From Antedon mediterranea (lineage: Eukaryota > Echinodermata > Crinoidea > Comatulida > Antedonidae): a DNA stretch of 64,000 bases. The notes beneath the pieces are model-generated. The model had not been told where the DNA came from. It saw only the letters and a list, made by a program, of their open reading frames with translations, and ran no database searches. Where the stretch lies: contig NC_092674.1 in the NCBI RefSeq assembly GCF_964355755.1, positions 12,963,001 to 13,027,000 on the forward strand, given 5' to 3'. Positions within the stretch are counted from its first letter, which is position 1. Every line of letters begins with the position of its first letter. Below, piece after piece: positions 1-64,000 of this stretch. The position numbers and the translations under genes were made by a program.

Positions 1-400
1 TGGGCGGAAATGGCACTTAATTTCAAATATGAAATAAAAATATATTTATTAGTACCTCCAGGATCTTAGCCCATCATAGTTTTGAAAATGGCAATTATAA
101 TTTAAAATAGGAAATAAAAATGTATATTAAGTGTCTCCATGACCTCAGCCCCACCATGGTTGGGGGTGAGGTAAAAAAAAATGGAAAAATAGAGCTGCTT
201 GATGGGCGGAAATGGCACTTAATTTTAAATAAAAATTACCTCGCCCACATGGTCACTACTGGGGCTGAGAGGTGAAGAACATTTGGAAAAATAGGGTTGC
301 TACGACGATGCAAATGGAACATAATTTGAAATATGGAAAACAAATTCTCCTAGAAGAAATTCTTTTTAAAATTAGAGCTTCTAATTAGTTACTGGAAATT
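1..400. repeat. Two tandem copies of a ~202-bp dispersed repeat
   Basis: The motif TGGGCGGAAATGGCACTTAA occurs at 1 and again at 203, each followed by similar AT-rich text. No coding potential is visible. The left copy is probably cut by the window edge. Confidence 0.6.
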
Positions 401-1410
401 GCCATTTCAAGGGTTGGGGTAGGGATGCGGCCACTTATAATTATGAACTGAAACAACAAAACCCCTTTCATAATGTTTTCGTTCAATTGTCTCTATATCT
501 GGGGATCCAATAACCTGCATGGTCTCTGAAATAGCCTCTTCGGATTTGTTGTGCTGCCTATATCGCACACACGGTAGTTTTCGAGCAGTCTTCCTATCCG
601 AAGAGTCTATTTAAGTCCGAAACAAAAGGATGGAAGACGGAAAACCCGAACAGATCTGTTTTGTACGATATGATATTGTGTAAGGTGATATGTATTAAAT
701 TGCAAGATTAAACAAAATATTTTATTTTTGTTCTGTGGTATATTATTTTTTTGGTTGTTCAAAAAACACAAAATTATGCCAGATTATGCTAAAAACGGCT
801 AAATAATGCCGCGGCATTATGCCAGATGCCGTGGGCCTCTAAATAATGCCAAAAAGCATAATAATGCCAGAAATGGCAACTATGGGTAGAATATATTAAT
901 AATAATTATTACCTAGGCTAGGCCTAGCCTATGGGTGGTACGGTATTAGTAGGCCAGGCCTATATTGCAAGGAAATATTCGTTACCAAAAATAAATGAAT
1001 AATATTATAATATATATATTTAAATAAAAATAATAAATAATAATATAATAACAAATAACACTAACATTAATAATAATAATAATATTATAATAAAAGATGA
1101 TGATGACGATAAACGACAACAGCAGGAGTAATATGTAATATATATAATTTTGGGATCAGACAGGAACAATCAAGGTTTACTGTAGCTGAATCCGCAAAGC
1201 GGAACATACAAGCAATATTAATTGATAGTTGATGTTTTAATTACATCTAGAGATTACGGAGGTCGGATGTAGACCTAATGACAATCTTCGCTTCCACAGC
1301 GGCATGTGCGCCCACTTCGCGCAGGAGGGTCATGCGAGAAGGTGTTAAGTTCTCGGTTATAGAGTAAGAAGAATTCTTAAGCAATTTCTTGTTGCGAAAC
1401 ACTTCTGCTC
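401..1410. other. Non-coding AT-rich stretch
   Basis: No exon or RNA gene is recognisable. From about 890 to 1110 it is almost pure A/T with AAT runs, flanked by palindromic TAGGCCTA-type motifs. Confidence 0.5.
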
Positions 1411-1860
1411 GATGGGTCCCATATATATTAGATATGGGCTCGCCCATATGTATTAGCCCAGAAGTTTGGCAGATGGGTCCCATATCGATTATATATGGGC
1501 TTGCCCATATGCATTACCCCATATTTTTGGTAGATGGGTCCCATATATATTATATATGGGCTGGCCCATATGTATTAGCCCAGACGTTTGCTGATGGGTC
1601 CCATATAGATTATATATGGGCTTGCCCATATGTATTACCCTAGATGTTTGGCAGATGGGTCGCATATAGAATATATATGGGCTTGCCCATATATATCAGC
1701 CCAGATTTTTGGCAAATAAGTGCCACATTGGTTTATCATGGGGCAAACCCATATGGGATATCCCATATGGGGTCTTTATTTTTTAAATATGGGATTTCCC
1801 ATATGGGATGGCCCAGATATTTAAGTCATGGGCCCATATGGGCTTGCTACCTGGGTACTT
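1411..1860. repeat. ~60-bp minisatellite built of CCCATAT/ATATGGG palindromes
   Basis: Units starting GATGGGTCCCATATA begin at 1411, 1473, 1533, 1593 and 1654, a spacing of 60-62 bp. Each unit contains an inverted pair (CCCATAT ... ATATGGG, then GCCCATAT), so every unit can fold into a hairpin. After about 1720 the array degenerates into shorter CCCATATGGG palindromes. ORFs across it are by-products of the repeat. Confidence 0.85.
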
Positions 1861-3244
1861 GACAAATGCTATGCTTCAGACCTTTTGTACTCGCAATGCT
1901 AAACAAATGTTCATGGGCTCCCGGACTAACTGTTTCGCGCTTCCAAACGTTGTTTAAACTAAATAGTGTATTAATTATACCAAATAGGATGGTATTTATT
2001 GAAATAAACGCCCAACAGCTCCCCAATAAAACATCACTTAGAATAATAATCGCCCATCCACATTACACAGTGTATTGTATTTATAACACAATTACATTGT
2101 AGTAGAATTCTTACCAAGCATTTTTTTTTACCACTTTTCATATCTATTAGAGGATTTTATTTGATTATAACTATTACCATATTAAAACTAAAACATTAAA
2201 CGTATCCCTCGAATAAGCACCTACCTCAATGAAATCCGCCCCACCTCTTCCCCAAAAGGCCAACCTCCCCCCTCCCCTCCTTCCTAGAGGGGGAGGGAAG
2301 CGAGCTCACCCTCTAGTGTTAAAATCTGTTGTTATTTTTATTAAATGTGTACATGCTTTTAAAAAATGTACACTTTAGAATAAAAACGTAATGATCTGTA
2401 GTTTCAAGACTTTTTGTTAATTGCCACCAACTCTCTTTTTTTGTGTGTTTGTCGCCCTCTACTTGGAAAAGGTTGTCAATGGAAAATTAATATGGCTGCG
2501 CCCATGCAAGCATGTTGAGATGTTGGCTAAACTAGTTATTTGCAGTATAAAACAATCACATAGAAGCTATTAAACATTAATGAATATGCAATGTAGTTGT
2601 CCATATCAGAGAAATTCAACTGTACGGTAAATATCTGTACCCCTTTGAATGAGTTTACATGTTACCGTTTTATTAGCTATGTTTGTGTTTATAAATTATC
2701 ATGCCCTCTCTAGCTAGCTGTGCCTGCCTGGCCCTAGCTAGCTAGGCCTAGCCTAGTTCTGGTCTAGCCTAGGCCTAGCCCCTTTATCTTATGTATGTTT
2801 GATTACTATTGCAGTTAATCGTTGAAGATCATATCAGGTCAACGCATTTTAAATTAACAGTTGTCTCTGTGTTTGTATTGTGGCCTAGGTAGGCCTACAT
2901 CATTATTATTGTATTGTCAATGAATGAGGATCATTCACAATTAAGAAAGTGTACAACCAGTTGATTTGTATGCATGTTATCAGTTTTTGTTATTTTAATC
3001 AAATGTGTACATTCTTATAAATGTACACTTATTTATAATAAAAACAATATAACAATAGTTTCAAACTAGATTGAATTCATGCTTGTTGAGAAGAAACAAA
3101 TTATGGGATCTTTATAGAGCGCGGTATATACTATAAATTACTCATCAGTCATATTAATTTAAAACTGTTGAAATACACTCATTTTTTATTTGCTTGAATT
3201 TGTAGTTACTTACATTTTTCAACCATTGTCTGTTTCTTTTTTAG
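1861..3244. other. No gene recognised (possible integrin intron)
   Basis: AT-rich sequence with a cluster of CTAGGCCTAG-like motifs around 2700-2900. I looked for the integrin beta MIDAS exon (DxSxS followed by a GFGSF-like motif) and did not find it, so the preceding integrin exons probably lie before this window. Confidence 0.45.
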
Positions 3245-3341
3245 ACGTGACAATCCATGTTTTCTAGAGGGAGATTTTTGTGAACAACCTTATGGTTTTA
3301 GAAATGTCATTCCACTGGTTGATGATATTAATTTATTTGAG
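3245..3341 (+). CDS. Integrin beta exon 1 of the window (beta-I domain)
   Basis: Reads QPYGFRNVIPLVDDINLFE, matching the integrin beta-I stretch just after the 'NPC' cysteine loop. The upstream phase (one base completes a codon) shows that an earlier exon exists. Confidence 0.92.
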
Positions 3342-6300
3342 GTAAAATATACTCTGTTGAGTTCCTAGACTTTGTTTCTATTGGCATGATGGCTATATTA
3401 AACGCTACTGACATGGCTCAGGAATTAATGCTCTAAGCGCACATTAAACACATCACTTGCTCACACAAAACAACCCATTCATCGAATTGAAGACTTTTAC
3501 TTACCAAATTTACTATTTTATATCATGTGACATTAGTAATTTTGTTGCATTCAGTGATAACAGTGACATTCAATGGTCCCATTCACCGGGCAAGTGAAAA
3601 TGGTGAGCTTTGTTGTCATGTAATAAGCCCAAAAATGTGAAAACCAACCAATATAGGCTTGGCTAAAATCTGAGCCTTGCTTTTTGCATGGACTTTAAAT
3701 ACCAAATTATCTTGCCATTTTATGTTTTTTTATAATTGCACATACTTTTTTTTTTTTAGAGAACACTTAAAGATCAAACCTTTTCAAGGAGTCTTGATAG
3801 ACCCGAGGGTGGACTTGATGCCCTGATGCAAGCTACTGTCTGCAGGGTATCTAATTTTACCTATTTACTTATTGGTAGTTTGTATGCTAAATTAACCTAA
3901 ATAATATTGTTGGATCAAAAGTAGTTTATTATTTTATGTTTATATTGATTTATCTATCAATCAAAGGATGTGTCAATACTATTAATTTAATTTTAATGTA
4001 TTAACAATTTATAATTTATTTCTCTATACAATAGTGGGCCTACTGTGATCGTACTGTTTACAATGTTTTGTTTGATTTGTGTTTAATTTAACTGTTTCTT
4101 TTGACTAAGTTTTATAAGTTAAAAAACATTTTTTTTTTCTAGAGAAGTGATTAACTTTATTAGAACTACAAAATTGCCTATTTAAAGTCTGTTTTTATTA
4201 AGACTTAAGTTCAATTTTCATGGTTTTTTTTTCATCTTTAACATGAATTCAAAATGAAACCCAACCAAGAGAAGGCCTTCCACACTTTTAATGATCATTT
4301 GATGTAATTGATTTTTCAGGAGCATATTGGTTGGCGTAATTATTCAAGACATTTTATTATTTATGAGTGATACAGGATTTCACTTCGCACTTGATGGCAA
4401 GGTTTGTAGAAAAAACCCCTCATTTGAGGGGTAGCCAGCTCATTTGAGGGGTAGCTGGCTCATTTGTGGGGGTAGCTGTATCATTTGAGGGGTAACTGGC
4501 TCATTTGAGGGGTAACTGGCTCATTTGAGGGGTAACTGTATCATTTAAGGGGTATAGCTGGCTCATTTGAGGGGTAGCTGTATCATTTGAGGTGTAACTG
4601 TATCATTTGAGGGGTAGCTGGCTCATTTGAGGTGTAACTGTATCATTTAAGGGGTAGCTGGCTCATTTGAGGGATAGCTGTATCATTTGAGGTGTAACTG
4701 TATCATTTGAGGTGTAACTGTATCATTTGAGGTGTAGCTGGCTCATTTGAGGTGTAACTGTATCATTTGAGGGGTAGCTGTCTCATTTGATGTTTGCTGG
4801 ATTATTTGAGGGGTAGCTGACGCATTTGAAGGGTAGCTGGCTAAAATATTTAGTCATAATTTAATTATTGTAAATAATTAATATTATTATATAAACTATT
4901 TACAGATAAAAAAAATTCAAAATTAAGACCAAAGATGTGGATAATTTCCATGTGGGAGAGTGGAGATGTATCTGCTGTGTGTAACAATTTTTCCTACTTT
5001 TGTATTTTGTACCATTTATGAATTAATTTTCAAACTTATTATACCACATTGATTTAAAAGAAATGAGGGAAACATTTTTGTGTTCTTATATACCACATTT
5101 TGAGTGAGTTCATAAGTGGAAGAAAAAAAAAATTGCAACCAAATATTTTTAATTTTTCTTTTAGGTTGGCGGGCTGACCTTACCAAACGATGGTGAATGT
5201 CATTTAGATGATCAAGGATATTATACTCATTCTGTAAAAAATGTAACTAATTTTCTGATTTACTTTTCTGATTTAATTTATCATTGTTGTGTTACTTATG
5301 TAAATACGGACAATAGTCCAAATATGAGAAATATGAGATTAAATTGAAACCAAGTAAAATAATAAAAACACAATTAATTAATTAAATTACAATAAAAATA
5401 ATACGGTCAACCCTACCAACTGAATATTGAGAGAGTTGACTGTGTTATCTATTAAAAATCCACATAATTCTATCAGAGGGGAAACAAGACAAAATGGTGC
5501 ATGCACTATCTGAACCCACGCTTTCTCAAACGCATGTCAATTTCTTGTTATGCATTCCACTCCCTCTCTCCTATTATGATAAAAAGAGGTCAATTCAAAG
5601 TATGATTAATATACATATTTTACATTTACTTTTTTTAATTTCAGGATTTTCCATCTTTAGGACAGCTTCATGAGAAATTATTAGAAAGAAATGTAATTCC
5701 AATTTTTGCAGTAGCAAAATCAAAACAGCGTGTTGATCCAGCTCTTTATCAGGTATTGAATATGTTGAATCATGATAGAATACATTCTAGTATCTTGTGT
5801 TAGTTCTTTAGAATTCTCCACATGCTAGTCCTATTAGTGCATGGATTTAGTATCTGCTACTTGATCAACTTATATATATATATATATTGTTATCTGAAAA
5901 ATAATGGTTTGATATGCCATTTTAATGTCATGTAATGGTTAGTCCATTCCAAAAATTGGTTGGCAAAAAATGATTTACCTACCTGCCAACAGTACAGCAT
6001 CTACCCAGATCAGCATGCCAAGAGATGACCCCTGCTCTTTTTCGAATAATGGACCGAGTTCTTTAACATGCCAGCGGCTTTATGTCCCATCCGGAGTATG
6101 AGGTATATTTTAATTTTTTTTCTTCATTTCAACAGGAAGTTGTAAATGAGTTTTTCCCAGGTGGATCTGTGGGAACTAGCTAGTGATTCAAGAAACATTA
6201 TTGAACTTTTTCGTAGTAGTTATGATGTAAGTTTGGAGTTTTTCATAGCACCTTTATTTTTATTTGAGATTTTTTCCCAGTATTTGTTTTACCAATTATT

Positions 6301-9300
6301 ATGTCATTAACACAAAACCAGCTAAACAAATATTTATGGTGTTTGTGAAACAATTTTTGGATTTATAGGCCTTTATCGAGTGTAAATAAAATTAGGCCTA
6401 CATGCCATTAAAACTTATTGAAAAATTGCTTTTTCTACAGACTTTGATGAATAAAGTACTGACGATTTTTAATGATATTGCAATATATTTTTGTTTTGTT
6501 TTTATATAGTATTTATATGCCTTTTTAATGTTTATACAAATTATAATGTTATATGTATGTTATATGTAAATGTTTTTTATACAATCAGTGCAATAGGAGA
6601 CCTACTAGATAGTGATTAAGGTCTCTTTTTAGGAATCCTGTCTCTGCCTAGTTTTGTGTGATGTTTTCTTTTCTTTGTCCATGTTTTTCTATATTGTATT
6701 TTTATGGAGAGAAAAATAACTGAAATGAAAGTTTGATTTAAATTTAATTTAAATTAAACATTTAACTACATAAAAATACTTAACCTCAATTAAAGTAACA
6801 TTTTTCTTGTTCAAAATTACTTTAATTCTGTAAAAAACATCTTTCACACAGATGTTGAGTTATACACCATGCAGCGAAAGGATTAATGCACACATTTTGT
6901 TTATTGCACATGTTTTATTAGTTATTAGTATCATAATTAATTCAAAAAATTATTTTTATAGAAAATTACATCTGAGATTCAACTTGTAGACACGGTGACA
7001 GCTCCTATTCATGTAACCTACTCAGCCTATTGCGATGGCGAGACATTGACGCCTAATTCGCAGAACTGTAGTAACATTCGCTTAGGAAATGTCATTAAAT
7101 TTAAACTAGATGTTAGCGTTGATGAGTGTACAGCAAATCCTATCTCGTAAGACATGATTACATTGTTTATTACCACAAGTGAGGCATTAACCTTGGTGTA
7201 TGCATTGGCACGCTTAAAATAAATGTTTCTGCTGCCCAAGCCTGACCGACCCAAAATTTGGTCAGCTTCTTTTTTTATTTGTTTACTTGTAGGAGCATTT
7301 AATGAAAGCACAATTAAAATTAAAGGCAATATTATTTTCCGAAACATTTTTTTTCTTTATCAACATTTAGGCTTTCTTGGACAAACATCTTTGTTTTTGT
7401 AATTGCATGCAAACATTTCTCTAGTGTCCTCTATTTCTATTGTAAAGTTTTGCCAATTTTATTAAATCTAAAATTTATATTATTTATTCATAAAACACAA
7501 AATAGATAAAAAGAAATTGTACTACTGATATGACCATGTATTTCAATTGATGGTGTTCCTGTGCAACATAACAATTCTTGTGTTTCTAGCATTTCCCTTT
7601 TAAATGCAGTGACATAATCAATAATGATGATTTTAATGGTGGCAATAAAGCATGATGATGACATAATAATAATATATACGGCCATATTGCGTTGAAACAC
7701 CGGTTCTCGTCAGATCACCGAAGTTGAGCAATGTTGGGCCGGTTGCGTTCTGGATGGGAGACCATCTAGAAATTGCGGCGGGTGCTGTACAGTATATACT
7801 GGAGAGTGATGGTGTAATGGTAATATCGGACTAGCATGTGATAGGCATGGGTTCGAGGTTATCTGTACCATACTAATTGCATCCTTAGGCAAGATGCTTT
7901 ACTCTCATTGCCTCGTCCTTTGGACGGGATGTAAAGCCGTTGGTCCCGTGTACTTAACAGTTGTTTATACTGGAGAGTGATGGTGTAATGGTAATATCGG
8001 ACTAGCATGTGATAGGCATGGGTTAGAGGTTATCTGTACCATACTAATTGCATCCTTAGGCAAGATGTTTTACTCTCATTGCCTCGTCCTTCGGATGTGA
8101 TGTAAAGCCGTTGGTCCCGTGTACTTAACAGTTGTATATACTGGAGAGTGATGGTGTAATGGTAATATCGGACTAGCATGTGATAGGCATGGGTTAGAGG
8201 TTATCTGTACCATACTAATTGCATCCTTAGGCAAGATGTTTTACTCTCATTGCCTCGTCCTTCGGATGGGATGTAAAGCCGTTGGTCCCGTGTACTTAAC
8301 AGTTGTTTATACTGGAGAGTGATGGTGTAATGGTAATATCGAACTAGCATGTGATAGGCGTGGGTTCGAGGTTATCTGTACCACACTAATTGCATCCTTA
8401 GGCAAGATGCTTTACTCTCATTGCCTCGTCCTTCGGATGGGATGTAAAGCCGTTGGTCCCGTGTACTTAACTTGGTACACTATTCGAAAAGAGTAGGGGA
8501 TCGTCTCCCGGTGTGCTGATTTGGTAGGCGCTGCGGTTGAATACGCAGTGGTTGAACAAATAAGAGCTTTCATCTAATATTAATAAGTTACAAGATACAT
8601 GATGTGCTTGAATTTTTATCAAAATATTTAGTTTTTCAGTTAAACCTCTCGGATTTGAAGAGAACCTAGAAGTTGTCATAATAACAAATTGTGAATGTGA
8701 ATGTACCAAATCTGTGACAGCAGACAGTGAGCTATGTAGCAATGGTAATGGTTCACTGGTCTGTGGTATTTGTGAGTGTAATGAAGGCCGGTATGGAGAG
8801 GTCTGTGAATGTGATGACACTGGCTCAGACGAAACTGAAACACTTGCAGATAGTTTACCATGTCAAACGTAAGGTTTTTTCAACTTCTTTACTTTATTTC
8901 CATTTTGGAAAAGCATGATATACCGCTAACCTAGTTTACTATTGTTTATTCATCATACATCAAGCATTAAAAAAAATATTGCTGTTGAGTATTTTACAAT
9001 TGTTTAACCATTATTTTCTAAACACATACTGTAAACTATAGAGGGCAGAAATCATAATTTTGATTTCTTATTTTCAATATCCAATCAATGAAATGATGTA
9101 TAGGCCTGTTCTTGTATGTTTAAAAAATATTTGTCAAATCCTATTTTTATTTATTTCAATAGAAGTAACTCATCTTTGGTTTGTTCAGGTCAAGGGTCAT
9201 GCATATGTGGGAAATGTTTGTGTAACAAGCGACAAGTAGGTGAAATATGATTTTATAATTTTCTTATTGGGGCATATCAGTAGGTCAACTATTACAGTAT

Positions 9301-12300
9301 GTACTGTGAGTATACTATTGTGGGTCAATTAGAGGAAAAAAGAAGTTTTTTTAAAATCTGTTGCTGATGACAATTGACAATTAATGCAAAAGATTAAAAA
9401 TAATGTAACCCTATACATAGAGAATGTCACTATTTTATATAGGGTTTGAGAGGAGGAGGCGAGACTCAAGGAGTCAATTTGTTATTTATAACTATTGTAC
9501 ATGTTAAGTTTCTCTATTTCTAATAATAGTCAACCACTATACGATCACAGACACTGGTGTCGTGACCAGTTAGTTTAATAAAATATTACAATCAATAAAT
9601 ATATATTACAGTTAAAATGTTATTACCATATGAACATGTTTATAATGCCAAGCTAGATTATAATCCAACCCACTAATTTTTTGCCAAATGTTGTAACCCG
9701 GATCCTGATTATATACTGGTCATATATTTTCTTGAATGCGATTAATATAATATAAAATGTATTATAAATAGAGCTTTTTTGTTATGATTAATATTTTTTT
9801 CTTTTTCAAGAATCCTTTAGAAAAAATCACAGGAAAGTTTTGCAACTGTGATAACTTCTCTTGTCGCAGAGATTCTGCTGACCTCATTTGTGGTGGTATG
9901 TTCAATTTTGTTTATATTTTCTTTTTCATGCACAGAATTTGGTAAATTTAAGCTCTGCTGACAATATTAAGGACCATATCAGCATTTTTCTACTACAGTA
10001 ACTAAATATCTTGAATATGATTTTAGTCTGTTTCAAATGTAGAAGCTATGAGAGTCACTGCAATAAACAGTGTGTATTATTACCCAAACTAGATTATTAG
10101 ATTATTGCATAAACAGGTTAAACAGAAACAAAATAGTTTAGTTACTGCAATAACTGCAATAAGATAATAATCTCTTTTTTTTTATTGTGAATTGCCTTTG
10201 AACATTTTTGAAAAAGGTACAGTACTGACTACATATCATATACCAAGCCCACACATTTTACACGGGTGTGAAAAACGCGTGACTCGCGTGTAATTAGGTA
10301 ATAACAATACTGTCCATATTCACTCATGCATTACTGCATTGAGTAATTCAACTGCAGCGAACTGCATTTATAACTTGTTGATGTTTTGTTCATATATTAT
10401 TATCATCAAACAGACAATAACTGGAATTACAGTACAGGATAACAGCATTTTATATAAAAAATATAGGCCTATTTGAAATAAACAAGCACGAATGTGCAAT
10501 ACTCGGGGTACAGCGAAAGAAGCTGTAATGACGTCATAAGACCGGATGTAACGTCACATACACATCAATAACCGCGCTACCAAATACGGCTATACGGTAT
10601 CATATTCGAGACGTGATATGGCTGCATCCGGTTTGAAATTAAAAAATCCGGCTCTATAGCTTTGAGGACATGTCCCTGTAGTATATTCATGCTAAATCCG
10701 AGCTCAATACTACAACGAATAAGGGAGGAGTAGTACTTTATAAATCGCACTTTTTGCTCAATAGTGTCCGGATGGAAGAAAAAGAGGAAAAGATGAGAGA
10801 GTCCTAGACTCAGGTACACCGAGTAATAAAACGAGATATACTCTATATCATATTAAGTATACAGTATATTTCACCATAAAGTGAAAGAAAAATAGGTTTC
10901 GCCAGGGCTCGAACCGGGACCTTCTGCGTGTTAAGCAGACTTGACAACCACTACACTACGAAACCTCTTACACTAAAAATGTGGGTTAAAGATAGTTTTT
11001 TAATCCATTTAATTTACAAATAAATATGGTAATAAGCACAAAGCAAAATAAACATGTGTAAAAGTGATAATTATACCGATTACACAAAATAAGTATTTAA
11101 AAAAATAATAAAAATAAGATATACTGTGTATAATTATCATTATTATTGCGTATACAGTACTTTTCACCATAAAGTTTAAAAAAAAAAGGTTTCGACCGGG
11201 CTTGAACCAGGTACCTTCTGCGTGTTAAGAAAACGTGATAACCACTACGCCAAGAAGCCGCATATAACTACCTTACGCTGTGTGGTGTGTCACACATTGT
11301 GGCTTCTTAATTAAACAAATTAATTAACAAACGAGGAGAAAATGAGTAAGTCCTAGACTCGGGTACCCCGAGTAAAAAAGCACGAATGTGCAATACTCGG
11401 GGTACAGAGAAAGAAGCTGTATACAGACGTATACAGTTAAAGTTAAAGAAAAATAGGTTTCGCCAGGGCTCTAACCGGGACCTTCTGCGTGTTAAGCAGA
11501 CTTGACAATCACTACACTACGAAACCCACTTACACTAAAAATGTGGGTTACAGAAAGTTTTTTATTCCATTTAAATTACAAATAAATATGGTAATAAGCA
11601 CAAAGAAAAATAAACATGTGTAAAAGTGATAATTACCGATTACACAAAATAAGTATTTAAAAAAATAATAAAAACTAGATTTAATTCGTCACTATGACGA
11701 ATTATAGGTTATATGCATTGATTTAAATAAAGATAATTGATTTTTAAAATATATATTGATTGATTGATTTTCTCAGAATCTTTAATTATTTATAATATAT
11801 GATAGGACCTTGCTAACGCGAACACCATAGCCGGTATCACAATCCGATCAAAGATCCATATGCGTATAATGTCATAAACCACATTTGTTGTTACATAATA
11901 ATAAAGACATAAAGTAACTTTTTATCTAGATTTCATTATAAATCATGTGTATAATCTATACACTAAGAAATAAATTTGAACAAACAATACGGATAATAAA
12001 AAAAAACTAATTTTGTTTCGTTTCCCAAGGTGAGACTCGATCTCGGTACTTGAATGCTATAGACACGAGCAAAGACCACCGAGCCATACACAACTGACTA
12101 AAAGTTATGAAAAGATTCCTCCGTGTATTTACTATGCAGTAACCACTTTGGTGCAGATAGATTATTACATACCGCAATGGATTATAATGTTTTACTATGA
12201 TGACATCTTTAAAAATTGAAAAAAATGATGCACTGTCAAACTATATACTTTTAACTTTAATATATGAACTTCTTAAGGAAGAAAGTTAATGTTAAGTTTG

Positions 12301-15300
12301 TTATTTTGGCCTAAGAAAATGTTATAATTTGTTTGATTGTCGAAATTAATTTTGTTAAATTTAATATGCCATTAATGATGACTTAATCAACTTTTGTTCT
12401 TCTAATTTCATAATAAATCATACATATGATACATACACTTCAAGAAAATTAAATAAAAAATAGGTGTTCCCGAGCATTCTAACGATATATATTAATTTTA
12501 AAATTTAGCATATTTTCACCATTTTGTTAACTTACACGTGCGTAGCCCGTCACTTTTGACGTGCTCGTATAACGCTGTTTCGCGTTGAAAAGTGAATAAA
12601 ATATGATGATATTATTAAAGAAAGGTTATACAACAGTAATCGGACACAAACAGTGCGCATTAACGTTTGACGCGCAGTGCGCGTGCAAAAATCTGCGCAC
12701 TCATGGCAATTTTTTAAACGCTTAAAATTGCCTGAAACGTACTCTAATTTCATCGAAAATAAATTCTGACAATTTTGAACTTTTTAAGCGCGCGTACGCA
12801 TGCGTTATATGCGCTACGCACGTAATTGTATTGCCATATGATGAAATATGACCTGAAATTTATGAGTACCAAATTTTGTTTAAAAGTGATTCATGTTTGT
12901 GAAGATATGATTACAAACGTGATTTCGTTAAATCGCGCGTAGACCGCGTAATTTTTGATTGCGCATCGTGAAAACATAACCACATCGATTCCTGGCCATA
13001 AGGAATATACTCTGAAAAATTGACTTAGATAGATGAAACTGATGCCAAGATAATTCACGGACAAATAGTGCTAAGGAAAGAATAAATAAATAAATAAATA
13101 AATAAATAAAGATTTTGACAGAATCAAGAGGTTATATGCATAATCATGCATATAACCTAATAAGATATACTGTGTATAATTATCATATTGCGTATACAGT
13201 ACTTTTCACCATAAAGTTTAAAAAAAAAAGGTTTCGTCCGGGCTCGAACCAGGTACCTTCTGCGTGTTAAGCAAACGTGATAACCACTACGCCAAGAAGC
13301 CGCATATAACCATTTAACTACATAACGCTGTGGTGTGTGTCACACATTGTGGCTTCTTAATTAAACAAATTAATTAACAAAAAATTAAAAATCCGGCTCT
13401 ATAGCTTTGAGGACATGTCCCTGTAGTATATTCATGCCAAATCCCAGCTCAATACTACAACTAATAATGGAGGAGTAGTACTTTAACAAGCACGAATGTG
13501 CAATACTCGGGGTACAGCGAAAGAAGCTGTATACAGACGTATACAGTTAGAAAGTTAAAGAAAAATAGGTTTCGCCAGGGCTCGAACCGGGACCTTCTGC
13601 GTGTTAAGCAGACTTGACAACCACTACACTACGAAACCTCTTACATTGAAATTGTGGGTTACAGAAAGTTTTTTAATCCATTTAAATTACAAATAAATGG
13701 TAATAAGCACAAAGCAAAATAAACATGTGTAAAAGTGATAATTACCGATTACACAAAATAAGTATTTTAAAAAATAATAATAAGATATACTGTGTATAAT
13801 TATCATATTGCGTATACAGTACTTTTCACCATAAAGTTTAAAAAAAAAGGTTTAGCCCGGGCTCGAACCAGGTACCTTCTGCGTATTGAGCAAACGTGAT
13901 AACCACTACGCCAAGAAGCCGCATATAACCATATAACTACATAACGCTGTGGTGTGTGTCACACATTGTGGATTCTTAATTAAACAAATTAATTAACAAA
14001 AAATTAAAAATCCGGCTCTATAGCTTTGAGGACATGTCCCTGTAGTATGTTCATGCCAAATCCCAGCTCAATACTACAACTAATAAGGGAGGAGTAGTAC
14101 TTTAAAAATCGCACTTTTTACTCAATAGTGTCCAGATGGTGGAGGAGAAAATGAGTAAGTACTAGACTCGGGTACCCCGAGTAAAAAATCGATTTATTTA
14201 TCATAGTGCAATCATGGAGGTTAGTAGGCCTACTACACTACAGTACTACTATTCTAGGCCTAGTTTGCTTTCAGAGTTTGTTTATATATATTTTTAAGTT
14301 ATATTTATTAAGTATTTGAGAAAACTAACTAAATTAACAATATCTTTCAAAACACGATCGTCGCTGGTGGCCGAATGACGTACTTTCTGTACGCACCACG
14401 TTGTAGAGTTCATCCATTGAGTACACACAGTTGCTAGGCCAAATAATAACATAAAGGTTTTACCATTCCCCGTCGGGGAGGAAATAATTTATATAGTATT
14501 ACAACGACATGCATGTATTTAGCGTGGTAACTAATGTACACCCCTGTTACGGACTGGACCATTAATCGCTCCACGAAACCAAGTTGGAGCGATCCTCCTC
14601 CCCGCACACAGCCAGAGCGAGAGAGAAGCGAGGTCGAATAAATACAAGTTTTTACCATTTCCCGTCCAGGGAAAATCAGTTCTCTTATAATTACAGCCCT
14701 GATACCGTGCGCATATGTTTACGTTGATATTATTTAATTGCACACCTCATTTTGGACTGTGCCATTTTCGGAACCCTGTTTTGTTTTCATTATAAACATG
14801 GGCTGATGTCAGACAAATATCTGCTTTTTAAACATCAATTTAGCAACTTATTAAGTCGTTTCATAAGCAGAGAATTTATAAAGCAAGTATACAATGCAGA
14901 CATGTTAGATAGAAATATACTAAAAGACATTTAATAAATGTGTTGGAAGAACGTAATAATTTGACTTTCTACACCGAGCGGCGGAAAAACCCATTCACAG
15001 TTATGTACGGGAATCCTTATGTACTTGGCCTAAAACACTAGCTCTGTATTTTAATTTAAATATTTGGCTTACGGTTATGAAAATACAAGGAAACATCATT
15101 TTATAATATTACTATTATTAGGCTATTTATTGACCTAGGCACCTATTAAAGATCGCTAAATATGTTTTTTTGTGGGGGGGGGGGGGGGCTTAGGTACAGT
15201 AGCTCTCTATTCTAGCCTAGCCTCCCTGCTGTTGTACACTTCTAGTAGACTTGCCCCAAGTCTGTATTTATTGTCTTTTTTTTTTATTTATTTGTTTTTA

Positions 15301-18300
15301 TTTCGACAGCGATTTTTGTCTGAAAATACAGACTTGTGAAACACGTATAGAAATCGATTTGCAGACCGCAAACCTCCGATAAGAATGACGTAGGTTATCA
15401 TACCGTATTTGGCTATATGGGGCGGGCGGTATGTAAATATGGATTTTGAATCAACCAATGATCATTTTGTTTCAAAATGAAAAAGATCGAGTACGTACAG
15501 TGCTGAATGTACTATCGAGACTGAACAACTGTTGATGAAATATAAAATCGTGTTGCCAAGTTGTTTTGTTTATTAATTGTTTAGTCCTCCTGCGTAGGGC
15601 TACTCAACTCGTACGTATGACCTGCCAAATAAAACGCCAATAAATAAGGTACATACCACCACCGACCGGCACACAACAGGGCTACACCACCACAAACACA
15701 GAACAGGACAGGGTCTGGGTGGGAATTATAAAATCAAATTATCTCCGCATAATATGATCCATTCAATGTTTGATTTGGCGGAGAAGCTAGCCTATCATAT
15801 CAAGACGAGTTTTCATGTTCTTGGGAAAAATCCCATCAAATGTTTACCAGACTACTAGGCATATAAAATCATTTATAGCCTTCAGAAACTTTCATCAATG
15901 TATACCCAAGTACACATTGTCTAAACGTAGCATAGCGCATGCGTATCATCTTAGATGTTGAGTCTTTGAAATTCTGAAATATGAATATTAAAACTGCCTG
16001 CGAGTGAGTAGCCAATGGCATGCGGCTGAAACTAGTCAACTGGATAATTTATGCACCAAGAATTCTTGGTGTCAAACCACGTGACTTATGCGTGTTTCCC
16101 CAGACGGAGTATCCAAACTCAAGTAATACATGTATGAAACGCCATATGTGCAAAAATATTTATATTTTTACTAATATTAAGACAAAACTCCGTCTGGAGC
16201 CCAGACTACACTTCTAGCTGTACGCCTCACATTATACTGTATAAAATAATACGACGTGAACTCTAAACAAAACCCCGATGAAAAACAATTTACATGAATT
16301 CTATAAACTTTCTTATTTATTGTTTGCCTAACAATAGAGAAAAAGAAACTTTGTTACATACAGTAACGGGCAGGTTCAGATTACATAAATATGATGGTTG
16401 GTAGGCCTAAACAATAGAAACAGAACAACTGATATCCACATGTGTGTTGTCGCGGGCGTCGTACCGGGAGTTCCATATTTTACCAGTAAAAAGCTACAAA
16501 GTGATGACGTCATGGTCCACACGGCAAATACAGGCACGCGGCAATTACACATATTTTACACGCGCGACAAACGCGGGTTATGGTACATGATTTGTAATCA
16601 GTACTGTAGTATACAAATGAGGTATTTAATTATTATTAATTACTATGAAAATGGTTTTGATCGTCTTGTGTATTATGTACTGTATGCTCTGTGCTATATA
16701 ACATATTTAGATTTGATAGAAATAATTTATGACTAAGCTCTGTCTACACTATCAAACTTTGTGTAACTAATAAAAAATTGCCCATGGACATGATAACATC
16801 TTATCAATACAATATTTGGGCACATTACACTTTTTTGTCAAACTAGTCTGATAGTATAGACAGAGCTTATAGGTGTTTATTAACTTTGATAGGTCCATCA
16901 AAAGGAACATGCATTTGTGGTCAGTGTGAATGCAAGCCAGGCTATAGTGGTCCTGATTGCAGTTGTCCAACGAGCATTGAAAACTGCCTAGCATCTACTG
17001 GAAAAGAGTGCAATGACGCTGGACACTGTGAATGTGGTGTTTGCATGTGTAATGCAACACTGGTCTACGATGGCCCAACTTGTGAGGATTGTGATGTAAG
17101 TTCATTTATATTAAAATCTTAATGCATCCTTAAATTCAAATGTATGATGTCATCATCATCAGGATTTATCAAATGTCCTATTCATGAAATATTAATACAT
17201 TGTTGAGACCCCATTTCATCATTTTAACATTGTACAGTACCATAATAATTTATACAGCACCATTCTTTTTCCAATGATTTTTCTGATGATGAATAAATGT
17301 ACTTCTATTTTCTATGTAAAACTGTCTTAAGTTTAAGTCATGTGACACCCATCAGCAAATCGTTCTATAGACGATCCGTTCCACCTATATTTTGTACTTA
17401 CTATAGGACTATCATGTACAGAACCTCAAATGACCATAATCATATTTACTGTTTGTAGACATGTCCAGCTAAATGTGATCGTGACTGTGTGCAATGTCTA
17501 GCTTACGGTACAGGTATATCTGAGGAAAAATGCCAAGAGTGTCCTCAAAGAATTATACTTGTTGAGGAAGAAGAATTAATAGGTAAGAATTGTGGAAACA
17601 TTTTAATTACAAAGTAATGAACTAATTTATTTTATTATATTTGTCTTCAAGATTCTGATAAACCTTAATTGTTTCATTTCTTTTATTTTAACCATCCGAT
17701 AAAAAAACTTTATAAAGGATAAAACACCGATTAAATTACATTAGTACAATTCAATGTATTGAGTTGCCACGTTGTAATTGGTGGTTCACAGTGTTTATAA
17801 ACTATAAAGTATAGTAGGACAAGCATATGACAATTTAGGAAATGTTTCTGGTTCGTTCAGGGAAGAGGGCCTTATGCATATGTTGCTTTCGCGACACATG
17901 TGTTGCGTACTAAACTTACTGTCGAAGCAAAATCAAAATGAACAAGTATTTTAACAAAACTTTTCTCTCAAAACTACGCTGTTATGCAAATGAACGAAAA
18001 TGAATGCTCTTTATTAGCTATCTGGTCATGATGTTATAAGAACTGTATAATCTATACTGAGTTTTTGCAGGTACTGTATAATTTATGCCATTGTAAAATA
18101 TTATTATAAGGTCTTTCTTAAGCACTTAAAGGAAATCTTCGGTGATCTAATTGTTTTATATACTAGCTGTTTATTATCTTGAATTATAAAAAATTTCTAA
18201 AAAATAAAGATTATTTAGAAAGGAAGAAGAAAGTTTAATTGGTAAGAAGTCGAAAAGTTGAAAAGTAATAAACTAATTTATTATATTTATTTTTTATTTA

Positions 18301-21300
18301 ATTTCATTTATATATTCATCCGTTAAAATTAAGATTGATTAAAAAATGGTCCTCATCATTTGTTTTCTATGGGGTTGTGTATTGCTGATCTAGCGAATTA
18401 TAGGGCTAGGCCTGTTTGTGTTAATCAAAAGCTTTCAGCACTTGCATATTGATGTTTTCAGTTCATAAATTCTTTTCAGGGAAATTGGTTGTTCGAATAG
18501 TTTTTACTTTTTGCGAACTGAAAAAAAATTCAGGAATTGATGGAAGTAATTCTCGGGTGGGACATAAACCCATGACTTTTGGCAGTAATGACTGAAACAT
18601 TGTTTGCCAAAACATTTTATTTACTTTCAAAATATAAATCGCCTTAAAAAAAGTACGGTTCTAAACACTGTTGAAATATTTCCCCTATGAAGAAAACTAT
18701 GCATTGCTTTCTATAAAAACCTTGTATCTCCACATAGTTTTACAGGTGGATGCTTTATATGTTGTGCTAGGTAGGTGTGTAATGAATTGGAGAATGCCAG
18801 AGATTCCAGTAAAATATAAAACTTAATAATAAATATATAATACATTTCTGGTTTTATATAAGTATTTTGATAAAATGCCACAGATTCCAGTAATAATAAT
18901 AATAATAACATTCTGATTTTTATTATTTGGAATTATTTCACAATTTTTAAGACATATAATACAAGGGTTAGCCATGATTTTGTAATAATAATAAATTTAT
19001 AGGAATCACTCTGATGTTGGTATGGAAACCAAGGAATTCACTCTGATATTGGTATAAAAACAAGGAATTCGCTTTGATGTTGGTACGAAAACCGCATATT
19101 GTACAGTACAAATCAAAACTTTGTATGAGCTTAAATATATGTGTTCCGACAAAAAACACAACATTTTCTGCTTTCTGATTGGCTGTTGTTCAGACAACAT
19201 ATTGGGTTAAAAAATATGGTATATATTAAAAATATTTTATTGATGTTAATAAAATAATCTGATGGCAATTGGATTCAATTTAGAAATGATAATACTAATA
19301 TTGCTGGTACAATCAATGAAACATATGTAGATTACATTAACATCATAAAAAATAACTATTTGAAGCAAAGTGTCTTTAAAAACGTATGATGTACGTTATT
19401 GTCAACGCAATGGATTATCCAAACTGTCAATTATGATTGGTCAACTCACTAGCGTTTGTAGCGATTTCTGTTTTTTAAATCATTTTTTTCTGATTTTAAT
19501 TATTTTTTAAATTATTTTATTTATTTATAAATGTTGTTTTTAAGTGTTATATTTTTATGTTGTCTTGTCAAATTATTTTGTACTAAGGGTCCCTATTATG
19601 ATCAGCTTTGTCTGGATGTACTATCCTTGTTAAATATTGTTGAAATAAAATAAATATGAGGACCACACCTTTTGGTTAAAAAAACATTTTTTGAATATTG
19701 CCACTTAACTTTATTTTATATGAAACATAACCATGACTTTATGTTTGTTTAATGAAACGCATCATCATTGTACTCTACAATTGTCTTAACCTTTTATTGA
19801 AATATCTGGTATCTTTATAGATAGAAAGTAGTTCACTATAGTTAAAATTATAAAAGTGTATAAAAATAAAATAATAGTATGGAGGTTATGAATTTATTTA
19901 TGCCAAATTGGTGGAGTTTTTTTCACAGTAAATGGAACTGATCCTTGTACATACAAAGATGAACTTGGTTGTCTCTTCTCTTTTAACTTTGTTATGAATG
20001 GAACAATGGAGGTGATTCTGGTACAGAAAATAACATGTAAGTAATGTAAAAAGAAAACCCAAGCAAAATGAAACCCAATACATTGTCTAAAGCTCTGTCT
20101 ACACTATCAAACTTTATGTGACAAAAACATGTTATGTGCCCATATATGGTGATGAAAACTACCGTAATGGGTACATTACACTTTTTTGTCCAACTATTTT
20201 GATAGTGTAGACATAGAGCTATATATTGAGATCTCTGTGCACTTCACGCACGCGCACACACACCTTCATATATACAGTATACATCCCCTCATTTGACAGG
20301 GACAATTTGATGGACATCAGCAGACATACTGAACTTTTTTCACAAACAATTACGAAAGAGTACCATCAGTAACCTGTATTCTTTGTATATTAAACATCTT
20401 TTATTTTTCAATTTGAGACATGCACTTCATTATTATACTAGACTTGTTTGTACAAAGTATGTGAAATGCATGATAGAGTTAGAGTGAAAAAAATGATTGT
20501 GATGGCTTTTTTGTAGGAAATATTTGCAGAAAAATAAATGTCATTCAAGTGCAGCAAACACGGCTTGTCTTGATTCAACATGTGCAACACTTCATGTTAA
20601 TAATTTATATGAATATTTATCAACATGTGGTACTTTATTTTCAGCTTGCCCAGAAGGAATAGATGCCTTATGGCTGGCTATTGGCATCATTATTGGTATA
20701 TTACTAGTTGGTCTAGCCCTTCTGCTGGCCTGGAAGATAGCTACATATATATATGACAAACGAGAATATGCTAAATTTTTGAAAGAGTTAGAAAATGCAC
20801 GAACAGATGCAGTAAGGAATGATTACTTTTTTTATCTTGTAGTTAATGTTTATTTATTTATTATTTATGGTTTCCCTTTAAAGACCAGACCATTTTTATG
20901 TAGAGTCACCACTACATAGCATCCAAGTTCACTGTAGCTGACGTTCCAAGACAACATTATTTATTTTAAACATTTCTATTTGCATTTGAACTCTCTATCT
21001 ATCTCTATATCTATTTCTAGTATGATTATGATGTATCGTAGTATTGTAATTGAAAATGTTAAATCTAACAGTACTAGTAAATACCTTAAACTTAAAGTAT
21101 AAGTATATATTTATGTCAATTTATGTGATTAACATGCATTGCAGTGGAACATTAGCATTGAAAATACTAATTGAAATTTAATTATATGTTTATGAAAAAT
21201 GAAACCAAGAAAATATTACCTCGACATACTTACTTGCTTTTTTTTCAGAATATAAATCCCCTTTTTAAATCTTCTACTACAACCTACAAGAATCCAACAT

Positions 21301-21311
21301 ATGGTAAATAG
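3245..21311 (+). CDS. Integrin beta subunit, 3' part, 15 exons, two frameshifts
   Basis: Type I membrane receptor subunit that pairs with an integrin alpha chain to bind matrix or cell ligands and connect to talin and actin. Exons: 3245-3341, 3760-3846, 4320-4401, 5165-5242, 5645-5752, 6136-6226, 6962-7146, 8632-8868, 9163-9235, 9811-9895, 16893-17095, 17459-17582, 19929-20036, 20645-20811, 21249-21311. They cover about 595 codons: the distal beta-I domain, hybrid and plexin-like return, cysteine-rich I-EGF modules, beta-tail, one transmembrane helix and a cytoplasmic tail with NPLF and NPTY. A full beta chain is about 800 residues, so roughly 200 N-terminal residues (signal peptide, PSI, MIDAS) are missing. 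All introns begin GT and end AG and exon phases match. Exons 3 and 6 contain frame-breaking indels. The vertebrate paralogue it corresponds to cannot be decided by eye. Confidence 0.95.
3760..3846 (+). CDS. Integrin beta exon 2 (beta-I domain)
   Basis: Reads SRSLDRPEGGLDALMQATVC, the conserved 'NLDSPEGGFDAIMQVAVC' region of beta-I. 87 nt, phase 0 at both ends. Confidence 0.95.
4320..4401 (+). CDS. Integrin beta exon 3, with 1-nt frameshift
   Basis: Begins in frame with EHIGWRNYSR (family 'IGWRNVTR'), but the continuation LLFMSDTGFHFALDGK (family 'LLVFSTDAGFHFAGDGK') is in another frame. The exon is 82 nt, one more than a multiple of three. Read literally it stops at TGA after 16 codons. One extra base near position 4350 explains it. 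Confidence 0.9.
4428..4842. repeat. ~20-bp intronic minisatellite
   Basis: About 21 units of the type CTCATTTGAGGGGTAGCTGG, alternating with GTATCATTTGAGGTGTAACT variants. It lies 26 bp after integrin exon 3, inside its intron. Confidence 0.9.
5165..5242 (+). CDS. Integrin beta exon 4 (beta-I domain)
   Basis: Reads VGGLTLPNDGECHLDDQGYY, the conserved 'LGGIVLPNDGQCHL' segment that contributes to the metal-binding face. 78 nt, phase 0. Confidence 0.95.
5645..5752 (+). CDS. Integrin beta exon 5 (beta-I domain)
   Basis: Reads DFPSLGQLHEKLLERNVIPI, then FAVAKSK; family '[23 protein letters not shown]'. 108 nt, phase 0. Confidence 0.95.
6136..6226 (+). CDS. Integrin beta exon 6, with frameshift
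   Basis: FFPGGSVGT and ASDSRNIIELFRSSYD are both clear integrin sequence (family '[20 protein letters not shown]') but lie in different frames. At 6175-6181 the expected Leu codon between GT and AS is reduced to one base, consistent with a 2-nt deletion (91 nt instead of 93). The literal reading hits TAG at 6181. Confidence 0.9.
6962..7146 (+). CDS. Integrin beta exon 7 (end of beta-I, hybrid domain return)
   Basis: Contains VTAPIHVTYSAYCDGE and ends after DECTANPI. Leaves two bases that join the upstream of two nearby acceptors of the next exon. Confidence 0.93.
7676..7789 (+). repeat. 5S rRNA-derived SINE head
   Basis: Close to animal 5S rRNA over its length: TACGGCCAT..., CACCGGTTCTCGTC, ATCACCGAAGTT, AGCAA, CTGGATGGGAGACC and a final GGGTGCTGTA. 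These include the internal promoter region (A box, intermediate element, C box). It is about 114 nt against 120 nt for 5S, with several changes, and runs directly into a tRNA-like tandem block. That places it as the head of a 5S-type (SINE3-like) retroposon rather than a working 5S gene. Confidence 0.85.
7798..8470 (+). repeat. Four tandem 171-bp tRNA-like SINE units
   Basis: The segment starting GGAGAGTGATGGTGTAATGG repeats at 7801, 7972, 8143 and 8314, exactly 171 bp apart and nearly identical. Each unit has an A-box-like TGGTGTAATGG, a B-box-like GGTTCGAGGTT (or GGTTAGAGGTT), and a shared core with GCCTCGTCCTT and TAAAGCCGTTGGTCCCGTGT. This core resembles conserved central domains of metazoan SINE superfamilies; which one is not decidable here. 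A tail follows to about 8570. Confidence 0.88.
8632..8868 (+). CDS. Integrin beta exon 8 (hybrid end, I-EGF1)
   Basis: Reads VKPLGFEENLEVV (family 'IRPLGFTEEVEV') then NCECECTKS and the first cysteine-rich module. Two acceptor AGs lie 8 nt apart (ending 8631 and 8639). Only the upstream one keeps the frame with exon 7, so the start is set at 8632. Confidence 0.92.
9163..9235 (+). CDS. Integrin beta exon 9 (I-EGF2)
   Basis: Reads LVCSGQGSCICGKCLCNKR, the CxCGxCxC signature of integrin EGF modules. 73 nt, phase-consistent with its neighbours. Confidence 0.93.
9811..9895 (+). CDS. Integrin beta exon 10 (I-EGF2)
   Basis: Reads ITGKFCNCDNFSCRRDSADL then ICGG (family '[23 protein letters not shown]'). 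It is followed by the largest integrin intron in the window (7 kb). Confidence 0.95.
10895..10965 (-). tRNA. tRNA-Val(AAC)-like, type A copy 1, probably a pseudogene
   Basis: On the minus strand the acceptor stem GGTTTCG/CGAAACC, anticodon arm TCTGC-TTAACAC-GCAGA (anticodon AAC) and B box GGTTCGAGCC are clear. The variable loop is one base short, a D-stem pair is lost and the T-stem has a mismatch, so a working tRNA is doubtful. The tRNA-like part is identical to that at 13568-13638. Confidence 0.6.
11188..11259 (-). tRNA. tRNA-Val(AAC)-like, type B copy 1, degenerate
   Basis: Intact A box (GCGTAGTGGTTATCACG) and TTAACAC anticodon loop, but B box GGTTCAAGCC and at least two acceptor mismatches. 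Second member of the A-B pair. Confidence 0.5.
11456..11526 (-). tRNA. tRNA-Val(AAC)-like, type A copy 2, degenerate
   Basis: Same as the type A copy at 10895 but with the B box changed (GGTTAGAGCC) and a D-arm change, consistent with loss of function. No type B partner is seen directly after it. Confidence 0.5.
12536..12990. other. CpG- and GCGC-rich island inside AT-rich intron
   Basis: Unlike its surroundings, this stretch is full of CG dinucleotides (for example ACACGTGCGTAGCCCG, GACGCGCAGTGCGCG, GCGCGCGTACGCATGCG). No reading frame fits an exon. It may be an unrecognised transposon piece. Confidence 0.4.
13080..13110. repeat. (AATA)n microsatellite
   Basis: Seven or more AAATA/AATA units in a row starting near 13083. 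Confidence 0.8.
13230..13301 (-). tRNA. tRNA-Val(AAC)-like, type B copy 2, degenerate
   Basis: Same type B form with B box GGTTCGAGCC intact and acceptor mismatches. It precedes the type A copy at 13568. Confidence 0.5.
13568..13638 (-). tRNA. tRNA-Val(AAC)-like, type A copy 3
   Basis: Identical over the tRNA-like part to the copy at 10895-10965, which suggests recent duplication or conversion. Structural defects are the same. Confidence 0.58.
13849..13920 (-). tRNA. tRNA-Val-like, type B copy 3, degenerate
   Basis: Type B form; the anticodon arm has an extra change (TGCTCAATACGCA on the minus strand), so the anticodon would no longer be AAC. Confidence 0.45.
15174..15188. repeat. Poly-G run (15 G)
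   Basis: An uninterrupted G homopolymer in the integrin intron. Its exact length is likely unreliable. Confidence 0.9.
16736..16867. mobile_element. MITE copy 1 (TIR AGCTCTGTCTACACTATCAAA)
   Basis: 132-bp element with terminal inverted repeats (AGCTCTGTCTACACTATCAA versus its imperfect reverse complement ending TAGACAGAGCT), flanked by TA on both sides as expected for Tc1/mariner-type insertion. No coding capacity. It ends 25 bp before integrin exon 11. Confidence 0.85.
16893..17095 (+). CDS. Integrin beta exon 11 (I-EGF3 and I-EGF4)
   Basis: Reads GTCICGQCECKPGYSGPDC, then a second module with CECGVCMC and CEDCD. 203 nt, in phase with both neighbours. Confidence 0.95.
17459..17582 (+). CDS. 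Integrin beta exon 12 (end of I-EGF4, start of beta-tail)
   Basis: Reads TCPAKCDRDCVQCLAYGTG (family '[20 protein letters not shown]'). Confidence 0.93.
19011..19090. repeat. Three tandem ~31-bp units in integrin intron
   Basis: GGAAT(T)CACTCTGATGTTGG-type units repeat three times with small changes. Confidence 0.7.
19929..20036 (+). CDS. Integrin beta exon 13 (beta-tail domain)
   Basis: Reads CTYKDELGCLFSFNFVMNG, matching 'CKEKDVDDCWFYFTYSVNG'. 108 nt, phase 1 at both ends. Confidence 0.93.
20091..20220. mobile_element. MITE copy 2 (same family as 16736-16867)
   Basis: Starts AGCTCTGTCTACACTATCAA and ends with the inverted copy TTGATAGTGTAGACATAGAGCT. The interior shares TTACACTTTTTTGTC with copy 1. 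130 bp, in the integrin intron 54 bp after exon 13. Confidence 0.85.
20645..20811 (+). CDS. Integrin beta exon 14 (transmembrane helix)
   Basis: Reads CPEGIDA, then the helix LWLAIGIIIGILLVGLALLL, then the membrane-proximal YDKREYAKF (family 'HDRREFAKF'). An in-frame ORF continues upstream past the acceptor, but the phase from exon 13 fits only a start at 20645. Confidence 0.95.
21249..21311 (+). CDS. Integrin beta last exon (cytoplasmic tail)
   Basis: Reads NINPLFKSSTTTYKNPTYGK, then TAG. The proximal talin site is NPLF instead of NPxY; the distal NPTY is canonical and preceded by a Ser/Thr cluster, as in family members that bind talin and kindlin. Confidence 0.96.
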   Translation, partial: NINPLFKSSTTTYKNPTYGK

Positions 21312-22281
21312 AAGGTTTTATGCAAGATGTTGATACCTGTTGCCAAACAAGACCTCATTCAGAACCATCCAACAAGGCCCGATCAAATTGAAAACTGATA
21401 CACAGACTAAATGATATCAGAATAATAATTTATGGCAAAGTTCAGACTGTAACTGACAGATCAATCAAGCCTGTTATCAGAAAAAGAAATGCCCACTAGG
21501 CCACAACTGACATCAGATCAAAGTACCATGAGATACTCTCCACTGGGCCACACAGTAGGATATCAGATCAAAGTGGCTTGTCCAGATCCACAAGGCATGT
21601 CCAGATCCAGATAAAGATCCCAGAAAAACATTCAAATGATGTTTAATAATATCGGATGTCGTAGGCACACAACACAAAATATACCACATAATTATATAAA
21701 ATGGTCTGATACCAGAAACTAACAACCAGAGCATCTTGTCAAACAGAATTCACCACAGGTATCTGATAGAACATGACATTTCTGTAGTATAAATTGAGGT
21801 ATTAATTATTTGGCTAGAGAGTTAACTCCATATTTAACAATAAATTGTTCTATTCATTACCCTAAAAAAATAAGTAATTTGTAAAAACTGGACTGTACTT
21901 TTATGTATGTTTATATTTTAAAATATATATATATATATATATTCTAACTCATGTATTCATAATATGGTAAGTTATTGTTTTATATTATTAAATAATATTT
22001 TTGAGCAGATACAGCGGATAATTTTTAAGCACCAACACTGTCCTCGTCAATTTGCTGTAACATAGTTAGCACTCTAGTCAATCTATTACCTCCTCAATGG
22101 TACCTAGATCATGCTGAATTTGGTGCTAAGTTGCAATATGTGATAAAATTAGAGGTTGATATGACAACAACAAAATTAGGATTTAAGAATAAATTAGAGT
22201 AGCGTATAGTGGTGTGGCCATGTCTTCTGCCTTAAAAAAAGTGCTTTATTTTATTTAAGATAAATATTTTATATAAAACAT
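21312..22281 (+). other. Probable integrin 3' UTR and downstream sequence
   Basis: No coding sequence is recognised. Candidate polyadenylation signals AATAAA lie at 21839-21844 and near 22187. An (AT)n run lies near 21930. Confidence 0.5.
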
Positions 22282-22653
22282 GTGAAAATGCTGTTATTTG
22301 TGTGTAAAATTATAATAATATCTTTTCTTAGGACAGTATACATTAGTGAGCCTATTAAAAGTAATACTGTAATTGGTTACTCTATAGTAAAGGAAAATAT
22401 TAGATCCCGTCAATTAAAGTTGCTGGACCACGCGCTTCTAATGCCTGATGACGAACCATTCAAAGAGTACGCACTGTATGTTCCTCAACATGGGAAAAGA
22501 AAACGAGGAAGTCAGAGAACCAACTTTCTGAGATACATCCAACAGCTTTTAGGGGATGAAGGAGGCATGATTACCTCTGATAAGCTGTCAGAGTTAGCCA
22601 AGAACCGTTGTGGTTGGAGAAAGCTTGTAGTCACCTGCTCCGCAGCCGACTGA
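22282..22653 (+). pseudogene. Non-LTR retrotransposon C-terminal fragment
   Basis: An open frame ending at TGA 22651 contains LKLLDHALLMPDDEPFKEYA, HGKRKRGSQRTNF, YIQQLLGD and NRCGWRKLVVTCSAAD. This is the typical C-terminal tail after reverse transcriptase in many invertebrate LINE-type proteins ('GKRKRGRPRT ... DRDGWRKLV'). The catalytic reverse transcriptase core is absent, so it is a 5'-truncated fragment, not a host gene. It lies downstream of the integrin gene in the same orientation. Confidence 0.8.
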
Positions 22654-24772
22654 TGATTATGATAGAAAACTTAAAAAACACAGTACTGACTGTATAAATA
22701 AGAACTCCCAGCCAGTTTTTAAGGGAAACTCTATTCAGCTTGGTTCCCACTAGGACGCAGTACAAGGACGTAGGCCGCAACGCAAGCAAATAAGTAGAAT
22801 CCATTGTGTCATATTGTGAACCAGACTTTAAGGGGACACTGGTCCCAAATGTGTCCCCATAATACAGTTTCCACTGTAATAGTTATGCAGGTACATAAGA
22901 ATAAAAATATCCTAAATATCTAGTTTTCTGATTTGATGATTGTTCTCCAATTTATACATGGATATGTTTCAAAGGTTTAACTGTTAAATTAATACATAAA
23001 ACAGTAAAAAGAATATTTAAAATGTTTAAAGTATTGAAAATATCAAAACTCTTTTTAAAAGATGTTCATGTTTTCTGAATAAATGTCTTATATTTATCCT
23101 TCCGATACGATATACACTTACTACTGTTTTTTTTTAACTTGTGCCATTCGGCAATGTATTCATTCACTATGTACAATCACAGGTCAATACATAACATTTT
23201 TTCTGGTAAATTTGACTCAATTTACATTAGTGTCATACTGACACTATAAACATTAATAAGCAATACTGGTTGTAAAACAATATTGTAATATTACTACTTA
23301 CTACTGTTTTAAGTTTGTTTTTATTATTACTTTGTTATTGTATGTGTATATTATTATTACTTGTTTAAGACAGAAAAGACGTTTAATATATAATTTCAAT
23401 ATAAATTGTAATAACAAAATGAGATAACAACGTTTATGAACCATCGTGGAACCACTTTCAAGATCAAACAATAATATACATAATATACCGTAAAACATCG
23501 AAAATAAGTCCATCTCGATATCAAGCCTATTAGGCTTCTTTTCACGATACTATGGGCTTCTTTTTCGAAATAGACTGTATTATAATGTCAAAGGAACAGA
23601 AGTTATGATCGTGTTATTATATGGTATGGATATATTAATGACCTTGCAACCATTTTTAACCATGAACTCGTATATTTATTCTACAATGTATTGTTTTCCA
23701 AATGCTACTTTTATTTAATCTTGCATCTTCTTGTCTGCTTCCTTGACAAATATATAAAATTGGCAGAGAATGTTTTAAAAATCATATATGAAACGTCATT
23801 AATTTAATCTTTTTGCCATTAGATTTTGCATTAGAATTATTTAATTCAAGTTTAATGTCAATCTTTAAATAGACATTTTTGATGAAATTACCGTCTTAAA
23901 AAAACTGTTTACCGGTACATTATTGATTTTTTTTAGTATCAATGTGGTAGTTATTAATAGTTCAAGGGTTTGAATTGTGTAAACATTGAGTATTTAGTGA
24001 ATTTAATATAAACCAAGTCTTATTGTAGGCCTATGTAAGAGCACAAGCTCGTCCAGGGATGTCGGGTCGTTCGGTTCAAAATAATTCTAATCCTAAGGTG
24101 CCCTTTTCAAGTTAGAAACCAGCAGCGAAAGTGGTAAATAGGCCTCATGACAATTATTTGGCAAATTCATTCATCTACTACTATACTAGGCCTACAGCTA
24201 TATTTTCTTTGAAAAATCTTGGCTATGGACTAGGAACAGCGAAGAGTAAGACTCGTTCATCTTTTAAAATTACAGTACAGAGCTCCCGGCCCTTAAAAAA
24301 AACATCAACAATACCAAAATTGATATTGCTTTTTATTTAATTGTGAATTACTATAAAATAGTGTATTTATGTAATTATTAAATAATATATACAAAACACA
24401 ATCACATCTAACCCAATTCTGTGACATAAAAAAAAAAGGTGTATCTGATTTTCCAACAGCATTTTTTATATAATCTTGTAATATATTTAGGCCTATAACT
24501 TAGTTTACACAATTTTATTTTTATTTATTTTTGTCTGTAAATAATTGTATCTGATCATAATGTTATATACTAGAAGAAAGAGATCGGCAATAATAAATAG
24601 CAATGTGTCGATTGGTCATGAAGGCACCAACTTCAATTTGTACACCAGGTATAATATAGATCACGCGTTTACTTATTATGAGTGTTGATATTAACTGTAC
24701 GTGTATTTTGCCATATACTTTTCATTAAATCAATTGACTTTACTACAACCTTTACGTAACATTATATTTTAG
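22654..24772. other. Intergenic, no gene recognised
   Basis: AT-rich sequence with only short random ORFs and three TAGGCCT-type motifs near 24030-24190. Confidence 0.5.
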
Positions 24773-24776
24773 AATT

Positions 24777-24950
24777 ATGAATGCTGCTTTATTAGTAGTA
24801 TGGCCTGTGTGGTGTATTACGGCGTTGTATCGTCTTCTCGTCTTTAAAATCGACAGCGTAGGACACTGCGATGTCTTGCAATGTCCAGCAGATGAAGTGG
24901 TGCGCGCTGCGAGTGCTGTCTTAGAACCTTATGAATTTAGTGTATGTATA
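24777..24950 (+). CDS. Unassigned exon-like ORF with N-terminal hydrophobic segment
   Basis: ATG at 24777 opens MNAALLVVWPVWCITALYRL, a plausible signal anchor, then VGHCDVLQCPADEVVRAASA and LEPYEFS. It is clearly more GC-rich than its surroundings, with the base composition of coding DNA. A good donor (AGT|GTATGT) follows at 24946, and an acceptor-like TTTTAG precedes it at 24772. I do not recognise the family. It could be the first exon of an unidentified gene or an upstream alternative exon of the SLC22 gene. No continuation exon was found before 28332. Confidence 0.35.
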
Positions 24951-25813
24951 TAATGTTTGAAACAATAAATTAGTTAAATGTAATCCGTAAGTGCCTTGAA
25001 AAAAAAAGCTTGTAATATTTTGTATAGATATTTATAGTATTAACCGTACACAAATGTTTTTATAATAGCTATATTATTATAGGATAATATCAAATAAAAC
25101 ACTTTATCACATCATTTTTCCCTTTGTGTTACGTCATTGAATATACTTCTTTTATTTTACGATATACAAATTTATATTATAACTTAACTTAACATACGAA
25201 TGAACAGTTATCTTTTACTTGACCACCAGCAGATAAATATGGATACTGTAGGTAATAGGTCTTTACTGTATTCATTTCTGCCAAAGATTTTTTTTTATAA
25301 TATGGTTTAGTCTGAACTACGCGCGATTTTATGAAATGTTATGATCATAAATTCGAAACCAGATATTTTCCAATGCAGCACTGGTTTATAATATTAAAAT
25401 AGTAAACTTTCTACAGAGCTTTACCATTTAAAATGCACACAATAAATGTCCTAAAACGTTGCCGGCCATTTTAAGCATTTCAAATAATTTCATTGTCCGT
25501 CTTGTTAGCGTCACGCTCGTATTATGCACGGCGTACAAAACATACTTAACGAGGCCCTTTTTTATGAACTAAAACGAAACACGACATGCAATTTAAACTA
25601 ATAATTCGTGCGATTACATCGCCTCAGATGCCAAAAGGTGACAATGAAAATTATAGATGTACAATTTTTTTTCCGATTATTTGTTCCGAAAAATCATCAT
25701 ATTGCAAACATATTTTTAGGATAGAGGATAATCATATTTCCATCACCGCCTTTATAGGTTATATACAGTGATTTGGCTTAAACTTGGTAAAAAGAATAAC
25801 ACATGACGTCTTA

Positions 25814-28043
25814 TCTATATATAAATTTACGTAAGGGCAAAATTCGGTAAATCGCGCGTTATTTCTAGAATGTTTACTCGATGGTATATAAAGTTGGTTA
25901 GAATCTCGGTACTGATTTTAACCACCTGATGTAACCCTGTTTACTAATTAAATTGAGTTAGATAATTAGTTATTGACGATTAAAACGAATTTAGGTTCAA
26001 CGATTTGCCCCAAATAGGGGTGTTTTTAGATCGTGGTATACACTGTCTAATGGATGTCCGTCTTGAAAAATACCCGCAGTCAATAATACAAGGATGCTTC
26101 GCATTTTCCTATCTCCTCCTACGATAGTTGTTTTTAATGGCTGAAAACCGGCTGAACAGCTCGAGTACAGCATCATAATGTTGAAGACAGGCCGATTTTC
26201 TTTAAAAAATTCTATTTTGATAGATTTAATATACGTTTATACAAATGTATTTATTTGCGATGAATGGAACATTCCAATCTCTGTTCCACAAGTGTCTATT
26301 CCCTCAGGCGTCGTAAAGGCAAGTACTGTATGACTCATAACAGAAATTCGATCCATTTTTTTTCAATTTGTGCAGCTGCAGAGGTTGGATATACTGTACA
26401 TTTTTTTTTAAACGGATAATGAGCTAGCGTTTTCAGTCGCCGTATATTATGTACAAATCTTTATTATTGCAGTTAAACCACCCACATCATCACCCTTCCC
26501 TCACTGGCATGAGTAGCGTTGTAAAGCCAGTAGAGGATAGGCCTTCGGTGCATCACATGCCCTAAATGCAGAACAACTTTGGTGGGTAGGGTAGGAACCA
26601 ACTTAAGTATGAATTGGCTCTAAAAAACAATTGAAAACCATTAGGCCTACTAATTAAGTTGAGTTAGATAATTTAATATTTATTGACGATTAAATCGAAT
26701 TTATGATTTTCCCCGAGTAGAGGTGGTTTTCACAAATTGTTTTACATTATATAAACATGTCGTAGTGATGTATCATGTACTATTTCAATCGACTAGGACG
26801 GTGATAGTTTCAACTAAGTATTACATCGCAATGTTTTCCTGTGTTTAGTGGTATATTATTAATTTGTAAAACATGAAAACAATTAATATTTCGTTACTAA
26901 ATGGATAAAGAATATATTTAAAAATTGTTCCTCTTTGCACCCATCCTCTTCCCCATCCCTCAACCCTAATGTTACATACAAAACACAAATTAAGTTTGTT
27001 TAAATTTGACTTAAACAATTGGTCTCATTTTGTCGTTCCACAAGTGTCTATTCCCTCAGGCGTCGTAAAGGAAAGTACTGTATACTCATAACAGAAATTC
27101 GATCCATTTTTTTTAAATCTGTGCTGCAGAGGTTGGATATAATTTTTTTTAAACGGATAATGAGCTAGTGCTAGCGTTTTCAGTGGCCGTATATTATGCA
27201 CAAATCTTTATTATTGCAGTTAAACCACCCATATCATCACCCTTCCCTCACTGGCATGAGTAGCGTTGTAAAGCCATAGTAGAGCCTGATAGGCCTACAG
27301 TGCATCATATGCCCTAAACGCAAAACAACTTTGGTTGGTAGGGTAGAAACCAACTTAAGTATGAATTGGCTCTAAGAAACAATTGAAAACCATTACCACT
27401 ACTAACTAAGTTGAGTTAGATAATTTTTAAATTATCTAACTCAACTTAAATATTAAAATATTTATTGACGATTAAATCGAATTTATGATTTTCCCCCGAA
27501 TAGAGGTGGTTTTCACAAATTGTTTAACATTATATAAACATACACGTCGTAGTGATGTATCGTTACTTGTACTGCTATTTCAATCTACTAGGACGGTGAT
27601 ACTGATAGTTTCAACAAAGTATTACATCGCAATGTTTTACTGTGTTTAGTGGTATATTATTTGTAAAACATGAAAACAATTAATATTTTGTTACTAAATG
27701 GATAAAGAATATATTTAAAAATTGTTCCTCTTTGCACCCATCCTCTTCCCCATCCCTCAACCCTAATGTTACATACAAAACACAAATTAAGTTTGTTTAA
27801 ATTTGACTTAAACAATTGGTCTCATTTTGTGACACGTTTCTTTTTCGGAAGTAATTCCCAGGGTGCTAATTTTAGTTGAGTACATAAATCAGTGTCTATT
27901 TATTCGTTCCTGTATAAACGAGATGTATTATTGTACGTACATTTGAAATTGTCAGTTTTTTAACGCTGAAATTATTATGTATTTGAGAACCATCTATGGG
28001 CACGACCTAGATGGTACGCGAGCGAAGCGAGCGTACCATCTAG
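25814..28043 (+). mobile_element. Non-autonomous Helitron, copy 1
   Basis: Begins TCTATATATAAATTTACGTA preceded by A and ends with a hairpin (GATGGTACGC, 11-base loop, GCGTACCATC) running into CTAG followed by T: the 5'-TC, 3' hairpin, CTRR and A/T insertion-site pattern of Helitrons. Both ends recur in inverted orientation at 52747-54299. No Rep or helicase coding is seen. The interior has a tandem duplication with period about 752 bp (for example GTTCCACAAGTGTCTATTCC at 26283 and 27035). The element ends 289 bp before the SLC22 start codon, so it may have reshaped that promoter region. Confidence 0.88.
27416..27447. repeat. Near-perfect palindrome in Helitron copy 1
   Basis: TTGAGTTAGATAATTT meets its reverse complement AAATTATCTAACTCAA with a very short centre. 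Confidence 0.8.
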
Positions 28044-28289
28044 TACGTATAATTCAAGCTTAACAGATACAAACTGGAACGCCCACTCACTGGAAATATT
28101 AATAAACAAACAATAACTACTACAAACTTGTGGATCAAGTCTAGCGAATCATCTAACCGTAAAATGTCACACGCAACAATAGTGGACTAATCGTACACAG
28201 CATGAAGTTTTATTAGCTGGTCTAACTTATAAAAGGATTATGGCTTCCAATTGGCAGTGCAGTGCAGTCCTCTCCTACTCCAGAGTTTT

Positions 28290-28310
28290 ATTCATTTTAT
28301 ATAGATACAT
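28290..28310 (+). promoter_or_regulatory. Possible TATA-type promoter element of SLC22
   Basis: TTTTATATAGATAC lies about 35 bp before the ATG at 28332, in the only unique sequence between the Helitron and the coding start. Suggestive only; it is so close to the ATG that the 5' UTR would be very short. Confidence 0.25.
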
Positions 28311-28331
28311 TGATATCAACTTCGTTTTACA

Positions 28332-28741
28332 ATGGATTTTGACGATGTTCTAAAACTTCTTGGCGACTTCGGTCGATATCAGAAGCGACAGTATGTCATG
28401 GTTTGTTAATCGTCATTCCTGTTGCAATACATAGCCTATCGCATGTGTTTATCTCCGCTAAAACAGATCACTGGTGTGTCGTACCGGAGTTACAAAACTT
28501 TAATTGTACAAACAGTGATTCAGTCGAAAGGGAAGCATGTATCAAAATAAAACAAAACTTAGCAAGACCTAAAGATGATGTAAATACAATACCGAACGAA
28601 GCACAATGCTGGATGTATACTAGCGAAGACATCACGGAAGCACTTTTTACAAACAACGTATCTCGAGAACTTGACATTACATTGTGTACAAATGGATGGG
28701 AATACGATACCTCTCAGTACAAGTCAACTATCATTCAAGAG
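28332..28741 (+). CDS. SLC22 exon 1 (N-terminus, TM1, extracellular loop), 1-nt deletion
   Basis: [19 protein letters not shown] runs to a stop at 28407, while [20 protein letters not shown] continues in another frame. Restoring the frame needs one more T in TGTTAATC at 28405, so a homopolymer loss is likely. The extracellular loop ends [17 protein letters not shown]. 410 nt, one short of a multiple of three. Confidence 0.9.
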
Positions 28742-31700
28742 GTAAAGTCAAATATAGGTAGTTACGTAAGCATCTAAAATTGTGTTAATATTAGTAGCGT
28801 GACATCACAAACGATGCCTCATTTTGTGTTCCTTGTCAAGTCAATACGGACATTTAGGTGTTTCACAATTTAGGGAATGGTTCTTTCTCAATAGTTACTG
28901 TATAAGAATGCTTATAAATAGATGGAGAACTAATAAATAACTATGTGTGCAAGCCCACACCACAAGCCGGTTTTTTTTGGCTGAAAGAACATTATTCGCT
29001 GCAATATGCCTCAGCAGAGAGCTTATACATTCGGTCTGTTTGGCATAATATTGATTTGGGCGGTATGAAGGGAGTTACACATAAAGTCTTGGAAGTTTTG
29101 TTAGAAAGAGAAAAGAATGCATGTTATGATATCGTAATGCTGGTAAAAGTCTCAAAATTATCTTGCTTCAGCACTAGTGGGATGAGGTGATAGAAATCAT
29201 CTCACCACCACTAACCACTGGAATCAGTGTATTGAGCTTCGAACAATTATCTTATATTTTATATAATTACTTAATTCCAAGCTGGAACTTTGACAAATTT
29301 TTATTTAATTTCCGGTCAACTAAAGGTCCAATTCTATAACTGGCTCAGTCGCGCTATACGTGTCTTCTGTTGAAAATCGTCGCCCACCACGGTCTTAGTG
29401 TATTTCAAATTATGCTGTTTTATATATTTTAATACAATTAATCGAAATCGTAATTGGTTGCTAATAAAGAATCAACTGTTTCTCAAATACGAACCCCTAT
29501 AAGAATTATAGTTACGTGTTTGTTTCTTTTTGTAATACAGGTTTCTAGGGACGCTGTGTCGAACCAGGGAAATACCTCCCGTACAATGGTTAGAGCACAT
29601 TTATCTAGTATACAAACCCATCCGTTAACGACAAAATTATCACAGAATTAGCGTTTTTTTTAGAAAAATATTCCAATGAGGGTTAAATGTCGACATTATT
29701 GTATGAGAGAATTTTAAGAGATATTGTACGCGTTGATGTGAGCTGAATGGCATATGGTGGTAGAAACTTTTCTGATTGGTTGATCAAATGACAGTTTGTC
29801 TTTCTTTGTGGTACTGCAAAGACTGCATTATGTGGTTGGGAACAGATTACTGGGACAGAATCTCCACTCACGCTCACGGAGGTTCAACTGTATTAACCAT
29901 TTAAAAAAAGAAATGATTTGATGGTCACTTTATCATGCACGATTGAGTGAGATGCTTTCCGTGTTACACTTTGTAGTATAGGATAAATATGAATTGCAAC
30001 GTTATATTGTCAGTATTATACAATAACATCTTTCATGAAATGTTTATTAAAATGAATCCATGACTCCATGACTCTAATTTTTATGATAGTAGGCCAAATG
30101 GTATGAAATTTATAGCAATTAAAATTATGCCAAGAAAATGTCAATAATGTGTCAATATATTTGTTAAAATATCGAATAATAGTCATACACTTGCCGCATA
30201 CCGCGTTACTTACAAAACAAGACATTTCACTTCCGTATGAATGCATTGTGAGTATAAATGCCGGGGCCATCCAGTGAACTAATTATCACAACTCCAAACA
30301 TTTCGTTTTATATTCAAATGACACACTGAAAAAAGACCCGAACGTAACTTTTTTTTTCTCTTTTGTGGCGTTAACCACTATTTTATTCATTTCATTCTCA
30401 AATGATCAATACAATGATTTTACACTTCATCCAAATATATATTCCCTTGTTATTCTGTTCTGTTATTTTCTTGTACTTTCTTTTATCTTTAGTACGATTT
30501 GATCGAAACAAGTCGGTCAAATGTTCTTTGCCTGATTTGTTTATATATATAAAAGTATCTCTTCGGAGATCCCGCCTCGTGAATAAAAATACTGTAAGAT
30601 GAGGGCGTATCAATTTGATCTCTGGTGCGCGTGCGTACAACTGAGGACTAGTGCTGTTCCGCCGTACCACGCCGAGAATGTTGAAGAGTCGCTATCCAAT
30701 CGAGTTCGAACAATACCATGAAAGCCCCAGTGGTGTAATGGTTAGAACATCTGCATATCAAGCAGGCGGTCCGAGTTCGAGTCTCGGTTGGGGCGGATTT
30801 TTCTCATTCTCACAGATTTCCTCATCTTTATCGTTTCAAATTAATTAATAACATTTCAGTATATCACCGGGCGGTTTAGAATTAATTTTCTTTGCCTGAT
30901 TTGTTTATATATATATATATATATATATATGTTTTATATGTATTATCCACATTTTTCATTATTTTCTTTTATTTTAACTATTCCTTTCTACAATAGGTCT
31001 ATGTCTCTGTACAAAACACACAAGTGCATATATATTCGAGTACATGATTGCGCACATGCATACATACGTACCCACGACAAAGGTATATAAATAAATAAAT
31101 ATTTACACAATATATAAAATGCAATACAATTATTATTCTTAATTCTTTTTTTTTTTTTTTTTTTTTTTTTACAATAAGAACATAATTAAAAATACAAAAT
31201 TCAAATAATTTACTCTAGTAGCTAGATCAACTTTCGTATGCACTTTGAGGTCCAGAGAATTTGACTTCAGAAATTGGTTTAGGGTGGTCAAACAATCATA
31301 TTTGGCTTGGTTACACATTTTGAAAATGTGGCGAAAGGTCAAAAGGTCAAGGTGAAAGGTCATAAGACCAAACATAAATATGTCCTTAAATCTCAACAAC
31401 CACTGGTCACAACGAGGTAATTTTGGTCAAAAATTAATCAGAAGGTATACATTTATATTCAGTCTAATGGGACATTTTATTAAAAAATGACCGGAAATGC
31501 CATTTATGACCTTTGACCCACAACCCAGGGCATGTATGTATCTCCGTAACTACTGGTCGTAGACACTTGAATTTGGTTTTAAATTGTTCGAAATATATGT
31601 TTTGTTATTTGTTACACATTTTAAAAAATGTTACAAATGGTCAAAGGGTCAAGGTCAAGGGTTATTTGAACAAATAAAAAAAGGTACTTGTATCTCGGCA

Positions 31701-34700
31701 ACCACTGGTCGCAGCAAGTCAATTTTGGTCTCAAAATGTTCAGAAGGCATGCATTTATATTCCATCTTATGGGGCATTTTAGTCAAAAATGATCAGAAAT
31801 TCCATTTCTGACCTTTGACCCACATACCAGGGCATCTTCATATCTCTGTAAGTACAGGTTGTAGAAACTTAAATTTGGTATCAAATTGTTCGAAATATAC
31901 ATATTTACATTCATTGTAATAGAAAATGTGGGTAAAAGATGAACAGAAATACTATTACCAATGTTTCAAATAAAAAACATATCTACACAACTTATCCTTA
32001 GACAGTAATGTTATGCAATAACTGATACTTTAAATTGTTTTAATTTCAAGTACTAGTTATTGCTGTCCCTGAGGACATTTTGATAGAAACGTTAAGCTCA
32101 ACAGTTCTTTTCAGAATGATAGAAGTAACTTGCCCCAGGCATTTATTGTTCAAAAGGGTTTTTAGGGGGAAAGGAGGCATCTTCATTTGGGGTATAATAT
32201 GGTAACACGTATAATCAAATAAATACCACCTAGATGTAAAAAAATACTGCACAATTAATATAAAAAAGTGATAAAATTATGTCAAAATGCTTGGTAAATT
32301 GTAGATTATGGTAGTTAATGAAATGTGTTGACGTGATACAATTATTGTGTAAATGCACGTGGCGGGGCGTTTATTCCACATGGTGTTCTATTGGAGGGAA
32401 TGGTGGCGTTTATTTGAAGGAATACTCTAATTGTAATAATTGTATTTCGTTTCTCAACTGATAAAAGGTACTTTACATGATTTGTTTTCCTCTTTATGCT
32501 TTTTAACGAAATGTTTCTGTCTTTTAAAATAAAAGTGATAGATTCCATTAAATGGATCTTCTCCTCCAGGTGCCAGTATAATGATATAAAACAATGACAC
32601 ATCATTATCCTGACACGATTGCACTCATAATGGATCTTCATTCTATCATCTATTTGTTTGTAACTACAATTTGACAACAATCTTTTGCATAGTTTTAAAT
32701 GCCAATACATAGTTTCATTACTATTGTACAATATGTCCAGCTTTCCTGAAAACACCCTTGTGTACTGTAGTACAGTGTTGTAGTATGATTTTTTCATCAT
32801 CATAAACTTCTGATGCTTTTATTGTCAATGCATTCAGTACCTAAAACATGTCAAAGTTTCTAGTGGTATTGATAATAAATCTCCAGAAATATATATTGTT
32901 TTATTATCTACACTGGGAACAGACGTGTATATGTATAAGTTTTGTCGTTGACATTCAAAACTATTATGCAACAGTGTTACGTAATAATGACAATGACTTG
33001 GTCTATTATTGTGGTCTCCAATACCTTTTATTACATGATTGTACTTCCACCAGGATAGAATGAGGTTTAATCCCGTTATTATTCTTATTATATATTTATA
33101 TATATATATATATATCTGGGTGTATTTATTTGATTATACATGTTACCATTATTACACCCAACAAAATAAACGCCTTTCCCTGAATAAATAAATGCCCGTG
33201 GCTTTTATTCGGGTAACTACAGTAAATTACTTCTAGCATTCTCAAAATGTTTGAACGTTCGGGGGTCAACAATACTTTCTAGCATTATTATAAGCAAAAG
33301 TACAATTATTACAAACAGTAAAGGATTTGTTTTAATTCCTACAGTATAATGAAATCATTAAGCATCAATTATTGCATAACATTACTGTCTAATGATAAGT
33401 TGGGTAGATATGTTTTTCATTTAAAAGATTAGTACTTAATAGTATTTCTGATCATCTTTTATCCAAATTTTCTGTTAGAATGAATGTAAATATGTATATT
33501 TCTAACAATTTGATACTAAATTTAAGTTTCTACGATCTGTACTTACAGAGATAAGAAGATGCCCTGGTATGTATGTCAAAGGTCAGAAATGTCATTTCCG
33601 GTCATTTTTTACTAAAATGTTTCATTAGACTGAATATGAATGTATACCTTCTGAACATTTTGAGACCAAAATTTACTCGCTGTGACCAGTGGTTGCCGAG
33701 ATACAAATACCTATTTGTGTTTATTCATATAACCCCTGGCCTTGACCTTTTGACCTTTTGTAACATTGTTCAAAATGTGTAACAAATAACTAAATGTATA
33801 TTTCGAACAATTTGAGCCCAAATACAAATCTCTACGGCCAATAGTTACGGAGATACAGACATGCCCTGGTTTATGGGTCAAAGGTCAAAAATGGCATTTC
33901 CGGTCATTTTCGACTAAAATGTTTCATTAGACTGAATATGAATGTATACCTTCTGATCAATTTGAGACCAAAATTACCTCGCTGTGACCAGTGGTTGTCA
34001 AGATTTAAGGACATAATGGTGTTTGATCTTATAACCTTTGACCCTGACCTTTTGACCTTTCGCCACATTTTCAAAATGTGTAACCAAGCCAAAAATGATT
34101 GTTTGACCACCCTAAACCAATTTCTGAAGTCAAATTCTCTGGACCTCAAAGTGCATACGAAAGTTGATCAAGCTACTAGAGTAATTATAGTAAGCTTAAA
34201 AAAATTCTTTCCTTACTCTTGTGTTTTAATTTTATGTCTCATATTATATTATATTTGTTGCTTACTTATATGTTACGTTTCGTTTTGCTTTTAATATTTA
34301 TTTCATTTATTTTCATTTTTTTTAAATAATTCTATATAAAGATTTAACCACATATTGGCATTGCACAACGTTATATAAACCTCTGTAGAATATACCGTAT
34401 TATAATAGTCGGTTAAGGTATAACCTATTATTTTTTCTGCCAAAAAGAGGCGAGAAAGTGAACCATAATTCCATTTCTTTACTTTTTTCAAAATGTGTGC
34501 TTTATAGATACAGAAGCATCCACGAGAGAAAATGTGGTCAACATATCTGTTTCCGGTACTGAGTACAATATTTTGAAAGTTTGCCTCAATTGCAAACTTA
34601 TATGTGGTATAAACATTAATGTATTTCCATAAATCATTTGCTTCAGTACATTGGTAAAAGAAGTGTTTATCATCTTCTATTACATTACATTGCAGGCAAG

Positions 34701-37700
34701 TGTCTGTATTATTAATATTCCATTTAAAGAGCTTTCTATTGGTAGGAATAATACAATGCAATAGTTTGAAATTTAGCTGTTTAAGTTTGTTATCTTTAAT
34801 ATCATTTACTTTTCTTTTCCACGTCAGTGTCCAATCGTTCGCTATATTAAAATGTGTTTCCCACTTTGTTTTACTCTTGGTTGGTTCTTTACATTTTTTT
34901 TTGATAAAAAAGAGACGAATGTTTTTACAACTCATTTTACTATACTGTATTGATATAACTTCTTTTACATTATCAATTTTTGAATAAATTATATCTTTCC
35001 ATTCTCGTGGTATTGCTTTTAGTAGACATGACAATTCAGCAATCCAATCCGAACGTAACTTTTTATGCTATATCAACCCTTTTTTATCAGCTAATCTTTA
35101 AACAGTAGTTAGATAGTACATCAACTTTAATTTAGGTTTACCGAAAACCAAACTAAGTTGGTCAGGGTTATCAAATCTACGGTGGCCTGTACGTGTCACG
35201 GCAACTTTTTTTAAATATCACGGCAATTTACAAAAAAGCCACGGCAATTTACAAAAAAATACGGCATTTGAACCAAAATACCCCAGCAACTTAAAAATGA
35301 ACACCATGGCTTTTAAAAAAAATTACCGAGGTTTATTTTGTAAATTGCCGTATATTTTTTGAAAGTTGCCGTGACGCTTACAGGCCACCGTACAAACTGC
35401 GATTGAAAGTATGAGTGTTTGCTCTAATGACGTCCTAATGATTGTGGTGATCGTATTTTTTCCCCTTTGTTTGTTATTACGTTGGTAGGTGAGACTGTTA
35501 GAGCTCATGAAGACACTGAATAAAATCTCAAAGTAGCCTACTGCACATTATAATATATACTTTCTTGGCAAATGATGCATGTGATACGATTATAACGAGT
35601 TACACAAATCAAAGTTAACTTAACGACTACCATGCACAATTGTAGAATCACTAGTCCATAAGAAATTCGGCGAATCTCGGTCCGCATGAGAAGCTGTTCA
35701 TCCGGAATCTGGACGTTGACTAGATGTTGTTGTGCACTTTAACGAAGAATTACTTTTTGTTGTGGATAGGAAAGACGACAATCGGCACAAAATAAGTAGA
35801 ATACTAATGCCTTTTCAGAATGTTTGAATAAATAAAACACGAATGTTGAAAGATAGTTACAAGAAAGAGATAATAAACAAGGATCATTTATTTTTAATTT
35901 TATTTGTATATGCTGTACAGCTCACTGCATGTTTATTAAATCATTTAAAGTATCACATTTTGTAATGAAAATGTATAAACAAGAACGTTATTATATTATT
36001 ACCAAACAGTGTTTAACGTTAAGTGTTTATCAGTTGTAAACCATTATCTTGATTTTACCAGTTTCTGTTTTATAATTTCAGTTTGATCTTGTCTGTGAAA
36101 AGGCCGAAAAGCCATCGCTTTCACAGTCAATTTTTTTTGTTGGAACACTAGTTGGTTCACTTGTTTTTGGAGCTTTAGCGGACAAGTAAGTATGTTAGCA
36201 TTTCCTAACTGAACAGACAACCGGCGACGTATTGGTCTGTCTGTTGTTTTAAAATGTAGGGGTATATGTAGTTAGTAGATTTTGAATGGTCTTACTTATA
36301 TATTATCATTGCGAAATTCATATGTCAAATTTATTTGCAACTAAACGCTTATTTAATAGAACATTCCAATTATTTATTGTTTTGTGTTGTTATATCAAAT
36401 GATAAATCCTTGTTGGTGCTATGAGCTAAACAACGAATGTTGTAACCGTACACATAATTCCATTGAATTGCTCTATAATCAAAATCACAGTTCGCATAAT
36501 GTCACTCTTCCGTGACTTAAAAACCGAACCGAAATGTAAATATGTCCAATCTAACTCAGCCGAAACTTTCTAAAATCAATCATTCAACAGGACCCGTACT
36601 ATGGGACTCCCTTAACAAGTTTAGTTACTTGACCATACTTTCATCACATTTAAATACAAATTCAAAAATACCTAATATCACAATATAAAACCCATATTTC
36701 AACTCAGCTTTTACCCTTTGTCTCTAGTGCATGTACCGTCTGTAACCCCTCTTTGTTCCTGTATATTGATCCACATTTTAATAATAATGTTTTTCCTGAT
36801 GGAACCAATATAAAAGCTCTTTGAGCTTATTTGGTCTGTTAGACAGAATGACAAAACTATTTACAGTATTATGTTTATCATACTTATAAATATTGCTTTG
36901 TTCGAATAAAAGAAACTTTTTAAACATTAAACCGGTTTAAAATTAAAATTGGTAACAATCTGAAACAGATATGATACAATGGGACTAGTGCAGACCATTG
37001 GTGCTAATAATGGAGCTATACAACAAAAGTAAAGTAAAACTCTTGACTAATTGATTTGTTAAAATTATTTTACATAATATGCTATTTTAGCTATAACGCT
37101 AATTTAGAAAATTACTCTGGTTTATTCAATGTATTCACCGCACTAGTCCCGCACTGTATCTTGATGACACTGTATTTGGGATTATAATTTATTACATGAT
37201 ACAAATACGCATTTTTGTTATAATTTTCTTCATAGGTTTGGGAGGAAGCCTGTTTTGTTTTTAGCTGTAGGCTTGCAGTGTGGCTCTGGAATATTAACTT
37301 CGTTTGTGAAATCGTTTGCTGCTTACACGGCGTTGCGATTCATCACGGCGGCAGCGAACACTGCTGTTTTCATCACTGCCTTAGTTATAGGTAGGGTATA
37401 TATATAGAGATATGCATAATCTTCGCTCATTGCAGACCACCTAATTATATTATATATATTAATTATTTAGATAATTATGGTAGATCGAGTTTATTGTATT
37501 TCCAACAAAGATCGACACAATAACATCTTGAAATAGTAGCTTGATGCTAAACATTGCTCTGCCTTACCTTTCTTTAGTCGATGTCTTTCGCGAAAGACAA
37601 CAACAATAGTTTTACATTACATTCATGTGAATAATGGATGAACAAATCACCTTGTTTGGTCCAATCATTAATCAAGTGCTTCACTCGTTCAGTGCCAATC

Positions 37701-40700
37701 TTAACCAGATGAGACGCATAAACCAATACGTCTGAACAGGGGCTGCCATAAGTGTCAGCAGTTATGATTTCAAATGCCTAATGGAACCAAGCTTCATAAT
37801 ATACATTATATACAGCACCCGATATTACCAGATTATTGTCAAAGCTCTAACCGGACAAAATGTTGCTTAACTTCGGCGACCTGGCGAGAACCAATGTTTC
37901 AACGTGGTAAAGCCGTATGCCTACATTCATTATGCTTTAACGCTGACGAAAAATATAATTATAAACAATAGTTACTTTATTCCCGGAGCAACCCTTTAAA
38001 AGTTTAATGTAAGTATACTAAATGTCAATTTACAAAACGATCGTTAACGGTAAGCGGTAAGCGGAAAACAAAAATAGCCTATATAGAATCATGTTATTTC
38101 GTATGACCTTTTACAAAACAAGGAGCGATTGAGTGGAAACCCGCTCATGATAGATACAAATTCTACCTGGGACAAGCACAAGGTTTTCCACCAACCACTA
38201 ACCGCTAGAATCGTCTGTATAAATTGCCCTTAAACTGTACTAAAATACACTATAATAATGGTAATCATTGTTTATCGATTACGATTATTATTATTATTAC
38301 GATTTACTATCGATTCTCTTTAGGTACCGAGACTGTCGGTGTTTCCAAACGAACATATGCTGGACTTGTTATCGAATTCTTCTTTGCATTTGGTCTAATA
38401 ATCATGGCGGGACTTGCATACTTTATCCGTGAATGGCGAACTTTACAGCTTGTGGCTAGTGTTCCTGGGCTATTATATTTTCTTTATATACCGTAAGAGA
38501 AAGTTACCAAAACACTGTATAAATAACGTAACACTTTTTGCATATTTTATTTTATTGTTTTACTCTCAAATATTCAAGTCCATAACAGGAGTTTTGCCTT
38601 TCTTTTGTAATTATTATAAATAATACAAAAAAAAAAGAATGAAAGTAAATTGAAGTGATTAACATTTTTTTTTCATTCATTTATTTGGCACTTTGACCAG
38701 TGTAATGGTAAAACATGTATGAACATGTTAAAAGCTATCAAATACGCTAAATTAACAAATACATTATTGTTTTGTTAAACTAAAATAGGGCATATGTTTT
38801 AACATTATAGGACTAATAGAAAATTATTTTAGTTTTTAACAAAACAATAATTAATGCATTTGCTCAAATTCTTGATCGAAATTACTCTCTTTAAATACTA
38901 ATAATCTCTCTTTTTCAAGATTTTTCCCAGAATCGGCACGGTGGTTGATTTCTCAAAAAAGATATGATGAAGCAAAGAAGATAACTGAGAAGGCAGCAAC
39001 TGTAAACAACGTTAATTTGCCAACAGATTTTCACTTTTCTGAACACACTGTACGTGTAATAGTTATTACATATAATTAGGTATATGAAACGTTATCGAAT
39101 ATTTCTTAATTTTAAAACAATGATTGTTTATAAGATTGAAAATTTCCAGTAATAATAATATCCATTCACATACAAGATACAAAATGTTTTTTATTGGTTT
39201 TTCCTGATGGTAAAACAATTACAATATATACAGAGATTTTTAAACAACGAACGGATTTAAAGAGGCGTAGAGACATTACAAACCACCAGAGTTGAATACT
39301 GGAATTAATTTATAAACGGTGAAGATGTATATGTATCTTATCCCGTATCTTTTTAAAAGTCAACATGGGCACATTTATCTTATTTCTTGGTTCTGGTATT
39401 CCTTAATAGACAAACGATAAAAATATGAAGATAAAAATGTAACACACACGAAACAAGGGTATTTTATTAAGTTAACAACAGCAAAAGAAATGTATGTTTC
39501 ATAAATTTAAACGCACCTTTCTATTTTGCGGTAAAAGCTTCTTAGATATTTTGACTAGGATGTAATTATTTTTAAGTTATAACATTTCTTCTATTCACTT
39601 GTTGAACTTTTATATTTTCAGGGTAAACCATCTTCACCCATGTCGTTTCTTGATTTATTTAGACCATGGCCAGTTTGTAAGCGAACATTTAATGTTATAT
39701 TATGCTGGTAAGTTATGCTTATAATATATTTTACCTGATGTGTACGGATCTTTTTTTTAGGAAACACTAAACGTCTACACAAGCAAACTTTTCATTTTGT
39801 TTACTGCATGGTGACAAAAACTTAAAGAACCTCAGGAAACTTCTGAAAAATAAAAATCTGTCTCCACTTCCCTAAAGCATATTCTACACTAGCATAGTTT
39901 ACTTAACAATTTGGAGATGTTTTTGTGTCTGTTGGACACTAGTTACTAGAGGCTTTTGACGATCTAACTTCTGCAAACTAAATAGTTTTCTTTAGTTTTG
40001 TCAAGTTTTCCACTAACAGACATTGGAAAACTTCCTTTGTCAAACTCGAAATTGGCAAACTAAAGCTGTCTAATACCTTAGCATCTACCATTGCTTGCAT
40101 AATTTTGTTTGCCTGCTGTTACTGGTGTCTGTCATTTTGCAGGCCTTCTTCAAACAATGGTTGTCAGCAGTTTTCCAAAATCAAGTTTGCAAACTAGAGT
40201 TTGCTAGAAGATAGACTAGGCTGATTATCAATAGTGTTAGTATTATTCAATAGTTACCATACGTCAAAGGCGACAGTATATTTCAATTTTATCAATACCA
40301 TGACTATTTTTAATAATAATAATTTTTTAAATATTTAAATATTGTTTTTTTTAAGGATTGCTGTTAATATCTCCTACTTTGGCCTCTCTCTCTGAGTACT
40401 TCTGATTTTGGCGTTAATCATTACATATCTTTTCTTGTATCTGGTGCTACCGAGATACCAGCCTATGCATTGAGTATTGTAGCTCTGGACTATTTTGGAC
40501 GCAGACGATCTTTATCAGCAACATTGTTACTCGTTGGCGTTGCTTGTTTGCTAACTATTTTTATTCGTAAGTAAACAACAACACCAATAATGATAATAAT
40601 AAAAGAATGTATAATGCCCACAGCTGCAGTACATACATATATAAAACCATTTATGTTAAAAAAAGAATAAAACAAGTTAAAATTCCATAAAGGTCTACGA

Positions 40701-43187
40701 CAACTAGTGATACTAAGGTAATTAAACTGTTTGTTTAAAGGATTTGGTATTTGCTTCCATAGTCAAATACAGAATTAGCTTTCGAAAGTATTACCTTTCG
40801 AATTCCAACGTAAAAACTTACACGGACACCTCTCAGTAGTTTTAATATACTACATTATTATAAGAATGAGGACAGTAACATTTCAGCACATTAAGTCCTA
40901 ATAGAAGTCTATGTAATTTAATCACCTGTAATCACCTGTAATCACCAGTCTTGTCGGGCTCGTAAGTAGACCATACATTTCTGTATGGTACATGTCATGC
41001 CCTCCCAATTTCATCAAGTCATCACTGCATGGTTTTTTTTTTTGGTGTTTTTTCTTCATTCGTTTCCTTGATTTAAATTCTTCTGCAATACACTTTATCC
41101 CATAAAAGTAAATTTGTTGTATTTTCTTTCAATGAATCTATCAAGTTTATTTTTAAAGGCGTTTACTGTAGTGGTGTTAACGGCTTCCTCTGGTAGACTA
41201 TTCCATAGGTTAACAATTCTGTCAGAAAAATTGTACTTGCGGATATCCAGTTTAGGTCGTCGCTTATATATGGTGTATCTATGTCTTCTTAGGTTTCTCT
41301 CGTATGTTTTCATAGGGAAGAAGTTACGCATTCCACTACCACCTGTCACCATTTTAAAAACTTGAATCATATCTCCTCGTAATCTTCTAAAGGCCAATGT
41401 TGGTAGATTTAGTCGTTTTAGGCGTTCTGTATAATCCAGGTCTTTTAATGATGGAATTGCTTAAACAAGTCATCAATAGATAATAATTCTAGCACTTTCA
41501 ATCTATACAAATAAGATGTGTCACAGGAACCTTTCTAAACATCATTATCCGTGTTGCTTTCCTTTGTATACTTTCTATTCTATTAATTAACTTCTCAAAT
41601 GGTGCCCACATTGACGATCTTGTTGTACGCGGTATAGTAAACTTCTCCATAACATTCTCCAGCTGTCCAAAGTCTGATAGTATCATCTGATGATCTAAGT
41701 GAGCAAGTTGGTTGATACGATACAAGATTCTACTCAAATAATAATTTGGTCGTGCTTTAAATGTGGTTATGAGTAATTCATACTTAATCCTGCGATGAAC
41801 TGGTAGCCAATGAAGAAGATCTATGAATTAAAAGTTCCTCTTAATTATTGGTGATTCGTACTAGAATCACCTATTGATTTTTTATGAATAAATATAGTAA
41901 GACATCACTTTGTTTTGTTTATACCAATAATTGACTTTGTAATATATTTTTTATTTTGTTGAAAAGCAATGGGAATAGGACGACTGACAGTAGCGATGGT
42001 AGGAAAGTTTGGAGTAACCGCTGCATTCGGTATTATATTTTTCTATACTGCAGAGCTGTATCCAACTAACATACGGTTAGAAATATAATATTTTCCTATT
42101 TAGATGTTATAGCTAGTCTAGTTCAATTGATAAAAGTTAAATATTGTGTTAAACGAGCAACTGTAATATTATAATAATTATAATTGTATATTCGACGTCC
42201 TGAGGTGGTGAGGACTTAAAGCACATCATCTTTTTACTCCCCTATTCACTATCATCAAACTCATACAGAATAAAACAATGATTCTCGCTGATGATTATTT
42301 TATTTTGACATTATAATCTCATTAGTTTTTTTATTGTAAAGTTGATGTGTTCTTTATCCATTCCATCTTCATTATGATGATGGCGTTATTGAATAAATGT
42401 ATCTAGTTGTAAAACTTACCGACTGCTTTATTCATTTGGCAATAGGTCAGTTGCTGTTGGTATTTGTTCAACATCTGGTCGGATTGGAGCCATCCTATCA
42501 CCATATATCCTCCACCTGTCAAGGTATTGGGCACCACTTGCAATGTTAACATTCAGTGTATTAGCTATTTCATCAGGAGTACTTGTTTTACATTTACCCG
42601 AAACTGCCAATAGAAAGTTACCAGATACAATGGATGAAGTCACAGAACTTAAAATGTAAGGGTTTGTTTGTAAATGTTTCAAAATTTGCATTCAGAATGT
42701 ACTAATAAACCGCAGTCATTGAAATATAATGGGTTCAGTAAGATGTCTAATCTATCAAGGCACGAATTATGATTATTATGTGTAATTTGTTGTTTTTTGT
42801 AATTATAAAGTTAATATTTGCATCAATTGTTGTCAGCGCTAGTAAGAGCATGTTGCTTTGGTAGGTGTCTGTGTGTGTGTGGTTTATCTTCTTTCTAAGT
42901 TTATAGCATCGTTTCGACCAGGGAAGACGTGTAGACGTATGCTAATGTTACAGGAATACGATCACTTTTGAATTTTATGGTCTGAACAAACATGTTAAAA
43001 CGTAAAATAGCTATTTTATGTTAAACTAACCAGCCGTACCTTGAGTGTATTTGTATAATTTCTTTCACTTTATTTTCTACACTATTTAATGTCGATTAAT
43101 GATAATATTAACGTTTTATCATTTATTTTCAGATCTGTGACAAAATTATCGTCAGCAGAATTAGGAGAAAAAGAAGCTATGACATAA
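28332..43187 (+). CDS. SLC22-family organic ion/carnitine transporter, 10 exons, two frameshifts
   Basis: Major-facilitator membrane transporter of the organic cation/anion/carnitine family, about 545 residues as usual. Exons: 28332-28741, 36082-36185, 37236-37390, 38324-38492, 38920-39049, 39622-39707, 40356-40566, 41967-42075, 42446-42655, 43133-43187. Visible hallmarks: [19 protein letters not shown] at the start, a cysteine-bearing extracellular loop after TM1, ADKFGRKP between TM2 and TM3, [12 protein letters not shown] before the central cytoplasmic loop, [12 protein letters not shown], and LPET after the last helix. All introns are GT-AG and phase-matched. The start is chosen because the N-terminal motif is typical. 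Exon 1 lacks one T and exon 7 carries one extra CT, so the literal reading is broken. Substrate cannot be told from sequence alone. Confidence 0.94.
30524..30915 (+). mobile_element. tRNA-derived SINE insertion with long flanking direct repeats
   Basis: TTCTTTGCCTGATTTGTTTA plus TATATATA occurs at 30524 and 30888 and brackets about 336 bp containing a tRNA-like cloverleaf. The 28-bp direct repeat is long for a target duplication but otherwise fits. Confidence 0.6.
30724..30795 (+). tRNA. tRNA-like cloverleaf with anticodon ATC (SINE head)
   Basis: Acceptor GCCCCAG/TTGGGGC pairs fully (one wobble), T-arm CCGAG-TTCGAGT-CTCGG is perfect, anticodon arm TCTGC-ATATCAA-GCAGG gives ATC (would read Asp GAT). 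The D-stem has a mismatch. The 3' flank (TTCTCACAGATTTCCTCATC) recurs at about 44853 beside another copy of the tRNA 3' half, so this is a SINE family rather than a lone tRNA gene. Confidence 0.55.
31190..34200. mobile_element. 3-kb foldback: long inverted repeat rich in AGGTCA motifs
   Basis: The left arm (about 31200-32030) and right arm (about 33330-34190) are inverted copies. TACTCTAGTAGCT starts one and, inverted, ends the other; both hold GACCTTTGACCCA and GGTCAAAAGGTCAAGG text in opposite orientations, with weaker similarity continuing into a 1.3-kb centre. Each arm is itself a ~350-bp direct repeat. No transposase is seen. ORFs in the arms mirror each other and are not genes. Confidence 0.8.
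34303..35034 (-). pseudogene. LINE ORF2 C-terminus with reverse-transcriptase zinc-binding motif
   Basis: About 243 residues without a stop. Contains [19 protein letters not shown] and then [20 protein letters not shown], the CxxC...HxxxxC pattern of the zinc-binding region found after reverse transcriptase in L1/Tx1-like LINEs. The reverse transcriptase domain is missing at the 5' side, so it is a truncated copy. Sits in SLC22 intron 1 on the opposite strand. Confidence 0.8.
35179..35391. mobile_element. MITE with ACGGTGGCCTGTA terminal inverted repeats
   Basis: Starts ACGGTGGCCTGTACGTGTCA and ends TGACGCTTACAGGCCACCGT, an imperfect inverted pair of about 27 bp. CACGGCAA units recur inside in both orientations. 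Outer TA on each side suggests a Tc1/mariner-like origin. 213 bp, no coding. Confidence 0.75.
36082..36185 (+). CDS. SLC22 exon 2 (TM2)
   Basis: Reads [17 protein letters not shown], then [18 protein letters not shown]. Confidence 0.95.
36530..36920 (+). pseudogene. Possible LINE 3' end fragment
   Basis: [20 protein letters not shown] resembles the 'GP.LWNSLP' tail of CR1/L2-type LINE proteins and is followed by stops and a tail ending in GAATAAAAGAAAC. Short and degraded. Confidence 0.4.
36979..37151. repeat. Possible small element with GGGACTAGTGC inverted ends
   Basis: GGGACTAGTGC near 36979 and its reverse complement GCACTAGTCCC near 37141 enclose about 150 bp. The ends are short and partly self-palindromic. 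Confidence 0.35.
37236..37390 (+). CDS. SLC22 exon 3 (TM3-TM4)
   Basis: [18 protein letters not shown] completes the GRKP signature loop; ends ITALVIG. Confidence 0.95.
37810..37918 (-). repeat. Second 5S rRNA-derived sequence
   Basis: On the minus strand: TACGGCTTTACCACGTTGAA, TTGGTTCTCG, CGCCGAAGTTAAGCAAC, CCGGTTAG and GGGTGCTGTA align in order with 5S rRNA. Several substitutions and a degraded 3' half make it a pseudogene or SINE head. It lies in SLC22 intron 3, without the 171-bp units that follow the copy at 7676. Confidence 0.75.
38324..38492 (+). CDS. SLC22 exon 4 (TM5-TM6 region)
   Basis: Reads [20 protein letters not shown], then [11 protein letters not shown]. Confidence 0.95.
38753..38862. 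repeat. Imperfect inverted repeat (~33-bp arms)
   Basis: ATTGTTTTGTTAAACTAAAA near 38766 and an inverted relative, with small insertions, near 38829-38850 flank a ~40-bp loop in SLC22 intron 4. Confidence 0.6.
38920..39049 (+). CDS. SLC22 exon 5 (start of central cytoplasmic loop)
   Basis: [18 protein letters not shown], the PESPRWL-type family signature. Confidence 0.95.
39622..39707 (+). CDS. SLC22 exon 6
   Basis: Reads [18 protein letters not shown], the end of the central loop before TM7. Confidence 0.93.
40356..40566 (+). CDS. SLC22 exon 7 (TM7-TM9), extra CT frameshift
   Basis: [12 protein letters not shown] and [20 protein letters not shown] are in different frames. Between them lies CTCTCTCTCTGAG; one CT fewer gives the expected LSLSTSD. 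The exon is 211 nt where 209 fits. Ends [19 protein letters not shown]. Confidence 0.9.
41095..41835 (-). pseudogene. CR1/L2-like LINE C-terminal fragment in SLC22 intron
   Basis: Two open pieces on the minus strand: one with [19 protein letters not shown], the other with [17 protein letters not shown] and [20 protein letters not shown], the usual end of CR1-like reverse transcriptase ORFs. A further upstream piece with [15 protein letters not shown] appears to be out of its normal order. Frames are broken between the pieces. Confidence 0.75.
41967..42075 (+). CDS. SLC22 exon 8 (TM10-TM11 region)
   Basis: Reads [20 protein letters not shown] then YPTNIR, a hallmark motif. The donor CG|GTTAGA is weak but in phase. 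Confidence 0.94.
42446..42655 (+). CDS. SLC22 exon 9 (last transmembrane helices)
   Basis: Reads [20 protein letters not shown], then [16 protein letters not shown], the conserved LPET end of the transporter core. Confidence 0.95.
43133..43187 (+). CDS. SLC22 last exon (C-terminus)
   Basis: Short hydrophilic tail [12 protein letters not shown], then TAA at 43185. Confidence 0.9.
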
Positions 43188-43437
43188 ACAACATTGATAT
43201 CATGAGAAACGTTACACCAACGTACCATGATAGACTTCCGTAAAAACGTGAAAAAACAGCAGTTCCAAAAAAAAAATAATCCAGTCTCCTTTGGCTTGCT
43301 CATAAAAGCAATTGGGATGATAAGGGTTATTAAATACTCAACGCTATTACACTTTTTAATCAACATTATGATGTTGATTTGTATCAGTACTTCTAGATTT
43401 TTTATAGAATACTAGTATCAACGTATACCAACAAATT

Positions 43438-43443
43438 AATAAA
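43438..43443 (+). terminator. Candidate polyadenylation signal of SLC22
   Basis: AATAAA about 250 bp after the stop codon, the first in this orientation. Confidence 0.45.
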
Positions 43444-43530
43444 AATCCTTATAATAGGTAACTAAACGCATTTCATCAACTGGTTGTAAGTATTTTACAC
43501 GATTTAAATTTAGACTTTGTATAGCATTAT

Positions 43531-43616
43531 TTAATTTTCTAAAAAGGCGAATTGATGCCTATTCTCTAATGGAATAACATGAGAATAGGCAGCAATTCGC
43601 CTTTTTAGAAAATTAA
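43531..43616. repeat. Near-perfect 36-bp hairpin
   Basis: The left arm TTAATTTTCTAAAAAGGCGA... and right arm ...TCGCCTTTTTAGAAAATTAA pair over 36 bp with one mismatch (GATGCC versus GGCAGC) around a 14-base loop (43567-43580). It lies just past the SLC22 polyadenylation signal. It could be a microRNA or hairpin-RNA precursor, or a recent foldback insertion. Confidence 0.75.
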
Positions 43617-45654
43617 ATTTCAAATTTATAAAAATGTAGGCCTATTTAGAGTATTGGAAAAAATAAACAAATTAGCCAATTATTGAATTGTTAATGATAA
43701 TACAATGTATAATTGTTATTGATGTACATACCGTATATTTTATTTTAATGTATGGATGATGCTGCATGGGAAACTTTGTATTAACAGAAAAAGCCATAGC
43801 ATCAAAATATGAAAATAAACAAAACAAAACATCATTTTTTTTACTGATATGTAACAGTGATATACTAATTCTAAGTAAGTTATGATGTACTGAAATTGAA
43901 ATAAAGTTTAGAGAGTGAATCTCACAAAAAGACAAACAACTACAGCCAGCAATTTGTTTTCTTCCAAAATACTTATAAGTAAGCTTTTAAAACTAATTTG
44001 AATACATCATATTAAATATTAAAAAGTGTTTCTAAGATCCACGCGTAGGCTCGCTATTTATTTATTACAGGCATAGAAATAAATTATATATATATATATA
44101 TATTAAATAGCCTATATAAATGCGTGAACGTGATTGGTTGAGTACGATGATATTGACTGAGTAATTGTCGAGTAATTATCGTGTCCCTGTCATTAAACAT
44201 ATATAACATCCAGCAAATTCTCGAGTACGATGATATTGACTGTGTAATTTTCGTGTGGCAACATTCGCGTTTGGCGATAAATAAGTTAATAAAAGTAATA
44301 AAAGTCATCTACTGGGACTTGAACTCGCGATGAATTGTTACTCCATCACGCAACTTGCTTGAAGAAATTAATCAACTAAACTATTTAAACTATTCATACA
44401 TAGCGCCCTCGCTTAGTTTTTAGTCCTCTCTAGATGTGACCTGATAATAATATTATTATGTATGCTTATTGGTGGAAATTATTCTGTAAATTTAAACGGC
44501 CTAGGCCTAAGTGAATATTTTATTGCCAAGGAATCATTAATTAGTAATTATCTGTATATTATTCTTCAGTGGTCTATTGGTTAGGACATATGCATTTCAA
44601 TCATTGTACAATTCTTGTATTTTAAAAAATAATTCTTTAGATATTTTTAACTGTAATTTTTCTCAATTTAAATGTATTATTAATGAAATTATTTAAATTT
44701 TCTTTTTCATTTGTATATATTTATATTGGCTCATATTTTATAGTTTAGCTTTTATTTTCAACCTGTTATTGGTGTTTTACACTGTTGGTTTGATATAAAG
44801 AATAAAGTATCAGAAGGTTCCGGGTTCGAATCTCGGTTGGGGCGACTTTTTCTCCTTCTCACAGATTTCCTCATCTTCAAATTAATTAATTAAATTTCAG
44901 TATATCACGGTATAGTATTTATTCTGTGCCTGTGGTGTTTAAAATATATATATATACTATATATCCCTGTTCATACTGTACATGTTGACTTTATATTTGT
45001 AGTAGAATAAATTAACTTTTATATTCGTTTGTAAAGTGAAAATGTTATTGACTTTATACGGTCATTTTTCGCAAAGGTAAGGTGAATTAGGCAGTCTTAT
45101 TACTTAGGCTAGCCGACCCATACACTTTGCTACATTTTTTAATATAGCAGATGTAATATATAGTTCATCGAGAAAAATATCATTCCCTCGGGGATGTCAA
45201 TTGTTATATTTCACCTCTAAAAAAGTAGGCAATATCTGTATAATATAAACATTTGCAGTAGAGCAGAATCAGTGTCGTGAAATAAACCTTTATTTTTTAA
45301 AAGTAATGCTACAAGAATATGTTTGTAGTATAAGATAGGAAATTCATCAAAATTGACTATACATAATTATGTAAAATTGAGGCATTTTTCTTTTTAAAAA
45401 AAGTATATAAATATAAATCAAAAGAAAAATCAATTTAACACAATTTAAAAATACCATTTTATTAAAAATTATTACCCAGTTAAATGTGTGTAAGTCATTG
45501 AATCAAAATCAGTAAAATTCCAATCTTATAACATTATGAAAAAGGTGTAGCATCACATTATAATACTTTGTTTTTAGATTTTCAGTGTAAAAAAGTAAGT
45601 AAGAATCCGTATCATTGTATATTTATTATATATATATATATTTTTTTTTTTTAG
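43617..45654. other. Intergenic; no gene recognised apart from repeats
   Basis: AT-rich, with a (TA)n run near 44090. A tRNA-like B box (GAGTTCAAGTCCC on the minus strand) near 44310 is probably another retroposon piece. Confidence 0.45.
44571..44920 (+). mobile_element. Interrupted copy of the ATC-anticodon SINE
   Basis: The 5' tRNA half (CAGTGGTCTATTGGTTAGGA) is at 44571. The 3' half (GGGTTCGAATCTCGGTTGGG) and the SINE body resume at about 44823. About 200 bp of AT-rich sequence ending GAATAAAGTATC, like a LINE tail, separates them. Confidence 0.6.
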
Positions 45655-46580
45655 TTAGATAAACTTGAAGTTGCAAGATTGAAGGAATTCAATTTAAGTG
45701 CTGGTGTAATACAGATATGGTGGAGGAAAATCCTGGCAACCAAAAGTAAACAAGAGGTATTGATTGTAATAGTGTTTTGACAAATATCTTGCAGGCATCA
45801 TGCTGTTACCAAACCAAGCCACAGAAGGCTATTTTAACATTGAATTACATCTTAACTTTTATTCATTTTAAAATTTTTATAATTAAACTAAATGTGTTTA
45901 TGTACTGTTAGATGCTCAGTCACTGATTGATATGTTGTAGGTTTTAGAGGCTGGAAGGTGAGAGAAGATGTAAAGAAACGACATGAGGCAGCACGTGTCA
46001 TACACTATGCTATGATGCTGAGTCACTTATTAGAATTGATGTGTTGTATGTTTTAGAGGCTGGAAGGTGAGAGAAGATGTAAAGAGACGACATGAGGCAG
46101 CACGTGTCATACAGTATGCTATGAGTGGATATTCAATTCGTTTACATCAACGCAAGTTAGAGGAACAACTAAATGAAGTAGATTCAGACGAGGTAGGCCT
46201 TTACTTAAAACTCTCAATTCTCAATCTACGCTGCACCAACATACTTTACCAAGTGAAGTATGTTCCTTCATCCTCATGTACTTTAATGATGTTGAATTAA
46301 CACATCATCATTGATATGTATTGAGTTATAAAACTAAAAATGTTGAATCGAGAATATTTAATTTACTGAGAGATCAGTTAATTTTTAACTCATGAAATAT
46401 TCTCACTATTCAAATCATAAACATTTAGTTTATGGTGTTTATACCAATCTAATACTTTTTTTTTCTTTATACAATTTAACATTTATTTTTACCACTTAGC
46501 TGATTTGCTGAGCACCTGAATATAAAACGTGTTACAGAAGAGAAGCCTGTAAATCAAGGAACCATCATTAACAAGTTTGT
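45655..46580 (+). CDS. IQ-motif protein, partial exon set
   Basis: Likely exons: 45655-45756 (AGVIQIWWRKILATKSKQE), a second block up to 46192 (GWKVREDVKRRHEAARVIQ, then YSIRLHQRKLEEQLNE) and perhaps 46513-46580 (HLNIKRVTEEKPVNQGTIIN). VIQ..WR and the basic repeats resemble calmodulin-binding IQ motifs, as in myosin necks or ciliary IQ proteins. The phase does not match between the first two exons, and the second is partly duplicated in tandem, so the model is incomplete or broken. No start codon or stop is assigned. Confidence 0.45.
45905..46130 (+). repeat. ~110-bp tandem duplication covering part of an IQ exon
   Basis: GAGGCTGGAAGGTGAGAGAA and the following bases occur at about 45947 and 46056, with upstream CAGTCACTGATTGATATGTTG versus a similar copy. 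The first copy has an acceptor-like TTGTAG; the second has TTGTATG there. Continuous reading from the first copy meets TAG before the second. Confidence 0.75.
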
Positions 46581-46599
46581 GTAAGTTGCAACCACTCCT

Positions 46600-48000
46600 G
46601 CAGTTAATATAGCTTTTGGTATTGTGTTACTTGGTTTGTTGTAAGTATGTTAATCCAGGAACTACCACCAGTATCAAGGTTGTGTCAAATGCCGCAAATT
46701 GTCTACTATATAAATGTTGAAAGAAAAATGAATATTGACATAATTTTTTACATGCGTGTGCTGTCGTACCAATTTTTATTCACAATACAAACAATAATAC
46801 AGTCTTTGTGAAGCTCTTTCAGCTTTGATTTGGTTTTCACGCATGAGTAAACTTTATGAAAATGAAATTATCCTAATATTAAATTTTATTATAAACAAAT
46901 CATGTAAAACTAACAATGTAAAACTAAGTATGTAATTTCAGTAAATAACAATTATTCTCAGGAATATGATTTAATTTTGTGATTTTTATGTCCCATGCAT
47001 TTAGGATCAATTGAAGATTTAAATGTTGTGTTGTTTTTCTATTAAATTCTTTTTATTAACCCTATTGGTCGCGTTGAGATTTTAAAAATGCAATACAAAA
47101 AAGTTAACAATATTGTATATCATTTATTTTATTAAAATAGAATATGAAATATGTATTTATTTAGTAACTCTACTAATAAATGTATATTTTTTAAGTTTAA
47201 ATCAACAGCATGCATACACCACAACATTGTACTTTATCTTTACAAGAGTTATCTTGTAAATATAAATTTACAATTTTAGTTAGCAATTATTAATGTCATT
47301 TCCATTCCTTAAACCATTTTAAGTAAGAACTGTTCCCCTCACTATAATTAATGACAATATTTACAAATATCTTAATAATGTTCTCTCTCCTTGTAATGTT
47401 GCGTCAGTTGAGTCGATTATTGAACAAAATAAGGTTTTATTTTAAATTACCCTACTTACAGTTTGTCAAATGCGCACAATAAAGAATCGATTACACGTAA
47501 ATATTACAAAAGAGTTAATATTAAACTAGCATTCAAATCATTTAAAATGTCAAACTTTTTTAGTCAAGACATTTTAAGGGAGTTCGCCTATTTATCAAAT
47601 GCCTCACAAACGTTATTTTAACTCAAAAGTTCGGAGGAATTATTCATAATTTATCTAACATATTTTTCCTAGAAAACACATCATGCTAATATTGGATGTG
47701 ATTGACTGATTGGAGGCATCTGTACGGTCAGTAAAAATATCTTATTTTTGTGATGAATGGGGAGAAAGGACCATTCTGTTTTAGGTTTTCAGAAGCCTGT
47801 TGATCGTCACACACACTAGACAGCAGCTGATTAGAATTCTGATTAAAAATTATTTCAAAACGTGTGGTTTTATAATCCCAAGTTATACCAAGTACGCCTT
47901 CTAATCATAATAATATTTATAATCATAATATTGATGCTTATGATGCACACTATATATCATTGGCAGAGTTTAATGTGTCAAGACATCAAAATAAACAATG
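46600..48000. other. No gene recognised
   Basis: AT-rich intergenic sequence. 47680-47800 is a copy of a repeat also found at about 50200-50320 (shared ACTGATTGGAGGCATCTGTA). Confidence 0.5.
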
Positions 48001-48937
48001 CAAATAATGTAGGATAATTCAGTCCCTCTAATGGAATTCAACAACAAATAATTTAGGATAATTCAGTCCCTCTAATTGAATTCAACAACAAACAATTTAG
48101 GATAATTCAGTCCCTCTAATTGAATTCAACAACAAATAATTTAGGATAATTCAGTCCCTCTAATTGAATTCAACAACAATTAATTTAGGATAATTCAGTC
48201 CCTCTAATTGAATTCAACAACAAATAATTTAGGATAATACAGTCCCTCTAATTGAATTCAACAACAAATAATTTAGGATAATTCAGTCCCTCCTCTAATT
48301 GAATTCAACAACAAATAATTTAGGATAATTCAGTTCCTCTAATTGAATTCAACAACAAATAATTTAGGATAATTCAGTCCCTCTAATTGAATTCAACAAC
48401 AAATAGTTTAGGATAATTCAGTCCCTCTAATTGAATTCAACAACAAATAATTTAGGATAATTCAGTCCCTCTAATTGAATTCAACAACAAATAATTTAGG
48501 AAAATTCAGTCCCTCTAATTGAATTCAACAACAAATAATTTAGGATAATTCAGTCCCTCTAATTGAATTCAACAACAAATAGTTTAGGATAATTCAGTCC
48601 CTCTAATTGAATTCAACAACAAATAATTTAGGATAATTCAGTCCCTCTAATTGAATTCAACAACAAATAATTTAGGATAATTCAGTCCCTCTAATTGAAT
48701 TCAACAACAAATAGTTTAGGATAATTCAGTCCCTCTAATTGAATTCAACAACAAATAATTGAGGATAATTCAGTCCCTCTAATTGAATTCAACAACAAAT
48801 AATTTAGGATAATTCAGTCCCTCTAATTAAATTCAACAACACATCATTTAGGATAATTCAGTCCCTCTAATTGAATTCAACAACAAATAATTTAGGATAA
48901 TTCAGTCCCTCTAATTGAATTCAACAACAAATAATTT
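48001..48937. repeat. 44-bp minisatellite, about 21 copies
   Basis: Unit of the form TTTAGGATAATTCAGTCCCT plus CTAATTGAATTCAACAACAAATAA, repeated with very few differences (one unit has an extra CCT). High identity indicates recent expansion or homogenisation. It lies between the IQ exons and the 3' end of the Roc-COR gene. Confidence 0.97.
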
Positions 48938-49291
48938 CATGAGATGAAAATGTGTTCCTTTGTTCCCATTGCACAAATATAATACATTTGTTTTATTGAC
49001 AATTTGATTGGACGATTGTGGGTCATATGACATTAACTAAATGTACTACAGTATGGTACTGAAATTCAGTTTTATGAATTTATTTTTGTTAGAGAGATTG
49101 AGCAACCACACGCTTGAGAAGAGTCCAGGCTGTTGATTGATTAAGTAACCTGTAGAGGCCTGCAGTCTATTTGTTCAACTCCATGTCCAAAATTGGAATA
49201 CTGCCTTTTTGAATGGCAACATTATATTTTGTTATGATTTAACCAGATACAAAATACATACAAATATAACAATATTTTGTCATTCACATAC

Positions 49292-49317
49292 CTGACATCT
49301 CATGATGTCAGGTAGGT
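49292..49317. repeat. Short perfect hairpin
   Basis: ACCTGACATC and GATGTCAGGT with a four-base loop, about 280 bp beyond the stop of the minus-strand gene, near its candidate polyadenylation signals. Confidence 0.6.
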
Positions 49318-49453
49318 GACCTATGTTAAAGTACTTGTATTACTTTGGTCTATTAAAACATAGTTGTATCTTGCACTTTTAATAACATTATTTCAATAGG
49401 TCTTCTTTATTGTCCTTTATTAACTATGTATCTCCTATTGTTCATACAAATTG

Positions 49454-49459
49454 TTTATT
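49454..49459 (-). terminator. Candidate polyadenylation signal of the Roc-COR gene
   Basis: AATAAA on the minus strand about 140 bp after the stop. Other candidates lie near 49405. Confidence 0.4.
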
Positions 49460-49512
49460 TGTTGAACTGAGTTACCATATAGCTGCAGTTCATACGGTCT
49501 ACTGTAGGTTTT

Positions 49513-49597
49513 CAATAGACACTTTAGACTGTTTCTAGAAATTCTACAATATCCATTCTCAACTTGCATCAAGGCTTTTACTACTTCCTCTCGTTGG
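49513..49597 (-). repeat. 84-nt tandem duplicate of the gene's last coding segment
   Basis: TTCTACAATATCCATTCTC and AAGGCTTTTACTACTTCCTC recur 84 bp apart. One set lies in the last exon, the other just past the stop. The extra copy would encode a QREEVVKALMQVE-like relative of the C-terminus, so the stop sits at the duplication junction. Confidence 0.75.
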
Positions 49598-49598
49598 T

Positions 49599-49870
49599 TC
49601 ACATCTCTTTCTTGGTTTCTAGTAATTCTACAATATCCATTCTCTCAACTGCTCTCAAGGCTTTTACTACTTCCTCTTGTTGTTTCACATCCCTTCCTTG
49701 CTTACATCGCCATTGTACAAGTGATTCCATTGTTGCTTCTACAGTCAGCGCTGAAAACCTTCTCTCAGTTTGTGATAGCTCAACATCAGCAATACCAAGA
49801 TGCCTACAGAAATTCTTCCAATCTGTCATCTTCTCAGATATTATCAGGAAGTCCAAGTCTGTTAAGCATC
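49599..49870 (-). CDS. Roc-COR gene last exon (death domain 4)
   Basis: DWKNFCRHLGIADVELSQTE and SLVQWRCKQG follow the death-domain pattern (W..LA..LG..., then L..W), then VVKALRAVERMDIVELLE and TGA. Confidence 0.93.
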
Positions 49871-52800
49871 CTGTAAAAACACATTTAATTGACTTCATTA
49901 AATAAAATACATTTGGTTGTTTTTCTTCAAACATTCAGGTGCTGAAATTAAGCAACATTTCTGGAATGTAACATTCTATTTGTATTGGAAGAAATCATGA
50001 ATAAAGCATGAGCCTAATTACTAATTATTTACTTATTATTTTATTCTTAGAATTACAAGATAGCTAACCTATTTCCTGAATACAAGAGAACTTAACCCTC
50101 GAAAATATACAAAATGTGTCCTTACGTAAAATACATATTGCACAATTTCATCACAACAACATAAGTTACATAAATATTTGATCGTACCCCTGAAAAATGG
50201 GTCAATATTGGATGTAGTTTACTGATTGGAGGCATCTGTATGGCCAGTAAAAATACACTTGTTTTATTGGTGATGAATGGGAAGGCATGGATCATTCTCT
50301 TTTATGTTTTTTCAGATGGGTGTTCATTTTAGACACAGTTTTGTTTGTTTGTTTTTATATATCTAGGCAAATTTCCAAGGATAACCATAAGCGAATTCAA
50401 TCACTATCCTTCTTAAGGTGGCAATCCCATTCACAAGACAAACATATACACAAGATGCTCTACATAAACGAAGTCTTATTACAAGTCTTTGGGGGTGGAG
50501 TTGTATTTGTCATTATAAAACATCCTGACATATGACAGGAATTGAACCCAGGAGCCATGAATTGGTAGCCAAATTAGCTTAATCACGTTTAAAACATTTC
50601 TTGTTTATCAAATGATTGCTGATGACAATAAAGAGTCAAATCACTAATTATATCTACAGTAGTATCAGGTATACATATAACATTTGTTTTTAATAACAAT
50701 CATTACCCACCTTGTCCTGATTGGTCTGTAAACACTGCAACTTCTAAACTGACATCATCTTTGTATTCATATCTTGTACACAGGCTATCAGCTAAATCAA
50801 CACGTCCCTGTTGTTTAAAAGCCTTGATCATTGTAGGTAGCTGATGTGCTTCTGCATGTTGACAGCTATTTCTCCATTGGACCAATACCTCCATTATGGC
50901 ATCTTCTACATGTTTGTTTTTGTCTGCAATTTTATTAACGTTGTCCCATTTGATTCCAAGTCGCACTGCTAGTCTTCTCCAACTTTGATTTAAATTGTCA
51001 CAGATGAATAAGAGATCTTGATCATCAAAAAAAGCTGTGAAATAATAAAAGCAATAAGGTAATGCGTTCTGTTTCAATTAAATTCAACTCCCTATTCCAT
51101 GCAATATTTATTTCGGAATCTCTCGTCCATAGAAAATAAACATAATTTTGTATCAATTAACACATTTAAATAAAAATATGATTATCAGAATATTTTTTTT
51201 TAAAGCATTCATGAGCAAGATTTTATAACACACCTAAGATTCTTAATTTAATTTGAGAATTGCGAGTCATATTTTATTTAAATGTGCTATTGCTCTCTTA
51301 ATGATGCCATTGAGAGTGCAATGTTGTTATATGTGCACACAAGTACCTGCATTTTGCATGTTCATTTTTGTTACACGGTGAGTGAGCAACCACATGTTAC
51401 AAGAGGCGAGGCTATTGTTGCCTCTCTTTTTATCAAAAGTAGGTGTATACTCATAAACATTCATTACTTGTATACTATTTAATGGCACGAATCATTACAA
51501 TATAAAATGCATTATACCTGAATGTTTGATAAACTTGTGTATTTCATTGTCAACATATTTGTGAAACAGCAGATCAGCAAGATCATTACGACCATGTTGT
51601 CTTAGTGCAGTACACAATACTTGTTGCTGATTAAGGTCACTACCAATGTTTCTCCTCCAATGTTTCAGCATCTTTGCTGTAGCTTTATCTGTTTGCTTTT
51701 CATTATCTAAAATAGTATTCACTTTAGACCATGTAAGCCCCAAACGAACACCAAATCGTCTGCAGGAAAGATCCATCTCTCTGGACACTTTGTCAATAGT
51801 TAGGTCATCCACATAGTCTATATCGAAAAACAAAATTTTATTTCTATTGTGTTTTTAATCCTTCACAATAGTAACTAAACATAATAATTATTTTATCATA
51901 ATATATACCTTTGTTATCCTTGACATCTGACATCCTCCTTCGTTTACTAGATCCCTTAACTCGTGATTTTTTTAAAGATGTTTTCCCCTTCGTCATTTTA
52001 TGAGCCTTAGCAACAGTATCATCATCATCAGTATCAGATTCTGGATCTATGTTCTTCTGTCTACCAGCTTCTTTTGAGGTAGAAGCTACAATGACAATAA
52101 AAAAACAAAATAGTGATAAAGTTAAACCAAGATGTAAAATTGCTTGTTTTGTATTGTTATTTTATGTAGTATTACTCTTTTAGTATAATAATAATCATAT
52201 TGGTTATTTATGAATGTATTAGTTTGGCAATTCTGGAATTAAATTTAAAAATGATGATCTTCAAAAATATACACTAATGATAATTTCTGTATTAGCTGAA
52301 CAGTTTTTTATTTTCAATACTTTACCAGCAACTTGTTGACATACAGTATATTGCGCTGTATATTGTTGATATTAATTTATATCTGTGAAAGTCAGTTGCA
52401 TTCAACTATCGCATGGTTTAAACATTAAAAACCTAGAATTGTAGTGTACGATGATGATGATAATCATTCATAATACATCTTTTACCATCAACCGCACCTT
52501 TGTTATCCTTCTTGGAGGAAAAGAATCTCTTCACTTTACGAGTGATTCTTTGAAGTCTTGAAGTAGAAGCTTGTGCATTGCTGTGACCATCACTGTCAGA
52601 ATCTAGAGCTATGCTTTGTTTTGTACTATCTTTCGATTCAGATGCTAAACAAAAATAAATCGAAAAGCAACATTTTACAAACTGTATAACTTAGATGTAC
52701 ATCTTCAATAATACTGTTTTTTTTTAATTCTGTGGATTATCATAAACTAGATGGCACGCTCGCTTCGCTCGCGTACCATCTAGGTCGTGCCCACAGATGG

Positions 52801-55800
52801 TTCTCGAATACACAGTATTTCCAGCGAGAAAAAAAATGGAGATTTCAAATGTACGTACCGCAGGACTATAATACATTGTCGTTTACAGAAACGAATAAAT
52901 ATACACAATTATTTATGTAGTCAACCAAAATTAGCACCCTGGGAATTACTTCCGAGAGAGAAACAAAATGAGTCAAATTTTGTTATTTGGACTCATTTAA
53001 ACAAACCCAATTTGTGTTTTGTATGTAACATTAAGAGTTGAGGGATGGGGGAAGAAGATAGGTACAAAGAGGAAACATTTTAAAATATATTCTTATCCAC
53101 TCAGTAACGAAATATTGTTTTAAATGTGTTATAGGCCTATAAATAATATACCACTAAATACAGTAAAACATTTACGATTTAATACGGTACTTTGTTAAAA
53201 CTCTCACTGTCATAGTCGATTGAAATAGTAAAGTACATGTAACGATACACCACTACGACGTTTATATATTTTTAAATTATTAATTAATACAAACGTTGAG
53301 AAGCAACTGTCAGTAATAACGTTAATTTATTTGTATATTATATGTTTATAATCTAACAGTAGGGCCTACCCACACTCACAGTAATAAAGTTTATTTGTAT
53401 ATATTTTTATATTACATCTAACAGTACCAACACTCACAGTAAGAAATTTGCGATTCAAATTGCGATCAAAAGTGGTTAATACCTTAACAGTATTGTACAG
53501 CATTGCAATACTATTTATGTTTATTCTCCAAGGGGGCCCATAAATCTAAATCTATACCTCTATGGTTAAACCAAATAATTTGGAATGTTTATTTGTATAT
53601 TATATGTTTATAATCTAACAGTAGGGCCTACCCACACTCACAGTAATAAAGTTTATTTGTATATATTTTTATATTACATCTAACAGTACCAACACTCACA
53701 GTAAGAAATTTGCGATTCAAATTGCGATCAAAAGTGGTTAATACCTTAACAGTATTGTACAGCATTGCAATACTATTTATGTTTATTCTCCAAGGGGGTC
53801 CATAAATCTAAACCTCTATGGTTAAACCAAATAATTTGGAATGTTCCATTCATCACAAATCAATACATTTGTAAAAACGTATATTAAATGTATCAAAATA
53901 GTATTTTTTAAAGAAAATCGGCCTGTCTTCAACATTATGATGCTGTACTCGAACTGTTCAACCGGTTTTCAGCTATTAAAAACAATTATCGTAGGAGGAG
54001 ATAGGAAAATGCGAAGCCTCCTCGCATTTTTGTGGCGGGTATTTTTCAAGATGAACATCCATTAGACAGTGTATACCACGATCGGAAAACACCCCTATTT
54101 GGGACAAATCGTTGAACCTAAATTCGTTTTAATCGTCAATAACTAATTATCTAACTTAATTTAATTAGTAAACAGGGTTACATCAGGTGGTTAAAATCAG
54201 TACCGAAAGTACGAACCAACTTTATATACCATCGAGTAAAAATTCTAGAAGTAAGGCGCGATTTACCGAATTTTGCCCTTACGTAAATTTATATATAGAT
54301 GATGATGACACAGAATTATTATAAAAATCTAAAAAAAAGTTTTTTTTTTCTACTTTTCTACATTTTATGGCATTTATATAATAGTTGAAAGATTGTAACT
54401 TCTTATAATGAAGTAACATACAATTATTATTCATTTTTACATGAATGATGCAAATAAAATGTCTTATATCCATTAAGTATACTTAAATAAATAAAGAATA
54501 TATATATTTTTTATTTTCGAAATTCTTAACTTGAATCCTCATTTATTTTGTTTGGTTTAAGAATTTTTTTTTTTATTTTACTTCATCCTAAATTAAAAGT
54601 TTCACTGATGGATAATACACAAAACAAATCCTCTACCTTTTAGTACAATGTCTCCAAACAGATTACGATAACGTTTCACTTCCATTCCTCTGCTTCCACA
54701 TGGCAACACATCTTTGTCAAATTTGCGTACAACATGCATATGAGTGTGTTCACCTTTTGAGCCACACACACAAGGGATGTACATCTTTACTTTAACACCA
54801 CGTGCATTCTTCTCACTCAAAAAGTGCAATTCTTTTTCAAGAAATGTTAGTACCTATAAAATAGAATAATTTGATTTAGTTGATTATTTTGCTACCCACA
54901 ACAAAAAGTAGTATTTAAATAATTATACAAACTAAAAATTAGTAAATGGAGCAAAGAATGATAACATGTAAGCATGTTTCCGAATAGGATCACCAAAACA
55001 TATTCAAATACAAAATACATTATTATTTTACTATTAAGTGTACATTACAGTTTAAATAAAGTAATTATTAATTATTGTTTATTGTTTAATTTTCTTTAAT
55101 CATCAATATTGTTTATACTCTACATATGCAACTCATAAACATTATTTTACATTAACTTACGTTCTTACAGATGCTAGGTTTTGGATCATCATCTTCAGGA
55201 AGGCCAGCAGCATTCATCATGTCTGTTCTAACTATTGTTGTCTGCAATATCAAAAATCAATTTTTATTTTTATTCTTTTGACAATTGTTTCTCTTTAATT
55301 TTCATTAAAGCAATTGCCACTTAATCTATAATCTATATATAATCTATTATGATCTATATATATATAATATTATAAACTATAAAGATAAATGAAAAAAACA
55401 CCTTTTAATGTAGATAATTGCCATATTTTCACCGATTGAACAAGCATTTGCTTTTTATTTTAGTCTATTTCAATTTTACTGTTATTCTATTATGTTATAT
55501 CTGGAGGATATAACTGAAAATCTAAAAACTGATAATGTTTCTATTATAATTCTATCTGAGGCTGATATTTTCTCAGAGGTAATTAAACATTTATAGTTAT
55601 GTTCCTAAGATGATACTTTCTCAGATTTAGTTTTTAGTCTTATAACATCAATTTTATTAAGTCTACCTGAAACAAACGGCAATTGTTGATGGTAGCTACA
55701 TTTAGAACCACAAAATGATGGCCATCAATATGCAGTTCTACATGCTCATAAGACAATGTAGGCTCAACATCTTCCATTTGAAATTCCTCAATAAATTTTG

Positions 55801-58800
55801 TTGTGACACGTTGGAAGAGATCATCTGGTAGGTAGCCATCAAAGTCATGAAATAGAGAAATAGCACGCTTCTCTTCATATTCAACAGCCTTTGTATCATC
55901 ACGTTGGGGCTTTAGGCGTGAAAGAACATAGAACGTTCGTTCAACATTCTATAGAAACAAAAATGGAACATGAGTAGTAGATGGAATATATTAAAAAATA
56001 ATTGAACTAAATATTTGAAATGAAATGTAAATACCTCTTTACTCCTTTTTTCACACATTAACCCAAAGGTTTGCATCAGAGACACAAAGAAGATAATCAT
56101 CTCAGCTGAATCATCCTTCCATATATGCCGCAGCAGTCTTTCATCTAGTTTACCCCCATTTAAATTTCTCCAAAGCTGTTTCATAGATGGCTAAAAAAAT
56201 ATAAAAGCACAAGTGTAATTTGTCAATGCAACAAAGTAATTACTGTTCTTCTGTTCAGTAAAACCTCACCTTTGGGAAAACCTTATTGAAACTTAATTAC
56301 TTGTGCAATGAATGAGGTTAATATCACAGATAACATCTATTAAGGGGACACTTTGTTGGGTCTTCCCTTAATGGGAGTGCTACACTAATACGTTTACAAG
56401 CATATATTTTAGTATTAGAATATAATAGAATTAATGAGGTATAATTTCGTTCTCTGTGTGGCAGATATTACATGTTTACAGCTAAATCCTAAATGTTTAC
56501 ATATGATATTCACCAATGACTGACACCACTCAAAGAAGTGAAGTTTGCAAACCTGAAGGCTGGGATCTATAACTGTGATGATTGTTTTAAACTTGTCAAC
56601 TACTCCCATCAAATCTATAACAATTTTTTCTTTGAGGATCTTGTCATCTGGGTAGAACAGAATCTCACCGATGTCGTGCAAATACTCAAGAAACTGTTTT
56701 CTGTCAGTTATCTTACAACTAGCAAGTAAATCATTGATCTAAAAGGCAAATAAATATTATAATGAAAAATGTAACGAAAACAAAAATATTGAGTAATTAC
56801 AAACTGGTTTTCTGCTGATGTTATCAATCATTTCGTTAATGTTCAAAGGTTGTTTATATAGGACATAATACTTTATCATGCAAGGGTAGATTTGAAATCT
56901 GAAAGTTTCCTAACCAACAGTAAACTCAAGGTTTACCACTTACTTCAATAATTGTTATTGCCAAACAAAATGTTCATTTTGTTTTTGGCAAAATTGGTAC
57001 TAAAACAATTGCACCATTCCTGTTTGATACATATTTGTTGAAGATTCACCATAAACAGTCAATTAACACAGACAGCAAAGCAGGGATACTGTTAATGTTA
57101 CTATCAATAACAAGTTTTTTTTTCACTTTAACACCATTCGATGCAGCAATAAAAAGGGTTTAATGCTTTAATGTGATTTAAGAATAAACAAATGTAATGG
57201 ATGTTAAACACTTATTATTAAAACACATTATTCAATCAATTTTTTTTTATATAAATGTATCTATTCTAACCTGAGATATTGGTAGATACAGTTTGTCTTT
57301 TCGTAACTTTTGTATTTCCTGCAGTACTTGTAGCCATTTGATTGGCAAAGTAAGAATCATCATCTGGACTAATTTTTGTATTTGGAGAATGATTTTAGAA
57401 GCACCGCTCTTTTCAAATGATACACTGTTTTCAATGGTAAAGAGCTCTTCTTGATACACCATATCCTCAAATGGTTTTCCTTCCAGGGCTTTCCAAAGTT
57501 TTTTCTCTATTGCCTTTACCTAAAATAAATAACATCACATTGGAATTAAACGTATGTCATGGGAAAATTTAAAGGGTGCCGTACCAGCCAAGACCCCACC
57601 CCCACCCCATTTGTAAACTGCAAGAAGTCTTTTATTTAATTTATGTCACGCATTTATGTACCCAGTGTACACTAGTATAATTATACCAATATAAGAAAAT
57701 GTGTGATAAATCATACATATTTGTATACCCTTTTATTTGTTTTATTATAGACCTAACAGATGGAACATTATTATCACAATGAAAGTGCACATACTGTAGT
57801 ATTTCATTTATGAAATAATCTTAGATTTTTACAAAAAAATATCATTTGAAATACTTTTAATCTTTAGCCTACATATATTTTTAATTGAAATTAAGGTAAG
57901 ATAATCATTTAATCATAAGCCAGCACAGTACAGTAGTATGTGCATGTCATGACAATGAAACAACTGTCCACCTGATTACATAATCGGGACTTTACGAAAC
58001 AGGGTGGTTAGTTTTCTGTGTTCGCTGGAGCGCAAAATTATAAACAAGACATAGCCATTTTATTAGTTACCCACCACGTGAAGACGACAACGATCGGTCA
58101 GAGAGAGAGAGAGACAACCATGTCTACTAGCCTACTAGACTATAATAGGGCTACTCTAGCTAGGGGACCTACCTAGGCTACTTACTAGATATGGGTGTAT
58201 TGATTTGGGTTTATGGCCTAAAAGCTAGAACAGCATTATCTCTAGTCTCCCTCCCCTGTCTCACGGGGGCCCTATTGAATCTCTTTGGCTTGGTGGTACG
58301 ACATATGCTTTCTAGCTAGGGACCTTGCAAACAAACGCCGTGCAAAATGTATTACACAGCAGCAATTTTAATCAAAAAACAATGTTATTTCGTTAAACAA
58401 TTAAATTAGAAGTGAAAATTACACTTTAAGTGTTTTGAACTGTATATTTAAGGTTATATATACTAGTTGTATTTCTAATCGTTCTTCATGAGCACCTAAT
58501 AGTATGAGCATGACATGATGTATAAAACAATCGCCCACCTGATTACACAATATATGGTTGCCAATGTTAGGGATGAAACTACATATTGTTTCCAATGAAT
58601 CAATTACAATATACAATTTTGTAATGTTTAATGAAACAAAATATGATAACATATGTACCATTTGTTGTCTTTCTTGTTCAGTTTTACCAAGGCTCTCATA
58701 ATGTGTACCAATCAGCATTATCTTGTTTTTCTGTCCTGTTCTTACGTTTACAAAAACTGAACGAATCCAAAACAGAATGAACTCAAGATTTGTCATTCGA

Positions 58801-61800
58801 TGTTCATACATTTTTCCCTAAATCACAAAGAAAATGAACAAAATTTTCATTTTAAATTCTTAAACAGGTAGTTTGAAAACATTGTGGAAAATTATCTTAT
58901 AATTGTGGTAATAATAGCAGCACACATTTATATAGAAAAATAACACTATCATGGAAATGGAAATAACAACAATCATGTATCAGGCCTCTGCTATTTGCAC
59001 AGTTTTTGTTAAGGTAAATGAAGATTTAGATTTTAAGATTTATATATATTTTTATATGGTATAGTTTATTCCATTCTGTAAGGGGCGGGTTTCCCGCTGT
59101 TGAATGAGTTTGAATAAAAATAAAATAAAATAAGAAATAAACATTTTATGTATATTCAAGTACATAGAACATTTGAAATTTGTAAAATCTACTTACAGTT
59201 GTTGGATCACGAACTTTAGCTGGGGCATCAAGATCTTGATTCAGGTTAAATACCACACATACAACAGCATAAGACACCATGAATATCTATTAAACATAAT
59301 CATAATTGTCAGTATTAAAAACCGTTTATACACATGTGCCAGTATACTGGCACAACTAAATATTTGATACTTATTTTTTTCCTCACAAACTGCATGTTCA
59401 TCTTGGAAACATTTACAATCTTAAACATTGGTTTAATAAATAATGAATGTTTTATTATTGCATTCTCTCTCCCTCCGGTGATCAGTGATTGGCTATTCTG
59501 GCATGATAATATATTACTACTACTGTAGTATTGTAACAGGAGGCATACTAAATTAAAGGCAAAACTAAGAAATTAGGTAAATCAATACAATTTACCCGTT
59601 GTATCACATGATATATAGGCTGCCCTCCAAAGTCCCAGAGGTTCATAACAAACTTGTTGCTGTCCACTTTAGAGTCACCACCTATTCTTACAGAGCGAAG
59701 TTGGCTTTCAACTTTGTTCACGACCACTTTAGGAATTTTTGGTCTATCTTTTAGTTTTTCTTCATACAGTGGTTCTGTTGTGATAAAATAATAATACATT
59801 TAATACAACAGTTTAATTCAATATCATTTCAACATTTAAAAATAAAATAGAAATCCATCATAATAAAGCTATTCCTTTTTACTTAAATCTTGATGATTGT
59901 AAAAACAGACAAGACAGATGGAGGCAGGCTAAGAATATAGAGCAGGATGACACTATAACTGTTTTGTTAAAAGAAAAGGTATTTCCAATGCAATATTTAA
60001 GCATTCTAAACCTTATCCTTTCCAATCAATGGTTTAGTGATGAGTTTATTTAACCATATTGTACTGCAAGTTGAATAGATTACACAGCAGTGTCATACAA
60101 TATACAAATACTAGTATTGACTGTCAAAGTTACTTTCAAGATAATATGTTTATTAGCATACACTGATGATTATGATTAAATTTCCGCTCCTTAAATCATT
60201 TCAATATTTCTGATATCATTACTATGTATGAACAGCACAATCAACCACATTTCAAAATAAATATTTACCCTCCTTTTGTGGGCTTGGCATGGAATTTGAA
60301 CTTTTTGAGGTTTCAGCAAATTTGGCTTCCTGTTTTGATGTTGATACTCCTGTGGGATTTTTCTCTTTCTCATGTCTACTTTCTGAAAAATGTGTTGATA
60401 TAATTAAATATGATGCTATCTTGTAATAAGGAGCATAATACATTAACATTCAATAACATTAGGCTTTATAATCAAATTAACTTGACAAGAATTAAAGTTT
60501 ACAGTAATGAATCTTTTTTTTTTTATAAACATGTCTTTTTATATTAAATTGTATATGTATTTTCTAAAATCATTTTTGTACCAATTTGTGGTTTTGTATT
60601 GTTCAATTTATATAGACTACTTTTTTTATACAGTTAAACATGTTTTACAGCAGATTACAATAACAATAAAGACATTTTAACTAAATTTGAATTAACTGTA
60701 ATTAACATCTTTTACCAGATTTGGTTTTCTCCTTTGATGGTCCTGCTCTTGGTGTGTATCCTTCTGTATAGCGTGGACTTTTCAACATTTGTTTAACTGT
60801 GACATCAGTGACAGCATCCTGATACATGTCTGAAGCTTTTTAATAAAAAAAAGTGTTAATAAATTCACATTATATTATTTTTTACCCTGTTACATATTGG
60901 TTTTTAAAAGCATTGAAACCATTTTAATGTTGTTGTTGCAATAATTGATCCTCCTTGGTCAAAGTGGATAATTATTATATGATATTAAAATGGCATATTA
61001 CTTATTTGGTAAAAAAAATAATACAAAAACACATTGTGGCATGAAAAAGCATGTCACAGGGTGAATTTTAAAACATTTATTTTGGTTGTTTTTTAACAGC
61101 AACATGTATGTGAATAAAGTGAATACTTACAAATATCCTGCGTTGTTTCTTTCAACATTTGCTTGTTACTGGCATCTGGTGTACACACCGTTGTTTTAAC
61201 CATTGCATCTGTTATTATATGCAATGGATTAAACCTATGACAAATTACATTATATAATTATAAAAGAATGTTTGCATTAATAATCTAGAGAAACATAATT
61301 TGATGGTATACTGCAAATACATTGTTTTTACGTTGAATTATAATCTTATTTTAAACCCTATTTTGAGGTTCACAATATCCTGTTGAAAACAAATTGAAAG
61401 CATCTGTTAACGTTTCTATCAGTAACTTTCCACTTATCCTTACAGACAGTATAGACCCTCAACAATGTGTGTTTACAGGAACTATATGTGTACAGTTATA
61501 TACCAATCAAACAATAATACATCTACGCAATAAAATATATAGGACACTGTTCCCAACTGCAAGTAGCAAACAATCAATCAACAAAAAATAATATAATGTG
61601 CTTACTCTTTTCTTAAAAGAGAATTGATAGTAGAAGTTTTTCCAACATTCTCAAGTCCTACAAAAATAGTTCTTCCTTGATTAAACTCTGTTTGTCCTTC
61701 TTCAAGTGCATTTTGAAATGCTTTCACCGCATCAGGTCCTCTTGCCAATATCTCCTCTGGAACATGCATATCTTAAAATAAACAAAATCAATTACAGTAT

Positions 61801-63021
61801 AATTTCCTACTTTCATTTTTTCATGGAAATTCTGAAGATATTGGTATCTGAAATATATGCCTGTCATTGGCAGAAAATACAGTGCCAACTCACTAGGCGA
61901 ATTAAACAAGAAAACTAAGATCTAGAAAACTCAGATATATCCATTATTAATCAGAGGGATTTAAAAAATAGTGTATACCTTTATATAAATATTTCATTGC
62001 AGTGTTATAGATTAGGGTTTGCATAATTGTATTTATGTTTTGATTTAATTATTAAATTTACTATATTAGCTCAATATTTAACAGCGTGGTAACCTGAATA
62101 GCAGAATACAATCTGAATTTTCTAGTTATTTTCTAGAACTAGAAAATTCAGAAATATCTGAGATCCGAGTTTTCTAGACACCAATTAAACAGTGCATACA
62201 TTTATTATAATATTTATTATAATCTTTATCACAATTTTATTTTCTTTATTTATCCAAAAAAATTGTGAGAAATAGCATATTAACAGGAGTGCAGGAGATC
62301 ACAAGAATATTGGGAGATAACACTCCTACAATTATTGGGAAAGTTGAGAGGTCTGAGTCAGTCTGGAAGTTAGCATACATCCAGCTGTTTTCACTTACTT
62401 TCAATGTTATTTGCCAACTCTTTTTCATCAGATTTCATGAGCGCTTTAACAAGTTGCGAACGCTTGGACTCAGAAGTTGATAATTTCATGGCCCAAGCAT
62501 CCAGCATGTTATAAGTCATTTTATATTCATCATCTGGATTATCTTGTTTAAAATGATCGATTTCTGCCATGGTAAACTCAAGATTTACTGCTAGTTGTTT
62601 CCAATCAATAGCTGTTGTGGCTATGTTGATTAATTCTTTGGTTGTTATATCTAAATAAAATAAGATATTCTCATAATTTGTAAAACATTCAATGCGAAAG
62701 GGGATACATAGGCTATAACACAGTGTTCACAGCTCCAGCATGCCTAGTAAGATGTTTGTCTCCAAATCACTGTGCATATGGTTTAATTGATTCTTTGCTG
62801 AAATATTTTCAGGAAATGTTATCAACAACTTTGCTACTGACAAATGGCAAACGCTTTCATTTTTTAAAAAACACACACACAAACCCCCTCACATTTCAGC
62901 CAAACTTCCAATATGAAAAAGCACAGCAAATCATTGTAAACTGTACCTCTAGTATAGTATAAAGGTTTTTGAAGAATATTCATACCTGATGATGTGATAT
63001 CTATGAATGGTAAAGGTCCGC
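49599..63021 (-). CDS. Death domain / Roc-COR GTPase / triple death domain protein (20 exons, N-terminus missing)
   Basis: Probable GTP-binding signalling adaptor of the ROCO superfamily, in which death domains would recruit apoptosis or innate-immunity partners (family inference). At least 1202 residues; numbering starts at the first full codon visible. Order: death domain 12-93; Roc with P-loop GLENVGKTS (134-142), WDFGGQ (310-315) and GTHYE (390-394); COR about 400-796; charged linker 797-904 with KKSRVKGSSKRRR; death domains about 905-995, 1005-1095 and 1113-1202; stop TGA at 49599-49601. Exons (5' to 3'): 63021-62986, 62650-62399, 61771-61606, 61234-61131, 60835-60716, 60382-60269, 59774-59596, 59286-59197, 58817-58659, 57519-57271, 56738-56553, 56190-56035, 55948-55667, 55241-55161, 54853-54637, 52644-52498, 52085-51909, 51817-51518, 51034-50711, 49870-49599. 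All junctions are GT-AG and in frame. Confidence 0.93.
50200..50575. repeat. Dispersed repeat with tRNA-like B box
   Basis: 50200-50320 matches 47680-47800. Further on, GGGTTCAATTCCTGTCATATG on the minus strand (about 50516-50536) resembles a tRNA T-arm. In the last intron of the Roc-COR gene. Confidence 0.55.
50711..51034 (-). CDS. Roc-COR gene exon 19 (death domain 3)
   Basis: WRRLAVRLGIKWDNVNKI, VLVQWRNSC and FKQQGRVDLADSL: a complete death domain on a single exon. Confidence 0.95.
51518..51817 (-). CDS. Roc-COR gene exon 18 (death domain 2)
   Basis: CRRFGVRLGLTWSKVNTIL, MLKHWRRNIG and LRQHGRNDLADLLFHKY. Closely parallels exon 19, so the two arose by exon duplication. Confidence 0.95.
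51909..52085 (-). CDS. Roc-COR gene exon 17 (charged linker)
   Basis: Acidic PESDTDDDD followed by basic KKSRVKGSSKRRRMSD, a plausible nuclear localisation signal; ends VKDNK. Confidence 0.88.
52498..52644 (-). CDS. Roc-COR gene exon 16 (charged linker)
   Basis: LDSDSDGHSN, then RKVKRFFSSKKDNK. Same phase, acidic-then-basic layout and DNK ending as exon 17, suggesting duplication. Confidence 0.88.
52747..54299 (-). mobile_element. Non-autonomous Helitron, copy 2
   Basis: Inverted relative of 25814-28043. On the minus strand it runs from TCTATATATAAATTTACGTA (preceded by A) to the hairpin (GATGGTACGC...GCGTGCCATC) and CTAG followed by T. The terminal ~460 bp at the 5' end and ~520 bp at the 3' end match copy 1; the middle differs and has its own 262-bp tandem duplication (53331 and 53593). 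It is inserted in the 2-kb intron between Roc-COR exons 15 and 16, in that gene's orientation. Confidence 0.88.
53331..53815. repeat. 262-bp direct duplication inside Helitron copy 2
   Basis: TTGTATATTATATGTTTATA, then AGTAGGGCCTACCCACACTC, and later CTCCAAGGGGG, recur 262 bp apart with few changes. Confidence 0.85.
54637..54853 (-). CDS. Roc-COR gene exon 15 (end of COR)
   Basis: KMYIPCVCGSKGEHTHMHVV and VLPCGSRGMEVKRYRNLFGD: a cysteine/histidine-rich end as in other ROCO C-terminal COR regions. Confidence 0.9.
55161..55241 (-). CDS. Roc-COR gene exon 14 (COR)
   Basis: TTIVRTDMMNAAGLPEDDD then PSICKN, 27 codons in phase 0. Confidence 0.88.
55667..55948 (-). CDS. Roc-COR gene exon 13 (COR-B)
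   Basis: ISLFHDFDGYLPDDLFQRV matches the 'F.GFLP.GLF.RL' motif of COR domains. Confidence 0.93.
56035..56190 (-). CDS. Roc-COR gene exon 12 (COR-A)
   Basis: LWRNLNGGKLDERLLRHIW, then FVSLMQTFGLMCEKR, the usual COR 'G.L....L..LW ... L....FGL' pattern. Confidence 0.93.
56553..56738 (-). CDS. Roc-COR gene exon 11 (COR-A)
   Basis: KQFLEYLHDIGEILFYPDD (COR 'FL..LHDLG.I.YF'), then VIDLMGVVDKFKTIIT. Confidence 0.95.
57271..57519 (-). CDS. Roc-COR gene exon 10 (Roc-COR junction)
   Basis: VKAIEKKLWKALEGKPFED, then LPIKWLQVLQEIQKLRKDK, matching the COR entry motif 'P..W..L...L'. Confidence 0.92.
57530..58650. other. Roc-COR intron 9, no gene
   Basis: 1.1-kb intron with a (GA)n run near 58100 and a CTAGCTAGG-type cluster near 58150. 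Confidence 0.6.
58659..58817 (-). CDS. Roc-COR gene exon 9 (Roc G4 motif)
   Basis: NKIMLIGTHYES: the nucleotide-specificity motif, usually THxD in ROCO proteins, here with Glu at the last position. Confidence 0.93.
59197..59286 (-). CDS. Roc-COR gene exon 8 (Roc)
   Basis: YAVVCVVFNLNQDLD, the hydrophobic strand after G3. 30 codons, phase 0. Confidence 0.93.
59596..59774 (-). CDS. Roc-COR gene exon 7 (Roc G3 motif)
   Basis: MNLWDFGGQPIYHVIQR with DFGGQ, the Roc-type switch II motif. Confidence 0.96.
60269..60382 (-). CDS. Roc-COR gene exon 6 (insert in Roc)
   Basis: ESRHEKEKNPTGVSTSKQ: Ser/Lys/Glu-rich, low complexity, likely disordered. Confidence 0.88.
60716..60835 (-). CDS. Roc-COR gene exon 5 (insert in Roc)
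   Basis: TDVTVKQMLKSPRY. The VKQMLK phrase echoes NKQMLKETT in exon 4, suggesting repeated or duplicated segments. Confidence 0.88.
61131..61234 (-). CDS. Roc-COR gene exon 4 (Roc switch I region)
   Basis: FNPLHIITDAMVKTTVC. The acceptor at 61235-61236 was chosen because it joins in frame with exon 3; a second AG 33 nt further in is out of frame. Confidence 0.92.
61606..61771 (-). CDS. Roc-COR gene exon 3 (P-loop)
   Basis: MHVPEEILARGPDAVKAFQN, then the Walker A motif GLENVGKTS. The first phrase ('PEEI..RGP.AV..Y..AL..G') is typical of invertebrate ROCO proteins. Confidence 0.96.
62399..62650 (-). CDS. Roc-COR gene exon 2 (death domain 1)
   Basis: ATTAIDWKQLAVNLEF, YNMLDAWAMKLS and LVKALMKSDEKELANNI give the six-helix death-domain pattern. 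Confidence 0.93.
62986..63021 (-). CDS. Roc-COR gene first visible exon (36 nt)
   Basis: Tiny exon GPLPFIDITSS with good acceptor and donor. It begins mid-codon, so more exons lie upstream. Supported mainly by its in-phase fit to exon 2. Confidence 0.7.
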
Positions 63022-63067
63022 CTAAAAAATGAAAATACATGAGTAAAAAACAGTTAATTTTGAAGGG

Positions 63068-63541
63068 TGTTACAACCGCTAACAACAGCTAATGTCGAAA
63101 CAACCGTTAATGTAGAACAATCCACCGCTAATGTAGTAAAACCACCAGCTAATGTAGAAACAACAACACCTTATGTATAAATAAAAATCAACACCAGCTA
63201 ATGTAGAAACGGTCAACAGCTTATGTAGTACCGACAATTGCCTCCCAGCTTATGTAGTTACTATCGCCAGCTAATGTAGAAATTGTTGTATATTTTACAA
63301 AAATGTCATCATGTGCAAATGCATCGATCTTTACTTATCTACAGTCTTTCAACCTCTCGTAAGCAACCAACTTTCTAAACGATCACACATGGTAAGCAGC
63401 CATCTCTGTTAAAGGACCGCTTTTCATAATCGACCAACTCACGTAAGGGATCACCTCATCTCATAAGGGATCGCTTCACATAATCGACCACAAGCGACTA
63501 CAACTCATTAGCTGGGGTTTTCTACATTAGCGATTGTAACA
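63068..63541. mobile_element. 474-bp element with TG..CA ends and 5-bp target duplication (solo LTR or MITE)
   Basis: Starts TGTTACAACCGCTAAC, ends TTAGCGATTGTAACA, and is bracketed by AAGGG at 63063-63067 and 63542-63546. TG...CA ends with 5-bp duplication fit a solo LTR; the 15-bp terminal inversion also fits a MITE. Inside are degenerate repeats of AGCTAATGTAGAAAC and an AATAAA at about 63176. Confidence 0.7.
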
Positions 63542-63546
63542 AAGGG

Positions 63547-64000
63547 TTTGAAGGTTTTAATTTTATAAAATTAAAAATATGATTTTTTTTAAATTGCAAA
63601 AAGGCAATGCCTTTTATCATTAATAATCAATAGTCTGTTTTATTTTACTTCGTTTAATTTTACTTTACTTTATAATATTACCAAAATTTAGACATAGCGT
63701 ATAATTCCATCGCAAAATGGAAGATAAACATGATAAAATACAAAATAACTTAATAACTTAAACTATTAAAAAAATTCAGACAAAAAGCAAGATAATTATA
63801 CATGAATAGAAGGATATACTATGATTTAAGCAATCTAGGTAATCTGCAAATAAATCTATAACAATGTTGAGTTTAAAAACTTGATATTTCAAGGGGAGGG
63901 TCTAGTTGAATAGGCTTGTCTAATTAAATTCATCTAAGATGTAAATATTTGATTTAGGGGTATAGTAAAAAACAAAATCAAAATTACAAGACTGTTGAAT
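63547..64000. other. No gene recognised
   Basis: AT-rich; probably intron or upstream region of the minus-strand gene. No further exon was found. Confidence 0.5.

Follow-up and report, generated by a model that had tools for sequence, protein, structure and literature searches.

The window analysed here, a 64,000-nucleotide stretch of DNA from the crinoid Antedon mediterranea, raises the question of whether a single gene joins a Roc-COR GTPase core to four death domains, whether such a gene stands alone in this animal, and what kind of signalling its product could serve. Manual rebuilding of the gene within the window gave 20 exons on the minus strand (Table 1), running from 63021, the first acceptor in the window, to 49599, where the stop codon ends. 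The introns chosen are all of the GT-AG type; all junctions are in phase, as an earlier note on this DNA had proposed, and the spliced partial product comprises 1304 residues. All four death-domain exons begin in phase 1, three of them being of the 1-1 type. The N-terminus, for which the earlier note had asked about LRR, kinase or ankyrin repeats, was extended by three ankyrin-type exons lying upstream of the window, and exons of this type were found again in a C3 relative. No kinase motif was detected on either strand of the 48 kb upstream (63-111 kb, window numbering), using three patterns on open frames of at least 40 residues, a search that short exons may escape. The high-copy repeat listed in Table 1 has 35 near full-length copies (97-100% identity) among the 38 scored of 6635 candidates.

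Table 1. Features of the gene, in window numbering (continued beyond the window for the ankyrin-type exons)
Feature	Position	Strand	Description
Ankyrin-type exon	70278-70373		upstream of the window
Ankyrin-type exon	65761-65877		upstream of the window
Ankyrin-type exon	64155-64245		upstream of the window
Exon 3	62986-63021	-	36 nt linker from ankyrin part to DD1, phase 1-1; present in copies B, C and C3:20.97M
Exon 4	62399-62650	-	death domain DD1, phase 1-1; Pfam Death 44.2 bits
Exon 5	61606-61771	-	Roc, P-loop GLENVGKTST (G1)
Exon 6	61131-61234	-	Roc; start of long insert ahead of G3
Exon 7	60716-60835	-	Roc insert
Exon 8	60269-60382	-	Roc insert
Exon 9	59596-59774	-	Roc, G3 motif DFGGQ
Exon 10	59197-59286	-	Roc
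Exon 11	58659-58817	-	Roc, G4-like motif GTHYE
Exon 12	57271-57519	-	end of Roc and start of COR-A (Pfam COR-A, residues 567-704)
Exon 13	56553-56738	-	COR-A
Exon 14	56035-56190	-	end of COR-A
Exon 15	55667-55948	-	past COR-A; probably C-terminal half of COR, without Pfam match
Exon 16	55161-55241	-	past COR-A
Exon 17	54637-54853	-	past COR-A
High-copy repeat, about 1555 bp	52746-54300		in the intron between exons 17 and 18, outside the protein
Exon 18	52498-52644	-	linker, basic and serine-rich, phase 1-1
Exon 19	51909-52085	-	linker, basic, phase 1-1
Exon 20	51518-51817	-	death domain DD2, phase 1-1; Pfam Death 39.6 bits
Exon 21	50711-51034	-	death domain DD3, phase 1-1; Pfam Death 41.7 bits; model and fold match
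Exon 22	49599-49870	-	death domain DD4 and stop codon, phase 1 start; Pfam Death 38.8 bits

In the whole product, Pfam profiles recognized Death over four stretches (124.6 bits; cut-off 22.6), COR-A (56.9 bits; cut-off 35.3) and Roc (32.8 bits; cut-off 27.0), with COR directly following Roc in the order of ROCO proteins. Taken one by one, all four segments that had been read as separate death domains (DD1-DD4) exceed the Pfam cut-off. The P-loop, DFGGQ and COR assignments of the earlier note also hold: the Roc domain carries G1, G3 and a G4-like motif, although it is interrupted by a long insert and its G4 reads THYE, not THxD. From these motifs, the window protein is likely to bind GTP. Exons 15-17, where the dimerisation half of COR (COR-B) would lie, recur in relatives and have no Pfam match. 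Behind COR the protein continues with the linker and three death domains and then stops, DD4 forming the C-terminal end with DD2 and DD3 ahead of it, so that no kinase follows COR as in the LRRK group, Roco group 2. DD1 precedes Roc, and the GTPase core is indeed bracketed by death domains. An ankyrin profile reaches 23.5 bits (cut-off 21.1) on the N-terminal 102-residue fragment and falls below the cut-off on the whole protein. The order DD-Roc-COR-DD-DD-DD proposed earlier is retained, with ankyrin-type repeats to be added at its N-terminus, and the predicted layout ANK-DD1-Roc-COR-DD2-DD3-DD4 in a single gene is supported. The isoelectric points of DD1, DD2, DD3 and DD4 are 4.8, 9.3, 6.3 and 5.2, respectively.

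The death-domain superfamily fold was modelled for DD3, the other three domains being assigned by profile score. With an alignment of these three, the DD3 model is a six-helix bundle (mean pLDDT 82.6); the model from the single sequence was poor (pLDDT 55.6) and was not used for structure search. The highest Z was obtained with the death domain 2of5_H of PIDD (Z 14.5, 90 residues, rmsd 1.7). The death domains of PIDD, FADD, RIPK1 and RAIDD gave Z 13.1-14.5, and those of ankyrin-1, -B and -G gave 12.5, 11.9 and 12.4, respectively, where rows within 1 of each other are tied and Z 13-14 is moderately convincing for a small helical bundle. A Foldseek search with the DD3 model returned nothing at E 0.001 or better (best 0.0074).

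Judged by sequence matches, the window gene is a member of a large ROCO family in this animal, not a single odd gene. Its P-loop exon has at least 114 matches in the genome, 28 of them strong, among the best 150 of 160 candidates scored; these are counts of exons, not of annotated genes, and the weak matches (28-43 bits) are exon matches not individually confirmed as ROCO. All family counts come from the best candidates scored (150 of 188, 150 of 179, 135 of 480, 150 of 160 and 37 of 37). Nearly half of the Death matches (73 of 149) are situated no more than 15 kb from a ROCO mark, such marks covering 1.4% of the genome; near-copies are counted among these matches, so that a binomial test on the numbers would not be fair. 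The 153 clusters follow from a distance criterion, which may divide or merge genes. Across nine loci (the window gene and eight others), the P-loop exon was found in four, reading GLExVGKTST in each, and the G3 exon in seven (DFGGQ in six, DFAGQ in one), while the G4 exon gave seven rows, with GTH in five, ATH in one and a doubtful one (C9, E 0.008). The C7 and C5:22M relatives keep the core order at 40-83% identity per exon, and the aligned exon stretches of the divergent relatives contain no stop. In the stretch examined, the triple-death-domain relative C3:19.45M has neither the P-loop exon nor the G4 exon, and therefore either the GTPase is dispensable in some copies or this copy is decaying.

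In a tree of 24 rows, all from this genome and including near-copies, the death domains cluster by position, not by locus. Support was 98/99 for DD2, 95/98 for DD4 and 87/80 for DD1, and DD3 was united in 50% of the bootstrap trees; a program warning concerned long branches that meet (DD2/DD4; C7/C5:22M). DD1 joins the C-terminal death domains of the C9-type ROCO (100/100), and the domains are of two types, DD2-4 and DD1.

Two near copies, B and C, keep the splice sites of the window gene, the near-identical copies lying 440-450 kb apart. Copy B yielded 21 of 23 exons; each of the 21 follows an AG, each of the 20 that require a donor is followed by GT, and changes in exon length are multiples of three. 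The exon model is more than chance, because copy B keeps the splice sites, no internal stop interrupts the exons recovered from copies B and C, and the set DD2-DD3-DD4 occurs at 14 loci. Overall dN/dS between the copies is 0.34-0.57, and that of COR 0.11-0.21. Between A and C, DD1-4 show 35 nonsynonymous and 8 synonymous differences, against 14 and 18, respectively, in P-loop, Roc and COR (Fisher p 0.0012); the same contrast of death domains and core gave p 0.0003 for B and C, a comparison not independent of the former, and p 0.31, i.e., no difference, for A and B (DD1-4 against Roc and COR). The tests exclude the Roc insert and the linker and were run in a first form without DD4 and a second with it, the fetched piece of copy C holding 55 of the 89 DD4 residues; DD4 is conserved between copies. 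The death domains change more than the Roc-COR core between copies, the A-B pair showing no difference. The excess of nonsynonymous change may alternatively reflect relaxed constraint or gene conversion of the core.

The surroundings of the relatives contain further domains. In the C5:22M relative, a caspase domain without the catalytic His and Cys is located one short intron ahead of the ROCO core; its usual stop is absent and a matching splice donor is present. The loss of the stop is weaker than it sounds, because the frame, when read through, ends 9 residues after LYFP, compared with 0 to 4 in the sisters. This locus is a candidate pseudocaspase-ROCO fusion, seen once: none of 33 matches (37 of 37 candidates scored) placed a caspase beside any other ROCO copy. 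An exon upstream of the C7 relative, 4.6 kb from the P-loop exon, scores 29.3 bits as DED, below the Pfam cut-off of 35.9, and its second half has no family match; this is a hint of a DED linked to the C7 ROCO gene. Upstream of the C1 relative, the apparent end of an NLR gene was recognized by eye.

We propose that the gene encodes an intracellular ROCO GTPase of the layout ANK-DD1-Roc-COR-DD2-DD3-DD4 acting as a GTP-gated death-domain scaffold, with a probability slightly better than even (about 0.55). Roco proteins are described as passing through a nucleotide-driven monomer-dimer cycle (PMC6337361, PMC11052575, in their accessible parts), and by analogy Roc-COR would alternate with GTP between two states, one dimeric and closed, the other monomeric and open. 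The closed form would hide DD1 and the tandem DD2-4, possibly against each other, DD1 being acidic and DD2 basic. The ankyrin part would read a ligand or damage cue and the protein would open, the four freed death domains could seed a PIDDosome- or FADD-like oligomer, and this in turn may recruit death-domain adaptors and, via them, caspases or NF-kB-type signalling. Coupling of NTPase switches with death-like adaptors has been described (PMC8195603). The many copies, the modular exons in phase 1 and death domains that change faster than the core together suggest that paralogues differ in partner choice, like an innate immune or cell-death receptor family. Membership in so large a family also suggests that ROCO GTPases underlie many of this animal's hubs for cell-death or immune signalling. 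Only tentatively do we extend this to ROCO proteins being used as NLRs are elsewhere, with well over 100 Roc-COR genes, N- and C-termini put together from exons of phase 1 that encode death folds (DD, perhaps DED), and, in one relative, a cFLIP-like pseudocaspase decoy spliced to the core.

Other readings of the locus were weighed against the GTP-gated scaffold. A static ankyrin-type scaffold, whose death domains make protein-protein or cytoskeletal contacts and send no oligomerising death signal, would agree with the ankyrin-1, -B and -G death domains among the DD3 matches; we consider it unlikely, since PIDD, FADD, RIPK1 and RAIDD score higher (though partly tied), and copy number and fast death-domain change fit signalling or recognition better. 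The prospect that the protein belongs to the DAPK group, with kinase exons farther upstream (kinase-ANK-DD-Roc-COR-DD-DD-DD) and a kinase controlled by the death domains and Roc as in DAPK1, is rather remote. The search of 63-111 kb speaks against it, whereas the ankyrin-type exons ahead of Roc and the partial N-terminus of the gene model leave it some room. To our knowledge, DAPK1 has no death domain ahead of Roc. In favour of the DAPK reading, the DAPK1 group combines Roc-COR with a C-terminal death domain and, in the accessible part of the source, has no LRR (PMC6337361).

The remaining two readings concern the gene itself. It is very improbable that the locus is mostly a decaying tandem duplicate with no function of its own and that duplication and assembly have raised the family count: the near-identical copies, the one relative that lacks exons and the counting of exon matches instead of annotated genes point this way, but neither copies B and C nor the divergent relatives show internal stops in the exon stretches compared, and the dN/dS values, above all of COR, argue against decay. 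Slimmer still is the chance that two adjoining genes were joined, a ROCO gene ending at exon 17 and a triple-death-domain gene formed by exons 18-22. For it speak the intron there, about 2 kb long and holding the high-copy repeat, and the weak donor (GTAGAG) at exon 17; against it, the phase fits across this junction, this donor and the linker exons are also present in copies B and C, and DD2-4 follow exon 17 at 0.5 to 6 kb in the C7, C5:22M and C3:19.45M relatives.

If the proposed GTP-gated scaffold is real, complexes with several death domains can be switched by a GTPase of the LRRK2/DAPK1 family, and this ROCO-based switch has been multiplied in a whole animal lineage. A GTPase bearing four death domains, and close paralogues whose differences are largest in these domains, are natural constructs that could show how the nucleotide state of Roc-COR governs a signalling domain attached to it, a question still open for LRRK2 and DAPK1. 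The pseudocaspase fusion, if true, would directly link ROCO proteins with caspase control, and the use of ROCO proteins as NLRs, if true, would place the GTPase beside NACHT and Apaf-1 as a third kind of NTPase switch serving platforms of death folds.

Among known systems, PIDD1 is a scaffold that seeds a caspase platform, the PIDDosome, and consists of LRR, ZU5, UPA and one death domain, without a GTPase. It resembles the window protein in its death domain, which gave the highest Z for DD3, and differs in having one such domain instead of four and no GTPase instead of Roc-COR. cFLIP is a DED-DED-pseudocaspase protein; the C5:22M relative likewise shows a caspase domain that lacks the catalytic His and Cys next to a gene with death-fold domains, but there the candidate fusion involves a ROCO core and a triple death domain. 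DAPK1 carries ankyrin repeats ahead of Roc, as the window gene does by the fragment score, and a C-terminal death domain as well. Its single death domain and its kinase ahead of Roc-COR contrast with the window gene, where four death domains were identified, DD1 lying ahead of Roc, and no kinase was found. Within the available text, DAPK1 (Roco group 3) and the window gene also share Roc-COR and the lack of LRRs (PMC6337361). A further comparison is Trichoplax adhaerens, a basal animal with at least 17 ROCO proteins, some with CARD or death domains, which similarly joins Roc-COR to death-fold domains; the accessible part of that report describes no set of several death domains flanking Roc-COR and no family so large (PMC4104024). 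Actiniarian NG1/NG3 and Aplysia TLR/MyD88-like proteins are fusions of ROCO domains with innate immune domains, NG3 having a death domain, but in the sections available they are TIR-based and few in number (PMC5094078, PMC9334734). The brown alga Nemacystus decipiens has 47 ROCO genes, proposed to be immune receptors, compared with at least 114 P-loop exon matches here, and the excerpted source gives them as LRR-Roc-COR without death domains (PMC11378527). In the open-licence literature we found no description of four death domains around Roc-COR. On its predicted domains, the window gene is best read as a ROCO GTPase whose four-death-domain layout is a variant within the ROCO family.

The earlier note had described 20 in-phase exons, and the model rebuilt from the 354 Mb, 18-contig assembly, by listing open frames and then joining candidate exons at splice sites picked by hand, retains these with GT-AG introns throughout and phase kept at each junction. 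Completion of the N-terminus, called for in the same note, was achieved in part: three upstream exons and an ankyrin-scoring start were added (exons 0-22; 1304 residues), while the start exon is not in the model. The N-terminal 102 residues score as ankyrin repeat at 23.5 bits (Pfam cut-off 21.1), and below cut-off when the whole protein is scored. The product matches four Death domains, COR-A and Roc in Pfam, all above cut-off, and the four death segments tested singly (DD1, before Roc, and DD2-DD4, after COR) reach 44.2, 39.6, 41.7 and 38.8 bits (cut-off 22.6), which upholds their assignment as death domains. With the GTPase motifs GLENVGKTST (G1), DFGGQ (G3) and GTHYE (G4), the product is, by its defining features, a ROCO protein. 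The stated lack of a kinase also held when the search was extended to 48 kb upstream of the window (three patterns, both strands, open frames of at least 40 residues), where none was found.

Positions of the ROCO gene, its copies and relatives, and neighbouring features (C, contigs; L, pieces of the genome with their own coordinates; the window spans C5:12963001-13027000)
Feature	Position	Strand	Location
ROCO gene, 20 proposed exons	window 63021-49599	minus	
Three upstream exons (counted on from window)	64155-64245, 65761-65877, 70278-70373		
Repeat element, ~1555 bp	window 52746-54300		intron of ROCO gene
Identical ORFs in repeat element	53366-53545, 53628-53807		262 bp apart
Frame with IQ-like segment	window 46040-46300	plus	
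Tigger/pogo-like frame	L003:5616-7055	minus	intron between two ankyrin-type exons, upstream of window
Copy B	C5:13.45-13.47 Mb		
Copy C	C5:13.90-13.92 Mb		
C7 relative	C7:25.73-25.75 Mb		
C5:22 Mb relative	C5:22.06-22.08 Mb		
C3 relative	C3:19.45 Mb		
C5:22.9 Mb relative	L035 (C5:22906901-22913000)		
Caspase array	C5:22.03-22.14 Mb (L030-L034)		
Second ROCO array	C4:16.0-19.7 Mb (L020)		
DED-like exon	L024:5686-6219 (C7:25.7307 Mb)		upstream of C7 relative
NLR-like frame	L027 (C1:2345001-2353000)		upstream of C1 relative

A PDB sequence search with the product gave weak matches only, led by death domains from PIDD (E 0.0014 and 0.0019), with an LRR protein aligned over the Roc part coming next. 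The predicted model of DD3, for which the three other death domains of the window gene served as the alignment, has six helices (pLDDT 82.6). A Foldseek search with it returned nothing at E <= 0.001, the best rows being death domains of FADD (E 0.0074) and PIDD (E 0.0078); VIA-align Z-scores were 14.5 for PIDD, 13.5 for FADD, 13.3 for RIPK1, 13.1 for RAIDD and 11.4-12.5 for ankyrins, rows differing by up to 1 being tied.

That the exons form one gene, and not separate genes, is supported by recurrence of the exon set and splice sites in two near copies on the same chromosome (94-97% identity in long blocks), and of the exon order in divergent relatives. In copy B 21 of 23 exons were found (all but 0 and 1), with AG before all 21 and GT after all 20 internal ones; in copy C 22 were found (all but exon 0; the last truncated at the end of the piece compared), one donor not being GT at the aligned site. 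A script check reported no internal stops in the exons found. The C7 and C5:22 Mb relatives keep exons 5, 6, 9-17 and 20-22 in order (40-83% identity per exon), and the C3 relative exons 9, 10, 12-17 and 20-22, its P-loop and G4 exons not being found within the piece read. A second C3 relative retains the three ankyrin-type exons, the short linker exon and DD1 (45-73% identity; DD1 compared over the first 70 residues, those within the piece). The DD2-DD4 set was counted at 14 loci (70 matches; 122/122 candidates scored), in one of which (C5:14.44-14.45 Mb) DD4 lies 13 kb off and may be part of another copy. By eye, an ankyrin-like frame precedes the P-loop exon of the C5:22.9 Mb relative, so the ankyrin N-terminus may be common to more than the C5:13 Mb array.

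All four death-domain exons start in phase 1, and those of DD1-DD3 are phase 1-1, which would permit duplication or movement without frame change. A tree built from 24 death domains, all from this genome, unites the copies from different loci into a single group each for DD2 (98/99), DD4 (95/98) and DD1 (87/80), and for DD3 in 50% of bootstrap trees; for this tree the program flagged long branches that meet. A 100/100 branch separates DD1 and the two death domains at the C-terminus of a C9-type ROCO from DD2-DD4. Judged from this grouping by position, DD2-DD4 seem to predate the divergence of the relatives and to be of a different type from DD1. Between copies A (the window gene) and C, the death domains differ by 35 nonsynonymous and 8 synonymous changes, against 14 and 18 in P-loop, Roc and COR (Fisher p 0.0012); the same contrast holds for B and C (p 0.0003), whereas A and B show no difference between DD1-DD4 and Roc plus COR (p 0.31). 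The excess may come from diversifying selection or from relaxed constraint, or else from gene conversion of the core; DD4 is conserved.

The P-loop exon of the window gene has at least 114 genome matches at E <= 0.001, 28 of these at >=68 bits (best 150 of 160 candidates scored), and COR-A at least 84, with seven above the curated cut-off when scored exon by exon (best 150 of 188). Merged by distance, these marks give ~153 loci, with C3 (60) and C4 (38) contributing the most, as exon matches in an unannotated genome that may include pseudogenes. A Death match lies within 15 kb of 42 of them; conversely, 73 of 149 Death matches (best 150 of 179 candidates scored) are located at most 15 kb from a ROCO mark, in stretches that together make up 1.4% of the genome. 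The second large array, on C4, has COR-A and P-loop matches and a single listed Death match (16.63 Mb), so that domains of a different type may flank it.

A caspase domain lies one short intron upstream of the P-loop exon in the C5:22 Mb relative. Its two joined exons cover the full Peptidase_C14 model (Pfam, E 9.4e-53), with SDG and QASRT in place of SHG and QACRG of caspase-3. The domain is one of eight caspase-like matches arrayed in tandem around this one ROCO gene within ~100 kb. All five sister caspases read stop 0 to 4 residues past LYFP or LYFS; the catalytic His and Cys are both present in four, and in one Tyr replaces His. The ROCO-adjacent copy has AG/GTGAGT where its sisters stop, in the phase needed by the P-loop exon, and, read through, its frame stops nine residues past LYFP. 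Splicing of this caspase exon to the P-loop exon, predicted from sequence at one locus, would make a possible pseudocaspase-ROCO fusion.

Several neighbouring features were recorded. The repeat element, with an internally repeated stretch, has at least 35 near full-length copies (97-100% identity), spread over 11 contigs, among the 38 candidates scored out of 6635. A 479-residue frame resembles, by eye, a Tigger/pogo-type transposase. The DED-like exon (phase 1-1) scores 29.3 bits, below cut-off, and the frame upstream of the C1 relative resembles, by eye, the C-terminal portion of an LRR-containing NLR. The frame with the IQ-like segment (by eye) is probably an exon of an adjoining gene.

The window gene product is most likely a GTP-gated death-domain scaffold. 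Death-domain platforms are the model for its final step, in which released death domains would recruit adaptors. Their release would follow from the nucleotide state of Roc-COR, as suggested by Roco studies (PMC6337361, PMC11052575). The product resembles the DAPK group, of which it may be a member; the upstream search gave no kinase, and the model does not yet reach the N-terminus. The largest number of ROCO genes met in the literature compared is 47, in a brown alga, with four in human (PMC11378527), against the ~153 loci obtained here by exon matches.
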